A stretch of DNA of 64,000 nucleotides, taken from assembly GCA_963921825.1 (NCBI GenBank), contig OY997589.1:49238638-49302637 (forward strand), in the 5' to 3' direction. The translations under genes and the position numbers were made by a program. The notes under the pieces were generated by a model. That model did no database searches. It was not told the origin of the DNA and saw nothing but the letters and a program-made list of their open reading frames with translations. The DNA is from Erodium maritimum (taxonomy: Eukaryota > Streptophyta > Magnoliopsida > Geraniales > Geraniaceae). Shown here piece after piece: positions 1 through 64,000 of this stretch (position 1 is its first letter; every line of letters starts with the position of its first letter).

Positions 1-1778
1 CAATATTATTTATCAAGGGGGATCAACACACAATGCTCAATCTGAAATTCTTATTATTAGGGTTTCAATATGGTTCACGGCTGAAGATAAACTTCAGCAA
101 GTTGAAGTGCCATGTTTTTAATCCACAATCTCTGAATCAAGATTGGGTGGCTCAGACTTTGGAATGCAGGACTTGCTCCATCCTGATTCCATAGTTGGGT
201 TTTAATTTGGGTGTTGATCCTAAGAGACTTGCAACTTGGGCACCTATCATTTCCAAGTATAAGAAGAAATTGGGTTTGTGGCAAGCTAAAAATACAAGTA
301 TGGGGGGCAGAATCACGCTCCTAAAATCCACATTATTGGCACTGCCATTGTATTATATGTCAGTCATGCAGGCTACAGTTGGAGTGATAAAAGAACTGAA
401 GAAATGGCAGAGGAAGTTTTTATGGTGGGGATCGATGAGGAACAAAGCGATCTACAAATTTAGTTAGAATGTGGCGTGCTCCCCAAAGGAGAAAGGGGGT
501 TTGGGGATAAGGAGTTTGGATAAAGAGAATGAAAGTCTTCTTGCGAAGTGGTGATGGAGATTTTCCTTAGACGTTGACTTGTTACGAAAAAGGGCTATTT
601 GTGCAAAGTTTTGATGGGAGGAGTCTGACTAGGATTTGGGGAGAGTGGATATTGAGGATCGTACCTCTTGGACGCCACATATTCAGGGACTTGCAAAAGG
701 GGAGCATTTCCGCAGTATTTTTGGAAATGGTGGAGTTAAGTGGAATTAAGGTTCAGGGGAGAGGGTTCGATTCTTGCAAGATATTTGGGCCGGGGATGTT
801 TCGTTGAAGGAGAGATTCCATAGGCTTTTCCATATCTCGGAGAATCAATTTGGAAGTGTGGCAGATTTTTGGGTGACTGGAGTATGGGAGGTAAGTTTCT
901 GCAGGCCTCTGCGAGGACGGGTTCAGAATTCTAGAGTTGAGCTTGAGGAGTTTCTCCGAGATTTTTCAGTGGATCGGAGTAGGGAGGATTGATGTATGTG
1001 GGTAGTCCGCGAGAAGGGCTTCTCGGTGGGGAAGGTGTTCTCTTTGATGGGATCGCAGTTAGTTTCTCGGTCATGGGCGAGGATTCTATGGATTCCAGGT
1101 ACACCTACGAAAATAGCTGCTTTTGCTTGGCTATGTTGTCATGAGGCTATTCCGACTAGTATGTTCCTTGAAGAGCGAGGGATTCATATTCCTATTCAGA
1201 GGAGTTGGTGCCCGTTCTGTGGGCTGGTTTTTGAAGATAGTTGGCACCTCTTGTTATAGTGTCAATTTTCTTGGCTTATTTGGTCCTGAATTTTGTTATG
1301 GTGGGGAGTGTGTTGGGTGGAGCCAGGGGAGGTACGTTCGCTTCTTTCTTCTTGGTCCTTTTTGGTGCCTCGTTATGCAAGGAAATTGTGGAATCCTATA
1401 TGTGCTATTATTACTTTGTGGGAGATTTGGTTAGCTCGGAACCAGTTGGTATTCAGACAAGAGATTCCTTCTATGGAGAGTGTGATTATCAAGGTGCAAA
1501 GAGTGGCTCTTGGCGTGTCGATACTCTTTTTGGTTAGAGGAGGAAGGGTGGGGTCGAAATCAGAATGATTTCGATTCTCGGTGGCGTGTTGTCGTAGCTC
1601 CCTTCGATCCAAATATTGATTAGGTGTCAAGTAGTTTGTTTTTTTTATTTGGGTAAAACATATTCTATCTTATTGTAGGGGGTGTCCCTAGTTGATTATT
1701 GAGCCTGTATTTTTGCAGGTTACTCTTGTTCCTTCGTTGGGAAATGGACCTTTATAATACATCACATATAAAAAAAGT
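1..1778 (+). pseudogene. L1-type LINE, 3' part of ORF2, decayed
   Basis: This is the 3' end of a plant L1 (non-LTR) retrotransposon, which copies its own RNA at a nicked target. The C-terminal part of the reverse transcriptase is seen at about 40-580: the phrase GGRITLLKSTL near 310-350, then PKEKGGLGIRSL near 485-520. Both are standard for plant L1 elements. The zinc-binding domain that follows the reverse transcriptase (zf-RVT) is seen at 996-1259, with the order SWARILW, PTKIAAFAWL, C-x2-C and SWHLLL. A tail with IWLARN follows at about 1290-1568. Pieces on either side of 470 share a frame but are split by stops where tryptophan is expected (near 474 and 552), and later parts change frame, so this copy is dead. 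The 5' part lies outside the window. The 3' end is placed at a short A-run near 1770-1778; I saw no target duplication. Confidence 0.85.
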
Positions 1779-1801
1779 TAGATGAATGATCTTATTTTGA
1801 A

Positions 1802-1949
1802 GGGAAAATTTAATTTTACCACCCTAGCAAACATTTAACTTCGGTTTACTACCCTGGCATAAAAAAATTTCACTTTCATACCCTAACCAAACATTTAACT
1901 TCACTTTCATACCCAACCGTCTATTTTGGACATAATCCGTTAGTCTTCT
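1802..1949 (+). repeat. Left terminal inverted repeat of MULE-1
   Basis: It matches the reverse complement of 13154-13301 over its full length with scattered differences. It contains short internal reiterations of the kind 'CACTTTCATACCC' and 'AACATTTAACTTC'. The 9-bp target duplication lies immediately outside, at 1793-1801. Confidence 0.93.
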
Positions 1950-2460
1950 GCCCTCACGTGTGAAAATATTTTTCATAATCCCTAAACTACCCCTGTTGAA
2001 TTTAAAGCCATTTGAACTCCTATCGTTAACAGATCTGAAACATCACTGACGGTCTGAAGATGTCGACGGCGCGAAGGTGAGGAAGAACTCGAACTGGGTG
2101 TTGAAGCTTGGGTGGAGAAACAAATCGAGGGTCGGTGTGAAGTTTGAAGCGAATCGAGGGTTGGGTCGTGTTGATGAATAGGTCGAACGCGAAGCGAAAA
2201 TGGTTCTGCAACTGTGGAGTTGAAGCACCTGTATGAAGCTCAACCACGAAGCTGAATCCAGGAAGAATGTTCATAGGGTGTGGGAATTTCATGGTAAGTG
2301 ATGTATTTATTTAGGGTTGATGTTTGTAGAAATTTTGGGGAATTTCAGCTGAATTTAGGGTTTGTGGTTTTGATAGAGTGATGCAAAATGCGAATTTTTT
2401 CGTTGGATCCCATCTACGTACTTCCAGAATATCAGATCCTCTGTACGAACCTGCCCAGCA
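1950..2460. other. MULE-1 left subterminal region, no gene
   Basis: This stretch lies between the left inverted repeat and the end of the coding remnant. Short open frames on the minus strand have no recognisable domain and look like chance. It probably served as 3' untranslated region of the transposon gene. Confidence 0.6.
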
Positions 2461-4210
2461 CTAGAAATTGCACAACTCATCTTCACATTGAGCTGCCATC
2501 TTGTGGGGTTCATTCCGGGCGAACTTGAACTCAAACCCTACTTTCGCTGCATGGCTCGTAAACAGTAGCCTAAAAGTGTCTGCATCCCTAAAAAGCGTCC
2601 CTATCCCCATGCTGATTTCTGTCCTAATGTCATCCAACTCCCAAATCCGTCTTCCATCAACCATGTTCGCTACATTCACTTCAGCCATGTCCCCACCTAT
2701 GCCTTCCATTATCTCATCATTAGATGAGTCTTCAACCGGAATCTCCTCAACAACATGTGGTCGGCAGTCATCCATATCATCATAGTCTATCTCCCCCTCC
2801 TTTCCAACGATCCTTTCCCCATCACTGTCGAAGGCCATGTCCTTCAACCAATCGGGGAAGTCACTTTCCTTCAAACATTCAGCATGCTCCCTGTCAAACT
2901 GAGCTGATTGTTCTGCACCTACACAAATAATTAGGAAATAGATATCAAGTACAGAAACAGGGTTTAAAATGCCTAAACTCAATTAGGTATTAAACTGAAA
3001 AGAGAACACAATAGGTATTAAACTACATCTGTCTTTTCAGTTTAATACCTAATTGAGTTTAGGTATGAAACTGAAAAAACAGTAAAGTAACCTCGAAAAA
3101 CAGTAAAGTAACTTGAAAAAACAGTTTCATACCACAATCAAAGGCCTCATCGAAATGGTCATTCCCCTTCTGCCGACCTGCTTGCTTCAGCCTCTCCTCC
3201 TCAGATTCTTTTTCTGCCACATCCTCATGATCAGTTTGTGGTTGACCTTCATCAACTTCCATTTCCATGTCAGCTGGTCCTTCTTGACCCACATTTTCCA
3301 CACACTCTTCTGATGCCACATCATCCGTTTCCATGTGATCTCCCATCACATTCTCGTCATTGTCTTCTGCTGCCACATCATCAGTTTCCATGTGATCTGA
3401 TCCATCTTGACCTACATGTACACATACATAGTAAGTCTCGCTAAACCTAACAAAAAGAGTGAAAAAATGCATGTAACAGTTTCATACCTTGTGGCACTTC
3501 AAATCCGTCTTCTTCCTTTTGTTGGTGGATGTCATCATCACCAACACTTTATTCATCTGACTCGGTATCAGCTACAAGGAAAGGAGTTACAATTGTAGGT
3601 GGCAGTTTCAACACAAACACTAAAAAAATGTGATAACAAACTGCTACATACCTTTCTCATCACTATCACTTTCAATGATTTGAACAATCCTCTTGCCATC
3701 CATACGTGACTCCTTGTCCAATTCATACCCAAATTCTATAAGATCCAACAACTCTTGTAATTTGAAATATTCCGTCTCATCATCAAAGAATTTTACTTTT
3801 GGCCTCTCCACCTTCTCCCACATGTACTCCCCCAATTACCCCCATTTTCTTAGCCTATGTGCCTCCTATTATCTTACCACAACGAGCCACCATATGCAAT
3901 GGTGGTCTCCCATCAACAATGTAAAGAGGGATGAGTCCTCTTTACAATTGTGCAACTTCAACATCCTAGCTACACACTCATCCCTCCTAATCTCTACCAG
4001 TTTACCCTTTTTCCTATAGTGGAGGGTATTTGTTGGATCGGTGTACAACTGATGCACCATGAACATCAGTTTGAAGTAGCTCACCTCTTGTACACTAATT
4101 ACAAACGATTTCACAGTACCCCCTTGGTACTGGTTCTTAGGGCCTACGAATTCCCCCCCTTTGAAGATTTGGAAGCAAACCCTACCTTCTTTGCCAGACA
4201 AAAATTTTGA
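2461..4210 (-). pseudogene. MuDR-type transposase, N-terminal DNA-binding part only
   Basis: The minus strand encodes, in order, three things. At 4201-3869 is a PB1-like N-terminal domain of plant MuDR proteins (FKGGEFVGP, YQGGTVKSF). At about 3835-2700 is an acidic linker, with DHMETDDVA present twice near 3390 and 3335. At about 2650-2461 is the MuDR DNA-binding domain (LFRDADTFRLLF, KVGFEFKFARNEPHKMAAQCEDE). Exon-like pieces are separated by AT-rich gaps with GT..AG-like borders, for example a donor near 3875. The reading frame stops right after the C of the DNA-binding domain, about 500 bp before the inverted repeat. The DDE catalytic domain, SWIM finger and zinc knuckle of complete MuDR proteins are absent. 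Family knowledge says such a protein could bind transposon ends but not cut. Whether it is transcribed cannot be told, especially with copia-1 between leader and coding part. Confidence 0.75.
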
Positions 4211-4230
4211 ACCAATTACTGGTTTTCCAC

Positions 4231-4320
4231 AACTTCTTTTCTACAAACACTCAGGTAAAGTGAAGAAAATCAAGCTAAGATTTTGAAAAACCTAAACCCT
4301 AACCTAGGATTTTCAACAGA
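4231..4320 (+). repeat. Short direct duplication inside MULE-1, left copy
   Basis: About 85 bp (from 'acactcaggtaaag' to 'cagaaaagttaaaa') that resembles 12821-12905 on the other side of copia-1, at roughly 80 % by eye. The two copies would be nearly adjacent without copia-1, so the copia element landed between two tandem copies. Confidence 0.7.
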
Positions 4321-4357
4321 AAAGTTAAAAGATCCATGACAGGACTAAGTTTCAGCT

Positions 4358-6043
4358 GTTGGGTCTCGAGGTAGGGTTGGAGATGAACCAACTCGCAGCG
4401 GAAAATCAATGAAAACCAAGAGACGATTAAACCATGAAACAACTAACAAAGAATAGATTCACAAGAGAAAAATTCAGCACTATTTCTTACCAAAACAAGA
4501 ACACCGGTTAACGAATGATTGGCTTGAGTCTCCAAGACGCCTACGTATCCACATGGGAATCAAAGCCACGTAGTTCTTCTCTTTGAGGACTCAAGAACAC
4601 AAACATGGAGGTGGAAACTAGCCAAACCCGAAATGGCCATGGAAGAGGGAGAGAAAATGTGTTTCCTATTCTTGTCTTGTGTTTGTTATGTTGAAAAAAG
4701 ATGACTTAAACATAACAAAACCCATACTTGTCCAACTAAAGGCATGGGACAAGTATGGTGTCAAGTAAGGTGTAAATAGGACAAAGTATGGCAAGACAAG
4801 ATTGGGTTAGGTGGTGAATCACCAACACCTTAATACTTGTCTTGCTTACTTAGTACTAATTAATCAAGACTTGATTAATTAGTTCTATGGGCCTTGGTTG
4901 CATGGGCCTTTCATGGGCCTCTTGGAACATGGCCCGTGGCCATTTCTAACGAGGTCCCGTGATTCGCTCATCGCCTCCAAGCCTTCCATACCGGAAATGT
5001 CCAACATTATCCGACGCGATCAATCCCAAGACTCCAAGCCTTGTCTCGATCCGTAAAGTCCTATTCACGTACGGGCACATGACTCAAAACCCAGTTTTGG
5101 TCATGTCCCGAGACAACTCCCTTTTGGCCATTCTCCATAAATGTGTCAATGAGTTTCATCCTCCGGTGTGACCCTTAGGTTTATGCATGTCAATAGATCA
5201 ACGTAAAATCCCATTTTACTTGATCCTATTTAAGTGGCAACTAACGAGACTTTAGTATTGCCTGACACTACATAACGAATCGACCCTGTCGATTCTAACC
5301 TTTTTGTCGTCCCTGTCATTATCCTTTTATCTCCGATATCCTGATTGAGATAAGGCATAGAGCCGTCATCCTTATTATTCTCAATCACCGTTCCTTGACA
5401 TGTGAGATGACTGAAGATATGATACCCAGTATCATGTGCATGGCCATGCTATTCTTCCAGTCACTCTCGATCAAGTGGCCGAGAACCGATATCTTTCCCA
5501 TACCTTAGTATGAGGGATAAATCCCTTAGCCGTCTTTCGTGTCACTCATGTAGCCCGTCCCCAAGCCAATCCTGGCCGTTATGGAAGCCCTGTTACGGAC
5601 AACGTTAGGCTCAGGTCAAACTCAGTTGTTGACTACATAGCGATCACAAAGACTCCTTGGTCTAAGGATACATGACAAGCTACAACACTGAATATGTTCA
5701 TGACTTAATCTATGGCACATATTCAGGGCGGGTCGTCCAATATCATGTCCCACATGATATCTATGATCAGACTCCGGAATCTCATTCCAATGACTAACAG
5801 AACGTAAGCCATAAAGAGCCATCTTTCATACTAGTCGCTTCTAGTGAAGCTTTGTTGACTAGGGACCCATCGAGTGTGATCTATCTCGATCTATGGTTCT
5901 ATTCGCATGGTGGGCATAGATCAGAGCACACATCGATATATTACTCCAACACATAAGTAATATAAAGCCGCTTTAATTTTATTGCTAACGATGATATATA
6001 CATTTGGACATTTAGGATTGAACTACGGGCACTAAGACTAACA
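4358..6043 (-). repeat. copia-1 LTR (3' LTR in element orientation)
   Basis: About 1686 bp, TG...CA ends, near-identical to 11129-12815. It contains short open frames that are the same in both copies and have no domain. Confidence 0.93.
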
Positions 6044-6060
6044 ATCTCCCACTTGCCCTA
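6044..6060 (-). promoter_or_regulatory. copia-1 polypurine tract
   Basis: On the minus strand GGGCAAGTGGGAGAT abuts the LTR start, the usual primer for plus-strand DNA synthesis. The same tract precedes the copia-2 3' LTR at about 39095-39108. Confidence 0.8.
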
Positions 6061-6179
6061 GTTCCAATCTAAACTCCAATATGTCCCCATCGACTTTACA
6101 TGTCTAACATGTTCAGGCAGTGACACTACTTTAGTCAACGGGTTGGCTATGTTATCATCTGTTGCAATATCGGTTATCT

Positions 6180-9100
6180 TCACTTCACCTCAGTTCATTA
6201 TTTATCTGATGAGGTGGATACGCCGCAGTACATGTTTGGATTTGTTATGCGATCTAGGCTTTTAGCTTGCGCAATGGCCCTTGTGTTGTCGCAAAATGGA
6301 TTCACCGGACTGGATGGGTTTTTAATTACACCCAGCCCTGCCATGAATTTCCAAATCCACATAGCCTCCTTAGCTGCCTCTGCAGCATCCATGTACTTGG
6401 CCTCTGTCGTAGATTCGGCAATGGTATCTTGCTTTACGCTTTCCCAGCTAAAGCTTTGCCATTCAGCGTAAACACATATCCTGATTGACTTCTAAAGTCA
6501 TCTGGATTTGTCTTGGAAAACTAGCGTCTACTCATCCTTCGACGACTAGTTCAGCATCATCTTTCCCCCGGGTTAGAATGATGTCTACTGGTACAACATA
6601 AGGCTTACGAGACGTCTGGTCTCATACATGTCATGGCATATATGATCGATCCTGCCCCCAGGCGCATAGGATTCTCATCATCCTTTTCAGCTCATCAGGT
6701 GTCTTAGGACACTGAGTCTTGCTGAGATGAATGCCATGACTAGTGGGTAAAAGTCCTTTCTTTGAATCGAGCATTAAGAACCTACTCAATGCCTTGTTCA
6801 CATAGGTTCCCTGACTTAAATCCAAGACCCTCTTGGTGCGATCTCTACATATCTTAATCCTTAAGATATGAGAAGCATCGCCTAAGTCCTTTATTGAAAA
6901 ACACTTCCTCAACCAAGCTTTAGTCTCGTGCAAGGTTGGGATGTCATTTTCAATGAGAACCAGAAAGGTAATATTGCTCCCACTAGCCTTCTTATAAACG
7001 CAAGATTCATCCTCGTTCTTGATTAAGCCAAATCCAATTACAGCTTCATCAAAACGAAGGATCCAACTCCGAGAAGTTCGTTTCAATCCATAAATGGATT
7101 TCAACAACTTATAAATCTTTCCTTTATTCTTCGGATCGTCAAAACCTTTGGGCCGAGACATACAAACGTACTCAGTCAAATTTCCATTTAGGAAAGCGGT
7201 TTTGACATCCACTTGCCATATCTCGTAATTATGATACGCAGTTATGTCAAGAAGAATTTGGATCGATTTTGACCATAACCACTAAGGAGAAGGTTTCCTC
7301 ATAGTCAATCCATTGGATCTGCCTATAACCTTTCGCCACCAGTTGAGCTTTGTAGGTCAGAGGGTTGCCGTCCATGTCCATCTTCACCTTGAAGATCCAT
7401 TTGCATCTATGGTCCTCACACCATTGATGGGATTAACCGGTTCCCAGACTCGGTTGTCCGACATGGATTGCATTGCCTCCCTCATGGCTCCTAGCCATAA
7501 CTCGGAGTTGGGCCCATCCACGACTTCCTGAAAGGTGGCTGGATCATCGTGATCCACCATGACTTCATTGTCACCTCCGGATACCATATCTTGGAGGTGG
7601 AAGATTGATCCTTTCAAATCGCCTTGGACCTTCCGGAATTGTAACAGGAATTGGTTCTTACTCTACGACAATCTCTAGCTTCTTTCTACTGGGTTGCCAA
7701 TTGGTTTAGACAGATCTGTACCATCCTGAATTTCTTCGAGATGCACAGTCCTCCCAATGACGTCTTTGGAAACAAAACTCCTTTTCCATAAAGACCCCAC
7801 CCCATGCGATGAACACCATGTTCTCACTGGGATTGTAGAAGTGGCATCCCCTTGTTGCTTTGGGATACCACACGAAGGTGCATATCTCAGATCTTGGTTC
7901 GAGCTTAGTCGAAACCAAATGTTTCACATAAGCCTCGCAACCACAAATCTTTAGGAAGGACAAAGCGGGCATCATCCCATTCCATTTTTAAAATGGTGTC
8001 CCTTCCACACCCTTGTCGAAGCCCGATTCACTATGAATGCGGTCGTCTCTAGAGCATAAACCCTGAAAGAGATTGGGAGATCAGTCCAACTAATCATGGA
8101 ACGGGCCATTGTCTAACAATGTCCGATTTCTCCGTTTGGCTACACCTTTCAACTATAGTGTCCCAGGAGGAGTCCATTCTAAAAGGATCCCATTCTCTTT
8201 TAGATGATCTAATAACTCTGTGGTCAAGTATTTTCCACCTCGATCTAATCGAAGTGCCTTAATACCTTTGTCGAGCTGGTTTTCTACTTTAGTCTTAAAC
8301 TCTTTGAACTTATCAAAAGCTTCAGACTTATGTCTCACCGAATAGACATTACCATATTTACTGTAATCATCAATAAATGTGGTAAAGTAGCTAAAACCCC
8401 TCCTGGCAAGTGAACTTATTGGTCTACACACATTCGAGTGTATCAGCCCTAATAATTCACCCGCCCTTTCATCGAGATCGATAAAAGGGAACTTTAGTCA
8501 TTTTGCCCATCAAACAAACCTTGCACCTATCAATCGAATTGAATTCGAATGAACCTGAAAGTCCGCACTTCTGAAGTGCTGATAGGTGCTTCTTGTTTAT
8601 GCGACCTAAATGATAGTGCCTTAACAGAGTTAGGTTTAAATCGTTGGATTTAAAACCTCTTGGTATTAACGGAATATATAGAACTTGAGGCATTGTTACC
8701 CATATCTAATATGTACAATCCTCCAACCAAGTCAGTACTGGTATAAAACATATCATTGCATAGAACATTGAAAACTCCATTTCCAATATTAACATTATAT
8801 CCTTCCTTGTCAAACACGGATACAGATATAATATTCCTACTAAAAGTAGGTATGCAATATACATTATACAATACTAAGACAAGGCCTCTTGGCAAAGCAA
8901 GACTCATGGATCCTACAGCAGTTGCCACAACTCTGAGGTCCATTTCGTGCTTTCCAAATCTCTCCTACTTTCAGCCACCATATATTAGTGCATGTGTGAG
9001 ATTCAGTCATGGTATCTAATACCCATGAATCTTTGGAAGTAGAGAGATGTAGCTCTATAGAGTTAATACCGAATGAAGGCACGATCCCACCGCCCTTCCT

Positions 9101-9572
9101 TAGATCATCCAGGTTTCCTGATGAAGGCGCAGTCCTACTGCCCTTCTTCAGATCATCCAGGCTATTTGATGAAGGCGCAGTCCCACTGCCCTTCTTCAGA
9201 TCAGCCGTGAACTTCCTGTAATCCCGGTTCCAATGACCAGGCTGTTGGCAGTAGAAGCAGACATTCTCAGGTGTCTCATCTTTCCTGCCAAGTGCGCATG
9301 GGCCCAGCCCTTTCCACTTCCAATTCCCTTGTTGACCATCAGAATATCCTTGGATCCCAGATCCCTGAGATATTCTTCTCAGCAGCTGATGACACTTCAT
9401 GTAACTCTGATATGGTCTTAGAGACAGCCTTGTCAAGGACATATTCTTTGCGTTCAGACTTGAGGACTATCCTCAAAATTCTGTACCAGTCCAAATAGTT
9501 TGTCCCATTTAGCTTGACCCTGTCAAGAATGGTTTTTAATGACAAACTATTAATGTTCGCTGAATTTGCCAT
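6180..9572 (-). pseudogene. copia-1 gag-pol remnant
   Basis: Fossil coding region. The gag start is at 9572 (MANSANINSLSLKTIL, LNGTNYLDWYRIL). A CCHC-like knuckle lies near 9250, a protease and GAG-pre-integrase segment at about 8940-8470, and an integrase core at about 8450-7700 (FIDDYSKYGNVY). The reverse transcriptase is at about 7620-6630 (MDVKTAFLNGNL, KLLKSIYGLKR) and RNase H near 6390-6200 (FCDNTRAIAQAKS). The order protease-integrase-reverse transcriptase places it in Ty1/copia. It is broken in many places and cannot make a full polyprotein. Confidence 0.88.
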
Positions 9573-9599
9573 TTGATCTACAACAGATAAAATTCAATC

Positions 9600-11112
9600 A
9601 GTAAACTGAATAAATTTTATGAAGATCAAGCTTAAACACCAACAATCAATTCTAAACCTTTAGAATCTGAAACCAAGATCCTTGATTCACTCGATTAAGC
9701 TGAACTAATGCTCACCACTTAATCGAGCTATGTAGGTAGGACTCCATCCAATCACATCCAATGTGACTCTCGGCTAGGGTATGTACTTATGTACACGACT
9801 TACCCTATCTGTTACCCTAGCTCAACCTCAGGCCGAGAATCGTAGTTGGGTCCACCAATTTTCAACTATGGCTCGTCACTATGTAGGTGCTCCGCTAATG
9901 CGCACGACACCCACATATGTCGTCCAAACCTACTACCCCGCTTCCCCATGGATGCTCCGCTAATGCGCACGACAACCATAGGACGGGGAGGTAGTAAGGT
10001 GTTGATGATTGGGAGGTATCGGACATGACCCGCTTTTACTTGTCCAGTTGTGTTCAAAACTTTGGCACATCCTAGATGCGATGAGCACATCAACTACATT
10101 CTAAATGCAATGATGCCTCAAATTACATCCAATGTAATTCTTCCTTTGAACCCGTCAACTACATCCAATGCAATGACGGTTCTAAGGGTTCACACACAAA
10201 GATTAAAATTCCAATTTTATCTTTGCATGTGAGGTGATATGCTCGGTAAATAAAGTTAAGCATGCAATTCTAAAACACATAGAATTAATCATGCATAAAC
10301 TAAACCAAGCATAAAGCGATAAATGTGCACATAATAGCCCCCTAAACTAACTCCCACTAGCTTCTTGAGCTCCACCGACTCCAAGCCGATGCCAACACCC
10401 GAAAAGCCACCAAATGACCTTTTCGCCCTTTCTTCGTCTTGAGTAAAATATTACAATTTAATACACGACTCGCAGGTCGGGAATAAATAAATATTAAAAA
10501 CAAGTGGTTCGACGACCACACCTTGAAAGAATAATTACACGTTAACTCTAACGGCTCGCAGGCCGTGAAAAGCGATAAATAAATAAATTGAGCTCGGGGC
10601 TATTATGTACACCATGCCAACATCACATCACACATCGTGTTATCAAACAAGAATGTTATCAAACATCATGTGATTTTCCGGTTTTAATTAATAGCCAAGT
10701 TTCGAAATTTTTTGATGCTCGGTTTATCGAAACCGTTCAAAAATGAAACTTTTGAACATTTGATCTTCGAGTTCATCATGACGGTTCCAAACTCGTCATA
10801 ACTAACAAAACGGTTTAGCCTTGGCATATCAACCATCCAATGGTCATGCTTAGCCTAGCTCCGTCCAACGGAGCCCCGTTCGGTCCCGGTTTCGGCTCCC
10901 CGAGAGTCCCGCTCCCGAGACCCGAAAAATCAAAATTTTTTCAAAATTTCTAGGTTTGAAATAATTTTCAAAAATTCATTTTACATGCATTAAATCCATA
11001 AACAATAATTTAAAACATGTTATCAAACAATTTAGCAAAACAACATGCCAAAAACGAAACTTTCAAGCAAAACCGAAACTTTGAACACCGTCTTGTGAAT
11101 CCCGAAGGTAGC
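9600..11112 (-). other. copia-1 untranslated leader
   Basis: About 1.5 kb between the primer site and gag with no coding domain. It contains small internal duplications, for example 'gctccgctaatgcgcacgacacc' twice near 9890 and 9955. The same leader is recognisable in copia-2 at 18966-19406, 26318-26694 and 29614-30060, which is how the three insertions there were delimited. Confidence 0.7.
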
Positions 11113-11128
11113 ACGGCTCTGATACCAC
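11113..11128 (-). promoter_or_regulatory. copia-1 primer binding site
   Basis: Read on the minus strand, GTGGTATCAGAGCCG follows the LTR end. TGGTATCAGAGC is complementary to the 3' end of plant initiator Met-tRNA. Confidence 0.85.
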
Positions 11129-12815
11129 TGTTGGGTCTCGAGGTAGGGTTGGAGATGAACCAACTCGCAGCGGAAAATCAATGAAAACCAAGAGACGATT
11201 AAACCATGAAACAACTAACAAAGAATAGATTCACAAGAGAAAAATTCAGCACTATTTCTTACCAAAACAAGAACACCGGTTAACGAATGATTGGCTTGAG
11301 TCTCCAAGACGCCTACGTATCCACATGGGAATCAAAGCCACGTAGTTCTTCTCTTTGAGGACTCAAGAACACAAACATGGAGGTGGAAACTAGCCAAACC
11401 CGAAATGGCCATGGAAGAGGGAGAGAAAATGTGTTTCCTATTCTTGTCTTGTGTTTGTTATGTTGAAAAAAGATGACTTAAACATAACAAAACCCATACT
11501 TGTCCAACTAAAGGCATGGGACAAGTATGGTGTCAAGTAAGGTGTAAATAGGACAAAGTATGGCAAGACAAGATTGGGTTAGGTGGTGAATCACCAACAC
11601 CTTAATACTTGTCTTGCTTACTTAGTACTAATTAATCAAGACTTGATTAATTAGTTCTATGGGCCTTGGTTGCATGGGCCTTTCATGGGCCTCTTGGAAC
11701 ATGGCCCGTGGCCATTTCTAACGAGGTCCCGTGATTCGCTCATCGCCTCCAAGCCTTCCATACCGGAAATGTCCAACATTATCCGACGCGATCAATCCCA
11801 AGACTCCAAGCCTTGTCTCGATCCGTAAAGTCCTATTCACGTACGGGCACATGACTCAAAACCCAGTTTTGGTCATGTCCCGAGACAACTCCCTTTTGGC
11901 CATTCTCCATAAATGTGTCAATGAGTTTCATCCTCCGGTGTGACCCTTAGGTTTATGCATGTCAATAGATCAACGTAAAATCCCATTTTACTTGATCCTA
12001 TTTAAGTGGCAACTAACGAGACTTTAGTATTGCCTGACACTACATAACGAATCGACCCTGTCGATTCTAACCTTTTTGTCGTCCCTGTCATTATCCTTTT
12101 ATCTCCGATATCCTGATTGAGATAAGGCATAGAGCCGTCATCCTTATTATTCTCAATCACCGTTCCTTGACATGTGAGATGACTGAAGATATGATACCCA
12201 GTATCATGTGCATGGCCATGCTATTCTTCCAGTCACTCTCGATCAAGTGGCCGAGAACCGATATCTTTCCCATACCTTAGTATGAGGGATAAATCCCTTA
12301 GCCGTCTTTCGTGTCACTCATGTAGCCCGTCCCCAAGCCAATCCTGGCCGTTATGGAAGCCCTGTTACGGACAACGTTAGGCTCAGGTCAAACTCAGTTG
12401 TTGACTACATAGCGATCACAAAGACTCCTTGGTCTAAGGATACATGACAAGCTACAACACTGAATATGTTCATGACTTAATCTATGGCACATATTCAGGG
12501 CGGGTCGTCCAATATCATGTCCCACATGATATCTATGATCAGACTCCGGAATCTCATTCCAATGACTAACAGAACGTAAGCCATAAAGAGCCATCTTTCA
12601 TACTAGTCGCTTCTAGTGAAGCTTTGTTGACTAGGGACCCATCGAGTGTGATCTATCTCGATCTATGGTTCTATTCGCATGGTGGGCATAGATCAGAGCA
12701 CACATCGATATATTACTCCAACACATAAGTAATATAAAGCCGCTTTAATTTTATTGCTAACGATGATATATACATTTGGACATTTAGGATTGAACTACGG
12801 GCACTAAGACTAACA
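11129..12815 (-). repeat. copia-1 LTR (5' LTR in element orientation)
   Basis: About 1687 bp, partner of 4358-6043. The target duplication TCAGC follows directly. Confidence 0.93.
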
Positions 12816-12820
12816 TCAGC

Positions 12821-12905
12821 AAATACTCAGTAAAGGGAAGAAAATCACGCTTCTATTACAAAACCCCAAACCCTAATCTACGATTTTCAACACAAAACTA
12901 AAAAT
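12821..12905 (+). repeat. Short direct duplication inside MULE-1, right copy
   Basis: Partner of 4231-4320. It starts immediately after the copia-1 target duplication (12816-12820). Confidence 0.7.
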
Positions 12906-13153
12906 ATGAGAGGAATCACTTACTCTACCCATCGGAAAGATGCTGGCTCCACGCTGAAGTTCTTCTTCTCCGATGAAAATCGTCGGTTCTGCCTCATTCT
13001 CCTCTTCTTCTCCGCTGGTAACCGCTCGTCTTCTCTCTCCCTCTCTCGCGCGCGTTTGAGCTTCCGATGACTGAGTGTATCTGAGTATAGAGTCACGTGT
13101 ATGAAAGTGAAAGGGTAAGTAAAGAGGGCGAGGGCATTTTGGTCTTTCTACAG
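12906..13153 (-). promoter_or_regulatory. Probable leader/promoter arm of the MULE-1 gene
   Basis: Between the duplicated 85-bp segment and the right inverted repeat lies a pyrimidine-rich tract (12970-13060, many TTCTTC and CTCTCT units on the plus strand). Read on the minus strand it looks like a purine-rich 5' leader upstream of the coding remnant. Inferred only from position and composition. Confidence 0.35.
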
Positions 13154-13301
13154 AGAAGACTAACGGATTCTGTCCAAAATAGACGACTGGGTATGAAAGT
13201 GAAGTTAAATGTTTGATTAGGGTATGAAAGTGAAATTTTTTTATGCCAGGGTAGTAAACTGAAGTTATATGTATGCCAGGGTGGTAAAATGAAAGTTTCC
13301 C
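13154..13301 (-). repeat. Right terminal inverted repeat of MULE-1
   Basis: Inverted partner of 1802-1949. The outer end reads TTTCCC and is followed directly by the second copy of the 9-bp target duplication at 13302-13310. Confidence 0.93.
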
Positions 13302-13310
13302 TATTTTGAA

Positions 13311-13589
13311 ATTTGTTTCACAACATAATCTTCATATTTTGGTATCAAGTTGTTTGTTTAGGTTTTAAGTATTTAAACCATGGATTTACTTTATTACTCT
13401 TACTTAAACCCTGAAATTTCTCTTTCTTTTTCTTATATATTCCCAATTTTCCATTTTGTTTTTTATGTATTAATCTTTTATACAAGTGAAATTACCTCTG
13501 TACCCTTACTTCAATTACACCCAATAACCTTCCCCACCCTCCAAGAGTCAATGCAATCGATCTGAAGATCGAAAAACCTCAATATCAGG

Positions 13590-13639
<50 letters not shown>

Positions 13640-14224
13640 ATCATCATCATCATCATCATCATCATCTTCTTCTTCTTCTTCTTCTTCTTCTTCTTCTTCT
13701 TCTTCTTCTTCTTCTTCTTCTTCTTCTTGAGCACCACTCTGTTTGATTCGACTTCTCCTACAACACCCATTCACGTCAATTCTCCAATTACGAGCATTGT
13801 CGAGGCCAAGCACCCAATGGAGCTACCAAGCTCATCCACGACCTAGGCACGTACATACTAATACGCTTCTTTTCCCGTCTTGTTTAAAGTTATGTGCATG
13901 TGTAGTCGGGTCAGGGTTTACAATTGTTTATTATTCCAAGTTCATATGTATATAGTGTAATGTATGTATATGGAAACATAATTGGAGATTGGTGGCATGG
14001 TACAATGTGTTGAGGTACTCATTGTGTTACCGGTGCACAATATCAAAAATTTATTCTGAGTGTCGGATTTTTATTCTGCAATTTAACCTAATATAGAGAT
14101 TGTAGCCCTAGCATTGATATTTGTATTCTACAATTTAACCTAGGATCAGGGGTTTTATTATGAAATTTAACTCAGTATCAGGTTTTTATTCCTAGTATCA
14201 GTATTTGTATTATGCAATTCAGAA
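13311..14224. other. Non-coding stretch with microsatellites
   Basis: AT-rich DNA right of MULE-1. Apart from the microsatellites at 13590-13728 there is no recognisable gene. From about 14040 a loose reiteration begins ('ttattctgcaatttaacctaatat' and variants, 4 or so copies to 14220), which probably belongs to the non-coding front of the DUF1985 remnant. Confidence 0.6.
13590..13728 (+). repeat. Compound microsatellite (CAT)n-(CTT)n
   Basis: About 75 bp of CAT/ATC units with one interruption near 13639, passing directly into about 64 bp of CTT units. Open frames across it code only homopolymers (Lys, Met, Asp) and are artefacts. Confidence 0.97.
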
Positions 14225-16295
14225 ATGGAAAGCTCTAGGGAACCACAAAAATTACCTCAGATCAAACTAGTATTGACCAAGGACTCCAGTTTTGAAGGGA
14301 AGATATCTAGTAGAAGCCAACCAGTTTCAATAGCAAGGACCATTCAGACTCAATCAGCAAGGTTGTAGAAGCGCTTCTGGTTAGAGAAGTCGGTGTCAGT
14401 AGAACATCAGAGAGGTGGTTTGTAATAAATGGGATGCCAATGAGATTCTCCTTGGAGGAGTACGCTCTTATAACTGGGTTGCATTAGGGAGGAATTCCCA
14501 CTGAGGGGGTTTCAAAAATAAATTACATGGATTAAATATTCTTGAAGAAACACTTCCTGAATGTTCCAGCTAATATGAAAAACATGAAGCAGAAATTGAA
14601 GGAGTTAGTTGATGGCTTATTACAGAAGGGTCATCCTAATGTGGTTGACATGGAAATCATTAGGGTGTTGTCGTTGTTGCTTTTTGGAGTATTTTTGACC
14701 CCCAAGGACAGATCTGACAATGTAATCGATAAAAGAGCTTTGTCATTGATTAATGACGTGCATAAGTTCAATGGGTACCCTTGGGGAACTATTTCCTTCC
14801 AGTCTATGTTGAAGTATGTGAAGCACAAAAGGGTGGTTAGTAAAACTTATGCACATGGTGTTACTAAGGGAAAGAAGAAAGAGGTCACAGGTACATATTC
14901 CGGTTTCGTGTATATCATAACGGTAAGCACATTGACACAATTTATCACATCGAATTATTTAAGTTGTGTGCATGGATTTTCTCACAATTTTTGTTGTGTG
15001 TATGCAGATATTGGCATTAGAATGCATATATGCATTAACCAGTGTCCTTGGAGTAGCTCGTCCCAGTATCAATCATTTTCTAGAGGATGTGCAGATGGGC
15101 CAAGGTGCATAGTAGACTGTCATCCTCCGATGTAGTGAAAAAGGCATTAGACGGGGCTAAGGCTTAGGTTAACAATTTATGTAGATTTAGATTTAGATTT
15201 GAATTGTTCGATATGTTGAAATATGTTTTTATTTATTTTATAGTTCTTATCCTAGTACCGGGCTTGATATTGTAGTATTGGGGTTTATGTCCTAATAATG
15301 TACTTTATATTCTAGTAATGTGGTTACTGTGGTTATTGTCCTAGTAATGGGGTCTATGTCCTCGTACGGGGGTGTATGTCTTAGTACTTGTGGTTTATGT
15401 ACTAGTAATGTGGCTTATATTCCAAAATCATGGGGTTTATGTCTTAGTAATATTGTTTGTGCCCTGGTAATGTGGTTTTTGTCCTCAAATGGTGTATAAT
15501 GTTGTATTTTGTTTGTTTTTTTGTTGTAAGACAATTATAACCATCCTAGTGCCCAATAATGCAGAATGATCCCGGCCATACATTTTGAAATTTTCTAACG
15601 AGATGGTGGAATTGAACCCGAATTCGGAGTTGGATGCGATAGTGCAGGTGTTAAAAAATAGAGGTGATATCTAATGGACATCCTTTGGTATTGAAGAAGA
15701 CACTGAAGAAGATTGTGGAACTACAGATAAGGCTACTGGTGAGCCAATAGATCAACTATCACCAATGGATCACCTAAAAAACGACAGGGTAGAGGTGAAG
15801 TTTGAACTTAAAAACTTCAAGGAAGATGTGACGGATGACCTTAAGAGGTTGAAGGCATATATTGAACTCATGATGGGATGTAATATCAAGGCTGATTTGA
15901 AAGGTCTTAGTGAGCAAGAAATTGAAGATGAAGAAGACAAGGAAATGCCGAAAGTAAATGATGATGTAGAAGAAAGAGATCAAGATCAAGAAGATGACAT
16001 GGACATTATGGAGAAGGGAGACCCTTGTGACAAAGAAGATATAGATGGAGAAGGTGGTAGTCAAGTGAATAGGGCAAAGGAGGCAGGCCCTCATGATGTT
16101 GATTCCAATGTAGATAAGGACAATATGGAGAAGGGAGAGCCTCGTGAGACTACCTTCCACAGACACCAATTCCATGAAAATGTGGTGTATAAACCTACAC
16201 CTGCACCACAAGAATGGGTTGCACCTAAACCTCCTACACCTTCTACACCTATATCATCAACGAGGAAGAGAAAGCTATTAGATCCCAACTTTTGA
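14225..16295 (+). pseudogene. DUF1985-domain gene of Ulp1-MULE type, decayed
   Basis: A possible start at 14225 (MESSREPQKLPQ) leads to a segment with FEGKISSRSQ. The core of the plant DUF1985 domain follows: LLVREVGVSRTSERWFV and MRFSLEEYALITGLH at about 14365-14485, then at 14542-14900 a stretch with IIRVLSLLLFGVFL and FNGYPWGTISFQSMLKYV. An acidic, coiled-coil-like region at 15765-16295 (KNFKEDVTDDLKRL, then runs of Asp/Glu, ending STRKRKLLDP) resembles the linker that follows DUF1985 in such proteins. In this family DUF1985 sits ahead of an Ulp1 (C48) cysteine protease domain and is usually carried inside Mutator-like elements. Here the protease domain is missing, and stops and frame changes split the domain, for example a TAG right after ITGLH and another near 14534. 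No inverted repeats were found, so the carrier element is unidentified. Confidence 0.65.
15240..15490 (+). repeat. Degenerate ~22-bp reiteration (GTCCTAGTAATG-GTTTAT)
   Basis: About ten loose copies of a unit like 'gtcctagtaatggggtttat', in a probable intron or gap between the DUF1985 core and the acidic region. The TGATAAA arrays in MULE-2 occupy a similar place. Confidence 0.7.
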
Positions 16296-16912
16296 TACAG
16301 GAACGTGGTGGTATGATTAGAGAAAGCCTTATTGATAGAATATAAAGGATAGTGGTGGTATGATGGAGAACCATAGCTGTCCGTACAACAATGGATGGTA
16401 GAATCAATTGTTGTACGACCAGTAGAACACTCTAAGGAACCAATGGATGAAGATGGAATCGAAGATGAAAATTGCTTCAATTGGTCGTACATCACTCTTT
16501 GAAGAATCTAAGTAACTAAGGAGATAGCCAATGGATTGAATGACGCCACACATATCATGGAAACTTTGTGGTAAGTCGAAGTACTCAAACTTCAATTATT
16601 TAGACACATGAAAATTGAAATGCTTAAGGTTCTTCCCAAAAGAAACTCGAATTTTTATTTCATAAAACTTGCATAATACATGCTGAGAAGGGACTTCATT
16701 AAATAGTTCAGTAGTAGGTGGCTTTTGAGGGTAAAAAATGATTACATTTGACTCTAATTAATAACTAAAGACTCTTGGTAAACCAAACGATGGAAATATG
16801 CAAAAAAGTAAAAGTAACTCATTAAGAATCAGAATTCAAATGCATACCTTAGATATTCATCTCCCTTGAATTAAATGGCTGATTTGTGTTTGGAAATAAT
16901 GAAAAAGTTGGC
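16296..16912. other. Unassigned, no gene seen
   Basis: AT-rich DNA between the acidic DUF1985-gene remnant and the end of the gypsy-R coding remnant. It may be the 3' flank of gypsy-R, whose LTR I could not recognise. Short open frames on the minus strand show no domain. Confidence 0.4.
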
Positions 16913-17380
16913 TTAATTAGTTCCTTGAACAAGAGGCGAAAACAGATTTGATGAAGTCTTGAATTGATCTTTAATGCCTTCTTGATTGTCCTTCGTGATC
17001 ATGTCTTCTTCGAGTTCCCCATGCTCTATGAGTGTAATTAAGCTCTCCCCTTGTTTATTGAACTCTTCTCGTAAGGCTCTAGTTCCTGATCTTGTCCTTG
17101 GTGCTAGTTGCATGCTTGGAATGTTGCTAATAACTTCTTTCTCGGTGCTAGATGTCCTCATCATCCCCTCCCTCTTGACAAGGTTCAGAACTGATTCATT
17201 TGCATGATAGAGAGCCAAATCACTAATATTGAAAGTTGGAGAAATGTTTAACTCACCTGGAAGCTCAAGCTTGTAAGCGCTGTTTTTTATTTTCTCTAAC
17301 GATCGAAATGGTCCATATGCTACTGGTGAGAGCTTGGATTTCTTTGATTTGGGAAACTTTCCTTTCTCCTGTGTACCCAT
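16913..17380 (-). mobile_element. gypsy-R, Ty3/gypsy remnant, integrase C-terminal side
   Basis: The minus strand encodes the end of a Ty3/gypsy polyprotein, with FPKSKKSKLSPVAYGPF, NSAYKLELPGE and TFNISDLALYH. This is the segment after the integrase core in plant gypsy elements. The other part of the same element is at 40793-42750, and copia-2 lies between. Fossil, broken, older than copia-2. Confidence 0.82.
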
Positions 17381-18965
17381 TGTTAGTCTTAGTGCTCGTA
17401 GTTCAATCATAAATGTCTAAATGTATACATCATCGTTAGCAATAAAATTAAAACGGCTTTATATTACTTATGTGTTGGAGTAATATATCGATCTGTGCTC
17501 TGATCTATGCCCACAATGTGAATAGAACCATAGATCGAGTTAGATCACACTCGATGGGTCCCTAGTCATAAAAGCGACTAGTATGAAAGATGGCTCTTAT
17601 GGCCTACGTTCTGTTAGTCATTGGAATGAGATTCTGGGGTCTAATCATAGATATCATGTGGGACATGATATTGGACGACCCGACAAGAACATGTGCCATA
17701 GATCAAGTCATGAACCTATTCATTGTCGTAGCTTGTCATGTATACTTAGACCAAGGAATCTGTGTGATCTCTATGCATTAAACAACAGAGTTTGACCTGA
17801 GCCTAAAGTTGTCCGTAACAAGGCTTCCATAAGATTGACTTGGGGACGGACTGCATGAGTGACACGAAAGACGGCTAAGGGATTTATCCCTCATACTACG
17901 ATATGGGAAAGATATATGTTCTCGGCTGCTTGATCGAGAGTGACTGCAAGAATAACATGGCCATGCACATGATACTGGGTATCAGATATTCAGTCATCTT
18001 ACATATCAAGGAACAATGATTGAGAATAATAAGAATGAAGGTTCTATGCCTTATCTCAATTAGGATATCGGAGATAAAAGGATAATGACAGGGACGACAT
18101 AAAGGTTAGAATCGACAGGGTCGATTCGTTATGCAATGTCAGGCAATACTAAAGTTTCGCTAGTTGCCACTTAAACAGGATCAATTAAAATGGGATTTTA
18201 CGTTGAAACGGAGTTCTCTCGGGACATGACCAAAACTGGGTTTTGGGTCATGTGTCCGTAAGTCAATAGGACTTTACGGATGAAGATAAGGCTTGGAGTA
18301 TTGGGATTGATTGCATCGGATAATGTTGGACATTTCTGGTATGAAAGGCTTGGTGGCGGTGAGCGTGTCACGGGACCTCGTTGGGAATGGCCACGGGCCA
18401 TGTTCCAGGAGGCCCATGCAACGAATGCCTATGGAACTAATTAATCAAGTCTTGATTAATGAGTATTAAGTAAGCAAGACAAGGATTAAGGTATTGGTGA
18501 TTCACCACCTAACCCCATCTTGTCTAGCCATACTTTGTCATATTTACACCTTACTTGTCACCATACTTGTCTCATGCTTTTAGTTTGACAAGTTGATGGG
18601 GTTTGTTATGTTTAAGTCATCTTTTTTCAACATAACAAACACAAGACAAGAAAATGAAACACAACTTCTCCCTCCTCTCCTTTGCAATTTCGGCCAAGGC
18701 AAGCTCCCACCTCCATTTTTGTGTTCTTGAGTCCTCAAAGAGAAGAACTACGTGGTTTTTATTCCCATGTGGATACGTAGACGTCTTGGAGACTCAAGCC
18801 AATCATTCCTTACCCGGTGTTCTTGTTTTAGTAAGAAATAGTGCTGAATTTTTCTCTTTTGAATCCATTGTTTGTTAGTGGTTTCACGGTTTTAATCGTC
18901 TCTTGGCTTTCATTTATTTTCTGCTGCGAGTTGGTTCATCTCCGACCCTACCTCAAGAGCCAAAA
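17381..18965 (+). repeat. copia-2 5' LTR
   Basis: About 1585 bp beginning TGTTAGTCTTAGTGC. It resembles 39109-40787 and both copia-1 LTRs, with many substitutions and small length differences. The primer site follows. Confidence 0.9.
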
Positions 18966-18980
18966 GTGGTATCAGAGTCG
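18966..18980 (+). promoter_or_regulatory. copia-2 primer binding site
   Basis: GTGGTATCAGAGTCG directly after the 5' LTR, complementary to the end of initiator Met-tRNA. Confidence 0.85.
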
Positions 18981-19682
18981 TGCTACCTTCGGGATTCACA
19001 AGACGGTGCTGAAAGTTTCGGTTTTGACATGTTAATTTGCCAAATTGTTTGATAACATGTTTCGAATTCTTCTTTATGGATTAAATGCATGTGAAATGAA
19101 TGTTTGAAAATTATTTCAAATCTGGATATTTTGAAAAAGTTTGATTTTTCGGGTCTCGGGAGCGGGACTCTCGGGGAGCCGAAACTGGGACCGAACGGGG
19201 CTCCGTTGGATGGAGCTAAGCCGAGCATGACCACTGGATGGTTGATATGCCAGGGCCAGACCGTTTTTTTAGTCATGAAGAGTTTGGAACCGTCATGGCG
19301 AACTCAAAAATCAAATATTCAAAAGTTTCATTTTTGAACGGTTTCAATAAACCGAGCATCAAATTTTTTTGAAACTTGGCTATTAATTAAAACCGGAAAA
19401 TCACATTGTCACGCCCCAATTTCAGTAAACCGAACTCGGGACGCGAACGTTTTAAAATAAGAAAACACTTTGAGACCATTTCCAATAAAACACTTTAAAA
19501 GTACCATTTGTTCAACAAAATAATAACTACTGTTTAAAACACGCCCTAACAAGTGGACAAAAGTACACGGTATCCGTCACTAGACTCAAAAGACAAAACC
19601 CAGACTCCGCTCCTGGCTCCACAAGCTTCGAGAGCTCACCTAGTCCGTCCCACGAACAGTACCTGTAGGAAAAGCAGCTAGG

Positions 19683-19700
19683 GGTGAGCGTTCGCTCACC
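19683..19700 (-). promoter_or_regulatory. Conserved LTR hairpin block (gypsy-H)
   Basis: On the minus strand GGTGAGCGAACGCTCACC, perfect stem, followed by CTTTTCCTACAGG. Present although the rest of this LTR differs strongly from the G1-G4 type. Confidence 0.8.
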
Positions 19701-20329
19701 ACCACAGATAACAGACTGACTACGGCATAATTAGCAGACAATGCCGGTAACACCACAACGACTCAAAAGACACACACACGACCAGTACTTTCCTCAACCG
19801 ACTCAACACTCGGACACGTTGTGTAGACCCCACACTACGATCGACTACCTCCTCCAAGACACGACTGACCACACAATACCAAACAAGATCACAAAGGATC
19901 GCAAACCGGCTGCTCAGTAACCAATCTCTGTCTCTCGCCCTTTCCGATCCCAGTCGGTACAGGCGGTCGACCTGTCGCGCAACTTCTCCCGATCCCAGTC
20001 GGGAGGCTAACCCACGACCTCTCCGCTTCACCCGATCCCAGTCGGGTGGTTAGCCACACCCGCGCGTCCTTCCCCTGACCCAGTCGGGGAGCTAGCCCAC
20101 AACCCCTCCGCTTCTCCCGATCCCAGTCGGGAGGCTAGCTACACCACACAACCTCCACCAGTAACCAGTAACCAATCACAATCACAAACAAGTTCAAACA
20201 GACAGTAACGACACCGGTGACAACTACACAGGCACTCAAGGCCAACAAAACACCGACAACCAAACACAGGTTCAACGACCCTACGGGCCCTCATGGCCAC
20301 CCAAGACACCAACGAATAAGTACGGGTTC

Positions 20330-20610
20330 ACAACCCCACGGGCACTCACGGCCACCCAAAACACCGAAACGACAACACGGGCTCTCATGGCCACCCAAGA
20401 CTCAGCAATACATAACACGGGCTCTCAAGGCCACCCAAACTCGACAACAAATAACACGGGCTCTCAAGGCCACCCAAACTCAACAATAAATAATAGGGCT
20501 CTCAAGGCCACCCAAACTCAACAACAATTAATACGGGCTCTCAAGGCCACCCAAACTCAACAACAATTAATACGGGCTCTCAAGGCCACCCAAACTCAAC
20601 AACAATTTAC
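20330..20610 (-). repeat. Minisatellite in gypsy-H LTR
   Basis: About seven copies of a ~38-bp unit, on the plus strand like 'cgggctctcaaggccaccca' plus an AAC-rich spacer. The same core (CTTGGGTGGCCATGAG on the other strand) recurs in the LTRs of G1, G3 and G4. Confidence 0.9.
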
Positions 20611-22740
20611 GCACAACAACCTCCGGCATAATCGATGGCTCCAACAGTCCTAAGATCACTAGTTTCACAAACAACCTCCGGGCATGGTTATATGCCTCCA
20701 GTACTCCTAATATCGATAAGTTCGCAATCAACCTCCGGGCATGGTCATATGCCTCCAGTAATACAATTAATGCTAAGTTCTCTGCTCCTACGACACTACT
20801 AAGTGTCACATGCATTTCCAGTATTCGCTACGTTCCCGTATCATGCATTTCTAACATTTGATAACCTAAACAACCCACGACACCCCGGTGTCACATGCAA
20901 TTCTACAGTTAACTTTCCCTAGTCAGGGCCGAGATCCGGCTACTTTTCCCTACCTCGTAAACAACTCCAAAAGCGCTCCACTAAACCCGAGATGATCGCA
21001 GTCACTCGCCGAGCCTCCCTTTGCCTCGGTCCGCAGCACGATCTAAAAGAACACAGATTTAACTCACTTTTAAACTAGTACGAACATGCCGAAACTAAAT
21101 AAACTCAACGCCCAAACGTAACCCCGACAATGTCGATAACGGACCCTTAAAGGCCCGATTCGCCCGACATGGCGAATCTGCCCGGGTTTTGTAAATTGCT
21201 TTTCGGGGCTCCCCTTCGATCGGAGCCGGACTCTAAATTTAACACAAAGCCCCAAATTAATAACGGTTCCGCCGTTAAGTTAACAGGTACGATTTATCCA
21301 GTTTAAATTCGACAGTTGTCGTTTACACTCGAGCGGGATAAAAGTGGGATTTACGACGGATCGGGTTCGAGCACCCGTGTATCGAACTCCCTTGCTTTAA
21401 TTAATTCCGTCTTTGATTTTAAAACAAAACGGTTTCCTTTTGCTCGTTTCCAAACTCGAGATTTTTGGTCCAAAACCCTTATAAAGCCGATCTGATTTCG
21501 TTTTCCCCCTTTTTGATTTATCTTAACTCAAGTTTGTTCAACGACCGTCCTTCGTTTTAAAACCCAATTAAATCAACCGATCTAGTTTTAACGATAACAA
21601 TTTTACGTCCGAACACAAAGATCGAACTTTTGTTTCACATCTGATTTTCAATGTAAAACTCAACTTAACCCTTTTTTTGTTTAGAAAGATTGTGTCTCGA
21701 TTCCATTAGAATTCCTTTTCAGAACCTTTGATCTTACACCCACCCAATTCATATCCAAAATTACACAAAACTAACTTTTAAAACAAAAATTGTTTTATTA
21801 CTTCCTTTTATGGATTTACAGTGAGCTCGGACGATACATAGAAACCAAACGAAGATGAACGGCATGAAACAAAATAAACCGGCCGCCGGCGAAGACGTCG
21901 CCGGCGACTAAAAACCCCAGGTACGAACCTCACCGTGGAGGGAAGGAAGCGACTGGGCGGTGCACGGTGGTGCACGGTTGAGGGCGCGACGGATGACGGT
22001 GACTCTCCCGTCTCAGAACCGGACCGCACGGTGGGGTCTCGACGGAGCTACGACGCTCCCGGTTCTGTAGGTCCCTCCGGTGGCGAGGCAGCACCGGCGT
22101 GGACGATCGAGGGAGAGGAAGAGAGGCTCGGTGCGTGGACGGCCGTGTGGACGGCGACGAGGAGGAGGGAGACGGGAGGGTCGGCTAGGCTAGGGTGAGG
22201 CCGGGCGTTGCCGGATCTGGTGAGAGGACGGCGAGGAGGGACGGACGGGATCGACGAGTCAGTGGCCGGCTGTGCTTGGACGTGGGAGATGATGGAGAGA
22301 TGGAGAGATGGAGAGAGAGACGGTCGGGGTTTGAGGTGAGGGAGGGAGATCGGTGTGGAGGAGGAGGGAGGCACGATGGTGAGGTCGGGTTCGAGAGGGA
22401 GACGGGCGGCAGAAGCGAAGAGGAGAGAAGGGAATTAGGGTTTCTAACCCTAATTTCGCGTTTTATAGGGAAGCCGGCAGGTGGGCGGGCCTGGCTTCTT
22501 GGGCCACTGAAGAGAGACGGGCCGCACGGCCCAACCGCGACCAACAGGGCCTGGTTGGCCTGACCGGGTCCGCGGGTCTGGTCGGGTCTGCCCGGTCCAA
22601 TTCCTTTTTTTTCTTTCTTTTTTTTTCTTTTCTTTTCCCTTCGCAAACGATCACCAATTTCAACTCGATTTTTCCAACCTCGACGTTTCAAGACGATAAA
22701 ATTTAATATTTTGCTTCTTTTAATTTAGCCGGTCTTTACA

Positions 22741-22755
22741 ATCTTCCCCCCTTAA
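22741..22755 (-). promoter_or_regulatory. gypsy-H polypurine tract
   Basis: On the minus strand TTAAGGGGGGAAGAT lies directly before the 3' LTR. Confidence 0.88.
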
Positions 22756-23136
22756 ATAAATTTCGTCCTCGAAATTAAAAACTGACGTACTTCGGGAGTC
22801 GAACCGGTCGGGGTACTTCGCGCGATCCTAGTCCTCGCGTTCCCAAGTCGACTCGGCCTCGTGGTGTCTCCACAACACCAGCTCTAAGCGGATAACCTTT
22901 CCGCGCAGGACCTGCTCTCGTGGGTCCCTTTCCCACATCATATTCTCCTCACACGGGGCATCACCCGTCACCTCGACATCTGCCCACTCAAAGACGTTCT
23001 CAAAACCTCGAAAGGCCTGATACACCGCGGGGCTAACCCGCCTCCGCCGCGGTTGAAATGCATTAGTCCATCTTTCGGACTAACCTCCAGGGGTACAGGA
23101 CCACTGATTACTGACTCGAGAGGTCGGCGCCGTTAG

Positions 23137-24900
23137 TCAGCATAACTCCTGCTGACTCTGCGCGGTCTTCAACCGCTCATGCTTTGGCATGACCAACTCA
23201 GCTGTCTCTCGGTCCAGTTCCACACCCAGTAACCTCTTATTTCTCACTTCCGCCCAGCACACGGGCGATCGACACGGCCTATCACACAACGCTTCGAACG
23301 GTGCCATCCTGATACTGGCCTGAAAGCTGTTGCTGTAGGCGAATTCGGCCAATCACTCTCGAAACCCATTGTGACGTGCCCCCATTTCCACTGACCCGCA
23401 GTGGCTGCAATGATCCAGCGGGACGCTGTTGTTCGGCTCTCACCTGCCGACGAGTGAGGCATCGCGACACTAACTCCGTGACCGCTCTCTGCATCCCGCT
23501 CCACTAGACATGCCACCTGATGTCGCGCTCCCCTTACTGCCATTCACGTGCACTGTTAGACGCGAATGTTGCGACTCTCGCAGCTCGTCGCCTCCGCCGT
23601 CACGCAGTATGTACAAACCTCCGCGATACCGTAACTCCCAATTAGTACAACGATCCCAGCCCTCGGCGTCAGTACCGCCGGAAACTATCTCCCGGATCCT
23701 TGTCGTCCACAAAACACCACCACAGCTGATTTAAGAACAACCGGACTATACTGTTCATCAGGTCCAAGAACGCTGCAGGTGCGTTTGGTAGTTCAGAGTC
23801 ATCACCCAGAACTCGTAATGTTCATAGCATGTCCGGAATGCAATCCTTGCGACGTCCCTCTCTCGGACTCGCAACTGTTAGTATCCGGATCGCAGGTCGA
23901 TATTCGAGAAATACGTCGACCCTCTCAGCTGGTAGAACAGGTCATCACTTTTCGGCATCGGGTATCGGTCATTCACCGTAACCCGGTTCAGTTTCCGATA
24001 GTCCATGCACATCCGAAGCTCTCCACTCTTCTTCTTCACGAAGAGTGCTGGCGCTCCCCACGGCGATGTGCTCGGACGAACGAGCCCCTTCTCCCGAAGT
24101 TCCTCGAGCTGACTCTTCAGCTCGGTCAACTCGGCTGGCGCAAACCTATAAGGCGCCATCGATATCGCTGTCGTTCCCGGCACCAGGTCAATCCCGAACT
24201 CCACCTCACGAACTGGTGGCAACCCGCTCAATTCCTTAGGGAAGACCTCGGGGAACTCGCACGCCACTCGCGGTAATTCTCGGCTCTGCTCGGCCGATAC
24301 TTCCTTTACTGCAGACAAGCCGACAGGAGAAACTCCGCCCCTACTGCCCATAATACACGAACCTTTCGTGTTGCCTGTTGACACCGTCACTCGTTGCCTG
24401 TAACAGTCGGTAATGACTTGGTACTTCGTTCGCCAATCCATTCCCAGGATCACGTCAAGGCGGTCATTTCGTGGGTATCCTTCCCACGGATATACGCACA
24501 AGCTCAGTCGCTGCTAAAACTCACGGATCCTTGCAGTCTCTCTAAAACCTCGCTCCACTACCGTCGTCGTGCCTACCAACTCCGAACGTACCCGACTCCT
24601 CGGGTAGAGGACTCGATCCAGCTTCAGGGCTCTTGAGACCTCTCTCGAACCTCTTGTATCAGTTCGCTTCTCTGATTTCACAGGCACGACAGACTCTAGT
24701 CAACACCACACCACCACCAACCGGAGTGCCCAGACGCATGGGTGGACTCAACGGCTCTAAACTCAGCCTCAGCCTCTCAGCACAACTCGACGACACCAAC
24801 GAGTGTGATAACCCGGCATCCAATGAAACTGACGTCCAAAACGGAAGCCGAACACCCACTCCATTAGTCACCCTGGTGAGGTCTAGTGTAACCCTCACAC
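23137..24900 (-). pseudogene. gypsy-H pol remnant
   Basis: Read leftward: protease end ([12 protein letters not shown]) near 24440, then reverse transcriptase ([37 protein letters not shown]) to about 23880. Integrase pieces follow at about 23720-23140 (AEFAYSNSFQASI, APFEALCDRPCRSPV). These phrases are those of Ty3/gypsy chromoviruses of the Tekay/Del type. Much of the region between reverse transcriptase and integrase is lacking. Fossil. Confidence 0.85.
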
Positions 24901-24929
24901 GGTCCTCTAGGCATTACTTGTAACTTTCC

Positions 24930-25100
24930 GCAACCAAACCAGTGTTCGCTACTCGTCCCTTGCGGGAAAAGTAGTAAAGGGGATGAGCGTTATGCTCACC
25001 TCCACGGACACCCGTTCGATTATGGCATACTAGTAACGCACTAAAGACTTACCGATCTAGCCAGGGCAAACCACTACCTCAAAACCGGATGCCAAACGTC
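24930..25100 (-). other. LTR-like block inside gypsy-H
   Basis: Contains a hairpin block (24982-25000) and flanking text that match the G2 LTR at about 33655-33780 on the opposite strand, although it lies outside the recognised LTRs of gypsy-H. It may be the remaining inner end of the 5' LTR, or an LTR piece of another element. Confidence 0.5.
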
Positions 25101-25429
25101 ACACCGCTCACGCTACCAACCACTTAGTACTCGCTCAAGTAAGATAAGCCTCGACCCGGGAATCACGTCCTTGATTCAGTAAATCGCCATTGTTCGTAAC
25201 CTCAAAACCCCAATTACCCGACCACGTAGGGAAACCTCAAGACGGGGAACACGCTCTCAACTAAGCAAACACCATTGCCCACACCATTAAAACTTCAATT
25301 GTAATAATACGTAAGCGAACCCTCAAATAAACCGCACAAACGCACACTAAGCCGCGTAACGACAACCTAACCGTACAACGAAACAACCACCAAAAGTTGA
25401 AAACGGCTCATTGGACCAGGCCGGTACAC

Positions 25430-25660
25430 GACCCCCGCCAAGCCACTCTCCGGGCCGGTAACCTGGCCGGGCCGGCACCCAGGCCGTGCCGTGCCCCGTA
25501 CCGGGCCGGCACCGAGGCCGTGCCGTGCCCCGTACCGGGCCGGCACCCAGGCCGTGCCGTGCCCCGTACCGGGCCGGCGTCCAACACCTGCCGGGCTCCT
25601 TACCGGGCCGGCGTTCAATACCTGCCGGGCTCCTTACCAGGCCGACAGCCAAACCGGTCT
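25430..25660 (+). repeat. GC-rich tandem repeat in gypsy-H leader
   Basis: About five units of 40-45 bp with the core CCGGGCCGGCACCCAGGC, drifting in the last units. All three frames of either strand stay open across it, which only reflects the repeat. Confidence 0.9.
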
Positions 25661-25723
25661 ATTCTACCTACCAGACCAAACCAGTGACCCTGGTAATATA
25701 GCGATAATGATTTCACCCTACTT

Positions 25724-26312
25724 ACACGGGAGGGTCGGCTAGGCTAGGGTGAGGTCGGGCGTTGCCAGATCTGGTGGGAGGACGGCGAGGAGGGACGGAC
25801 GGGATCGACGAGTCAGTGGCCGGCTGTGCTTGGACGTGGGAGATGATGGAGAGATGGAGAGATGGAGAGATGGAGAGAGAGACGGTCGGGGTTTGAGGTG
25901 AGGGAGAGAGATCGGTGTGGAGGAGGAGGGAGGCACGATGGTGAGGTCGGGTTCGAGAGGGAGACGGGCGGCAGAAGCGAAGAGGAGAAAAGGGAATTAG
26001 GGTTTCTAACCCTAATTTCGCGTTTTATAGGGAAGCCGGCAGGTGGGCGGGCCTGGCTTCTTGGGCCACTGAAGAGAGACGGGCCGCACGGCCCAACCGC
26101 GACCAACAGGGCCTGGTTGGCCTGACCGGGTCCGCGGGTCTGGTCGGGTCTGCCCGGTCCAATTCCCTTTTTTTTTCTTTTTTTTTTCTTTTTCTTTTCT
26201 TTTCTTTTCCCTTCGCAAACGATCACCAATTTCAACTCGATTTTTCCAACCTCGACGTTTCAAGACGATAAAATTTAATATTTTGCTTCTTTTAATTTAG
26301 CCGGTCTTTACA
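25724..26312 (-). repeat. gypsy-H shortened 5' LTR
   Basis: Matches 22170-22740 closely. It differs mainly in one extra 'gagagatg' type unit near 25860 and in the length of the T-rich tract near 26167-26210. The joint with the leader shares the short string ACGGGAGGGTCGG. Confidence 0.9.
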
Positions 26313-28439
26313 CACATGATGTTTGATAACGCAGTTTTTTGATAACACGATGTGTGATGTGATGTTGGCATGGTGTACATAATAACCCCGAGCTCGTTTT
26401 AATTATTTATCGCTTTTCACGGCCTGCGAGCCGTTAGAGTTAGCATGTAATAATTCTTTCAAGGTGTGGTCATCGAACCACTTAGAGTTACCGAGCATAT
26501 CACCTCACATGCAAAGATAAAATTGGAATTTTAATCCTTGTTTTTTAGCCCTTAGAACCGTCATTACATTGGTTGTAGTTGACTGGCTCGAAGGAAGAAT
26601 TATATTGGATGTAATTTGAGTCATCATTACATTTGGAATGTAGTTGATCTGCTCATCGCATCTAGGATGTGCCAAAAATTTTAAGCACAACCGGTGTAAG
26701 AACCACTCCCGTTCAACGCCAGTCAAATCGGCGAAAAACAGGAAAATTTAAAAATTTTGGATAGACACTTAAATGAACCTAAATTTGACCCCGAGGGTCA
26801 TACCGGACTTAAGTTGACCCCGATACCGACCAAAGTGAGTTCCGGGGGACTCAGGGCAACTTTCTGACCAATTTGAGAAAGGTTGACTTTTTACTGGAAA
26901 AGTCAACCAACCGACGTTTTGGTCCATTCGAGCTCCGTTTTAGATCCAAAAATCTTAGCCGTCGTCACAGCAGTCTTAGTTGAGCCGTTTCCTTGTAGCC
27001 CGTGAAGTTTCGTAATTTCTTGAAAAAAGTGCCCGTTCGGGGCCCAAAACAGCCGAATTTCGCGAATCTGACTGAAAAATATCTAGAAGATATTTTCCAA
27101 AAAGGGGTGGAACCCACTTGCTACATGTCACCAATGTGGTGGTGTTAGGTAACATTGAACAAAACAAAGGAAGACTTGGATGGTAGTTTTGTAATTAAGG
27201 GATAGGCTTGGTTTTTCAAACAAAAGATAAGGAATTGTTGTGTGGTGTGTTCGGCCATTCTCAAAAAAAAAGGAAGAAGTGGAGAGAGGAAAGAAGAGAG
27301 AAGAAGGAGAGAAAAAGAGAAGAGAAGGTTAGGGTTTTTTTTATTTCCCGACGATCCAACCGGTGGATCGTCTCAACGATCATGGAATCAAGCTCCCACC
27401 GTCATTCCCTACGGTGAGTACCCTTTCGATTTTCATTTTGGTACGTTTAAATTTTATGGTTTGGGTTAAAACGAGTAAACTATGGGTAAGTTGAGGTGTG
27501 GGGTTCGTTGGAAACGTTTTAGAGCGAAGAACGAACGTTTTCCGGTGACTGGAGGCTCGGGGGAGCTCCGGCCACCGTGTATGGTGGCTGCCGGAGTTGG
27601 GGGGGTGGCTTGCCGGAGCTAGGGCCGGCCACCATAGTGGTGAACGGCCCAAAACCGGCCCTAGCCACCCACGACCAAAGATGGCCGGGTGGGGCCAACA
27701 CGCTCAGGTATCGGGTTTTCGTGTTCGAGTGGTTTAGGACGTTCCCTAAGCATTTGATCCACACCCGGAACAAATTTTGGAATTAAATTCTAAAAGTTGT
27801 AATTGACGGGTTTAGAAACTTTAAGCGCGAATTAAATTACTCGGAAGTCGAAAAGTGATTCCGTCGAGTGCATAGGAACCCTTGAATTATTCTAAGACCG
27901 TATAAACGAAAAAGGGAATTTTCAGAGCCCCGGAAGGACGTTTTCCAATCCCGGGCAGATTCGCCAGGTCGGGCAAAACGGGCCTTTCCGGGTCCATTAT
28001 CGACAATGTCGAGTAATCGGGAAGTTTGGGAGTGATCGTGCCACCGACAGATGAAAAGTGTTTTAAATTGTGTTCTTATTAGATCGTGCCACCGACAGAT
28101 GAAAGGGGAAGCTAGGCGAGTGATCGTGATCACGCCGGAGCTTGATTGTGAGCTTTTGGGAAAAGCATACGAGGTAGGGAAAAGTAGCCGGATCTCGGCC
28201 CTGACTAGGGAAAGTTAACAGTAGAAATGCATGTGACACTTGGGTGTCGTGGGTTCAGTACGTTTATCGAACATTAGAAAGGCATGCGACACCGGGTGGT
28301 GTCGTATGATACGGGAACATATAGAACAATAGAAATGCATGTGACACTTAGTAGTGTCGTAGGAGCAGTGAACTTATCGATATTAGAATTACTGGAGGCA
28401 TCTGATTATGCCCGGAGGTTGATTGTTTAGTTTGTGTCT

Positions 28440-28745
28440 TGGGTGGCCGTGAGAGCCCGTATTTTACTGTTGGTGTGTCTTGGGTGACCATGAGTGCCTG
28501 TGGGGTTGTTAAACCCGTACTTTACTGTTGGTGTGTCTTGGGTGGCCATGAGTGCCCGTGGGGTTGTTAAACCCGTACTTTACTGTTGGTGTGTCTTGGG
28601 TGGCCATGAGTGCCCGTGGGGTTGTTAAACCCGTATTTTACTGTTGGTGTGTCTTGGGTGGCCATGAGTGCCTGTGGGGGTTGTTGAACCCGTGTTTTAC
28701 TGTTGGTGTCTTGGGTGGCCATGAGTGCCTGTGGAGTGTTAAACC
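28440..28745 (+). repeat. Minisatellite A in G1 LTR
   Basis: About five copies of a ~58-bp unit with the core GTCTTGGGTGGCCATGAGTG followed by 'cccgtggggttgttaaaccc'. Confidence 0.92.
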
Positions 28746-28804
28746 GGTGTTGTTGCTGTTGTTGAACTTTGGTTGTGATTGTGATTGTGGTTACCTGAGG
28801 TTGG

Positions 28805-29030
28805 TGAGTGACAGGTCGACAGCCTGATCTGACTTTGTGTCGGGAAAAGTGCGACAGGTCGACCGCCTGATCCAACCGTCGTGTTGGGAAAAGTGCGACA
28901 GGTCGACAGCCTGATCCGATTGGGTGTCAGGAAAAGTGCGACAGGTCGACAGCCTGATCCAACCGTCGTGTTGGCAAAAGTGCGACAGGTCGGCCGCCTG
29001 ATCCAACCGTCGTGTTGGGAAAAGGGCAGG
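28805..29030 (+). repeat. Minisatellite B in G1 LTR
   Basis: Five copies of a ~44-bp unit with the core GCGACAGGTCGACAGCCTGA. G3 and G4 have only about two copies at the same place (for example 46215-46275). Confidence 0.92.
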
Positions 29031-29311
29031 GGTACTGAGCAGCTGGAGTGCAATCCTTTACGATCTTGTTTGGTGTGCGATCCTCTGTGATCTTGGGTGC
29101 TGTGTGGTTATCTTTCGTGTCTTTGGAGGAAGTCGTAATCGTTGTGTCAGGTCTACAATACGTTCCGAGTGTTGAGTCGGTTGGGGAAAGTAACAGTTGC
29201 GTGTCAGTCGGGTTACTTGAGTTGGGGGATAGTAATCCCCGGTGTTGAGTTCGTTGTCGGTATTACCGGCATTGTCTGCTAGTATGCCGTAGTCAGTTTG
29301 TTATCTGTGGT

Positions 29312-29329
29312 GGTGAGCGAACGCTCACC
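29312..29329 (+). promoter_or_regulatory. Conserved LTR hairpin block (G1)
   Basis: GGTGAGCG-AA-CGCTCACC, an 8-bp perfect stem with a 2-base loop, followed 11 bases later by the tract TTTTCCTACAGG, which looks like a splice acceptor. The same block is in every gypsy LTR of the window. Confidence 0.8.
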
Positions 29330-30060
29330 CCTAACTGCTTTTCCTACAGGTACTGGTCGTGGGACGGACTAGGTGAGCTCTCGAAGCTTGAAGAGCTACG
29401 AGCGGGAGTCCGGGTTTCCTTTTTGAGTATAGCGACGTACGCCTTGTATTTTTGTCCTCTTGATGGGACGTACTTTTGAGTTGTAAACTATTATTTTTGT
29501 TTAACTAAATGGTAGTTTTAAAGTGATTTATTTAAAAGGTTCGAAAATGTTTTATTGTCTTAAACGTTCGCGTGCCGGATTCGGTTCTACTGAATTTGAG
29601 GCGTGACAACCGGACAAGTAAAAACGGGTCATGTCTGATACCTCCCAATTATCAACACCTTACTACCTTTCCTTGTTTATGGGTGTCGTGCTCCTTAGCG
29701 GAGAATCCATGGGAAAGCGGGGTAGTAGGTTTGGACGACATATGTGGGTGTCATGCGCCTTAGCGGAGCACCTACATAATGGCGGGCCATAGTTGAAAAT
29801 TGGTGGACCCGACTACGTTTCTCAGCCAGGTTTGAGCTCGGGTATCAAATAGGGTAAGCCGTGTACTTAAGTACATACCCTAGCAAAGAGTCACATTAGA
29901 TATGATTGGACGGGGTCCTACCTACATAGCTCGATTGAGAGGTGAGCCTTCGTGCAGCTTGATCAAGCGAATCAAGGATCTTGGTTTTAGATTCTAGAGG
30001 TATTGGATCGATTAAATCTACATAAAATTTACTAATTGAATTTTATTTGTTGTAGATCAA

Positions 30061-30507
30061 ATGGAAAATTCAATGAACATTAATAGTTTGTCATTAAAAA
30101 CCATACTTGACAGGGTCAAGCTAAATGGGACAAACTATTTGGAATGGTACAGAATTTTGAGGATAGTCCTCAAGCATGAACGCAAAGAATATGTCCTTGA
30201 CAAGGCTATCCCTCATGTCTAGAAAATGAAGGGCATCTCGAACGTGTTAATGGATTGGATCTTAAGATAGAATTAGAGATGGCGGCATACAGGTTTCTGC
30301 GCTCCCTTCCTCGTGTGTATGTTGTGTTGTTCATAAACTATCACATGCACGATATGTACAAGACCATATCAGAGTTACATGGCACATTCGTAGTTGTTGA
30401 GAAGAATATCAGGGATTTGAAATCCAAGGATATTCTGATGGTCAGAAAGGGATCCAGTTTAAAGAAGGAAACTGGTAGTGGCAAGGGCAAGGCCCTTACA
30501 CACTTGG
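30061..30507 (+). pseudogene. copia-2 gag remnant
   Basis: Begins MENSMNINSLSLKTIL and continues through AYRFLRSLPRVYV to the region just before the zinc knuckle, where G2 is inserted. Fossil and broken. Confidence 0.82.
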
Positions 30508-31924
30508 TGTAAGGACCGCTCCTGGTCAACGCCGGTCAATCGGCGGGAAAACGGAAAAATTTAAAATTTTGGGACAGACACCTAAATGAACCTAAAATTG
30601 ACCCCGAGAGTCATATCGGACTTAAGTTGACCCCGATATCGACCAAAGTGAATTTTGGGTGACTCAGGGCAACTTTTCGACCAATTCGAGAAAAGTTGAC
30701 TTTTTGCTGAAAAAGTCAACCGAGCGACGTTTTTGGTTCGTTCGAGGCCCGATTTGGATCCAAAAAGCTTAGCCGTCGTTACAGCGGTCTTAGTTGGGCC
30801 GTTTCCTTATAGCACGCGAAATTTCATAAACTCTTGGAAAATGGGCCCACACGGGGCCCGAGACGGCCGAATTTCGCGAATCTGACTGAAAAATATCTAC
30901 AAAGATATTTTTCTAACCAATGGGACCCATTGACACTTGTCAAAATAGTAGTGGTTTGGAGTTGAAATGACAATGTTGTCCTTGGCTTTAAAATCAAGAA
31001 AAAAAGGTAAGTGAGGGTAGTTTAGTCATTTGGTTGGGTTTGGTTTGTTTAAACAAAATAAAAGGTATGGTGTAGAGGGAGTCTCGGAAAAACAGAAAAA
31101 AAGAAGAGAAAACGAGAGACAAAAAGGAGAGAGAAAGGGAAGGAGAGAAGTTGGGTTTTTTTGGAGATTGTCGACGATCCGGCCACTGGATCGTGTTTGT
31201 TCTTGCGAAATCGTCATTCCTTTGTCATTCCCTACGGTAAGAACCCGACTTTTCCTCATTTCGACGTGTTTGATTTCTAAGTGTTCGTTTAGAATTGATT
31301 AAATGATGAACGGTTGAGGTTTAGAGGTCGTTAGGAACGTTTTGGGGTGAAAATGAGCATTTTCCGGTGTGGCCGGGTGGGGGGCCCACGTGTTCGGGTG
31401 TCGGTTTTTCGTGTTCGGGTGGTCTTGGACGATCCCCGAGTTGATAATTTAAACCCGTATAAAATTATGGAATTAAATTGGGAAAATTGGAATTATCGGG
31501 TTTAGAAACTTTAAACGCGAATTAAATCGCTCGAACGTCGGAATTTAGTTCCGTCGATTGCATTGGAACACGCGAATTATTTTAAGATCGTAGAAACAAA
31601 AATGGGAATTTTCGGAGCCCCGAAAGGGCGTTTACCGATCTGGGCAGATTCGCCGAGCCGGGCGAATCGGACTTTTCCGGACCCTTTGTTGACAATGTCG
31701 AGTAATCGGAAAGTCTGGGAGTGATCGGCATTGTCGGGGTTGCGTTTGAGCGTTAAGTTCATTAAATTCGGGTTCCACCTGCTTATTTAAAAAGTGTGTT
31801 AATTGTGATCATTGTAGACCGTGTCGCCGACCGTGGAAAGAGGAGGCTAAGCGGGAAATCTGGAGCATTGACAGAGCGCGAGCATCGGATTTGACACGCT
31901 TCAAGAGGTAGGGAAAAGTAGCCG

Positions 31925-32165
31925 GATATCGGCCTTGACTAGGGAAAGTTATTAGTAGAAATGCATGTGACACTTGGTGGTTTCGTAGGATAAGTGAACT
32001 TATCGAACAATAGAGATGCATGTGACACTTGGTGGCGTCGTAGGATAAGTGAACTCATCGAACAATAGAAATGCATGTGACACTTGGTGGTGTCGTAGGA
32101 TAAGTGAACGTATCGAACAATAGAAATGCATGTGGCACTTGATGGTGTTGTAGGTTAAGTAAACT
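31925..32165 (+). repeat. Array 1 in G2 LTR
   Basis: Four copies of a ~58-bp unit with the core AATGCATGTGACACTTGGTG followed by 'gtcgtaggataagtgaac'. G1 has about three diverged copies near 28220-28380. Confidence 0.9.
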
Positions 32166-32394
32166 TACTGTGCGATAGGAATCACATGTGGGCACCTGGT
32201 TGTGCCCATAGGTTGAGTGAACTGATTGTGTTTATGTGTGGCCATGTGTGCCTGTGGGGTATTGAACCCGTTTGTTGTTGACTGACTTGCTGAGTGGTAG
32301 TTAGTCGTGATGTTAATTTTTCTATTTGCGGAGTATTGTGTGATATTTTGTTGTGATTGTGATTGTTCTGGTGATACCTGGATGAGATGTTCCC

Positions 32395-32745
32395 TAGAGG
32401 TGTGTCGTACCTTCCGATGCGCGACCGGTAAAGTGACGAGGGTTGTGTTCCCCGTGAGATGTGTCGTACCTTTCGGCGTGTGATTGGTAAAGTGTTGAGG
32501 CTTGAGCTGTGCCCGAGAGGTGTGTCGTACCTTCCTATGCGCGACCGGTAAAGTGTCGAGGGCTGTGGTCCCCATGAGGTGTGTCGTACCTTCCGGCGCG
32601 CGATTGGTAAAGTGCCGAGGCTTGAGTTATGCCCGTGAGGTGTGTCGTACCTTCCGATGCGCGATCGGTAAAGTGCCGAGGGCTGTGGTCCCCGTGAGGT
32701 GTGTCGTACCTTCCGGCGCGCGATCAGTAAAGTGCTGAGGCTTGT
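32395..32745 (+). repeat. Array 2 in G2 LTR
   Basis: Six copies of a ~60-bp unit with the core GAGGTGTGTCGTACCTTCCG then 'gcgcgatcggtaaagtg'. Two alternating variants ('ggctgtggtccc' and 'cttgagttatgcc') suggest a dimeric 120-bp period. Confidence 0.92.
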
Positions 32746-32974
32746 GGTTGTGCAGTATGTGTGTTGATCCTTTGTGATCTTGCGTGCATTGTGTGTTGAT
32801 ATTGTTGATATTGCGTGACTTTGTTCACAATTGTGTTTGTTTACAAAGGTCGTAAGTTCTGTGTTAAAGGGTGAGGTCTTGGGTTCGAGACTCATCAATA
32901 ACCTACGGTGGTGATACAGCGCCTCTGTGTCAGGGTCTCACCACGGAGATGGGTTAGGGTTGATGCGCTGCGGA

Positions 32975-33195
32975 GCTGTACGAACGAGGTTTCCCTCACG
33001 TGAGCGGGCCGTTTGAGGTTTCCCTCACGTGAACGGGTGGTTTGAGGTTTCCCTCACGTGAACGGGTTGTTTGAGGTTTCCCTCACATGAACGGGTGGTT
33101 TGAGGTTTCCCTCACGTGAGTGGGTTGTTTGAGGTTTCCCTCACGTGGACGGGTGGTTTGAGGTTTCCCTCACGTGAATGGGTTGTTTGAGGTTT
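32975..33195 (+). repeat. Array 3 in G2 LTR
   Basis: About seven copies of a ~31-bp unit, GTTTGAGGTTTCCCTCACGT followed by 'gaacggg'. Confidence 0.92.
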
Positions 33196-33545
33196 CCCCT
33201 ATGTGATCGGGTAATTGGGGTATTGATGTTGTGAGCAATAGTGAGTTACTTAGTTGAGAACATGATCCCCGTTTTGAGGCTTCCCCTACGTGACCGGGTA
33301 ATTGGGGTATTGATATTGTGAGCAATAGTGATTTGCTTAGTTGAGAACATGATCCCCATTTTGAGGCTTCCCCTACGTGATCGGGTAATTGGGGTATTGA
33401 TATTGTGAGCAATAGTGATTTACTTAGTTGAGAACATGATCCCCGTTTTGAGGTTTCCCCTACGTGATCGGGTAATTGGGGTGTTGATATGGTGAGCAAT
33501 AGTGCTTTGATTAGTTGAGAATATGATCACCATTCGAGGTTTTCC
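33195..33545 (+). repeat. Array 4 in G2 LTR
   Basis: Four copies of a ~88-bp unit starting GAGGTTTCCCCTACGTGATC. Its first part is a variant of the array 3 unit, so array 4 probably arose from array 3 by fusing it to new sequence. Confidence 0.9.
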
Positions 33546-34037
33546 TTACCTGAGCGAGCATTTGAGATATTGATATGGTGAGCAGTTGTGACGGTTTGGC
33601 ATCAGGTTTTGAGGTAGTTGTTTGCCCTGTTTAGGTTGGTAAGTTGTTGGTGCTTTACTAGTATGCCATAATCGAACGGGTATCCATGGAGGTGAGCGGA
33701 ACGCTCATCCCCTTTACTACTTTTCCCGCATGCCTCTGAGGTAGGGACGAGTAGCGAATACTGGTTTGGTTGGGAAAGTTACAAGTAAATGCACATAGGA
33801 TATTGTGAGGGTTGTGCATTACCTTGTCGGTGTGACTAATGGAATAGTTGTTCGGTCGCTGATTTGGGGTCTCCTTTACATGCACGGGTCTTGGATGGTT
33901 GGGGGGAAATTGACAATGATTTGTGTGACAATCTGGTTTAACATGCGATTTGGGGTAGTAGTCCCCTGTGTTATTGTTTGTTGCCGGTGTTCACGGCATT
34001 TCTGCTTGTATGCCGTAATCACTCTGGTGTCCGTGGT

Positions 34038-34056
34038 GGTGAGCGAAACGCTCACC
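34038..34056 (+). promoter_or_regulatory. Conserved LTR hairpin block (G2, second of two)
   Basis: GGTGAGCG-AAA-CGCTCACC, then TTTTCCTACAGG. A first, weaker block (GGTGAGCGGAACGCTCATCC) is at 33691-33709. Confidence 0.8.
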
Positions 34057-34345
34057 CTCTGCTGCTTTTCCTACAGGTACAGTTCGCGAGGCGGACTAGG
34101 AGGATCTCTCGAGGCTTGTAGAGCTGGGAGCGAGAGTCCGGGTTGTCGGGGTTGTCTAGCGACGTACACTCATGTTTTAGTGTTCTTTCGTTTTTTTTAA
34201 ATTAAAACTCGGTTGTAAAAATATAGTTTTGATTAATACAAGTGGTGCTTTTAAAGCGGTTTATTAAACTATTTGAGACTTTGTTTTACTTGCTTCACCA
34301 TTCGCGTTCCCGGTTCGGTCATACTGAATTCGGTGCGTGACAGTT

Positions 34346-34360
34346 TGGTATCAGAGCTCG
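34346..34360 (+). promoter_or_regulatory. G2 primer binding site
   Basis: TGGTATCAGAGCTCG three bases after the LTR end, complementary to initiator Met-tRNA. Confidence 0.85.
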
Positions 34361-35039
34361 AGGTTTCACACCTCGGACTGTACGTCAATTAGGTGGGGAG
34401 AGTTGAGTCATTAAAAATCCTGTCGTGCGTTGGTTGCGCAAGTCGAAAACCGTGTGTAGACTCGTAGTGACATGAGTCTTGTTTGATGTTGTGTGTATGT
34501 GCAGTACTGTTGTTACTGGCATAATGATTGTGTGGCTGTCATGATGTTGTGTGTATGTTTCGTGAAATGTTTTTATGTTGTCGCGACTCGACTCAGGGGC
34601 GCCCTTGTAGTCGAACGTGACAGTGGTGATATCAGGTGGGTACAACGTAGTTCGGGGACGCCTGGACGGGGTTGCAACTACGTGATGTCAAAAATGAGAT
34701 TTTACAATGAAAAAGGAGTAAATTTTAAAACTGATTGGCCTTGTGGGCGTAAGTTTTAAATTGGGTGGGCCTTGTGGGCGTATGTTTTAAAACTGACTGT
34801 GATGTGTGTACGCTGATATTGCGTTGTGTTGTGGGTGAATTGTTTTTCGTGCGTTTTGTAAGTATGTGATTGAAAGTGTGTGGCGCACGAGTGTGCAGGT
34901 TGATTGTGATAGGAATAGGATGCGACTCTGCTAAGGGTAGACTTAGCATTGTGTGACGAGCGCGATTATGAGAACCGTGTATTTTAACCGGTTGAGTATA
35001 GGCCGGAGCGTCTAGGCTGGGTGAACGCTAGGGTGGTGA

Positions 35040-36660
35040 GTGTGTCGCCGTTGTGAGAGTCGCGAGTTAAGCGTGTGCGTGGGTTATGGACCCACCACAC
35101 GGTGGCCGGAGTACGAGGCCAAGTTTACGGCAATGTCTCGTTTTGCACCAGTGATGGTGGTGGCTGAAGCGAACCGATACAGGAGGTTCGAGAGAGGGCT
35201 CAGAGCCCTGATTCTTGATCGAGTCCTCACCCTGAGGATTCGGGTATATTCGGAGTTAGTGGACACGACGGCGGTGGCGGAGCGAGGTCTCAGAGAGACT
35301 GCGAAGGTCCGTGAGTTTCGGCAGCGACTGAGCTTGTGCGTGTATCCGTGGGGAGGATACTTACGAAATGACAGCCTTTGACGTAATCCTGGGAATGGAT
35401 TGGCTTGCGATGTACCGAGCGAATATAAACGGTTACCTGCGACAGGTGATGGTGTCAGCAGGCAACACGAGGGTCTCGTGTGTGTTGGGCAGCAAGAACG
35501 GAGTTATCCTATTGGCATTGTCCGTAGTGGAGGAAGTGTCGACCGCGCAGAGCCGAGAGTTACCGCGAGTAGTATGCGAGTTCCCTGAGGTCTTTCCCGA
35601 TGAGTTGACCGGGTTGCCGCCAGTTCGCGAGGCCGAGTTCGGGATTGACCTGATGTCAAGGACTGCACCGATATCACTGGCGCCGTACAGATCCGCGCCA
35701 GCAGAGTTGATTGCACTGAAGCGTCAATTCGACGAGCTCTGGAAGGAGGAGTTATCCGTTCGAGCACATCGCCGTGGGGAGCGCCAGCACTCTTCGTGAA
35801 GATGGAGAGTGGAGCGCTGAGGATGTGTACAGACTACCGGAAACTAAACCTGGTTACGGTGAAGAACCGATACCCTATGCCAAGAATTGACGATTTGTTC
35901 GACCGGTTGAGAGGGTCGACATGTTTCTCGAAGATCGATCTGCGATCCGGATACTACCAGTTATCAGTCCGAGAGCGGGACATGATGAAGGGGCGAGGCA
36001 CGTTCGGGCTTGAGCTAGAGTAGGCTACTGACGGCGCAGCCATGTGTTCATTGATGGCTCAGCCCACACTGCTTTCCCGAGTGTTGGAGGCGCAGGCTGA
36101 GGATGTCGAGACGACAGAGATCCGGGAGAGAGTTTTCGGCGGTGTCGACGCCGAGGGCTGGGATCTTTGTGCTAATTGGGAGTTGCGGTATCGAGGGGTG
36201 TTGTTCGTGTCGCGTAGCTGCGGAGACGACGTGCTGCGAGGGTCACATCTTTCGCATATTACAGTGCACTTGGGTAGCACTAATATGTATCGCAACTTCA
36301 GGCGACATTTTTGGTGGAGCGGGATGCAGAGAGCGGTTGCAGAGTTAGTATTGCGTGCCTCACTTGTCAGTAGGTGAGAGCCGAACATCAGCGTCCCGCT
36401 GGGTTATTGCAGCCACTGCCGGTTGCACAGTGGAAATGGGAGCACGTCATGATGGATTTCGTGAGCGATTAGCCGAGTTCGCCTACAATAACAGCTTTCA
36501 GGCAAGTATCGGGATGGCACCGTTCGAAGCGTTGTATGGTAGGCCGTGTCGATCGCCCGTGTTCTGGGCAGAAGTGAGGAATAAGAGTTTACTGGGTCTA
36601 AAACTGACCCGAAAGGCGACTGAGTAGGTCGAGCCGAAACGTGAGCGGTGGAAGACCGCA
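35040..36660 (+). pseudogene. G2 gag-pol remnant
   Basis: A gag-like piece (RYRRFERGLR near 35180), protease end (VILGMDWLAMYRA near 35385), reverse transcriptase ([20 protein letters not shown] near 35825) and integrase pieces (AEFAYNNSFQASIGMAPFEA, YGRPCRSPVFWAEVRN near 36470-36590). Gypsy of the Tekay/Del type, closely like gypsy-H. Fossil with several breaks and missing parts. Confidence 0.85.
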
Positions 36661-36708
36661 CAAAGTCGGCAGAAGAGCTACGCTGATAGACGGCGCCGAC
36701 CTCTCGAG

Positions 36709-38990
36709 GAACATTATATCTGTATCCGTATTAGACACCGAAGGATATAATATTGATGTTGGAAATTGGATTTTCAATATTCTATGCAATGATATATTTT
36801 ATGTTTATGCAAACATGGTCGGAGGATTGTACATATTAGATATGTGTAACAATGCCTCAAGCTCTATTTATAACGTTAATACCAAAAGGTCTAAATCCGA
36901 AAATTTAGATCAGACTTTGTTATGACACTATCGATAAGGCCACATAAACGAGACACGCATATCAATATTTCACAAGTGCAGAATTCTAATTCCATTCAAA
37001 TTTCATTCGAATGATAGGTGTGAGGCTTCTTTGATGGGAAAAATGACTAAAGTGCCTTTCATCGGTCGCAGTGAAAGGGCGGGTGAATTATTGGGGCTGA
37101 TACACTCAGATGTGTGTAGACCAGTAAGTTTGCTTGCTAGGAAGGGTTTTAGCTACTTTATCACATTTACTGATGATTACATGAATATGGTCATGTCTAT
37201 TCGGTGACACATAAGTCTGAAGATTTTGATAAATTCAAAGAGTTAAAGACTAAAGTAGAAAACCAGCTCGGGAAAGGTATTAAGGCACTTTAATTGGATC
37301 GAGGTGGAAAATACTTGACCACAGAGTTTTAAGATCATCTAAAAGAGAATGAGATCCTTTTGGAATGGACTCCTTCTAGGAGACTATTAGACAATGGTCT
37401 GTTCCATGATCAGTTGGACTGATCTCCCGATCTCTTTCTGGGGTTATGCTCTTGAAACGGCCGCAACCAGAGATGTTCGTAGAGCAAGAACCAATTCCAG
37501 TAAAAATTCCTAAAGGTCCAAGGCGATCTGGAAGGATTATTCTTCCACCTACGAGATATGGTTACTTTGTGTTTGGAGGTGACAATGAGCTTATGGTGGA
37601 TCATGAGGATCCAACCACCTTTCCAGAAGTCGTGGATGGACATGACACTGAGTTATGGTTGGGAGCCATGAGGAAGGAAATGCAGGCCATGTCGGACAAC
37701 CAAGTCTGGGAACTGGTTGATCCCATCGGTGGTGTGGGCACCACCGGATGCAAAAGGATCTTTAAGGTGAAGATGGACATGGATGGAAATCCTTTGACCT
37801 ATAAAGCCCGACTGGTGGCGAAAGGTTATAGACATATCCAAGGGATTGACTATAAGGAAACCTTCTCCCCACTGACTATGGTTAAATCTATCTAGATTCT
37901 TCTTGGCATAGTCTCGTGTCTTTATTACGAGATACGACAAGTGGATGTCAAAATCGCTTTCTTAAATGGAAATTTGACATAGTATGTGTGTATGTCTTGG
38001 CCCAAATATTTTGACGATCCGAAGGATAAGGGAAATATTTATAAGTTGTTGAAATCCTTTTATGGATTGAAACGAACTTCTCGGAGTTGGATCCTTCGTT
38101 TTGATAAAGCTGTAATTGGATTTTGCTTAATCAAGAAGAGGATAAATCTTGCGTTTATAAGAAGGCTAGTGGGAGCAAGATTACCTTTCTGGTGCTCATT
38201 GAAAACGACATCCCAATCCTCCACGAGACTAAATCTTGGTTGAGGAAGTGTTTTTCAATAAAGGACTTAGGCGATGCTTCTTATATCTTAGGGATTAAGA
38301 TATGTAGAGGTTGCACCAAGTGGGTCAAGGATTTAAGTCAGGGAACCAATGTGAACAAGGAATTGAGTAGGTTCTCAATGCTCGACTCAAAGAAAGGACT
38401 TTTACCCACTAGTCATGACATTCATCTCAGCAAGACTCAGTGTCCTAAGACACTTGATGAGCTGAAAAGGATGATACGAATCCCATGCACCTGGGGGTAG
38501 GATCGATCATATATGTAATGACATGTACGACACCGGACATCTCTTAAGCCTTATGTTGTACTAGTAGACATTAGTCTAACTCGGGGGAAAGATGATGTTG
38601 AACTAGTCGTCGAAGGATAAGTAGATGATAGTTTTCCAAGACAAATCCAGATGACTTTAGAAGTCAGTCAGGATATGGGTTTACGTTGAATGGCGGAGCT
38701 TTAGCTGGGAGAGCATAAAGCAAGATACGGTCGTCGAATCTACGACAGAGGCCAAGTACATGGATGTTGCAGAGGCAGATAAGGAGGCTATATGGATTTG
38801 GAAATTCACGACAGGGTTGGGTGTAATTAAAAACCCATCCAGCCCGGTGAATCCATTTTGTGACAACACCAGGGCCATTACGCAAGCTAAAAGCCCAGAT
38901 CGCATAACAAATCCAAACATGTACTACGGCGTATCCACCTCATCAGAGAAATACTTAACCGAGGTGAAGTGAAGATAATCTATATTGCAA
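36709..38990 (+). pseudogene. copia-2 pol remnant
   Basis: Protease/pre-integrase side at about 36709-36925 (NIISVSVLDTEGYNI), integrase core at about 37040-37390, and reverse transcriptase at about 37446-38500 (DNQVWELVDPIGGV, YKARLVAKGYRH). RNase H is at about 38700-38970 (FCDNTRAITQAKS). Fossil with many breaks. The segment matching the zinc knuckle and start of protease is absent at the border with G2. Confidence 0.85.
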
Positions 38991-39108
38991 CAGATAATAA
39001 CATAGCCAACCATTTGACTAAGGTAGTGTCGCTGCCTAAACATGTTAGACGTGTAAAGTCAATGGGGACATATTGGAGTTTAGATTGGAACTAGGGTAAG
39101 TGGGAGAT

Positions 39109-40787
39109 TGTTAGTCTTAGTGCCCGTAGTTCAATCCTAAATGTCCAAATGTATATATCATCGTCAGCAATAAAATTAAAGCGGATTTATATTACTTATG
39201 TGTTGGAGTAATATATCGATGTGTGCTCTGATTTATGCCCACTATGCGAATAGAACCGTATATCGAGATAGATCATACTCGATGGGTCCCTAGTCAACAA
39301 AGCTTCACTAGAAGCGACTAGTATGAAATATGGCTATTTATGGCTTACGTTCTATTAGTCATTGTTATGGGATTCCAGAGTCTGATCATAGATATCATGT
39401 GGGGCATGATATTGGACGACCCGACATGAATATGTGCCATAGATAAAGTCATGAACATATTCATTGTCGTAGCTTGTCATGTATCCTTAGACCAAGGAGA
39501 GTTTGTGATTGTTATGCTAGTAAACAATTGAGTTGGACATGAGCCTAACATTGTCCGTAACAGGGCTTCCATAACGGCCAGGGTTGGCTTGGGGACGGAC
39601 TGCATGAGTGAAACGAAAGACAGCTAAGGGATTTATCCCTCATACTACGGTATGGGAAAGATATCGGTTCTCGACCGCTTTATCGAGATTGACTGAAAGA
39701 ATAGCAAGGCCATGCACATGATATTTAGTATCATATATTCAGTCATCTCACATATCAAGGAACAGTGATTGAGAATAATAAGGATGACGGCTCTATGCCT
39801 AATCTCAATCAGGATATCAGAGATAAAATGATAATGATAGGGACGACGGAAAGGTAAGAATCGACAAGGTCGATTCGTTATGCATTGTCAGGCAACACTA
39901 AAGTCTCGTTAGTTTCCACTTAAATAAGATCAAGTAAAATGGGATTTTACTTTGATCTATTGACATGCACAAACCTAAGGGTCATACTGGAGGGTGAAAC
40001 TCATTGACACATTTATGGAGAATGGCCAAAAGGGAGTTGTCCCAGGACATGACAAAAACTGGGTTTTGGGTCATGTGCCCGTAAGTGTATAGGACTTTAT
40101 GGATCAAGATAAGGCTTGGAGTCTTGGGATTGATCGTGTCGGATAATGTTGGACATTCTCGGTATGGAAGGCTTGGTGGCGATGAGCGGGTCACAGGACC
40201 TCGTTGGGAATGGCCACGGACTATGTTCCAAAAGGCTCATGCAACCAAGGCCTATGGAACTAATTAATCAAGTCTTGATTAATTAGTATTAACTAAGCAA
40301 GACAAGGATTAAGGTGTTGGTGATTCACCACCTAACCCCATCTTGTCTAGCCATACTTTGTTTTATTTACACTCTACTTGTCACCATACTTGTCTCATGC
40401 TTTTAGTTTGACAAGTTGATAGGGTTTGTTATGTTTAAGTCATCTTTTTTTAAACATAACAAACACAAGACAAGAAAAGGAAACACAACTTATCCCTCCT
40501 CTCCCTTGCAATTTCGTCCAAGGCAATCTCCCACCTCCATTTTTGTGTTCTTGAGTCCTCAAAGAGAAGAACTATGTGGCTTTGATTCCCATGTGGATAC
40601 GTAGGAGTCTTAGAGACTCAAGCCAATCATTCGTTACCGGTGATCTTCTTTTGGTAATAAATAATGCTGATTTTTTCTTTTGTGAATCCATTCTTTGTTA
40701 GTTGTTTCATGGTTTTAATCGTCTCTTGGTTTTCATTGATTTTCCGCTGCGAGTTGGTTCATCTCCAACCCTACCTCGAACCCAACA
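39109..40787 (+). repeat. copia-2 3' LTR
   Basis: About 1679 bp, preceded by the polypurine tract GGGTAAGTGGGAGAT and ending ...CCCAACA. Partner of 17381-18965. Confidence 0.9.
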
Positions 40788-40792
40788 CTCAT

Positions 40793-42750
40793 ACCAAGTC
40801 TCTCGGTGCAAAGCTGATATCTTTTCTATGCTTATCAGCTTGTTGCTTGTATTTCTCGGTCCTTTTCTCCAAATTTTCTTTGACCCTTTGATGAAGTTTC
40901 TTGGTAAAATCTGCTCTGCTTTCTCCTTCACTAGAAATAACACCTTGAGGCTAAGATACAAGATCTAATGGAGTAGTAGGCGTAAAGCCATAAACAATTT
41001 CAAAAGGGGAGAATTTAGTAGTAGAATGTTTAGCATGCTTGTATGCAGACTCAATAAATGATAAACAAATTTAACCATTTCTTCAAATTTTTACCAACCA
41101 TGGCTCTCACCAATGTTGAAAGAGTCCGGTTTACTACCTTAGTTTGACCATCGGTTTGAGGATGACATGTAGTTGAGAAGAGCAGCTTAGATCCCCATTT
41201 TCTCCATAAAGTCTTCCAAAAATGGGCTAGAAATTTGGTATCACGATCTAAACGCACTTTTTCTTTGAAAAAGAGATCAGGGATTTGAGTAGCATAATGT
41301 CTTGTCGCATGGAATGAAATCAGCCATTTTGAAAAATCTGTCCACTACCACAAAAATGGAGTCCTTATAGTGGATCTTTGGCAGACCTAAAAAAATCCAT
41401 AGAAATATCTACCCATGGTATTTAGGAATAGGCAAAGGTATATATAAACCGTTAAGATGTGACCTGGATTTTTCCTTTAAGAAAGTTATGCATTTGTCAC
41501 AGAACCTCTCCACATCTCCGCTTAAGCGCGGCCAAATGAAATGATCCATAATCACACTTAGAGTTTTGTCTCGACCCAAGTGTCCCATAAGCCCTCCTCC
41601 ATGTTCTTCTCGGATTAGTAAATCTCTCATGGACCCTTGTGGTATACAAAGCCTATTATCCTTGAATAAGAATCCATGTTGTTGATAAAATGATCTGTAC
41701 GCAGCCTTGCTAGTGTCCTTGAAAGCCTCTTTGAAATCTGCATCAGTTTCATATAAACTCTTTACATGCTCAAATCCCATGATTTTAGCATCCATGGTGG
41801 AAATTAGAGCGTGCCTCCTTGATAGTGCATCAGCTATAACGTTTTCTTTTCCATTCTTATACTTGATCACATATGGAAAAGTCTCTATCAACTCAAGCCA
41901 CTTCGCATTCCTTCTGTTAAGAGTGGTCTGTCCTCTTAGGTACTTGAGTGTCTCGTGATCTGTATAAATAACAACCTCTTTGGATAATAGATAATGTTGC
42001 CAAGTTTCAAGAGATCTTACCAAAGCATAGAGTTCTTTGTCATAAGTAGGGTAATTGAGGGCAGCTCCATTGAGTTTTTCACTAAAGTATGCTACTGGTT
42101 TTCCTCCTTGAGTTAGGACAGCACCTATACCTGTACCTGCAGCATCACATTCAATTTCAAATGTGTTATCGGAATTAGGTAATACCAAAATAGGTGCATG
42201 TGGAAGTCTGTCTTTGAGCGTCTTGAATGTTTCCTCTTGTGCTTGACCCCATTTAAATTCCACATTCTTTTTAATCACCGCGGTCAAGGGGCAGCTATGG
42301 TGCTAAAATCTTTCACAAATCTTCCACAGAAGCTGGCCAATCCATTGAAGCTTCTAACATGCCCAATGGTTGTTGGTGTAGGCCAATCTTGAATGACTTT
42401 GATTTTCTCCTCACTAACTTTTAATTCATGCGAGCTTAGAACAAATCCTAAAAACACAACTTGATCAGTGAAAAATGAGCGTTTATTAAGATTTGCAGAG
42501 AGGTTTTCAGCTCGGAGCGTTTCTAAAACCTTTTCGATGTGGTTTAAGTGATCAGCAAGGTTAGAACTATAAACCAATATATCATTGAAATATACTACCA
42601 CAAACTTACTGATGTATGCCCTTAAGACATGATTCATGACACTCCTGAATGTACTTGGAGCGTTTGTAAGTCCAAATGGCATGGCCAGCCAATCATATAG
42701 ACCTTGCTTAGTTTTAAACGTTGTTTTTATAAAACCCCACTCATTCAAAA
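40793..42750 (-). mobile_element. gypsy-R, Ty3/gypsy remnant, reverse transcriptase to integrase
   Basis: Read leftward: reverse transcriptase from about 42748 (FKTKQGLYDWLAMPFGLTNA), then RNase H with a connecting domain ([36 protein letters not shown]) to about 41800. A zinc-binding integrase entry follows ([17 protein letters not shown]), then an integrase fragment with [16 protein letters not shown] near 41160. The order reverse transcriptase, RNase H, integrase defines Ty3/gypsy. The 292-residue open stretch at 41409-42287 is the best preserved retroelement coding segment in the window. The front of the element is missing beyond 42750. Broken, with a few breaks in this part. Confidence 0.88.
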
Positions 42751-43847
42751 AGGGTATTAATTTGAAATATGAAAGTTCGGGAAGATTTTTTGCAACAAGA
42801 GTTTTTGTTCAAAAGAAAAATAAAAAAAAGGGTGAAGAGGACTTGGGTCGGCCAGGCTCAGGCCCAGCCAGAGGACCGAGCCCAAGCCCGGCCATTTACA
42901 CTTCAGGCCCAAACCGCTTCAAACCCTACAACAACGCATCCTTCTTCAGATGTCCTCGCACGTGAAACGAGGCAGAACCAGCGACGCGTTTCTATTCCTC
43001 CTTCAATCTCTCTATCTCTCTCTCTTTCGACCTTCTTCTTCCTCGCGCTACCGACCCACCACCATCTCACACCTCGCCCTCACTCTCCTCCCCAGCTCAA
43101 TTCGAACCCAACACTACCGGAAACAACACGGGCTCGCCGGATAACGCCCGGATTCGAAGCTTCCGAGCTTGTTTCAGCGACAGCAACCGAGGATCGAAGA
43201 GGGTTCGTCCTCCCTCGCCTTTCTCCTTCTTCCCCAGCCTCGCCCCTTCTGATTACATGCCCTTCCGAGCTCGATTCGAGCGGGTGTGGTCGGAAACATC
43301 GCCGGCGACCTCGAGCTCGTCAGATCTGGAACAGGGACGAGTTTTGTGTTACGGCCGAGCCACCGCCGCCACGTCCACGCCTCGCCGGCATCCCTGACGC
43401 CCTTCGCCGCCATGTTCTTCCCCTCTTCGAGCGTATCTGACCCCGTTGACGGTGGCCAGAAAAAGTGAGCGTGCCGGAGTTGGATTCTACTCAGACGCGA
43501 AATGGATGGGCCTTGGGCCTTGTGGTTGAGCTTTGGGCCTCGTGGACGGGCTTACACCGGTAGATCTTGGGCCAGGCCCAGGACTAAGACCAGGTTCGGA
43601 TCTATAACTCCGGTCTGGCCTCGGGTTCGGGATCGGACCGGGTCTGGTTTGGGTTCTGGGTCGGATCTGGGTCGGACTCGGGTCGGATCCGGGTCGAACC
43701 GGTTTTAAAGTTTAATTATTTTAAAATCAGTTTCACTTAATTAATAAATTAAATAATTTGACTTAATATTGGACTTTAATGGACTAATTGTACAATTCAG
43801 AGGACCCTTGGACAACTACCGGGAGTGATTGGACCTTTATCAGTTAA
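42751..43847 (+). other. Unassigned GC-rich unit, left part
   Basis: Begins where gypsy-R ends. It contains pyrimidine-rich tracts (43000-43050), GC-rich DNA with open frames of up to 223 residues, and reiterations of GGGTCGGATC near 43610-43700, then becomes AT-rich. The composition resembles the promoter-to-leader side of the gypsy LTRs in this window, but I could not match it to one. G3 interrupts it; the right part is 49754-50887. The open frames have no domain and run out of the neighbouring retroelement, so I do not call a gene. Confidence 0.45.
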
Positions 43848-45609
43848 TGTAATAACCACTCCCGGTCAACGCCAGTCAAATCTGCGAAAAACAGGAGAAT
43901 TTAAAAAATTTCAGCACTTGATTGAACCTAAATTTGACCCCGAGGGTCATACCGGACTTAAGTTGACCCCGATATTGACCAAAGTGAGTTCCAGGGAACT
44001 CAGGGCAATTTTCTGATCAGTTTGGGAAATGTTGACTTTTCGCTGAAAAAGTCAACCGAGCGACGTTTTGGTCCATTCGAGGACCGTTTTGGATCCAAAA
44101 AGCTTAACCGTCGTCGCAGCGGTCATAGTTGAGCCGTTTCTTTGTAGCCCGTGAAGTTTCGTAATTTCTTGGAAAAAGTGCCCGTTCGAGGCCCGAGACG
44201 GTCGAATTTCACGAATCTGACTGACAAATATCTAGAAGATATTTTCCAAAAGGTGTGGGACCCATTTGCCACATGTCAATTATGTGGTGGTGTTAGGTTT
44301 CTTGAACAAAACAATTGATGAGACTTGAGGGGTAGTTTGTAAATAGTTAATGTTTTGTTTTTTTTTAAACAAAAACAAAAGGAATGTCTTGGGAGGTCTC
44401 GGCCAACACTTCACAATTAGAAAAAAACTAGACTTTTAGAGAGAGAAAGGAAGAGAGAAGGAGGAGAGAAAAAGAGAAGAGGCTTGGGGAATTTGTGACG
44501 TTTCTCGTTCATCAAGCCGTTGGATCGTCTCAACGATAGAAGATTCAAGCTCACACCGTCATTCTCTAGGGTGAGCATGGCACCGATTTTCATTTTGGTA
44601 CGTTTGAAATTTAGGGTTTGAGTTTAAACGGTTTGATTATGGTTGGGTTTTGGTTAGAATTGGTTTAAAGATGAATGGTTGAGGTTTGGGGTTCGTTAGG
44701 AACGTTTTGGGGCAAAAAGGAACTTTTCCTAATTATGGCCGGGTGGGGCCCACATGCCCGAGTATCGAGTTTTCGTGTTCGGGTGGTTTAGGGCGATCCC
44801 CAAGTAGTTAATCCACACCCGGATCGAAATTTGGAATTAAAATGTGAAAGTTGTAATTATCAGGTTTAGAAACTTTAAACGTTAATTATTTGACTCGGAA
44901 GTCAGAATTCGATTCCGTCTAGTGCCTAGGAACCCTTGAATTATTCTAAGACCGTAGAAACGAAAATGGGAATTTTCGGAGCCCCGGAAGGGCGTTTTAA
45001 AAACCCGGGCAGATTCGCCATGTCGGGCGAATCGGGCTTTTCCCAGCCCATTATCGACAATGTCGAGTAATCGGGAAGTTTGGGAGTGATCGACATTGTC
45101 GGGGTTACGTTTGGGCGTTAAGTTTATTAAATTTCAGCATTATGCCTGCAAGCTTAAAAGCGTTTAAAATTGTGTTCTTTTAGATCGTGCTGCAGACCGA
45201 GGGAAAGGAAAGCTAGGCGAGTGAATGAGATCACGCCGGAGCTTGTTGGTTAACTTTTGGAGAACATATACGAGGTAGGGAAAAGTAGCCGGATCTCGAC
45301 CCTGACTAGGGAAAGTTAACAGTAGAATTGCATGTGACACCGGGGTGTCGTGGGTTAAGTAGGTGTATCAAATATTAGAAAGGCATGATACGGGAACGTA
45401 GCGAATATTAGAAAAGCATGTGACACTTAGTAGTGTCGTAGGAGCTGAGAACTTATCGATGTTAGAATTACTGGAGGCATATGACCATGCCCGGAGGTTG
45501 ATTGTGAACTTATCGATATTAGGAGTACTGGAGGCATATGACCATGCCCGGAGGTTGATTGTAAAACTGTTGATATTAGGACTGTTGGAGGCATTGGTTA
45601 TGTCGGAGG

Positions 45610-46030
45610 TTGTTTGTGTATTTTGTGTCTTGGGTGGCCATGAGAGCCCGTGTTTTACTGTTGTGTCTTAGGTGGCCATGAGAGCCCGTGGTTTACTGTT
45701 ATTGTCTTGGGTGGCCATGAGTGCCCGTGGGGTTGTTGAACCCGTGTCCTTACTGTTGGTGTCTTGGGTGGCCATGAGTGCCCGTGGGGTTGTTGAACCC
45801 GTGTCTTTACTGTTGGTGTGTTTTAGGTGGCCGTGAGTGCCCGTGGGGTTGTTGAACCCGTGTCTTTACTGTTGGTGGTTTTGAGTGGCCGTGAGTGCTC
45901 GTGGGGTTGTTGAGCCCGTGAGTTACTGTTGGTGTATCTTGGGAGGCCGTGAGTGCCTGTGGGGTTGTTGAGTCTGTGTTTTACGGTTGGTGTCTTGGGT
46001 GGCCATGAGTGCCTGTGGAGTGCTGAACTT
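45610..46030 (+). repeat. Minisatellite in G3 5' LTR
   Basis: About eight units of 40-60 bp around the core CTTGGGTGGCCATGAGTGCC. The last units drift (GGAGGCCGTGAGTGC). Confidence 0.9.
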
Positions 46031-46588
46031 GTGTTGTTGCTGTTTGTTGAACTTTGTCTGTGATTGTGATTGTGGTTACCTGAGGTTGTGGGCCCGCTTC
46101 ATGAAACGGGGGTCCTCGATCACACGCGTCTGCATGTTCAGACGCGGTAGGGGGCCCGCCCGTCAGTAAAAGGGTCCTGGCCGCGCGTGTGTGGTTCGGG
46201 GTTGTGAGTGTGATAGGTCGACAGCCTGATCCGACTTTATGTCGAGGAAATGCGACAGGTCGACCGCCTGACCTGATGAGATCGGTAAAGGACGTGAGGG
46301 AGGTTACTGAGCAGCTGGTTTGCGATCCTTTGTGATCTTGTTTGGTGTGCGATCCTTTGTGATCTTGTTTGGTGTTGCGTAGCTTTCTGTCGTGTCCTTT
46401 GAGGAGGTCGTTGATAGTTGTGTCGGGTTTACATTACGAGTCCGAGTGTTGAGTCTGTTGAGGAAGGTAACGGGTTGTGTGTCAGTTGAGTACTTGAGTT
46501 TGGGGATTGTATTCCCGGTGTTGGGTTTGGTATTGGTGTTACCGGCATTGTTTGCTAAGTATGTCGTAGTCAGTCTGTTATCTGTGGT

Positions 46589-46606
46589 GGTGAGCGAACA
46601 CTCACC
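46589..46606 (+). promoter_or_regulatory. Conserved LTR hairpin block (G3 5' LTR)
   Basis: GGTGAGCGAACACTCACC, one stem mismatch, then TTTTCCTACAGG. Confidence 0.78.
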
Positions 46607-46882
46607 CCTAGCTGCTTTTCCTACAGGTACTGATCACAGGACGGACTAGGTGAGCTCTCGAAGCTTGTGGAGCTAGGAGCGGAGTCCGGGTTTTATCTTT
46701 TGAGTCTAGTGAAGGATACCTTGTACTTTGTCCATTTGTTGGGAAGTTTTTGAGTTGTAAATATTATTTTGATTAACTAAATGGAGATTTTAAAGTGTTT
46801 ATTCAAAACAGGTTTCATTTGTTTATTATTTTAAACGTTCGCGTCCCGAGTTCGGTTTTACTGAAATTGGGGCGTGACAGCT

Positions 46883-46896
46883 TGGTATCAGAGCTC
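46883..46896 (+). promoter_or_regulatory. G3 primer binding site
   Basis: TGGTATCAGAGCTC shortly after the LTR, complementary to initiator Met-tRNA. Confidence 0.85.
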
Positions 46897-47239
46897 GAGG
46901 TTTCACACCTCGGACTGTACGTCAATTAGGTGGGGAGAGTCGAGTCATTTAAGTCCCGTCGTGCGTTGGGTACGCAAGTCGGAACCGTGTGTAGACCCGT
47001 AGTGGTTTGAGTCCTGTTTGTGATTGTGCGTATGTGCAGTGTTTGATTGTTGGTGTGTTGATTGTTTGTTGTTGCGTGAAACGTTTTTAAACTGTCGCGA
47101 CTCGACGCAGGAGTTCCTGTAGTCGAACGTGACAGTGCTGATATCAAGTCGGTACAACGTAGTTCGGGGACGCCTGGACCGGGTTGTAACTACGTGATGT
47201 CAAGTATGAGGTTTTAAAATTAAAAGGGAGAAAGTTTTA

Positions 47240-47430
47240 AAATTGATTGGCCCGGTGGGCGTGTTTGATTTTGATTGGCCTGGTGGGCGTGTTTGATCTT
47301 GATTGGCCTGGTGGGCGTGTTTGATTTTGATTGGCCCGGTGGGCGTGTTTGATTTTGATTGGCCCTGTGGGGGTGTGTTGTTTTGGTTGGCCCGGTGGGC
47401 GTGGTTCGACTTTGGTTGGCCCGGTGGCGG
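47240..47430 (+). repeat. Tandem repeat in G3 leader
   Basis: About six copies of a 29-30-bp unit, GATTGGCCCGGTGGGCGTGT followed by 'ttgatttt'. A shorter version faces the other way in G4 at about 51425-51540, and a trace (two copies) is in the G2 leader near 34735-34785. Confidence 0.9.
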
Positions 47431-47534
47431 GTGTCGTTGTTGTTGAATTGTTGGTCGAGTGTATGCGTCGTCCAAAGTTTCTCTTTGAGGTTAAAAAGGA
47501 GTAAGGGTCGAGTTTAAGACGTTTTTGGAAAACT

Positions 47535-47628
47535 GGCATGCGCGAGAGTCACGGATCCTGTCACGGGTCCGTGACGGATCAGAGGGTTTTGGCCATTTTA
47601 GGGCCTTTGTCACGGCACCGTGACCCCA
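47535..47628 (+). repeat. Cluster of short palindromes GTCACGG...CCGTGAC
   Basis: Within about 95 bp the heptamers GTCACGG and CCGTGAC alternate, giving at least two possible hairpins. The G4 leader has an equivalent, slightly longer cluster at about 51200-51310. Confidence 0.75.
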
Positions 47629-47849
47629 ACATTGTCGGGGTTACGTTTGGGCGTTAAGTTTATTGAATTTCAGCATTATGCCTGCAAGCTTAAAAGCGTT
47701 TAAAATTGTGTTCTTTTAGATCGTGCTGCAGACCGAGGGAAAGGAAAGCTAGGCGAGTGATTGAGATCACGCCGGAGCTTGTTGGTTAACTTTTGGAGAA
47801 AATATACGAGGTAGGGAAAAGTAGCCGGATCTCGGCCCTGACTAGGGAA

Positions 47850-48277
47850 CATTCATGATTTGGATGTGAATGAGTCGAATTACTTATCCCTCGGTCTATT
47901 AGTGAACTATCTCTCCAGGGATTGTGAAAGATGTTCCACTATCAATATTCTTTTTATTGCTTCGACTCATATTCCCAAAAAAGTGGATCCCGCTCTAATA
48001 GCTCCGAATAAATGAAATACATGCATGAGTAACTGAGAACAAGGGAGATGGATATAAAAAGAATAAAGTAATGAAAAAGGAAGTCATTGCTAGTAGTAAC
48101 GACTTGTCACGATCCATTGGTTTATATAGAATCCATGTTCTAGGTGTATCAAAAAACATTCTTTTCGCTAGATAGGATAACTGAACCACATGGTTGCCAT
48201 CACAGCTCCTCTGTCTAATCTTTGTGAATAGGTCCTTAATTGCCAAAACCATAACTCTGGGATTCTCCACTGTCCCC
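47850..48277 (-). pseudogene. nad2: Mitochondrial DNA insert (NUMT) with nad2 last exon
   Basis: On the minus strand, 48190-48020 reads KRMFFDTPRTWILYKPMD and then FFLYPSPLFSVTH. This is the C-terminal end of mitochondrial NADH dehydrogenase subunit 2, a membrane subunit of complex I. Just before it (48250-48190) is sequence like domains V and VI of a group II intron, GAGCTGTGATGG...GTGGTTCAG, as expected for the last nad2 intron. The insert is therefore genomic mitochondrial DNA, not a copied transcript. After SVTH the text leaves nad2 before its normal end. The remaining 47850-48020 is another segment, probably also organellar, that I could not name. The neighbouring LTR lacks about 40 bp compared with the sister LTR at 45313-45350, which is typical of repair at a broken end. 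It cannot function in the nucleus. Confidence 0.82.
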
Positions 48278-48554
48278 GGGTTAAGTAGGTGTATCAAATA
48301 TTAGAAAAGCATGACACGGGAACGTAGCGAATATTAGAAAAGCATGTGACACTTGGTAGTGTCGTAGGAGCAGAGAACTTATCGATGTTAGAATTACTGG
48401 AGGCATATGACCATGCCCGGAGGTTGATTGTGAACTTATCGATATTAGGAGTACTGGAGGCATATGGCCATGCCCGGAGGTTGATTGTGAAACTGTTGAT
48501 ATTAGGACTGTTGGAGGCATTGGTTATGCCAAAGGTTGTTTGTGTATTTTGTGT

Positions 48555-48905
48555 CTTGGGTGTCCATGAGAGCCCGTGTTTTACTGTTGTGTCTTGGGTG
48601 GCCATGAGAGCCTGTGGTTTACTGTTGGTGTCTTGGGTGGCCATGAGTGCCCGTGGGGTTGTTGAACCCATGTCTTTACTGTTGGTGTGTTTTGGGTGGC
48701 CGTGAGTGCCCGTGGGGTTGTTGAACCCGTGTCTTTACTGTTGGTGGTTTTGAGTGGCCGTGAGTGCTCGTGGGGTTGTTGAGCCCGTGAGTTACTGTTG
48801 GTGTATCTTGGGAGGCCGTGAGTGCCTGTGGGGTTGTTGAGTCCGTGTTTTACGGTTGGTGTCTTGGGTGGCCATGAGTGCCTGTGGAGTGCTGAACTTG
48901 TGTTG
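48555..48905 (+). repeat. Minisatellite in G3 second LTR fragment
   Basis: Same units as 45610-46030 but about one copy fewer (about seven). Confidence 0.88.
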
Positions 48906-49457
48906 TTGTTGTTTGTTGAACTTTGTTTGTGATTGTGATTGTGGTTACATGAGGTTGTGGGCCCGCTTCATGAAACAGGGGTCCTCGATCACACGCGTCT
49001 GCATGTTCAGACGCGGTAGGGGGCCCGCCCGTCAGTAAAAGGGTCCTGGCCGCGCGTGTGTGGTTCGGGGTTGTGAGTGTGATAGGTCGACAGCCTGATC
49101 CGACTTTGTGTCGAGGAAATGCGACAGGTCGACCGCCTGACCTGATGAGATCGGTAAAGGACGTGAAGGAGGTTACTGAGCAGCTGGTTTGCGATCCTTT
49201 GTGATCTTGTTTGGTGTGCGATCCTTTGGGATCTTGTTTAGTGTTGCGTAGCTTTCTGTCGTGTCCTTGGAGGAGGTCGTCGATAGTTGTGTCAGGTTTA
49301 CATTACGAGTCCGAGTGTTGAGTCCGTTGAGGAAGGTAACGGTTTGTGTGTCAGTTGAGTACTTGAGTTTGGGGATTGTATTCCCGGTGTTGGGTTTGGT
49401 TTTGGTGTTACCGGCATTGTCTACTAAGTATGTCGTAGTCAGTCTGTTATTTGTGGT

Positions 49458-49475
49458 GGTGAGCGAACGCTCACC
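49458..49475 (+). promoter_or_regulatory. Conserved LTR hairpin block (G3 second LTR)
   Basis: GGTGAGCGAACGCTCACC, perfect stem, then TTTTCCTACAGA. Confidence 0.78.
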
Positions 49476-50159
49476 CCTAGCTGCTTTTCCTACAGATACT
49501 GATCACATGACGGACTAGGTGAGCTCTCGAAGCTTGTGGAGCTAGGAGCGGAGTCCGGGTTTTATCTTTTGAGTCTAGTGACGGATACCTTGTACTTTGT
49601 CCATTTGTTGGGACATTTTTGAGTTGTAAATATTATTTTGATTAACTAAATGGAGATTTTAAAGTGTTTATTCAAAACTGGTTTCATTTGTTTATTATTT
49701 TAAACGTTCGCGTCCCGAGTTTGGTTTTACTGAAATTGGGGTGTGACAATTAAACTCAGATTGGGCTTCGCCCGAGAGCTTGGATTTCGCCCGAGAAGAC
49801 AGAGTTGGGCCGGACTTCAGCAGCTCGGAGAAGTATTAGAGGAAGACCGCAAGGTAGGGAAAGTACTAAACTCCTCGTGCAATTTAATACTTAGTATGTC
49901 TATTAGGTTAATAAAATCGGAAATGTCCTAGATTGCATATAGGATGCGAATAACTAGAATAATCGTCTTTCAATTACTAATAACCAGACGTGTCTAGTAT
50001 GCATGCGTAGGATGTGAATAACTAGTTTAACTTGCTTTCAATACTTGGGAAATTGCTTTACTGGTAGAAAGGCTGTGATGAGCCATAGGATTGGTTGTGG
50101 TTGCCTCATATGCTTGTTTGCTTGCTTAGTTTTAAGATAAATTAAGAGTCTAATGAAAC

Positions 50160-50260
50160 TAGCTAAATCGTATGTTTGAATGATTGAATGAATGCTTGAA
50201 TAATTGGATGATTGAATGAATGCTTGAATGATTGGATGATTGAATGGATGATCGAGTATG
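50160..50260 (+). repeat. Short reiteration GAATGATTGAATGAATGCTT
   Basis: About five loose copies of a ~20-bp unit such as 'gaatgattgaatgaatgctt', in otherwise unassigned DNA. Confidence 0.7.
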
Positions 50261-50439
50261 ACTGATTGTGCCAAATGGTACGATCAGGTGATCGATGGAC
50301 CGATGGATCGTGATTGGTAAGTATAACGGTAAGTGTAAGGGTATATGGATATCCTTGGTGTGTTGTGATGAAATTGTGATTTGCTAAGCTTGGTTGTATG
50401 ATGTGTTGGCATGTTATTCTCTTGAGTGCGTTTTGCGAT

Positions 50440-50790
50440 TGGTTGGTTGATCCCGCGGGATATTGATTGGTAGACCCTACGGGGCATTGTTTGGTTGATC
50501 ATGCGGGATATTAATTTGTAGACCTTGCGGGGCATTGGTTGGTTAATCCTGCGGGATATTGATTGGAGGACCATGCGGGGGCATTGTTTGGTTGATCCTG
50601 CGGGATATTGATTGGTAGACTCTGCGGGGCATTGTTTGGTTGATCCTGCGGGATATTGATTGGTAGACCCTGCGGGGCATTGTTTGGTTGATCCTGCGGG
50701 ATATTGATTGGTAGACTCTGCGGGGCATTGGTTGGTTATTGGACCCTGCGGGGCATTGGTTATTGGACTCTGCGGGGAAGTTGGATGGTT
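50440..50790 (+). repeat. ~48-bp tandem array
   Basis: About six full units with the core TTGATCCTGCGGGATATTGA and then 'ttggtagaccctgcggggcat', followed by shortened units. The paired cores TGCGGGATATTG and TGCGGGGCATTG look like a duplicated half-unit. Confidence 0.92.
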
Positions 50791-50887
50791 TACCCTGATC
50801 TGTCTTTTCTAAGGATATGGAGATGTGTAACTTATGTGAAGCGTCTAATGACGAATAAGTTAGCCCCAAATCAGAGAAGTTCCTCTT

Positions 50888-51060
50888 TGTAGCACCCGTC
50901 CCCGTGTTACCGCTGCTCGTCCTCGTCTGCCGCGAGCCATGTCTCAGTATCCTCTGCACGGATACACGCAAACATTTAGTTTGCGAACTTATAATACGAC
51001 GAAACGCTCAAAATACTAGCGTTCATAAGGTCTACGTCTATCTCTGGCGCACTCGTCACT
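50888..51060 (-). other. Possible LTR end of another gypsy family
   Basis: On the plus strand it begins TGTAGCACCCGTCCC. Read on the minus strand this would be an LTR ending ...CGGGTGCTACA. It passes into the G4 leader without a visible border. Too short to assign. Confidence 0.35.
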
Positions 51061-51882
51061 AAACGTCACACCGCTTACGTCATTAATACTTTAATTATAA
51101 TAATATGTAAAGAGACCTCAAATAGACTGCACAAACGTGCACCAAGTCACGCAACCACAACGCGACAACTGCGTAAACAAGACGGTGAAAAAGGATAGGG
51201 GTCACGGACCCGTGACAGACCCCATCACGGTTGGGGTCATGGTGCCGTGACAAAGGCCCTAAAATAGCCAAAACCCTCTGATCCGTCACGGATCCGTGAC
51301 AGGATCCGTGACTCTCGCGCAAGGCAGTTTTCCAAAAACGCCTTAAACTCGACCGTTACTCCTTTTTAACCTCAAAGAGAAACTTTGGACGACGCACACA
51401 CTCGACCAACAATTCAACAACAACAAGGACACCCGCCCACCGGGCCAACCAAAGTCGAACCACGCCCACCGGGCCAACTAAAACCACACACGCCCACAGG
51501 GCCAATCAAAATCAAACACGCCCACCGGGCCAATCAATTTTAAAACTTTCTCCTTTTTCATTTTAAAACCTCATACTTGACATCACGTAGTTACAACCCG
51601 GTCCAGGCGTCCCCGAACTACGTTGTACAGACTTGATATCAGCACCGTCATGTTCGACTACAAGAGCTCTTGCGTCGAGTCGCGACAGCTTAAAAACGTT
51701 TCACGCGGCAACAAACAATCAGCACACCAGCAATCAAACACTGCACATACGCACAATCACAAACCGGACTCAAACCACTACGGGTCTACACACGGTTCCG
51801 ACTTGCGTACCCAACGCACGACGAGACTTAAATGACTCGACTCTCCCCACCTAATTGACGTACAGTCCGAGGTGTGAAACCT

Positions 51883-51897
51883 CGAGCTCTGATACCA
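51883..51897 (-). promoter_or_regulatory. G4 primer binding site
   Basis: GAGCTCTGATACCA on the plus strand, the reverse complement of the usual TGGTATCAGAGCTC, next to the LTR. Confidence 0.85.
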
Positions 51898-52174
51898 AGC
51901 TGTCACGCCCCAATTTCAGTAAAACCGAACTCGGGACGCGAACGTTTAAAATAATAAAATAATTGAAACCTGTTTTGAATAAACACTTTAAAATCACCAT
52001 TTAGTTAATCAAAATAATATTTACAGCTCAAAATACGTCCCAACAAGTGGACAAAAAACGAGGTATCCGTCACTAGACTCAAAAGTAAAACCCGGACTCC
52101 GCTCCTAGCTCCACATGCTTCGAGAGCTCACCTAGTCTGTCCCGTGATCGGTAACCGTAGGAAAAGCAGCTAGG

Positions 52175-52192
52175 GGTGAGCGTTCGATCACC
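52175..52192 (-). promoter_or_regulatory. Conserved LTR hairpin block (G4)
   Basis: On the minus strand GGTGATCGAACGCTCACC, one stem mismatch, followed by CTTTTCCTACGG. Confidence 0.75.
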
Positions 52193-52784
52193 AAGACAGA
52201 TAATAGACTGACTACAGCATAATTAGCAGACAATGCCGGTAACACCAATAACAACCTCACACCGGGGAACACTATCCCCAACCCAAGTACTCCGACTGAC
52301 ACACACCCACTGTTACCTTCCTCGACCGACTCAACACTCTGACACGTAAAGTAGACCCAACACAACGATCACGACCTCTTCCAAGGACTCAAAAAACCAC
52401 CACACAACACCCAAGATCACAAAGGATCGCACACCAAACAAGATCACAAAGGATCGCATACCAGCTGCTCAGTAACCTCCCTCAATCACGCGCTTTGCCG
52501 AACTCTCAGGCCAGGCGGTCGACCAGTATCAGTAACCTCTCTCTCTCACGCGCTTCCCCGACATAAAGTCTGGCCAGGCGGTCGACCTGTCACACTCACA
52601 ACCCCAAACCACACACGCGCGGCCAGGACCCCTTTACTGACGGGCGGGCCCCCTACCCCGTCTGAACATGCAGACGCGTGTGCTTGAGGACCCCCGTTTC
52701 ATGAAGCGGGCCCCCAACCTCAGGTAACCACAATCACAATCACAGACAAAGTTCAACAAACAGCAACAACACAAGTTCAGCACT

Positions 52785-53400
52785 CCACAGGCACTCATGG
52801 CCACCCACGACAACAACCGTAAAACACGGACTCAACAACCCCACAGGCACTCACGGCCTCCCAAGATACACCAACAGTAACTCACGGGCTCAACAACCCC
52901 ACGGGCACTCAAGGCTACTCAAAACCACCAACAGTAACTCACGGGCTCAACAACCCCACGGGCACTCACGGCCTCTCAAAACCACCAACAGTAACTCACG
53001 GGCTCAACAACCACACGGGCACTCACGACCTCCCAAGACACACCAACAGTAGAGACACGGGTTCAACAACCCCACGGGCACTCACGGCCTCCCAAGACAC
53101 ACCAACAGTAGAGGCACGGGTTCAACAACCCCACGGGCATTCACGGCCTCCCAAGACACACCGACAATAAAGACACGGGTTCAACAACCCCACGGGCACT
53201 CATGGTCAGCCAAGACACACCAACAGTAAAGACACGGGTTCAACAACCGCACGGGCACTCATGGCCACCCAAGACACCAACAGTAAAACACGGGCTCTCA
53301 TGGCCACCCAAGACACAACAGTAAAACACGGGCTCTCATGGCAACCCAAGACACAGCAGTAAATCACGGGCTCTCATGGCCACCCAAGACACAAAATACA
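52785..53400 (-). repeat. Minisatellite in G4 LTR
   Basis: About twelve units of 40-60 bp with the core CGGGCACTCATGGCCACCCA (plus-strand reading). It is the longest array of this type in the window. Confidence 0.9.
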
Positions 53401-55235
53401 CAATCAACCTCCGGCATAACCAATGCCTCCAACAGTCCTAATATCAACAGTTTCACAATCAACCTCCGGGCATGGTCATATGCCTCCAGTACTCCTAATA
53501 TCGATAAGTTCACAATCAACCTCCGGGCATGGTCATATGCCTCTAGTAATTCTAACATCGATAAGTTCTCTGCTCCTACGACACGACTAAGTGTCACATG
53601 CTTTTCTAATATTCGCTACGTTCCCGTATCATGCCTTTCTAATATTCGATAAACCTACTTAACCCACGACACCCCGGTGTCACATGCAATTCTACTGTTA
53701 ACTTTCCCTAGTCAGGGTCGAGATCCGGCTACTTTTCCCTACCTCGTATAAGTTCTCCAAAAGTGCCCAAATAAGCCCCGGCGTGATCTCAGTCACTCGC
53801 CTAGCTTTCCTTTGCCTCGGTCCGCAGCACGATCTAAAAGAACACAAATTTAAGGCACTTTTAAACTCGCAGGAATAAACTGAAAGTCGATAAACTTAAC
53901 GCCTAAACGTAACCCCGACAATGTCGATCACACCCAAACTTCCCAAATACTCGACATTGTCGATAAAGGACCCGTAAAGGCCCGATTCGCCTGACATGGC
54001 GAATCTGCCCGGGTTTTGGAAACGCCCTTCCGGGGCTCCGAAAATTTCCGTTTTCGTTCCTACGGTCTTAGAATAATTCAAAGGTTCCTAGGCACTCGAC
54101 GGAACCGAATTCCGACTTCTGAGTCATTTAATTAACGTTTAAAGTTTCTAAACCCGTCAATTACAACATTCACATTTTAATTCCAAATTTCGATTCGGCT
54201 GTGGATAAATGGTCCGGGGAACGTTCTAAACCACTCAAACACAAAACCCGATCACCCACCACGTGGGCCCCACCCGGCCAAACTTGGCCGTGGGTCCTAG
54301 GGTTCAAGTGGGCCCGGCCCACCATGGTGGTGGCCGGCCCTAGCTCCGGCCAACCACCCCTCATGGTGGCCGGCCACCCCGTATGGTGGCCGGAGCTCCT
54401 CCCGAGCTCCCGGTCGCCGGAAAACGTTCTCCTTCACCTCCAAACGTCTCCAAAACGTATCCAACACTCCCCCAACATCAAAACAACCTTAAACTAATAG
54501 TTTCAAACCAAAACCTAAATTTAGAAAATGACAAATCGAAGATCGGTTTGGTGTATACCGTAGAGGAAGACGAGGAGAGTTTGATTCTTCGAACTTTGAG
54601 ACGGGCCAAGGGTTAGATGACGTGAATAGTGCCTCCAAACCCTAACTTTCTCTCCCTTCTCTCTTCTTCTCCTTCTCCTTCTCTCTCTAAACCACTCTCT
54701 TCCTTTTTCTATTTTTTTCTTTTCTTTTTAGGTGTGGCCGAACCCCATAACGGGTGTCTTCTTTATTTTCCCCCCAAAACTAACGCCACCACTTGTTTGA
54801 CAAGTGGCAAGGTGGGTCCCACACCTTTTGAGAAAATATCTACTAGTTATTTTCCAATCAGATTCGCGAAAATTGGACGTTTCGGGCCCTGAACGGGCAC
54901 TTTTTCCAAGAAATTACGAAACTTGTCTGGCTACAAGGAAATGGATCAACTAAGACCGCTGCGACGACTGCTAAGCTTTTTGGATCCAAAACGGTCCTCG
55001 AATGGACCAAAACATCGCTCAGTTGACTTTTCCAACGAAAAGTCAACATTTCCCAAATTGATCAGAAAGTTGCCCTGAGTCCCCCGGAACTCACTTTGGT
55101 CGATATCAGGGTCATCTTAAGTCCGGTATGACCCTCAGGGTCAATTTTGGGTTTAATTTAGTGTCTGCCTTAAATTTTTTAAATTTTCCTATTTTTCGCA
55201 GGTTTGACTGGCGTTGACTGGGAATGGTTCTTACA

Positions 55236-56782
55236 GAAAGGCTTTTGAGGAAGTGTTCACACAAAGTAGGCATCGACTATGTATGTGACACATAATGCAG
55301 AAGCTTCCTTCTAAAGTAAGTTGCGTTTTAAATTTATACATTTGTTAGTGATTTATGGTTCATAAAAGTTAACGTTAGGAGATAAATAATTTGTTCAGTT
55401 GATTGTGATAAATCTGTTATTATTATTGCAGGTGCCTCACAATGTATACCATGAGACAAATTTCAAGAACAAGTTTAAAGCATTGGTGTGGAGTAACTAC
55501 ACCGAAACAGACGAGTTTGAGCTGACTTGGAAGGCTTTGATGGATGAATTCCCACTACATGATCACACTTGGTTGTCTGCTATGTTTGATATACGGGATA
55601 GATGGATCCCTGCATATTTCAGGGGGCTAAAAATGGGACTATTCCTTAGAACAACATCAAGATCAGAGAGTGAGAACAATGCATTTGGTCAATTCACTAA
55701 CAGGTACCTTTATTTTGTGAGAATTCATACACCTTTATGATTGATAAATGTTTCAATGAGTACTGATAAATTATGCATTCTTGATTGATAAAAATATGTG
55801 TGGATGTCATGTTATTTTCTGATGATATAATTTATCATGTTGTGATAAATGTTTCACGAAGAACTGATAAATTATGCAGTCTTGATTGATAAAAATATTG
55901 TTGTTCAGGTGCCTTACCCTGGTTGAATTCATGTGGCGCTTCGATACAGTCGTTGAAGGTTAGAGACAGAAACAATTACAGCTGGACTTCCAATCAAGCA
56001 CCTTAGCTCCCTACTTCATGGTATTATCTGAAATTGAGAAGGACGTTTGGAGCATTTACAGCCGCTCAATCTTTGACATCATAAAGAAAAGTGTTGTGGG
56101 AACAACATTCAAGTGTGGGATCAAAACGTGTGTTGAAGAGGATGGAAAGAAGATATATAACATCGCAAACAAACATGGGAACAAGACGTTTGTTGTTGTG
56201 CAAAGCTTACCTGGGAACCATTGCACATGCTCTTACATGAGATTTGAAGGATTTGGCATCCCTTGTATGCATATTTTCTTGGCTTTGCAAGTATCTATGG
56301 TTGATCAAATACCGGAGAGCTTGATCATGCAAAGATGGACAAAGGATGTACGCAAGAATGCTGAAAACTCTACAGATTCTGAAGAATTACAACCATCTAC
56401 CTATGGTGAGTGTAAGAAAATTATTTTAGATATATGCTCGATGCTTCAATCTTGTGTCCTCCATCCAGCAGTGAATGCCGCAAAGTTGAAGGAATTTGAA
56501 GAACAAGTAAAGGACTTCAAGAACAAATTGAATGATGATGAAGCTAATGATTTTGCATCAAGCACAACACAAGAACTTTAGACTTTGACATGTCTTTCTA
56601 AACCTTCACAAGTTATTGTCAAGCTACCACATATATCAAGGACAAAAGGTTGTGGAAAGAGAATTCAATCAGGGATGGAAACGTCTATTGAAGAAGCTAA
56701 GAAAAGGAAGGGGACTTGCAAAGGATGTGGTCAACCAGGTCATGACATCAGAAACTGCTCCCAAAAAAAAAGATGGTTGTAG
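55236..56782 (+). pseudogene. FAR1-like MULE transposase, C-terminal half, decayed
   Basis: Three exons with GT..AG introns are visible: 55236-55315, 55432-55703 and 55919-56782. Exon 1 (KAFEEVFTQSRHRLCM) and exon 2 (HDHTWLSAMFDIRDRWIPAY, SESENNAFGQFTNR) are the end of the MULE transposase core as found in FAR1/FHY3 proteins. Exon 3 holds LVEFMWRFDTVVEG, a SWIM zinc finger at about 56220-56270 (CTCSYMRFEGFGIPCMH) and a CCHC zinc knuckle at about 56715-56760 (CKGCGQPGHDIRNC). In a working element it would bind and cut transposon ends in the nucleus. The 5' half is lost at the G4 border. Three stops interrupt otherwise continuous frames: TGA for an expected Trp near 55293, TAG near 55962 and TAG at 56579-56581. 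FAR1 host regulators descend from such transposases, but the neighbours and decay favour a transposon copy. Confidence 0.85.
55740..55906 (+). repeat. Tandem ~60-bp duplication with TGATAAA in FAR1-gene intron
   Basis: Two copies (about 55740-55796 and 55849-55906) each hold three TGATAAA motifs in the same spacing, with the phrase ACTGATAAATTATGCA. Confidence 0.85.
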
Positions 56783-57160
56783 TGATAAAACATTGAACTA
56801 GTGTTGATAAAAGTAGCACTTAAATTTGATAAATAATTTCCCTCTATTACTGACTCTATGAATTACAAGGTAATTCAGTACTGATAAAACATTGGCTTAG
56901 GCTTGATAAAGTCTTCAAGTAAAGTTGATAAAAAAAAATTTTAACATTCCTAAGTCTGTGATTTACAAGGTGCTTCAACATTGAATATGTACACAAATTT
57001 AGGGGTGATAAAAGTTGTACCAAATGTTGATAAAAACTTAGTACATAACTGATAAAAGACCTTCAAAAATACTTAACTATTGCCAGTAAAAATAACCATC
57101 CACAACAGTGATAAACCATGAACACAGAATTGATAAAACTCTTCTATATATGTGATAAAC
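56779..57160 (+). repeat. TGATAAA array between the two MULE-2 genes
   Basis: Twelve exact TGATAAA motifs by hand count, spaced about 20-60 bp apart, always on this strand, mostly preceded by GT, AC or CT. It lies in the shared 3' region of the convergent genes. Confidence 0.9.
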
Positions 57161-57382
57161 CTGGTACATATAAGAGATAGATAAGATTTGTCAAACATTT
57201 GATAGAAAACTTAATAAACCCTGTCATTCCACGTGCTTAAAAACATCTATGCACATTTCATATCATCTGCTTACCAAAAAATACTAGTCATTAGAAGTTT
57301 GCAACTGATTACATCCTTTTTATCAAAAAAAGTCACTGCACAAAAGACCTAATGCTTTATATGGTTGCCTTGTCCAACAGTC

Positions 57383-60300
57383 CTATATAGTTCTTTCTGA
57401 AGAAGTAGGAGATAATTCATCCTCTTCACTTGGTTGATTCCTCTGACAATAGCTCCTCAGCTTTACCTCGTTCATGATCTTTGCGGTGTTGCTTGGATAC
57501 GTGCACAATTGCATGACATATCGATGCCTCAGGTTCGATAGTTGATCAGCCTATATACACAACAAAGAAATCTCCCAAATTATTTAAACTACACACATAA
57601 AAACACAAGACTTAAAAAGACATGCACAAGAAGAAAAAAAAGGTTATCTTACATTGTTCTTTGACATAGCAAAGCCCCAAGTACTCTCGGATTCACCTAT
57701 GTACCTCTCCATGTGAAACATGCAGTAGATACCGCAGTCAACCTTATTATCAGCGTTGTTCCAATCTAGCTTCAAAGCCCTTGCAGGTCCATTTCTGAGT
57801 TTGACGGATAGTGTAGCATCACGCCTTTCAAGAAACGTCGAAAACCTATTCCTCTGTCAATGATTAACGGAAAATACATACATTAGAAACACAAAAATGT
57901 GCATAAATTAATAACTAAAAATAGAAAATAAAAATTTACCAAATTGGTGATTATGTTCACGTACTTTACTCTAAAGTTAGTCCCCTGCAAGTTATCTAGG
58001 ACAGCCACTGTGTGTTTCCTCATGTTGACACATGCCAAGTAATGATGAGAGTTTGCATGGATTGGGAAAAACACATGTCATAGAAGAACAAAGAAGACAA
58101 ACATGGTTACACAAAGCACAAACCTAATACTATAAAAATGATACATAAGCCCGAGAATGTGTGGGGGATCCTTACCAAATCCACAGTAGTGAGATCAATA
58201 CATGTGTACAACTCCAACTCGGTTTCAAGATCTTCACGCCAATTTTCTTTCTTCATATCAATCAAGGACGTCTAATGATAAAAATGATGTAAAATGATAA
58301 ACACATTCCCACCTTAGTATTATTAAAAAAAGACAAAATTCACATGAACGAAAAACACTCACGCTTGCAACTGTTGTGAAGAAAAACCTTGAAGGTTCAT
58401 CTGGTGTTCTCTTCTCCTCCATCAAATTCATGAAAGCAACCCATGCATTAATAACACCCACCAGTAACTTCTGTCCCAACTTTCATGGACTGTAAATCAT
58501 TTTTCATCACACCTACACAGCCATCCACGATTTCGAACATCATTTCCCTTCAAAAAACACACAACACATATGCTTGATAAAACTGAATCACATTGTTGAT
58601 AAAAATACCAGATAATGTTGATAAAAATGTAAAGACAGGGTTAACATAATGCAAAAACATGTTGCTAATGCTCTACACATCAGTGGTGATAAACCAATAT
58701 GACACTACTGATAAACCTAGCAGATAATGTTGATAAAAATACAAAGACATGGTTAACAGAATGCAAAACAATGTTTGCTAATACTCTACACATTAGTGGT
58801 GATAAACCTAGTAGATAATGTTGATAAAAATATAAAGACATGGTTAACGGAATGCAAAACAATGTTTGCTAATACTCTGCACATCAGTGGTGATAAACCT
58901 ATCTGACATTATTGATAAACCTAGCAGATAAAGTTGATAAAAATGTAAAGACAGGTTTAGTACAGTACCACTAGTCTTCCCGATCATCGTTCAGCAGCCA
59001 GTTCATCCAAAGTTTCTCCTCTTTTGTCAATGGAGGATTCAAATCTGTTTTCCTACTTGCTGGCCTTGCCTCTATAAGTTTCTCTGTGGTTAGCTTTTTT
59101 CTACTGCTTCTCGATTTTTTCTTTTCTTCTTTCTGTTTTCCCTTCTCTATCCTGACAACATCTTCACATGCTTCCCTCCCTACATCAACAACATCTTCAT
59201 ATGCTTCCCTCCCTACTTCAACAACATCTCCACACGCTTGCCTTCCTATGTCAGCAACATCTTCAAGACCGAGACTAAATGTTGGCATCCCACGACCTTG
59301 TGGCTCGCCTACATTGATCTCCTCAGCATCCACCGCAAACGTGATATTATCATTACCGTTTCCTTGTTCGACAACATCATCGCCTTCTCCTTGTTCAACA
59401 GCATTATCATCTTTCCCTTGATCACCAGCATCATCAACTTTTCCTCCTTCAACAGCAACATCACCTTCTGCCTCAACGTCGCAATCTCTTCCTAACTCCA
59501 CTACTGGTTCAACCCCTTCCTCGTGCTCCTCAACAACCTTATTATCCCTTCCAAGCCTAACACAATAAGCTTCTGCCTTCTCTCTCTCTGTTGCACAATC
59601 TTGACCACTGTTATCCTTGCCGCTACCCTGGCTATTCACTTTAGTTGCAGCATTAAATTCTGCATCAACTGCTTTTATCACATCAGGATGCCTCCACCAA
59701 CGATCTTGTGATGACTCTTCGATGTTGTGCTTTGATGAGGCCCCCACCATCTCATTCACAGCATCGTGCAGCCTCCTAACGGTGATATTGTCAGAAAACT
59801 TCGAAATGGCTGTTTTGATGCTTTCCTAAAAAAGGGACATAGCTATCAGCGAGATGTACCACTTGTTCTGCCAACTTTACAATGTATTCCTACGGAAATT
59901 ACAAAAATACAAAAAATGTTACAGAGAAACACAAAAACTTATGACTTTAACACAAAAAAAAACTTTGAATATACCTCTTGTCCCAGATCAACAATGACAT
60001 CCTCAACTTCCTCAGGTATGTATGGGTCTTTCTCTATATAACCCTCCCCAAATGACCCATACTGCTTTTCCATATACTCCTGATCTTTTAGGTCATCAGA
60101 TCTCCAACCTATGAGAGAAGGCTGGGCCTTATCCACAAATCGCTTCTCGAGCACAACACGATCCACATAGTATAACTGCATAACACCCAAAAAAACAAAT
60201 TAGAACTACACAATTTGACTGCTGACAGTGAAAAAATATATTTGTTTATCAACCCTACATGCATAAATTATCAACATTATTCAGTACTTTTATCAATGCA

Positions 60301-61426
60301 ACAAGGATGTTAAAAATTGAACTAACCATGATAAATGTCAAAGGCCCAGCATAGAACTTATCTCATGTGGCTGACTTATCCCTTTTTTTTGCTTTCAATC
60401 AGGCCATCAATGACATGCCCACACCAGTCATATTCTGGGATCGCATTTACATCGTCCATTGCGTACAAGACAAAATGATTCACATACCTCCCGCTCGTCC
60501 ATTCAACCATCAGAGTTGAGAATAACACAACAAAATTCCACTTGAACATTTCTTCATCTCCTCTTTGTTTCTTCATCACTTCAATTAGAGAAGAGATGGT
60601 CACTCCAAAAACTGATTGAGCATTAAACTGCCGAAGCCAACGTACAACAAGTCGACAAAAATCAGATCTCTCTTGATTGATCGCTCGTCCGCCAAAGGGG
60701 ATCCCTAATGTTTCCTTAACATTTTCACTATTGATGTGTAAATGTCGGTCTTGCCCTAGCTTGATGCAAAGACTCCCAGTATGGATATTACTCACAAGCC
60801 AAGGGCTTGTTGTAATTCCTTCACCTCTAGCAGCAACATACTCCCAAAACCCATGTCATGTACTGCCTTCTTCTGCACATCAGTCATTTCCTCTATGAAA
60901 TTGACCAAGGACTTAGGTGATGTCCTGACCTTCAACCTCCAAAGACCATCATCTCTTATACGCACCTGATCCTTCTTGGTCTTCTTTTCAATTGGGTTTG
61001 CAAGAGCATTGTCCTCCAACTGTGGCCTCTTGTTCATAGGACCTACGAATGGTTCCATAGATGAGCTTTCACCTACATCATTTGCTGGATTCGGAGGAGG
61101 AGCGATGACTGATCCCTCTCCTATAACATCTGTTGGATTAGGAGGAGCGGACATCAACAACCTTTGTCCTGCATCCTTTGTCGGATTAGGAGCAGCAGTC
61201 GCAGATGAGCTCTTTTCCCCTACAACATTCGCATGATTCGGAGGGACTTTAATCTTGATAACAGGACGTTTTTTAGCTTTGACTGCACAACACATTCAAA
61301 AACACAAAAATCACCAATCATAGCAAAAGCATATAATAAAAACAAAGTTTAAATTATTCAAAACCTTTTACCTAGGATCAAGTCCTTAAGGAGAAGTAAA
61401 TCGTCATTTGATCTAGTCTTCACCAT
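57383..61426 (-). pseudogene. Ulp1-like cysteine protease (C48) gene with DUF1985 region, decayed
   Basis: The likely start is ATG at 61426 (MVKTRSNDDLLLLKDLIL). About nine exons fit: 61426-61372, 61282-60327, 60181-59975, about 59825-58975, 58560-58360, 58270-58172, 58070-57940, 57853-57654 and 57550-57383. Exon 2 has the entry of this family (FIEEMTDVQKKAVHDMGFGS) and a DUF1985-like part (INSENVKETLGIPFGG). Exon 3 has LYYVDRVVLEKRFV. Exon 4 is acidic, with three 11-residue repeats (GREAYEDVVDV type) and a basic tail KEEKKKSRSSRKK. The protease motifs are intact: H in HHYLACVN, D in VAVLDN, and the Cys in NKVDCGIYCMFHME. Ulp1 proteases cleave SUMO from proteins; the substrate here is unknown. 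Frame changes near 60795, 60385 (an A-run) and 58470, and a TGA near 60362, make this copy a pseudogene. Confidence 0.8.
58570..58955 (+). repeat. TGATAAA array in an intron of the Ulp1 gene
   Basis: Eleven exact TGATAAA motifs by hand count. Here they sit in larger ~130-bp repeats (58620-58750, 58740-58860 and 58860-58950) that include 'acaaagacatggttaacagaatgc'. Confidence 0.9.
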
Positions 61427-61484
61427 TTCTCTGAAACACAGACACTTATACATAAGAGTGTGAGCTAATCAAAGCTGAGTGTGT

Positions 61485-61785
61485 CTGATAAACCTAGATC
61501 ACAGTGTTGATAAATGTACAAGACAGTTGTGATAAACATAGATAATAAGACTGATAAACCTAGATCACAAAGTTGATAAAAGTACAAGACAGTTGTGATA
61601 AACACGGATAATAAGACTGATAAACCTACATCATAGAGTTGATAAAAAACAATGCAATGTTGATAAAAATGAATACAAATGTTGATAACTCACAGAGTTG
61701 ATACTTATTCAATACTAAAGATATAAGTGATAAATCTATCTCACAGAGTTGATAAATGTGAATGTGAATGTTGATAAATCACATA
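61485..61785 (+). repeat. TGATAAA array upstream of the Ulp1 gene start
   Basis: Twelve exact TGATAAA motifs by hand count, in pairs such as ACTGATAAACCTA and GTTGATAAAAGTA. It lies just 5' of the presumed start codon of the minus-strand gene. Confidence 0.9.
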
Positions 61786-62759
61786 TACACCACCTCTCAC
61801 ACGTTCAACCCTCCCAATAAAACTTCAAATGCATAGCAAACTTCACTTCAGTCATGAAAACATTCTTTTACTCAAACAGAAACCACATTGTCATGTTTAC
61901 CAATCGTGTACAGCCAGAAAACACATTATCTGAGATCAAACTTCGAAATCAGTACATGCACAGAAACATATCATCAAAATTTCAAAATCAACACGCATGC
62001 AATTGAAAATGAGACAATCAAACACAGAATACAAGCGATTTACAAGTTTTAGAGAAACAAAATGCACTATCAAACACAAAACCTAGATCAAACATCAATA
62101 CACATGCAGTTAAGTTGGAAAAAAAACAGAGCACAAAGCTTTCAAAACCCTGAATATATGTTCCTCCCTCCAGAAATCGCATACAAAAACGCTTTGAAGT
62201 AACAAAATCAACTGTCGAACTCGAAAACTAGGTCAAAATCGATTGTATTTCCAAAACAAATCCCTAAATCAGTGAAGCTTATCACGACAGAAAATGATCA
62301 CCACAATGAGAAACGGAGACCAAACCTCTATATAATGCGTAGAACTCAACCGGAACGATTGATTTTGCTTGAGATTGACGAAAAACACGAACAAAACTGC
62401 AGAAAAATGACGAGCCGAGCGAGAAGAAGGAACTGAGAGCGAGTGCGTGAGAGAAAACCGTGAGTTGTGTCTGAGAGATCGGAAGAGTCACGTAGTTGAG
62501 AAGAACAAATTGATATTATGACTTTACCCTCACAAAACTAAGGAATATTACAAAAATGCCACCGAATTGTGCTGTTTTTTTTCTGACAGAAGTCAACAAG
62601 TCAACATCCTACTAATAATCTCAGCCATCCATTTGTGAAATGAATGGCTTGGATTGGTTCACACAGTTTTTAGGTTAAGCTATGGTTTCTATTTGATTTT
62701 TTCTCTTCAAATTTATATTATATATTAAATAAAATGAATTATTATTTAATTAATTAAAT
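61786..62759 (-). other. MULE-2 right arm, probable promoter of the Ulp1 gene
   Basis: AT-rich DNA between the TGATAAA array and the terminal repeat. Short open frames on the minus strand (62282-62491) have no domain. By position it would hold the promoter and 5' leader; I saw no clear TATA box worth marking. Confidence 0.4.
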
Positions 62760-62940
62760 GAATGAATAAGGGCATTTTAGGTATTTTTGGAAAAATAAAC
62801 AGTAAACTGGCGGATTTGACTGACGGAAGGGATTTTTACTTACAACTCGTAACTTTAGGGTATGCATCACTATCTTTTGAACTTTAGGATAACTATCGAT
62901 TAAACGTGCCTACTTAAGGATAGTCATTTGAAGTTTTCCC
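62760..62940 (-). repeat. Candidate right terminal inverted repeat of MULE-2
   Basis: Read inward on the minus strand it starts GGGAAAACTTCAAATGAC. It has the same style as the MULE-1 ends: repeated short pieces with TACCCTAAAGTT and TATCCTAAAGTT, then a CCGTCAGTCAAAT motif, compare CCGTTAGTCTTC in MULE-1. The left partner is missing, so the inner border is a guess. Confidence 0.55.
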
Positions 62941-62959
62941 AAAACAAAAACTTAGTGTA

Positions 62960-63177
62960 GATTTTACGAAGTTGGTAAAACTTTTTAAAAGTTTTAGCAA
63001 TTAACCTTTTATTTTTAACATGACTTAGTCATCATGTAGAAACTTTATGATAGCAAGTATAATCTTATATTTATTGCCTTTAGTCAAGATTTTTTCATAT
63101 TTTTTTTACCTGGTTTAGTTTTACTAAGTTGGCAAAACTTTTTATAGTTTTTAGCAATTAACTTTTTACTTTTTCTG
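62960..63177 (+). repeat. Flank of MULE-2 with a ~50-bp direct repeat
   Basis: AT-rich DNA without a gene. The segment 62969-63022 (GAAGTTGGTAAAACTTTTTA...) recurs at 63127-63176 with a few differences. Confidence 0.7.
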
Positions 63178-64000
63178 TCACGCCTCAAATCCAGTTTTGA
63201 CCGGACTCGAGACGTGAACCGAAAATAATAACAAAGAAGGCAATTTTAAACAATATGAACTCCAAAAATAGTTTGAAAATAGCAATTTCGATAACAAGAG
63301 TCAAATGCTCGAAATCCAAAATAGGAAGTTTGGTACGAAAGGGAATACGTCTCTAGACAATCCAATACTAGGACTCTCGCTACAAGCTCCCTAGCTTCGA
63401 GACGCCCTCTACTCCAACTCACGAATGAAACCTGTAAGAACAGTAGTGAAGGGGATGAGCGTTTCGTTCAGTAGGAAAAAGTAGTAAAGGGGATGAGCAT
63501 TCGGCTCACCACCACGGATACCCCTCCAAATATGGCATACTAGTAAAGCAATAACAAGACAATTTAAACAAAGTAACCCAATGACAACGCTTGAACCCAT
63601 CCGGGAGCAGTCTGCAAATCAAACTTGATACTGAACCATCGCCCAGACACTTCTCCTCAACTATACACTTAGCACTTGTCACCTAGACAATTCACACTGG
63701 AACGTAAACACGGTTATATCACAACTAACCACGCGTGCGAACGCACACAGCAATGCACTGAAACCATATATAAATGCATTCAAGATCACAAAGGATCATA
63801 TACATGCTGCTCGATCTGGATCCTTAGCACCCACATCACACAAGAATCACATAACAGGCATAAGTAACCACAACGAACAAAAAATAGTCAACACACACAG
63901 TAAATCATTAGTGAGCACACACAGTAAGTATCCAATAACACACCGGATCACACAGCACGGCTGAAAGATATCATACCGGAACACACAACATCGGCCTGGA
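63178..64000 (-). mobile_element. Gypsy LTR, third type, running off the window
   Basis: Begins TGTCACGCCTC on the plus strand, like the inner ends of the other minus-strand gypsy LTRs, and shares the hairpin block twice (around 63450-63468 and 63491-63510, the second GATGAGCATTCGGCTCACC). The rest matches neither gypsy-H nor G4 by eye. No coding part is in the window. Confidence 0.75.

Follow-up and report, generated by a model that had tools for sequence, protein, structure and literature searches.

The window analysed here, a stretch of Erodium maritimum DNA of 64,000 nucleotides, contains the remnant of a MULE transposon with two convergent genes, a FAR1-type transposase gene on the plus strand and an Ulp1-type gene on the minus strand, and arrays of the word TGATAAA in its non-coding parts (Table 1). 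Exons and introns of both genes were placed from open frames alone. Full-length relatives in the same 763-Mb genome are about 9.8 kb long and end in 22-bp terminal repeats (17/22 identical), with target-site repeats of 10–11 bp in all three elements that have both ends comparable. Homology to these relatives ends the window element at about 62705, short of the limit of 62940 given in an earlier note on this DNA. At 55235 the element abuts another repeat, and no match to the missing transposase half was found within the window when the upstream ends of four relatives, or the relative L005 (93% identical to the window copy over 3.27 kb), served as queries. The FAR1 and MULE parts of the transposase are missing from the window copy; the L005 protein has FAR1 (PF03101, E = 1e-7), MULE (E = 1.8e-22) and SWIM (E = 1.8e-5) domains, and no MuDR model was reported for it at E 0.1. 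The window transposase has an in-frame stop near 55960, where L005 is likewise stopped, and a second at 56579, where L005 is open. Most relatives match the Ulp1-type frame only from residue 18, several with a longer frame, which indicates a frameshift near 60800 in the window copy.

Table 1. The MULE remnant, its genes and its TGATAAA arrays (window coordinates).
Feature	Position	Strand	Basis or remark
MULE transposon remnant, 5′ part missing	55236..62705	+	Homology to copies L001–L038 and end pieces L061–L068
FAR1-type transposase gene, 3′ part only	55236..56782	+	Open frames, domains, relative L005
Array in transposase intron, 6 motifs	55742..55893	+	Two triplets at 22 bp
Array between genes, 12 motifs	56783..57159	+	Four triplets at 22 bp
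Ulp1-type gene, several exons	57644..61426	-	Exon limits by eye from open frames
First exon of Ulp1-type gene	61373-61426	-	Splice-like signals only
Peptidase_C48 match in Ulp1-type gene	57883-58077	-	E 9.3e-4, just below Pfam cut-off
N-terminal domain of Ulp1-type gene	60376-60855	-	
Two motifs 19 bp apart, Ulp1-gene intron	58276..58301	+	
Array in Ulp1-gene intron, 11 motifs	58575..58941	+	Mostly 22-bp step
Reversed triplet at 22 bp	60245..60295	-	Imperfect middle member TGATAAT
Array upstream of Ulp1-type gene, 12 motifs	61486..61778	+	66-bp higher-order repeat, three units
3′ terminal repeat, 22 bp	62684..62705	.	17/22 identical to 5′ end of full relatives

Exact counting between 55236 and 62940 gave 45 TGATAAA copies on the plus strand and 5 on the minus strand, consistent with the plus-strand bias described in the earlier note; the rest of the window has 5 and 4. 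Simulations under Markov models of order 1, 2 and 3 (300 per model) gave mean plus counts of 1.6 (maximum, 8), 3.3 (maximum, 10) and 10.7 (maximum, 21), respectively. The enrichment check by strand that had been proposed therefore came out positive for the plus strand (45 against a simulated maximum of 21), and the five minus copies are at chance level (simulated maximum, 7). The hand count of about 41 motifs in four places is exact (6 + 12 + 11 + 12), with additional plus copies at 55406, 58276, 58295 and 60329. Two details of the earlier description need amending. Reversed copies had been located near 60250–60300, which holds for those at 60245 and 60289, and others lie at 55831, 57319 and 59674. 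Exons had been described as free of the motif; the minus copy at 59674 sits in an open frame of the Ulp1-type gene, and the first intergenic copy, at 56783, overlaps the end of the transposase frame in L005.

The arrays are regularly spaced, a feature that the earlier note had not mentioned: of 44 distances between neighbouring motifs, 28 measure exactly 22 bp (about two turns of DNA), often in runs of three. No two of the 28 spacers in these 22-bp units are identical, and their mean pairwise identity is 0.40, compared with 0.29 for control stretches of the window. The arrays also contain higher-order repeats of 66, 91 and 112 bp, which are a sign of tandem duplication.

Relatives keep the arrays, as the earlier note had proposed to examine. 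Arrays at the 22-bp step were present in 38 of 38 family locus pieces, which represent fewer elements, as the window itself is included twice (L001 and L009) and pieces among L002–L008 belong to the same elements as pieces among L010–L038. The array upstream of the Ulp1-type gene has 4–15 motifs in 29 of 30 loci and none in L015, so that array size varies between copies from 0 to 15. In an alignment of eight copies (taken from 40 scored matches and including the window's own locus), cells departing from the majority numbered 25 of 1204 in the motif, 176 of 3582 in spacers, 186 of 8834 in coding sequence and 605 of 12021 elsewhere (motif versus spacer on A, T and G columns, Fisher p 5e-4; cells are not independent). 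On the Ulp1 side, 27 of the 30 loci were used (L012, L015 and L016 were dropped because the array region was short, absent or rearranged), with mismatches in 73 of 3413 motif, 568 of 8859 spacer, 2394 of 44207 coding and 1900 of 32591 other cells. Motif bases thus change at 2.1% in both alignments and spacers at 4.9–6.4%, in a scoring that somewhat favours the motif, as a column was counted as motif wherever the word stands in the majority sequence. In both sets, most classes of column show A and T to be more stable than C and G, suggesting that the copies have spent much of their life methylated. An alternative is that tandem repeats expanded neutrally and serve no function, which would be in keeping with the tandem duplication that the higher-order repeats show; we regard it as very improbable, given that the word is kept while the spacers drift, that all 28 spacers of the 22-bp units differ and that independent lineages (below) reach the same step.

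Genome-wide, on both strands, the pattern TGATAAA-N15-TGATAAA occurs 36,053 times, compared with 180 for the reversed pattern; pairs with a 14-letter gap number 3,907, compared with 122 reversed. What supports a genome-wide preference for 22 bp is this comparison of 22 with 21 bp, together with the counts for the reversed patterns. Three places read at the head of the pair list, a small sample, have 82 motifs in one direction and 5 in the other (L069; longest reading frame, 76 aa), 33 and 0 (L070; 79 aa) and 20 and 0 (L071; 74 aa), and they consist largely of arrays. L070 has a 9-bp target-site repeat and a family-like end (84–85% over 87–88 bp). Gene-free elements retain terminal repeats as well as arrays. 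Arrays in several introns or near gene ends could be taken for splicing or RNA-stability signals that act in transcripts. We give this reading almost no weight: the word is co-oriented with one gene and opposed to the other, one triplet of the Ulp1-type gene is reversed and the arrays persist in elements without long frames. The view of the earlier note that the arrays are a property of the DNA rather than of either transcript is strengthened by these frame-less relatives, by the retention of arrays in relatives generally, by the conservation of the word beside drifting spacers and by the fixed spacing of about two turns.

The persistence of arrays in gene-free elements also bears on another reading, in which the FAR1-type transposase binds the words, movement requires them in cis and gene-free elements keep them for that reason. 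Derivatives of Ac/Ds and Spm keep subterminal repeats, FAR1 is a family of DNA-binding domains and the gene-free elements keep terminal repeats together with arrays. The distance of the arrays from the ends weakens this reading. Complete relatives have an extra array 5′ of the transposase gene that starts 696–713 bp from the 5′ end in four of four elements (the 5′ end of one, L061, is placed only roughly), with single opposite-strand motifs nearer that end, at 381–526 bp; on the 3′ side, the array of the window element lies 927 bp from the terminus, and L070 is motif-free for about 350 bp from either end. Among the complete ends examined, none has an array near the terminus, and the arrays occupy introns and intergenic DNA with a mostly uniform orientation rather than one mirrored at the two ends. 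One gene-free element (L076, described below) does bear arrays in inverted arms. On balance we consider transposase binding unlikely.

A search with the N-terminal domain encoded by the Ulp1-type gene, in which 150 matches out of 621 candidates were scored in tiers, identified lineages beside which the word is retained and lineages beside which it differs. At five loci with a domain 52–66% identical to that of the window (L039–L043, in which L040 and L041 are near-duplicates), TGATAAA is retained, and all 134 copies point the same way (simulated maximum, 21). At 27–35% identity, 12 of 17 loci have different words: TTTACAT at seven (55 versus 8), TTACAGT preceded by A or G at three (25 versus 1; simulated maximum, 3) and TTGCGRAT at two (16 and 14 copies, none reversed). 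No clear word was found at the other five, where the largest 7-mer strand excess was 14 (simulated maximum, 13). Each word lies mostly in one direction relative to the gene. Each word was picked from the very loci that gave its first count; the 22-bp counts for two of the words are genome-wide, with 4,794 TTGCGRAT pairs at 22 bp (0 reversed) and 350 TTACAGT pairs (13 reversed). A clear 22-bp step was not found in the seven loci of the TTTACAT group. Among four held-out loci, TTTACAT was the commonest 7-mer in two of that group, L072 had the same words as its near relative L060, and L074 gave a weak result (3 versus 0). The TTGCGRAT lineage alone yields 150 scored matches at ≥79% identity, many with open frames. 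The 7-mer of largest strand excess in this group is ATGTTTT (25; 40 simulations, maximum 15), which belongs to the same 44-bp unit as TTGCGRAT and is not the chosen word.

The gene of the distant lineages is recognized by its N-terminal domain alone, as a string resembling the Ulp1 active site occurs among them only in L052; the loci may stop short. L057 and L059 are 94% alike in the domain, and the domain alignment (A1) has 15 members, omitting L049 (which contains a stop), the window's domain, L041, L042, L043, L047, L050, L055 and L056. The words of the distant lineages were compared with the Ulp1-type domain, and they could instead track the transposase. In a further reading, the arrays are recognized by a host factor, such as a GATA- or MYB-type protein, or through nucleosome arrangement, which the element would use or suffer. 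GATAAA resembles plant GATA-type sites, and bending can be favoured by a period of 22 bp. Related elements of one genome, however, have quite different words at an identical step, for which one host factor would be no explanation, and we hold this reading to be distinctly improbable.

The word also differs between gene-free elements that share other sequence. L076, taken from the list of TTGCGRAT pairs, has inverted arms of about 460 bp that are 88% alike and bear 5 and 7 words, and none of its frames is longer than 86 aa. L076 and L069–L071 have in common a subterminal module of about 135 bp (73–79% in the stronger matches), and the order of module and array is identical in all four. Between L070, with TGATAAA, and L076, with TTGCGRAT, the module is about 76% alike and the word is different; the spacer core AGTGTATA occupies the same place of the 22-bp unit in both. 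This core occurs in 6 of 7 units of L076, 20 of 36 of L069, 10 of 14 of L070 and 0 of 5 of L071. L047, a locus of the TTACAGT lineage, also has the subterminal module. Judging by these alignments, we read the difference between L070 and L076 as a word apparently exchanged on a common backbone, although convergence of a short AT-rich spacer may explain the shared core. With slightly less than even confidence, we suggest that one genome holds several private anti-silencing languages, with a constant grammar (22 bp, one face of the helix) and an exchangeable word, and that gene-free elements follow their helper by changing words. If so, the paired evolution of protein and word could be read from a single genome, and the code of specificity would be solvable.

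The arrays—with their spacing, their conserved word, their retention in gene-free elements and the other words beside divergent relatives—serve in our estimate, at a probability of about 70%, as cis targets of a DNA-binding protein that the family encodes, most likely the product of the Ulp1-type gene lying among them, acting like VANC of Arabidopsis. From the likeness to the anatomy of VANC21 and VANC6 and from the existence of Ulp1-carrying VANC genes, we infer that the arrays are bound, and silencing thereby removed, by the Ulp1-type protein of the family or by a paralogue; that a protein binds, which one it is and that silencing is lost are all proposed on the strength of this analogy. The protein would dock on TGATAAA words along one face of the helix, every 22 bp or about two turns, and so cover the non-coding parts of the element. 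In this way it would release both the element and those gene-free relatives that share its word from silencing by the host, enabling mobility. Arrays would expand and contract by tandem duplication, selection would preserve the words while spacers drift, and diverging lineages of protein and word would give rise to private systems. If copies are methylated most of the time, the system would act mainly while a source element is active. Several observations stand against this interpretation: the match to DUF1985 is marginal (below), five of the 17 distant loci are without a clear word, the TTTACAT group is without a clear 22-bp step, the domain matches no solved structure and, as read from the alignments, the fast change of C and G suggests long methylation of the copies.

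In Arabidopsis, the VANC proteins encoded by VANDAL elements bind repeated non-coding motifs and remove silencing; in the parts of the papers compared, the VANC21 and VANC6 words form one-orientation arrays in introns, intergenic and terminal non-coding DNA, and arrays expand in tandem or are lost between copies, with words that differ between related families (PMC5735166; PMC10398659). The arrays of VANDAL21 and VANDAL6 are proven protein targets, and a non-VANDAL element, AT9TSD1, bears a VANC target word (PMC5735166, parts compared). According to the portion compared of a 2026 review, Ulp1-carrying VANC genes act on the motifs of their own kind of element (PMC13317346), and meeting reports, compared in part, refer to unpublished structures of VANC as an indication that it co-evolves with target DNA (PMC8756742; PMC12859917). 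The present system resembles these in its one-orientation non-coding arrays (45 versus 5 in the window and 134 versus 0 in five relatives, with one triplet reversed), in arrays that grow and shrink between copies (0–15 motifs in 30 loci) and in related lineages with different words, a likeness that is weaker for TTTACAT. It differs in its FAR1-type transposase, in its short terminal repeats and in a strict 22-bp step, which was not met in the VANDAL text compared. DUF1985, the VANC domain, marginally matched two of 15 domain members (E 0.02 and 0.052, below the Pfam cut-off) and gave no Pfam match for the window's own N-terminal domain, the predicted structure of which (pLDDT 72) matched no solved structure (best PDB match, E 4.2).

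The words themselves are unlike those of VANC21 and VANC6, which were tried as words of the present system and rejected, as they form no arrays in 22 related loci or in the window element. Counts by strand were 1 and 0 (VANC21) and 1 and 1 (VANC6) in the window element, and 0 and 0 and 1 and 3, respectively, in the five nearer relatives. The VANC21 word is in slight excess in the seven TTTACAT loci (5 forward and 0 reversed, as 1–2 scattered copies in four of the seven; simulated mean 0.8, with 5 reached in 1 of 200 simulations).

Kaonashi elements (KI-MULE, KIU) are described, in the parts compared, as non-TIR MULEs with a mudrA gene and Ulp1-carrying genes (PMC13317346; PMC2528002); the present element is likewise a MULE in which an Ulp1-domain gene faces the transposase gene. 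It has terminal repeats (22 bp, 17/22), in contrast to the non-TIR VANDAL and Kaonashi elements, and a FAR1-type rather than a mudrA-type transposase. Given these two differences and the only marginal DUF1985 match, we do not place it among the VANDAL or Kaonashi elements. The FAR1, MULE and SWIM domains of L005 resemble those of FAR1/Jittery-type MULEs, for which the text compared mentions no arrays (PMC2528002). No paper on TGATAAA arrays was found among those judged by title and the start of the abstract. Anti-silencing with changing target words is known from Arabidopsis, and here the same anatomy occurs in a different MULE type and at a large scale, with tens of thousands of word pairs in one genome. 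The step of about two turns suggests how a protein may read the DNA. Together with related gene-free elements that differ in word, the lineages offer a natural set of paired proteins and words for working out sequence specificity, and possibly tools to remove silencing at chosen loci. Overlap with an EMBO J 2022 paper (10.15252/embj.2021110070) is possible; against the literature compared, what appears new is the strict 22-bp step under different words and the gene-free families with exchanged words.

Two loci fetched from the same genome, L060 and L072, whose N-terminal domains of the Ulp1-type protein are 93% alike, have in common the strand-biased motifs TTACAGA and TTACATA. These perhaps represent a further word related to TTACAGT, the motif that accompanies the Ulp1-type gene in a distant lineage.

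A repeat with a fixed end adjoins the MULE remnant and is present in at least four copies within the window; the same end was met within or next to five of the MULE loci examined. The repeat may be a long terminal repeat, given that its end at 55235 starts with TG. Several minisatellites also occur in the window.

Positions of repeats in the window and in fetched loci
Feature	Location	Unit length (bp)
Fixed-end repeat, window	26695, 30508, 43848, 55235 (reverse)	
Fixed-end repeat, MULE loci (locus:position)	L042:2864, L046:4531, L048:3324, L059:753, L062:177	
Minisatellites, window	48000-53300	17, 24, 59
Tandem repeats, central part of Ulp1-type gene	59155-59469	33, 27

The word bound by the Arabidopsis anti-silencing protein VANC21 was found in one to two copies per locus in L045, L049, L055 and L056, all members of the distant TTTACAT-carrying group, in which its count was slightly above that simulated. 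The tandem repeats inside the Ulp1-type gene have units that are multiples of three; variable regions with tandem peptide motifs are reported for VANC proteins (PMC5735166).
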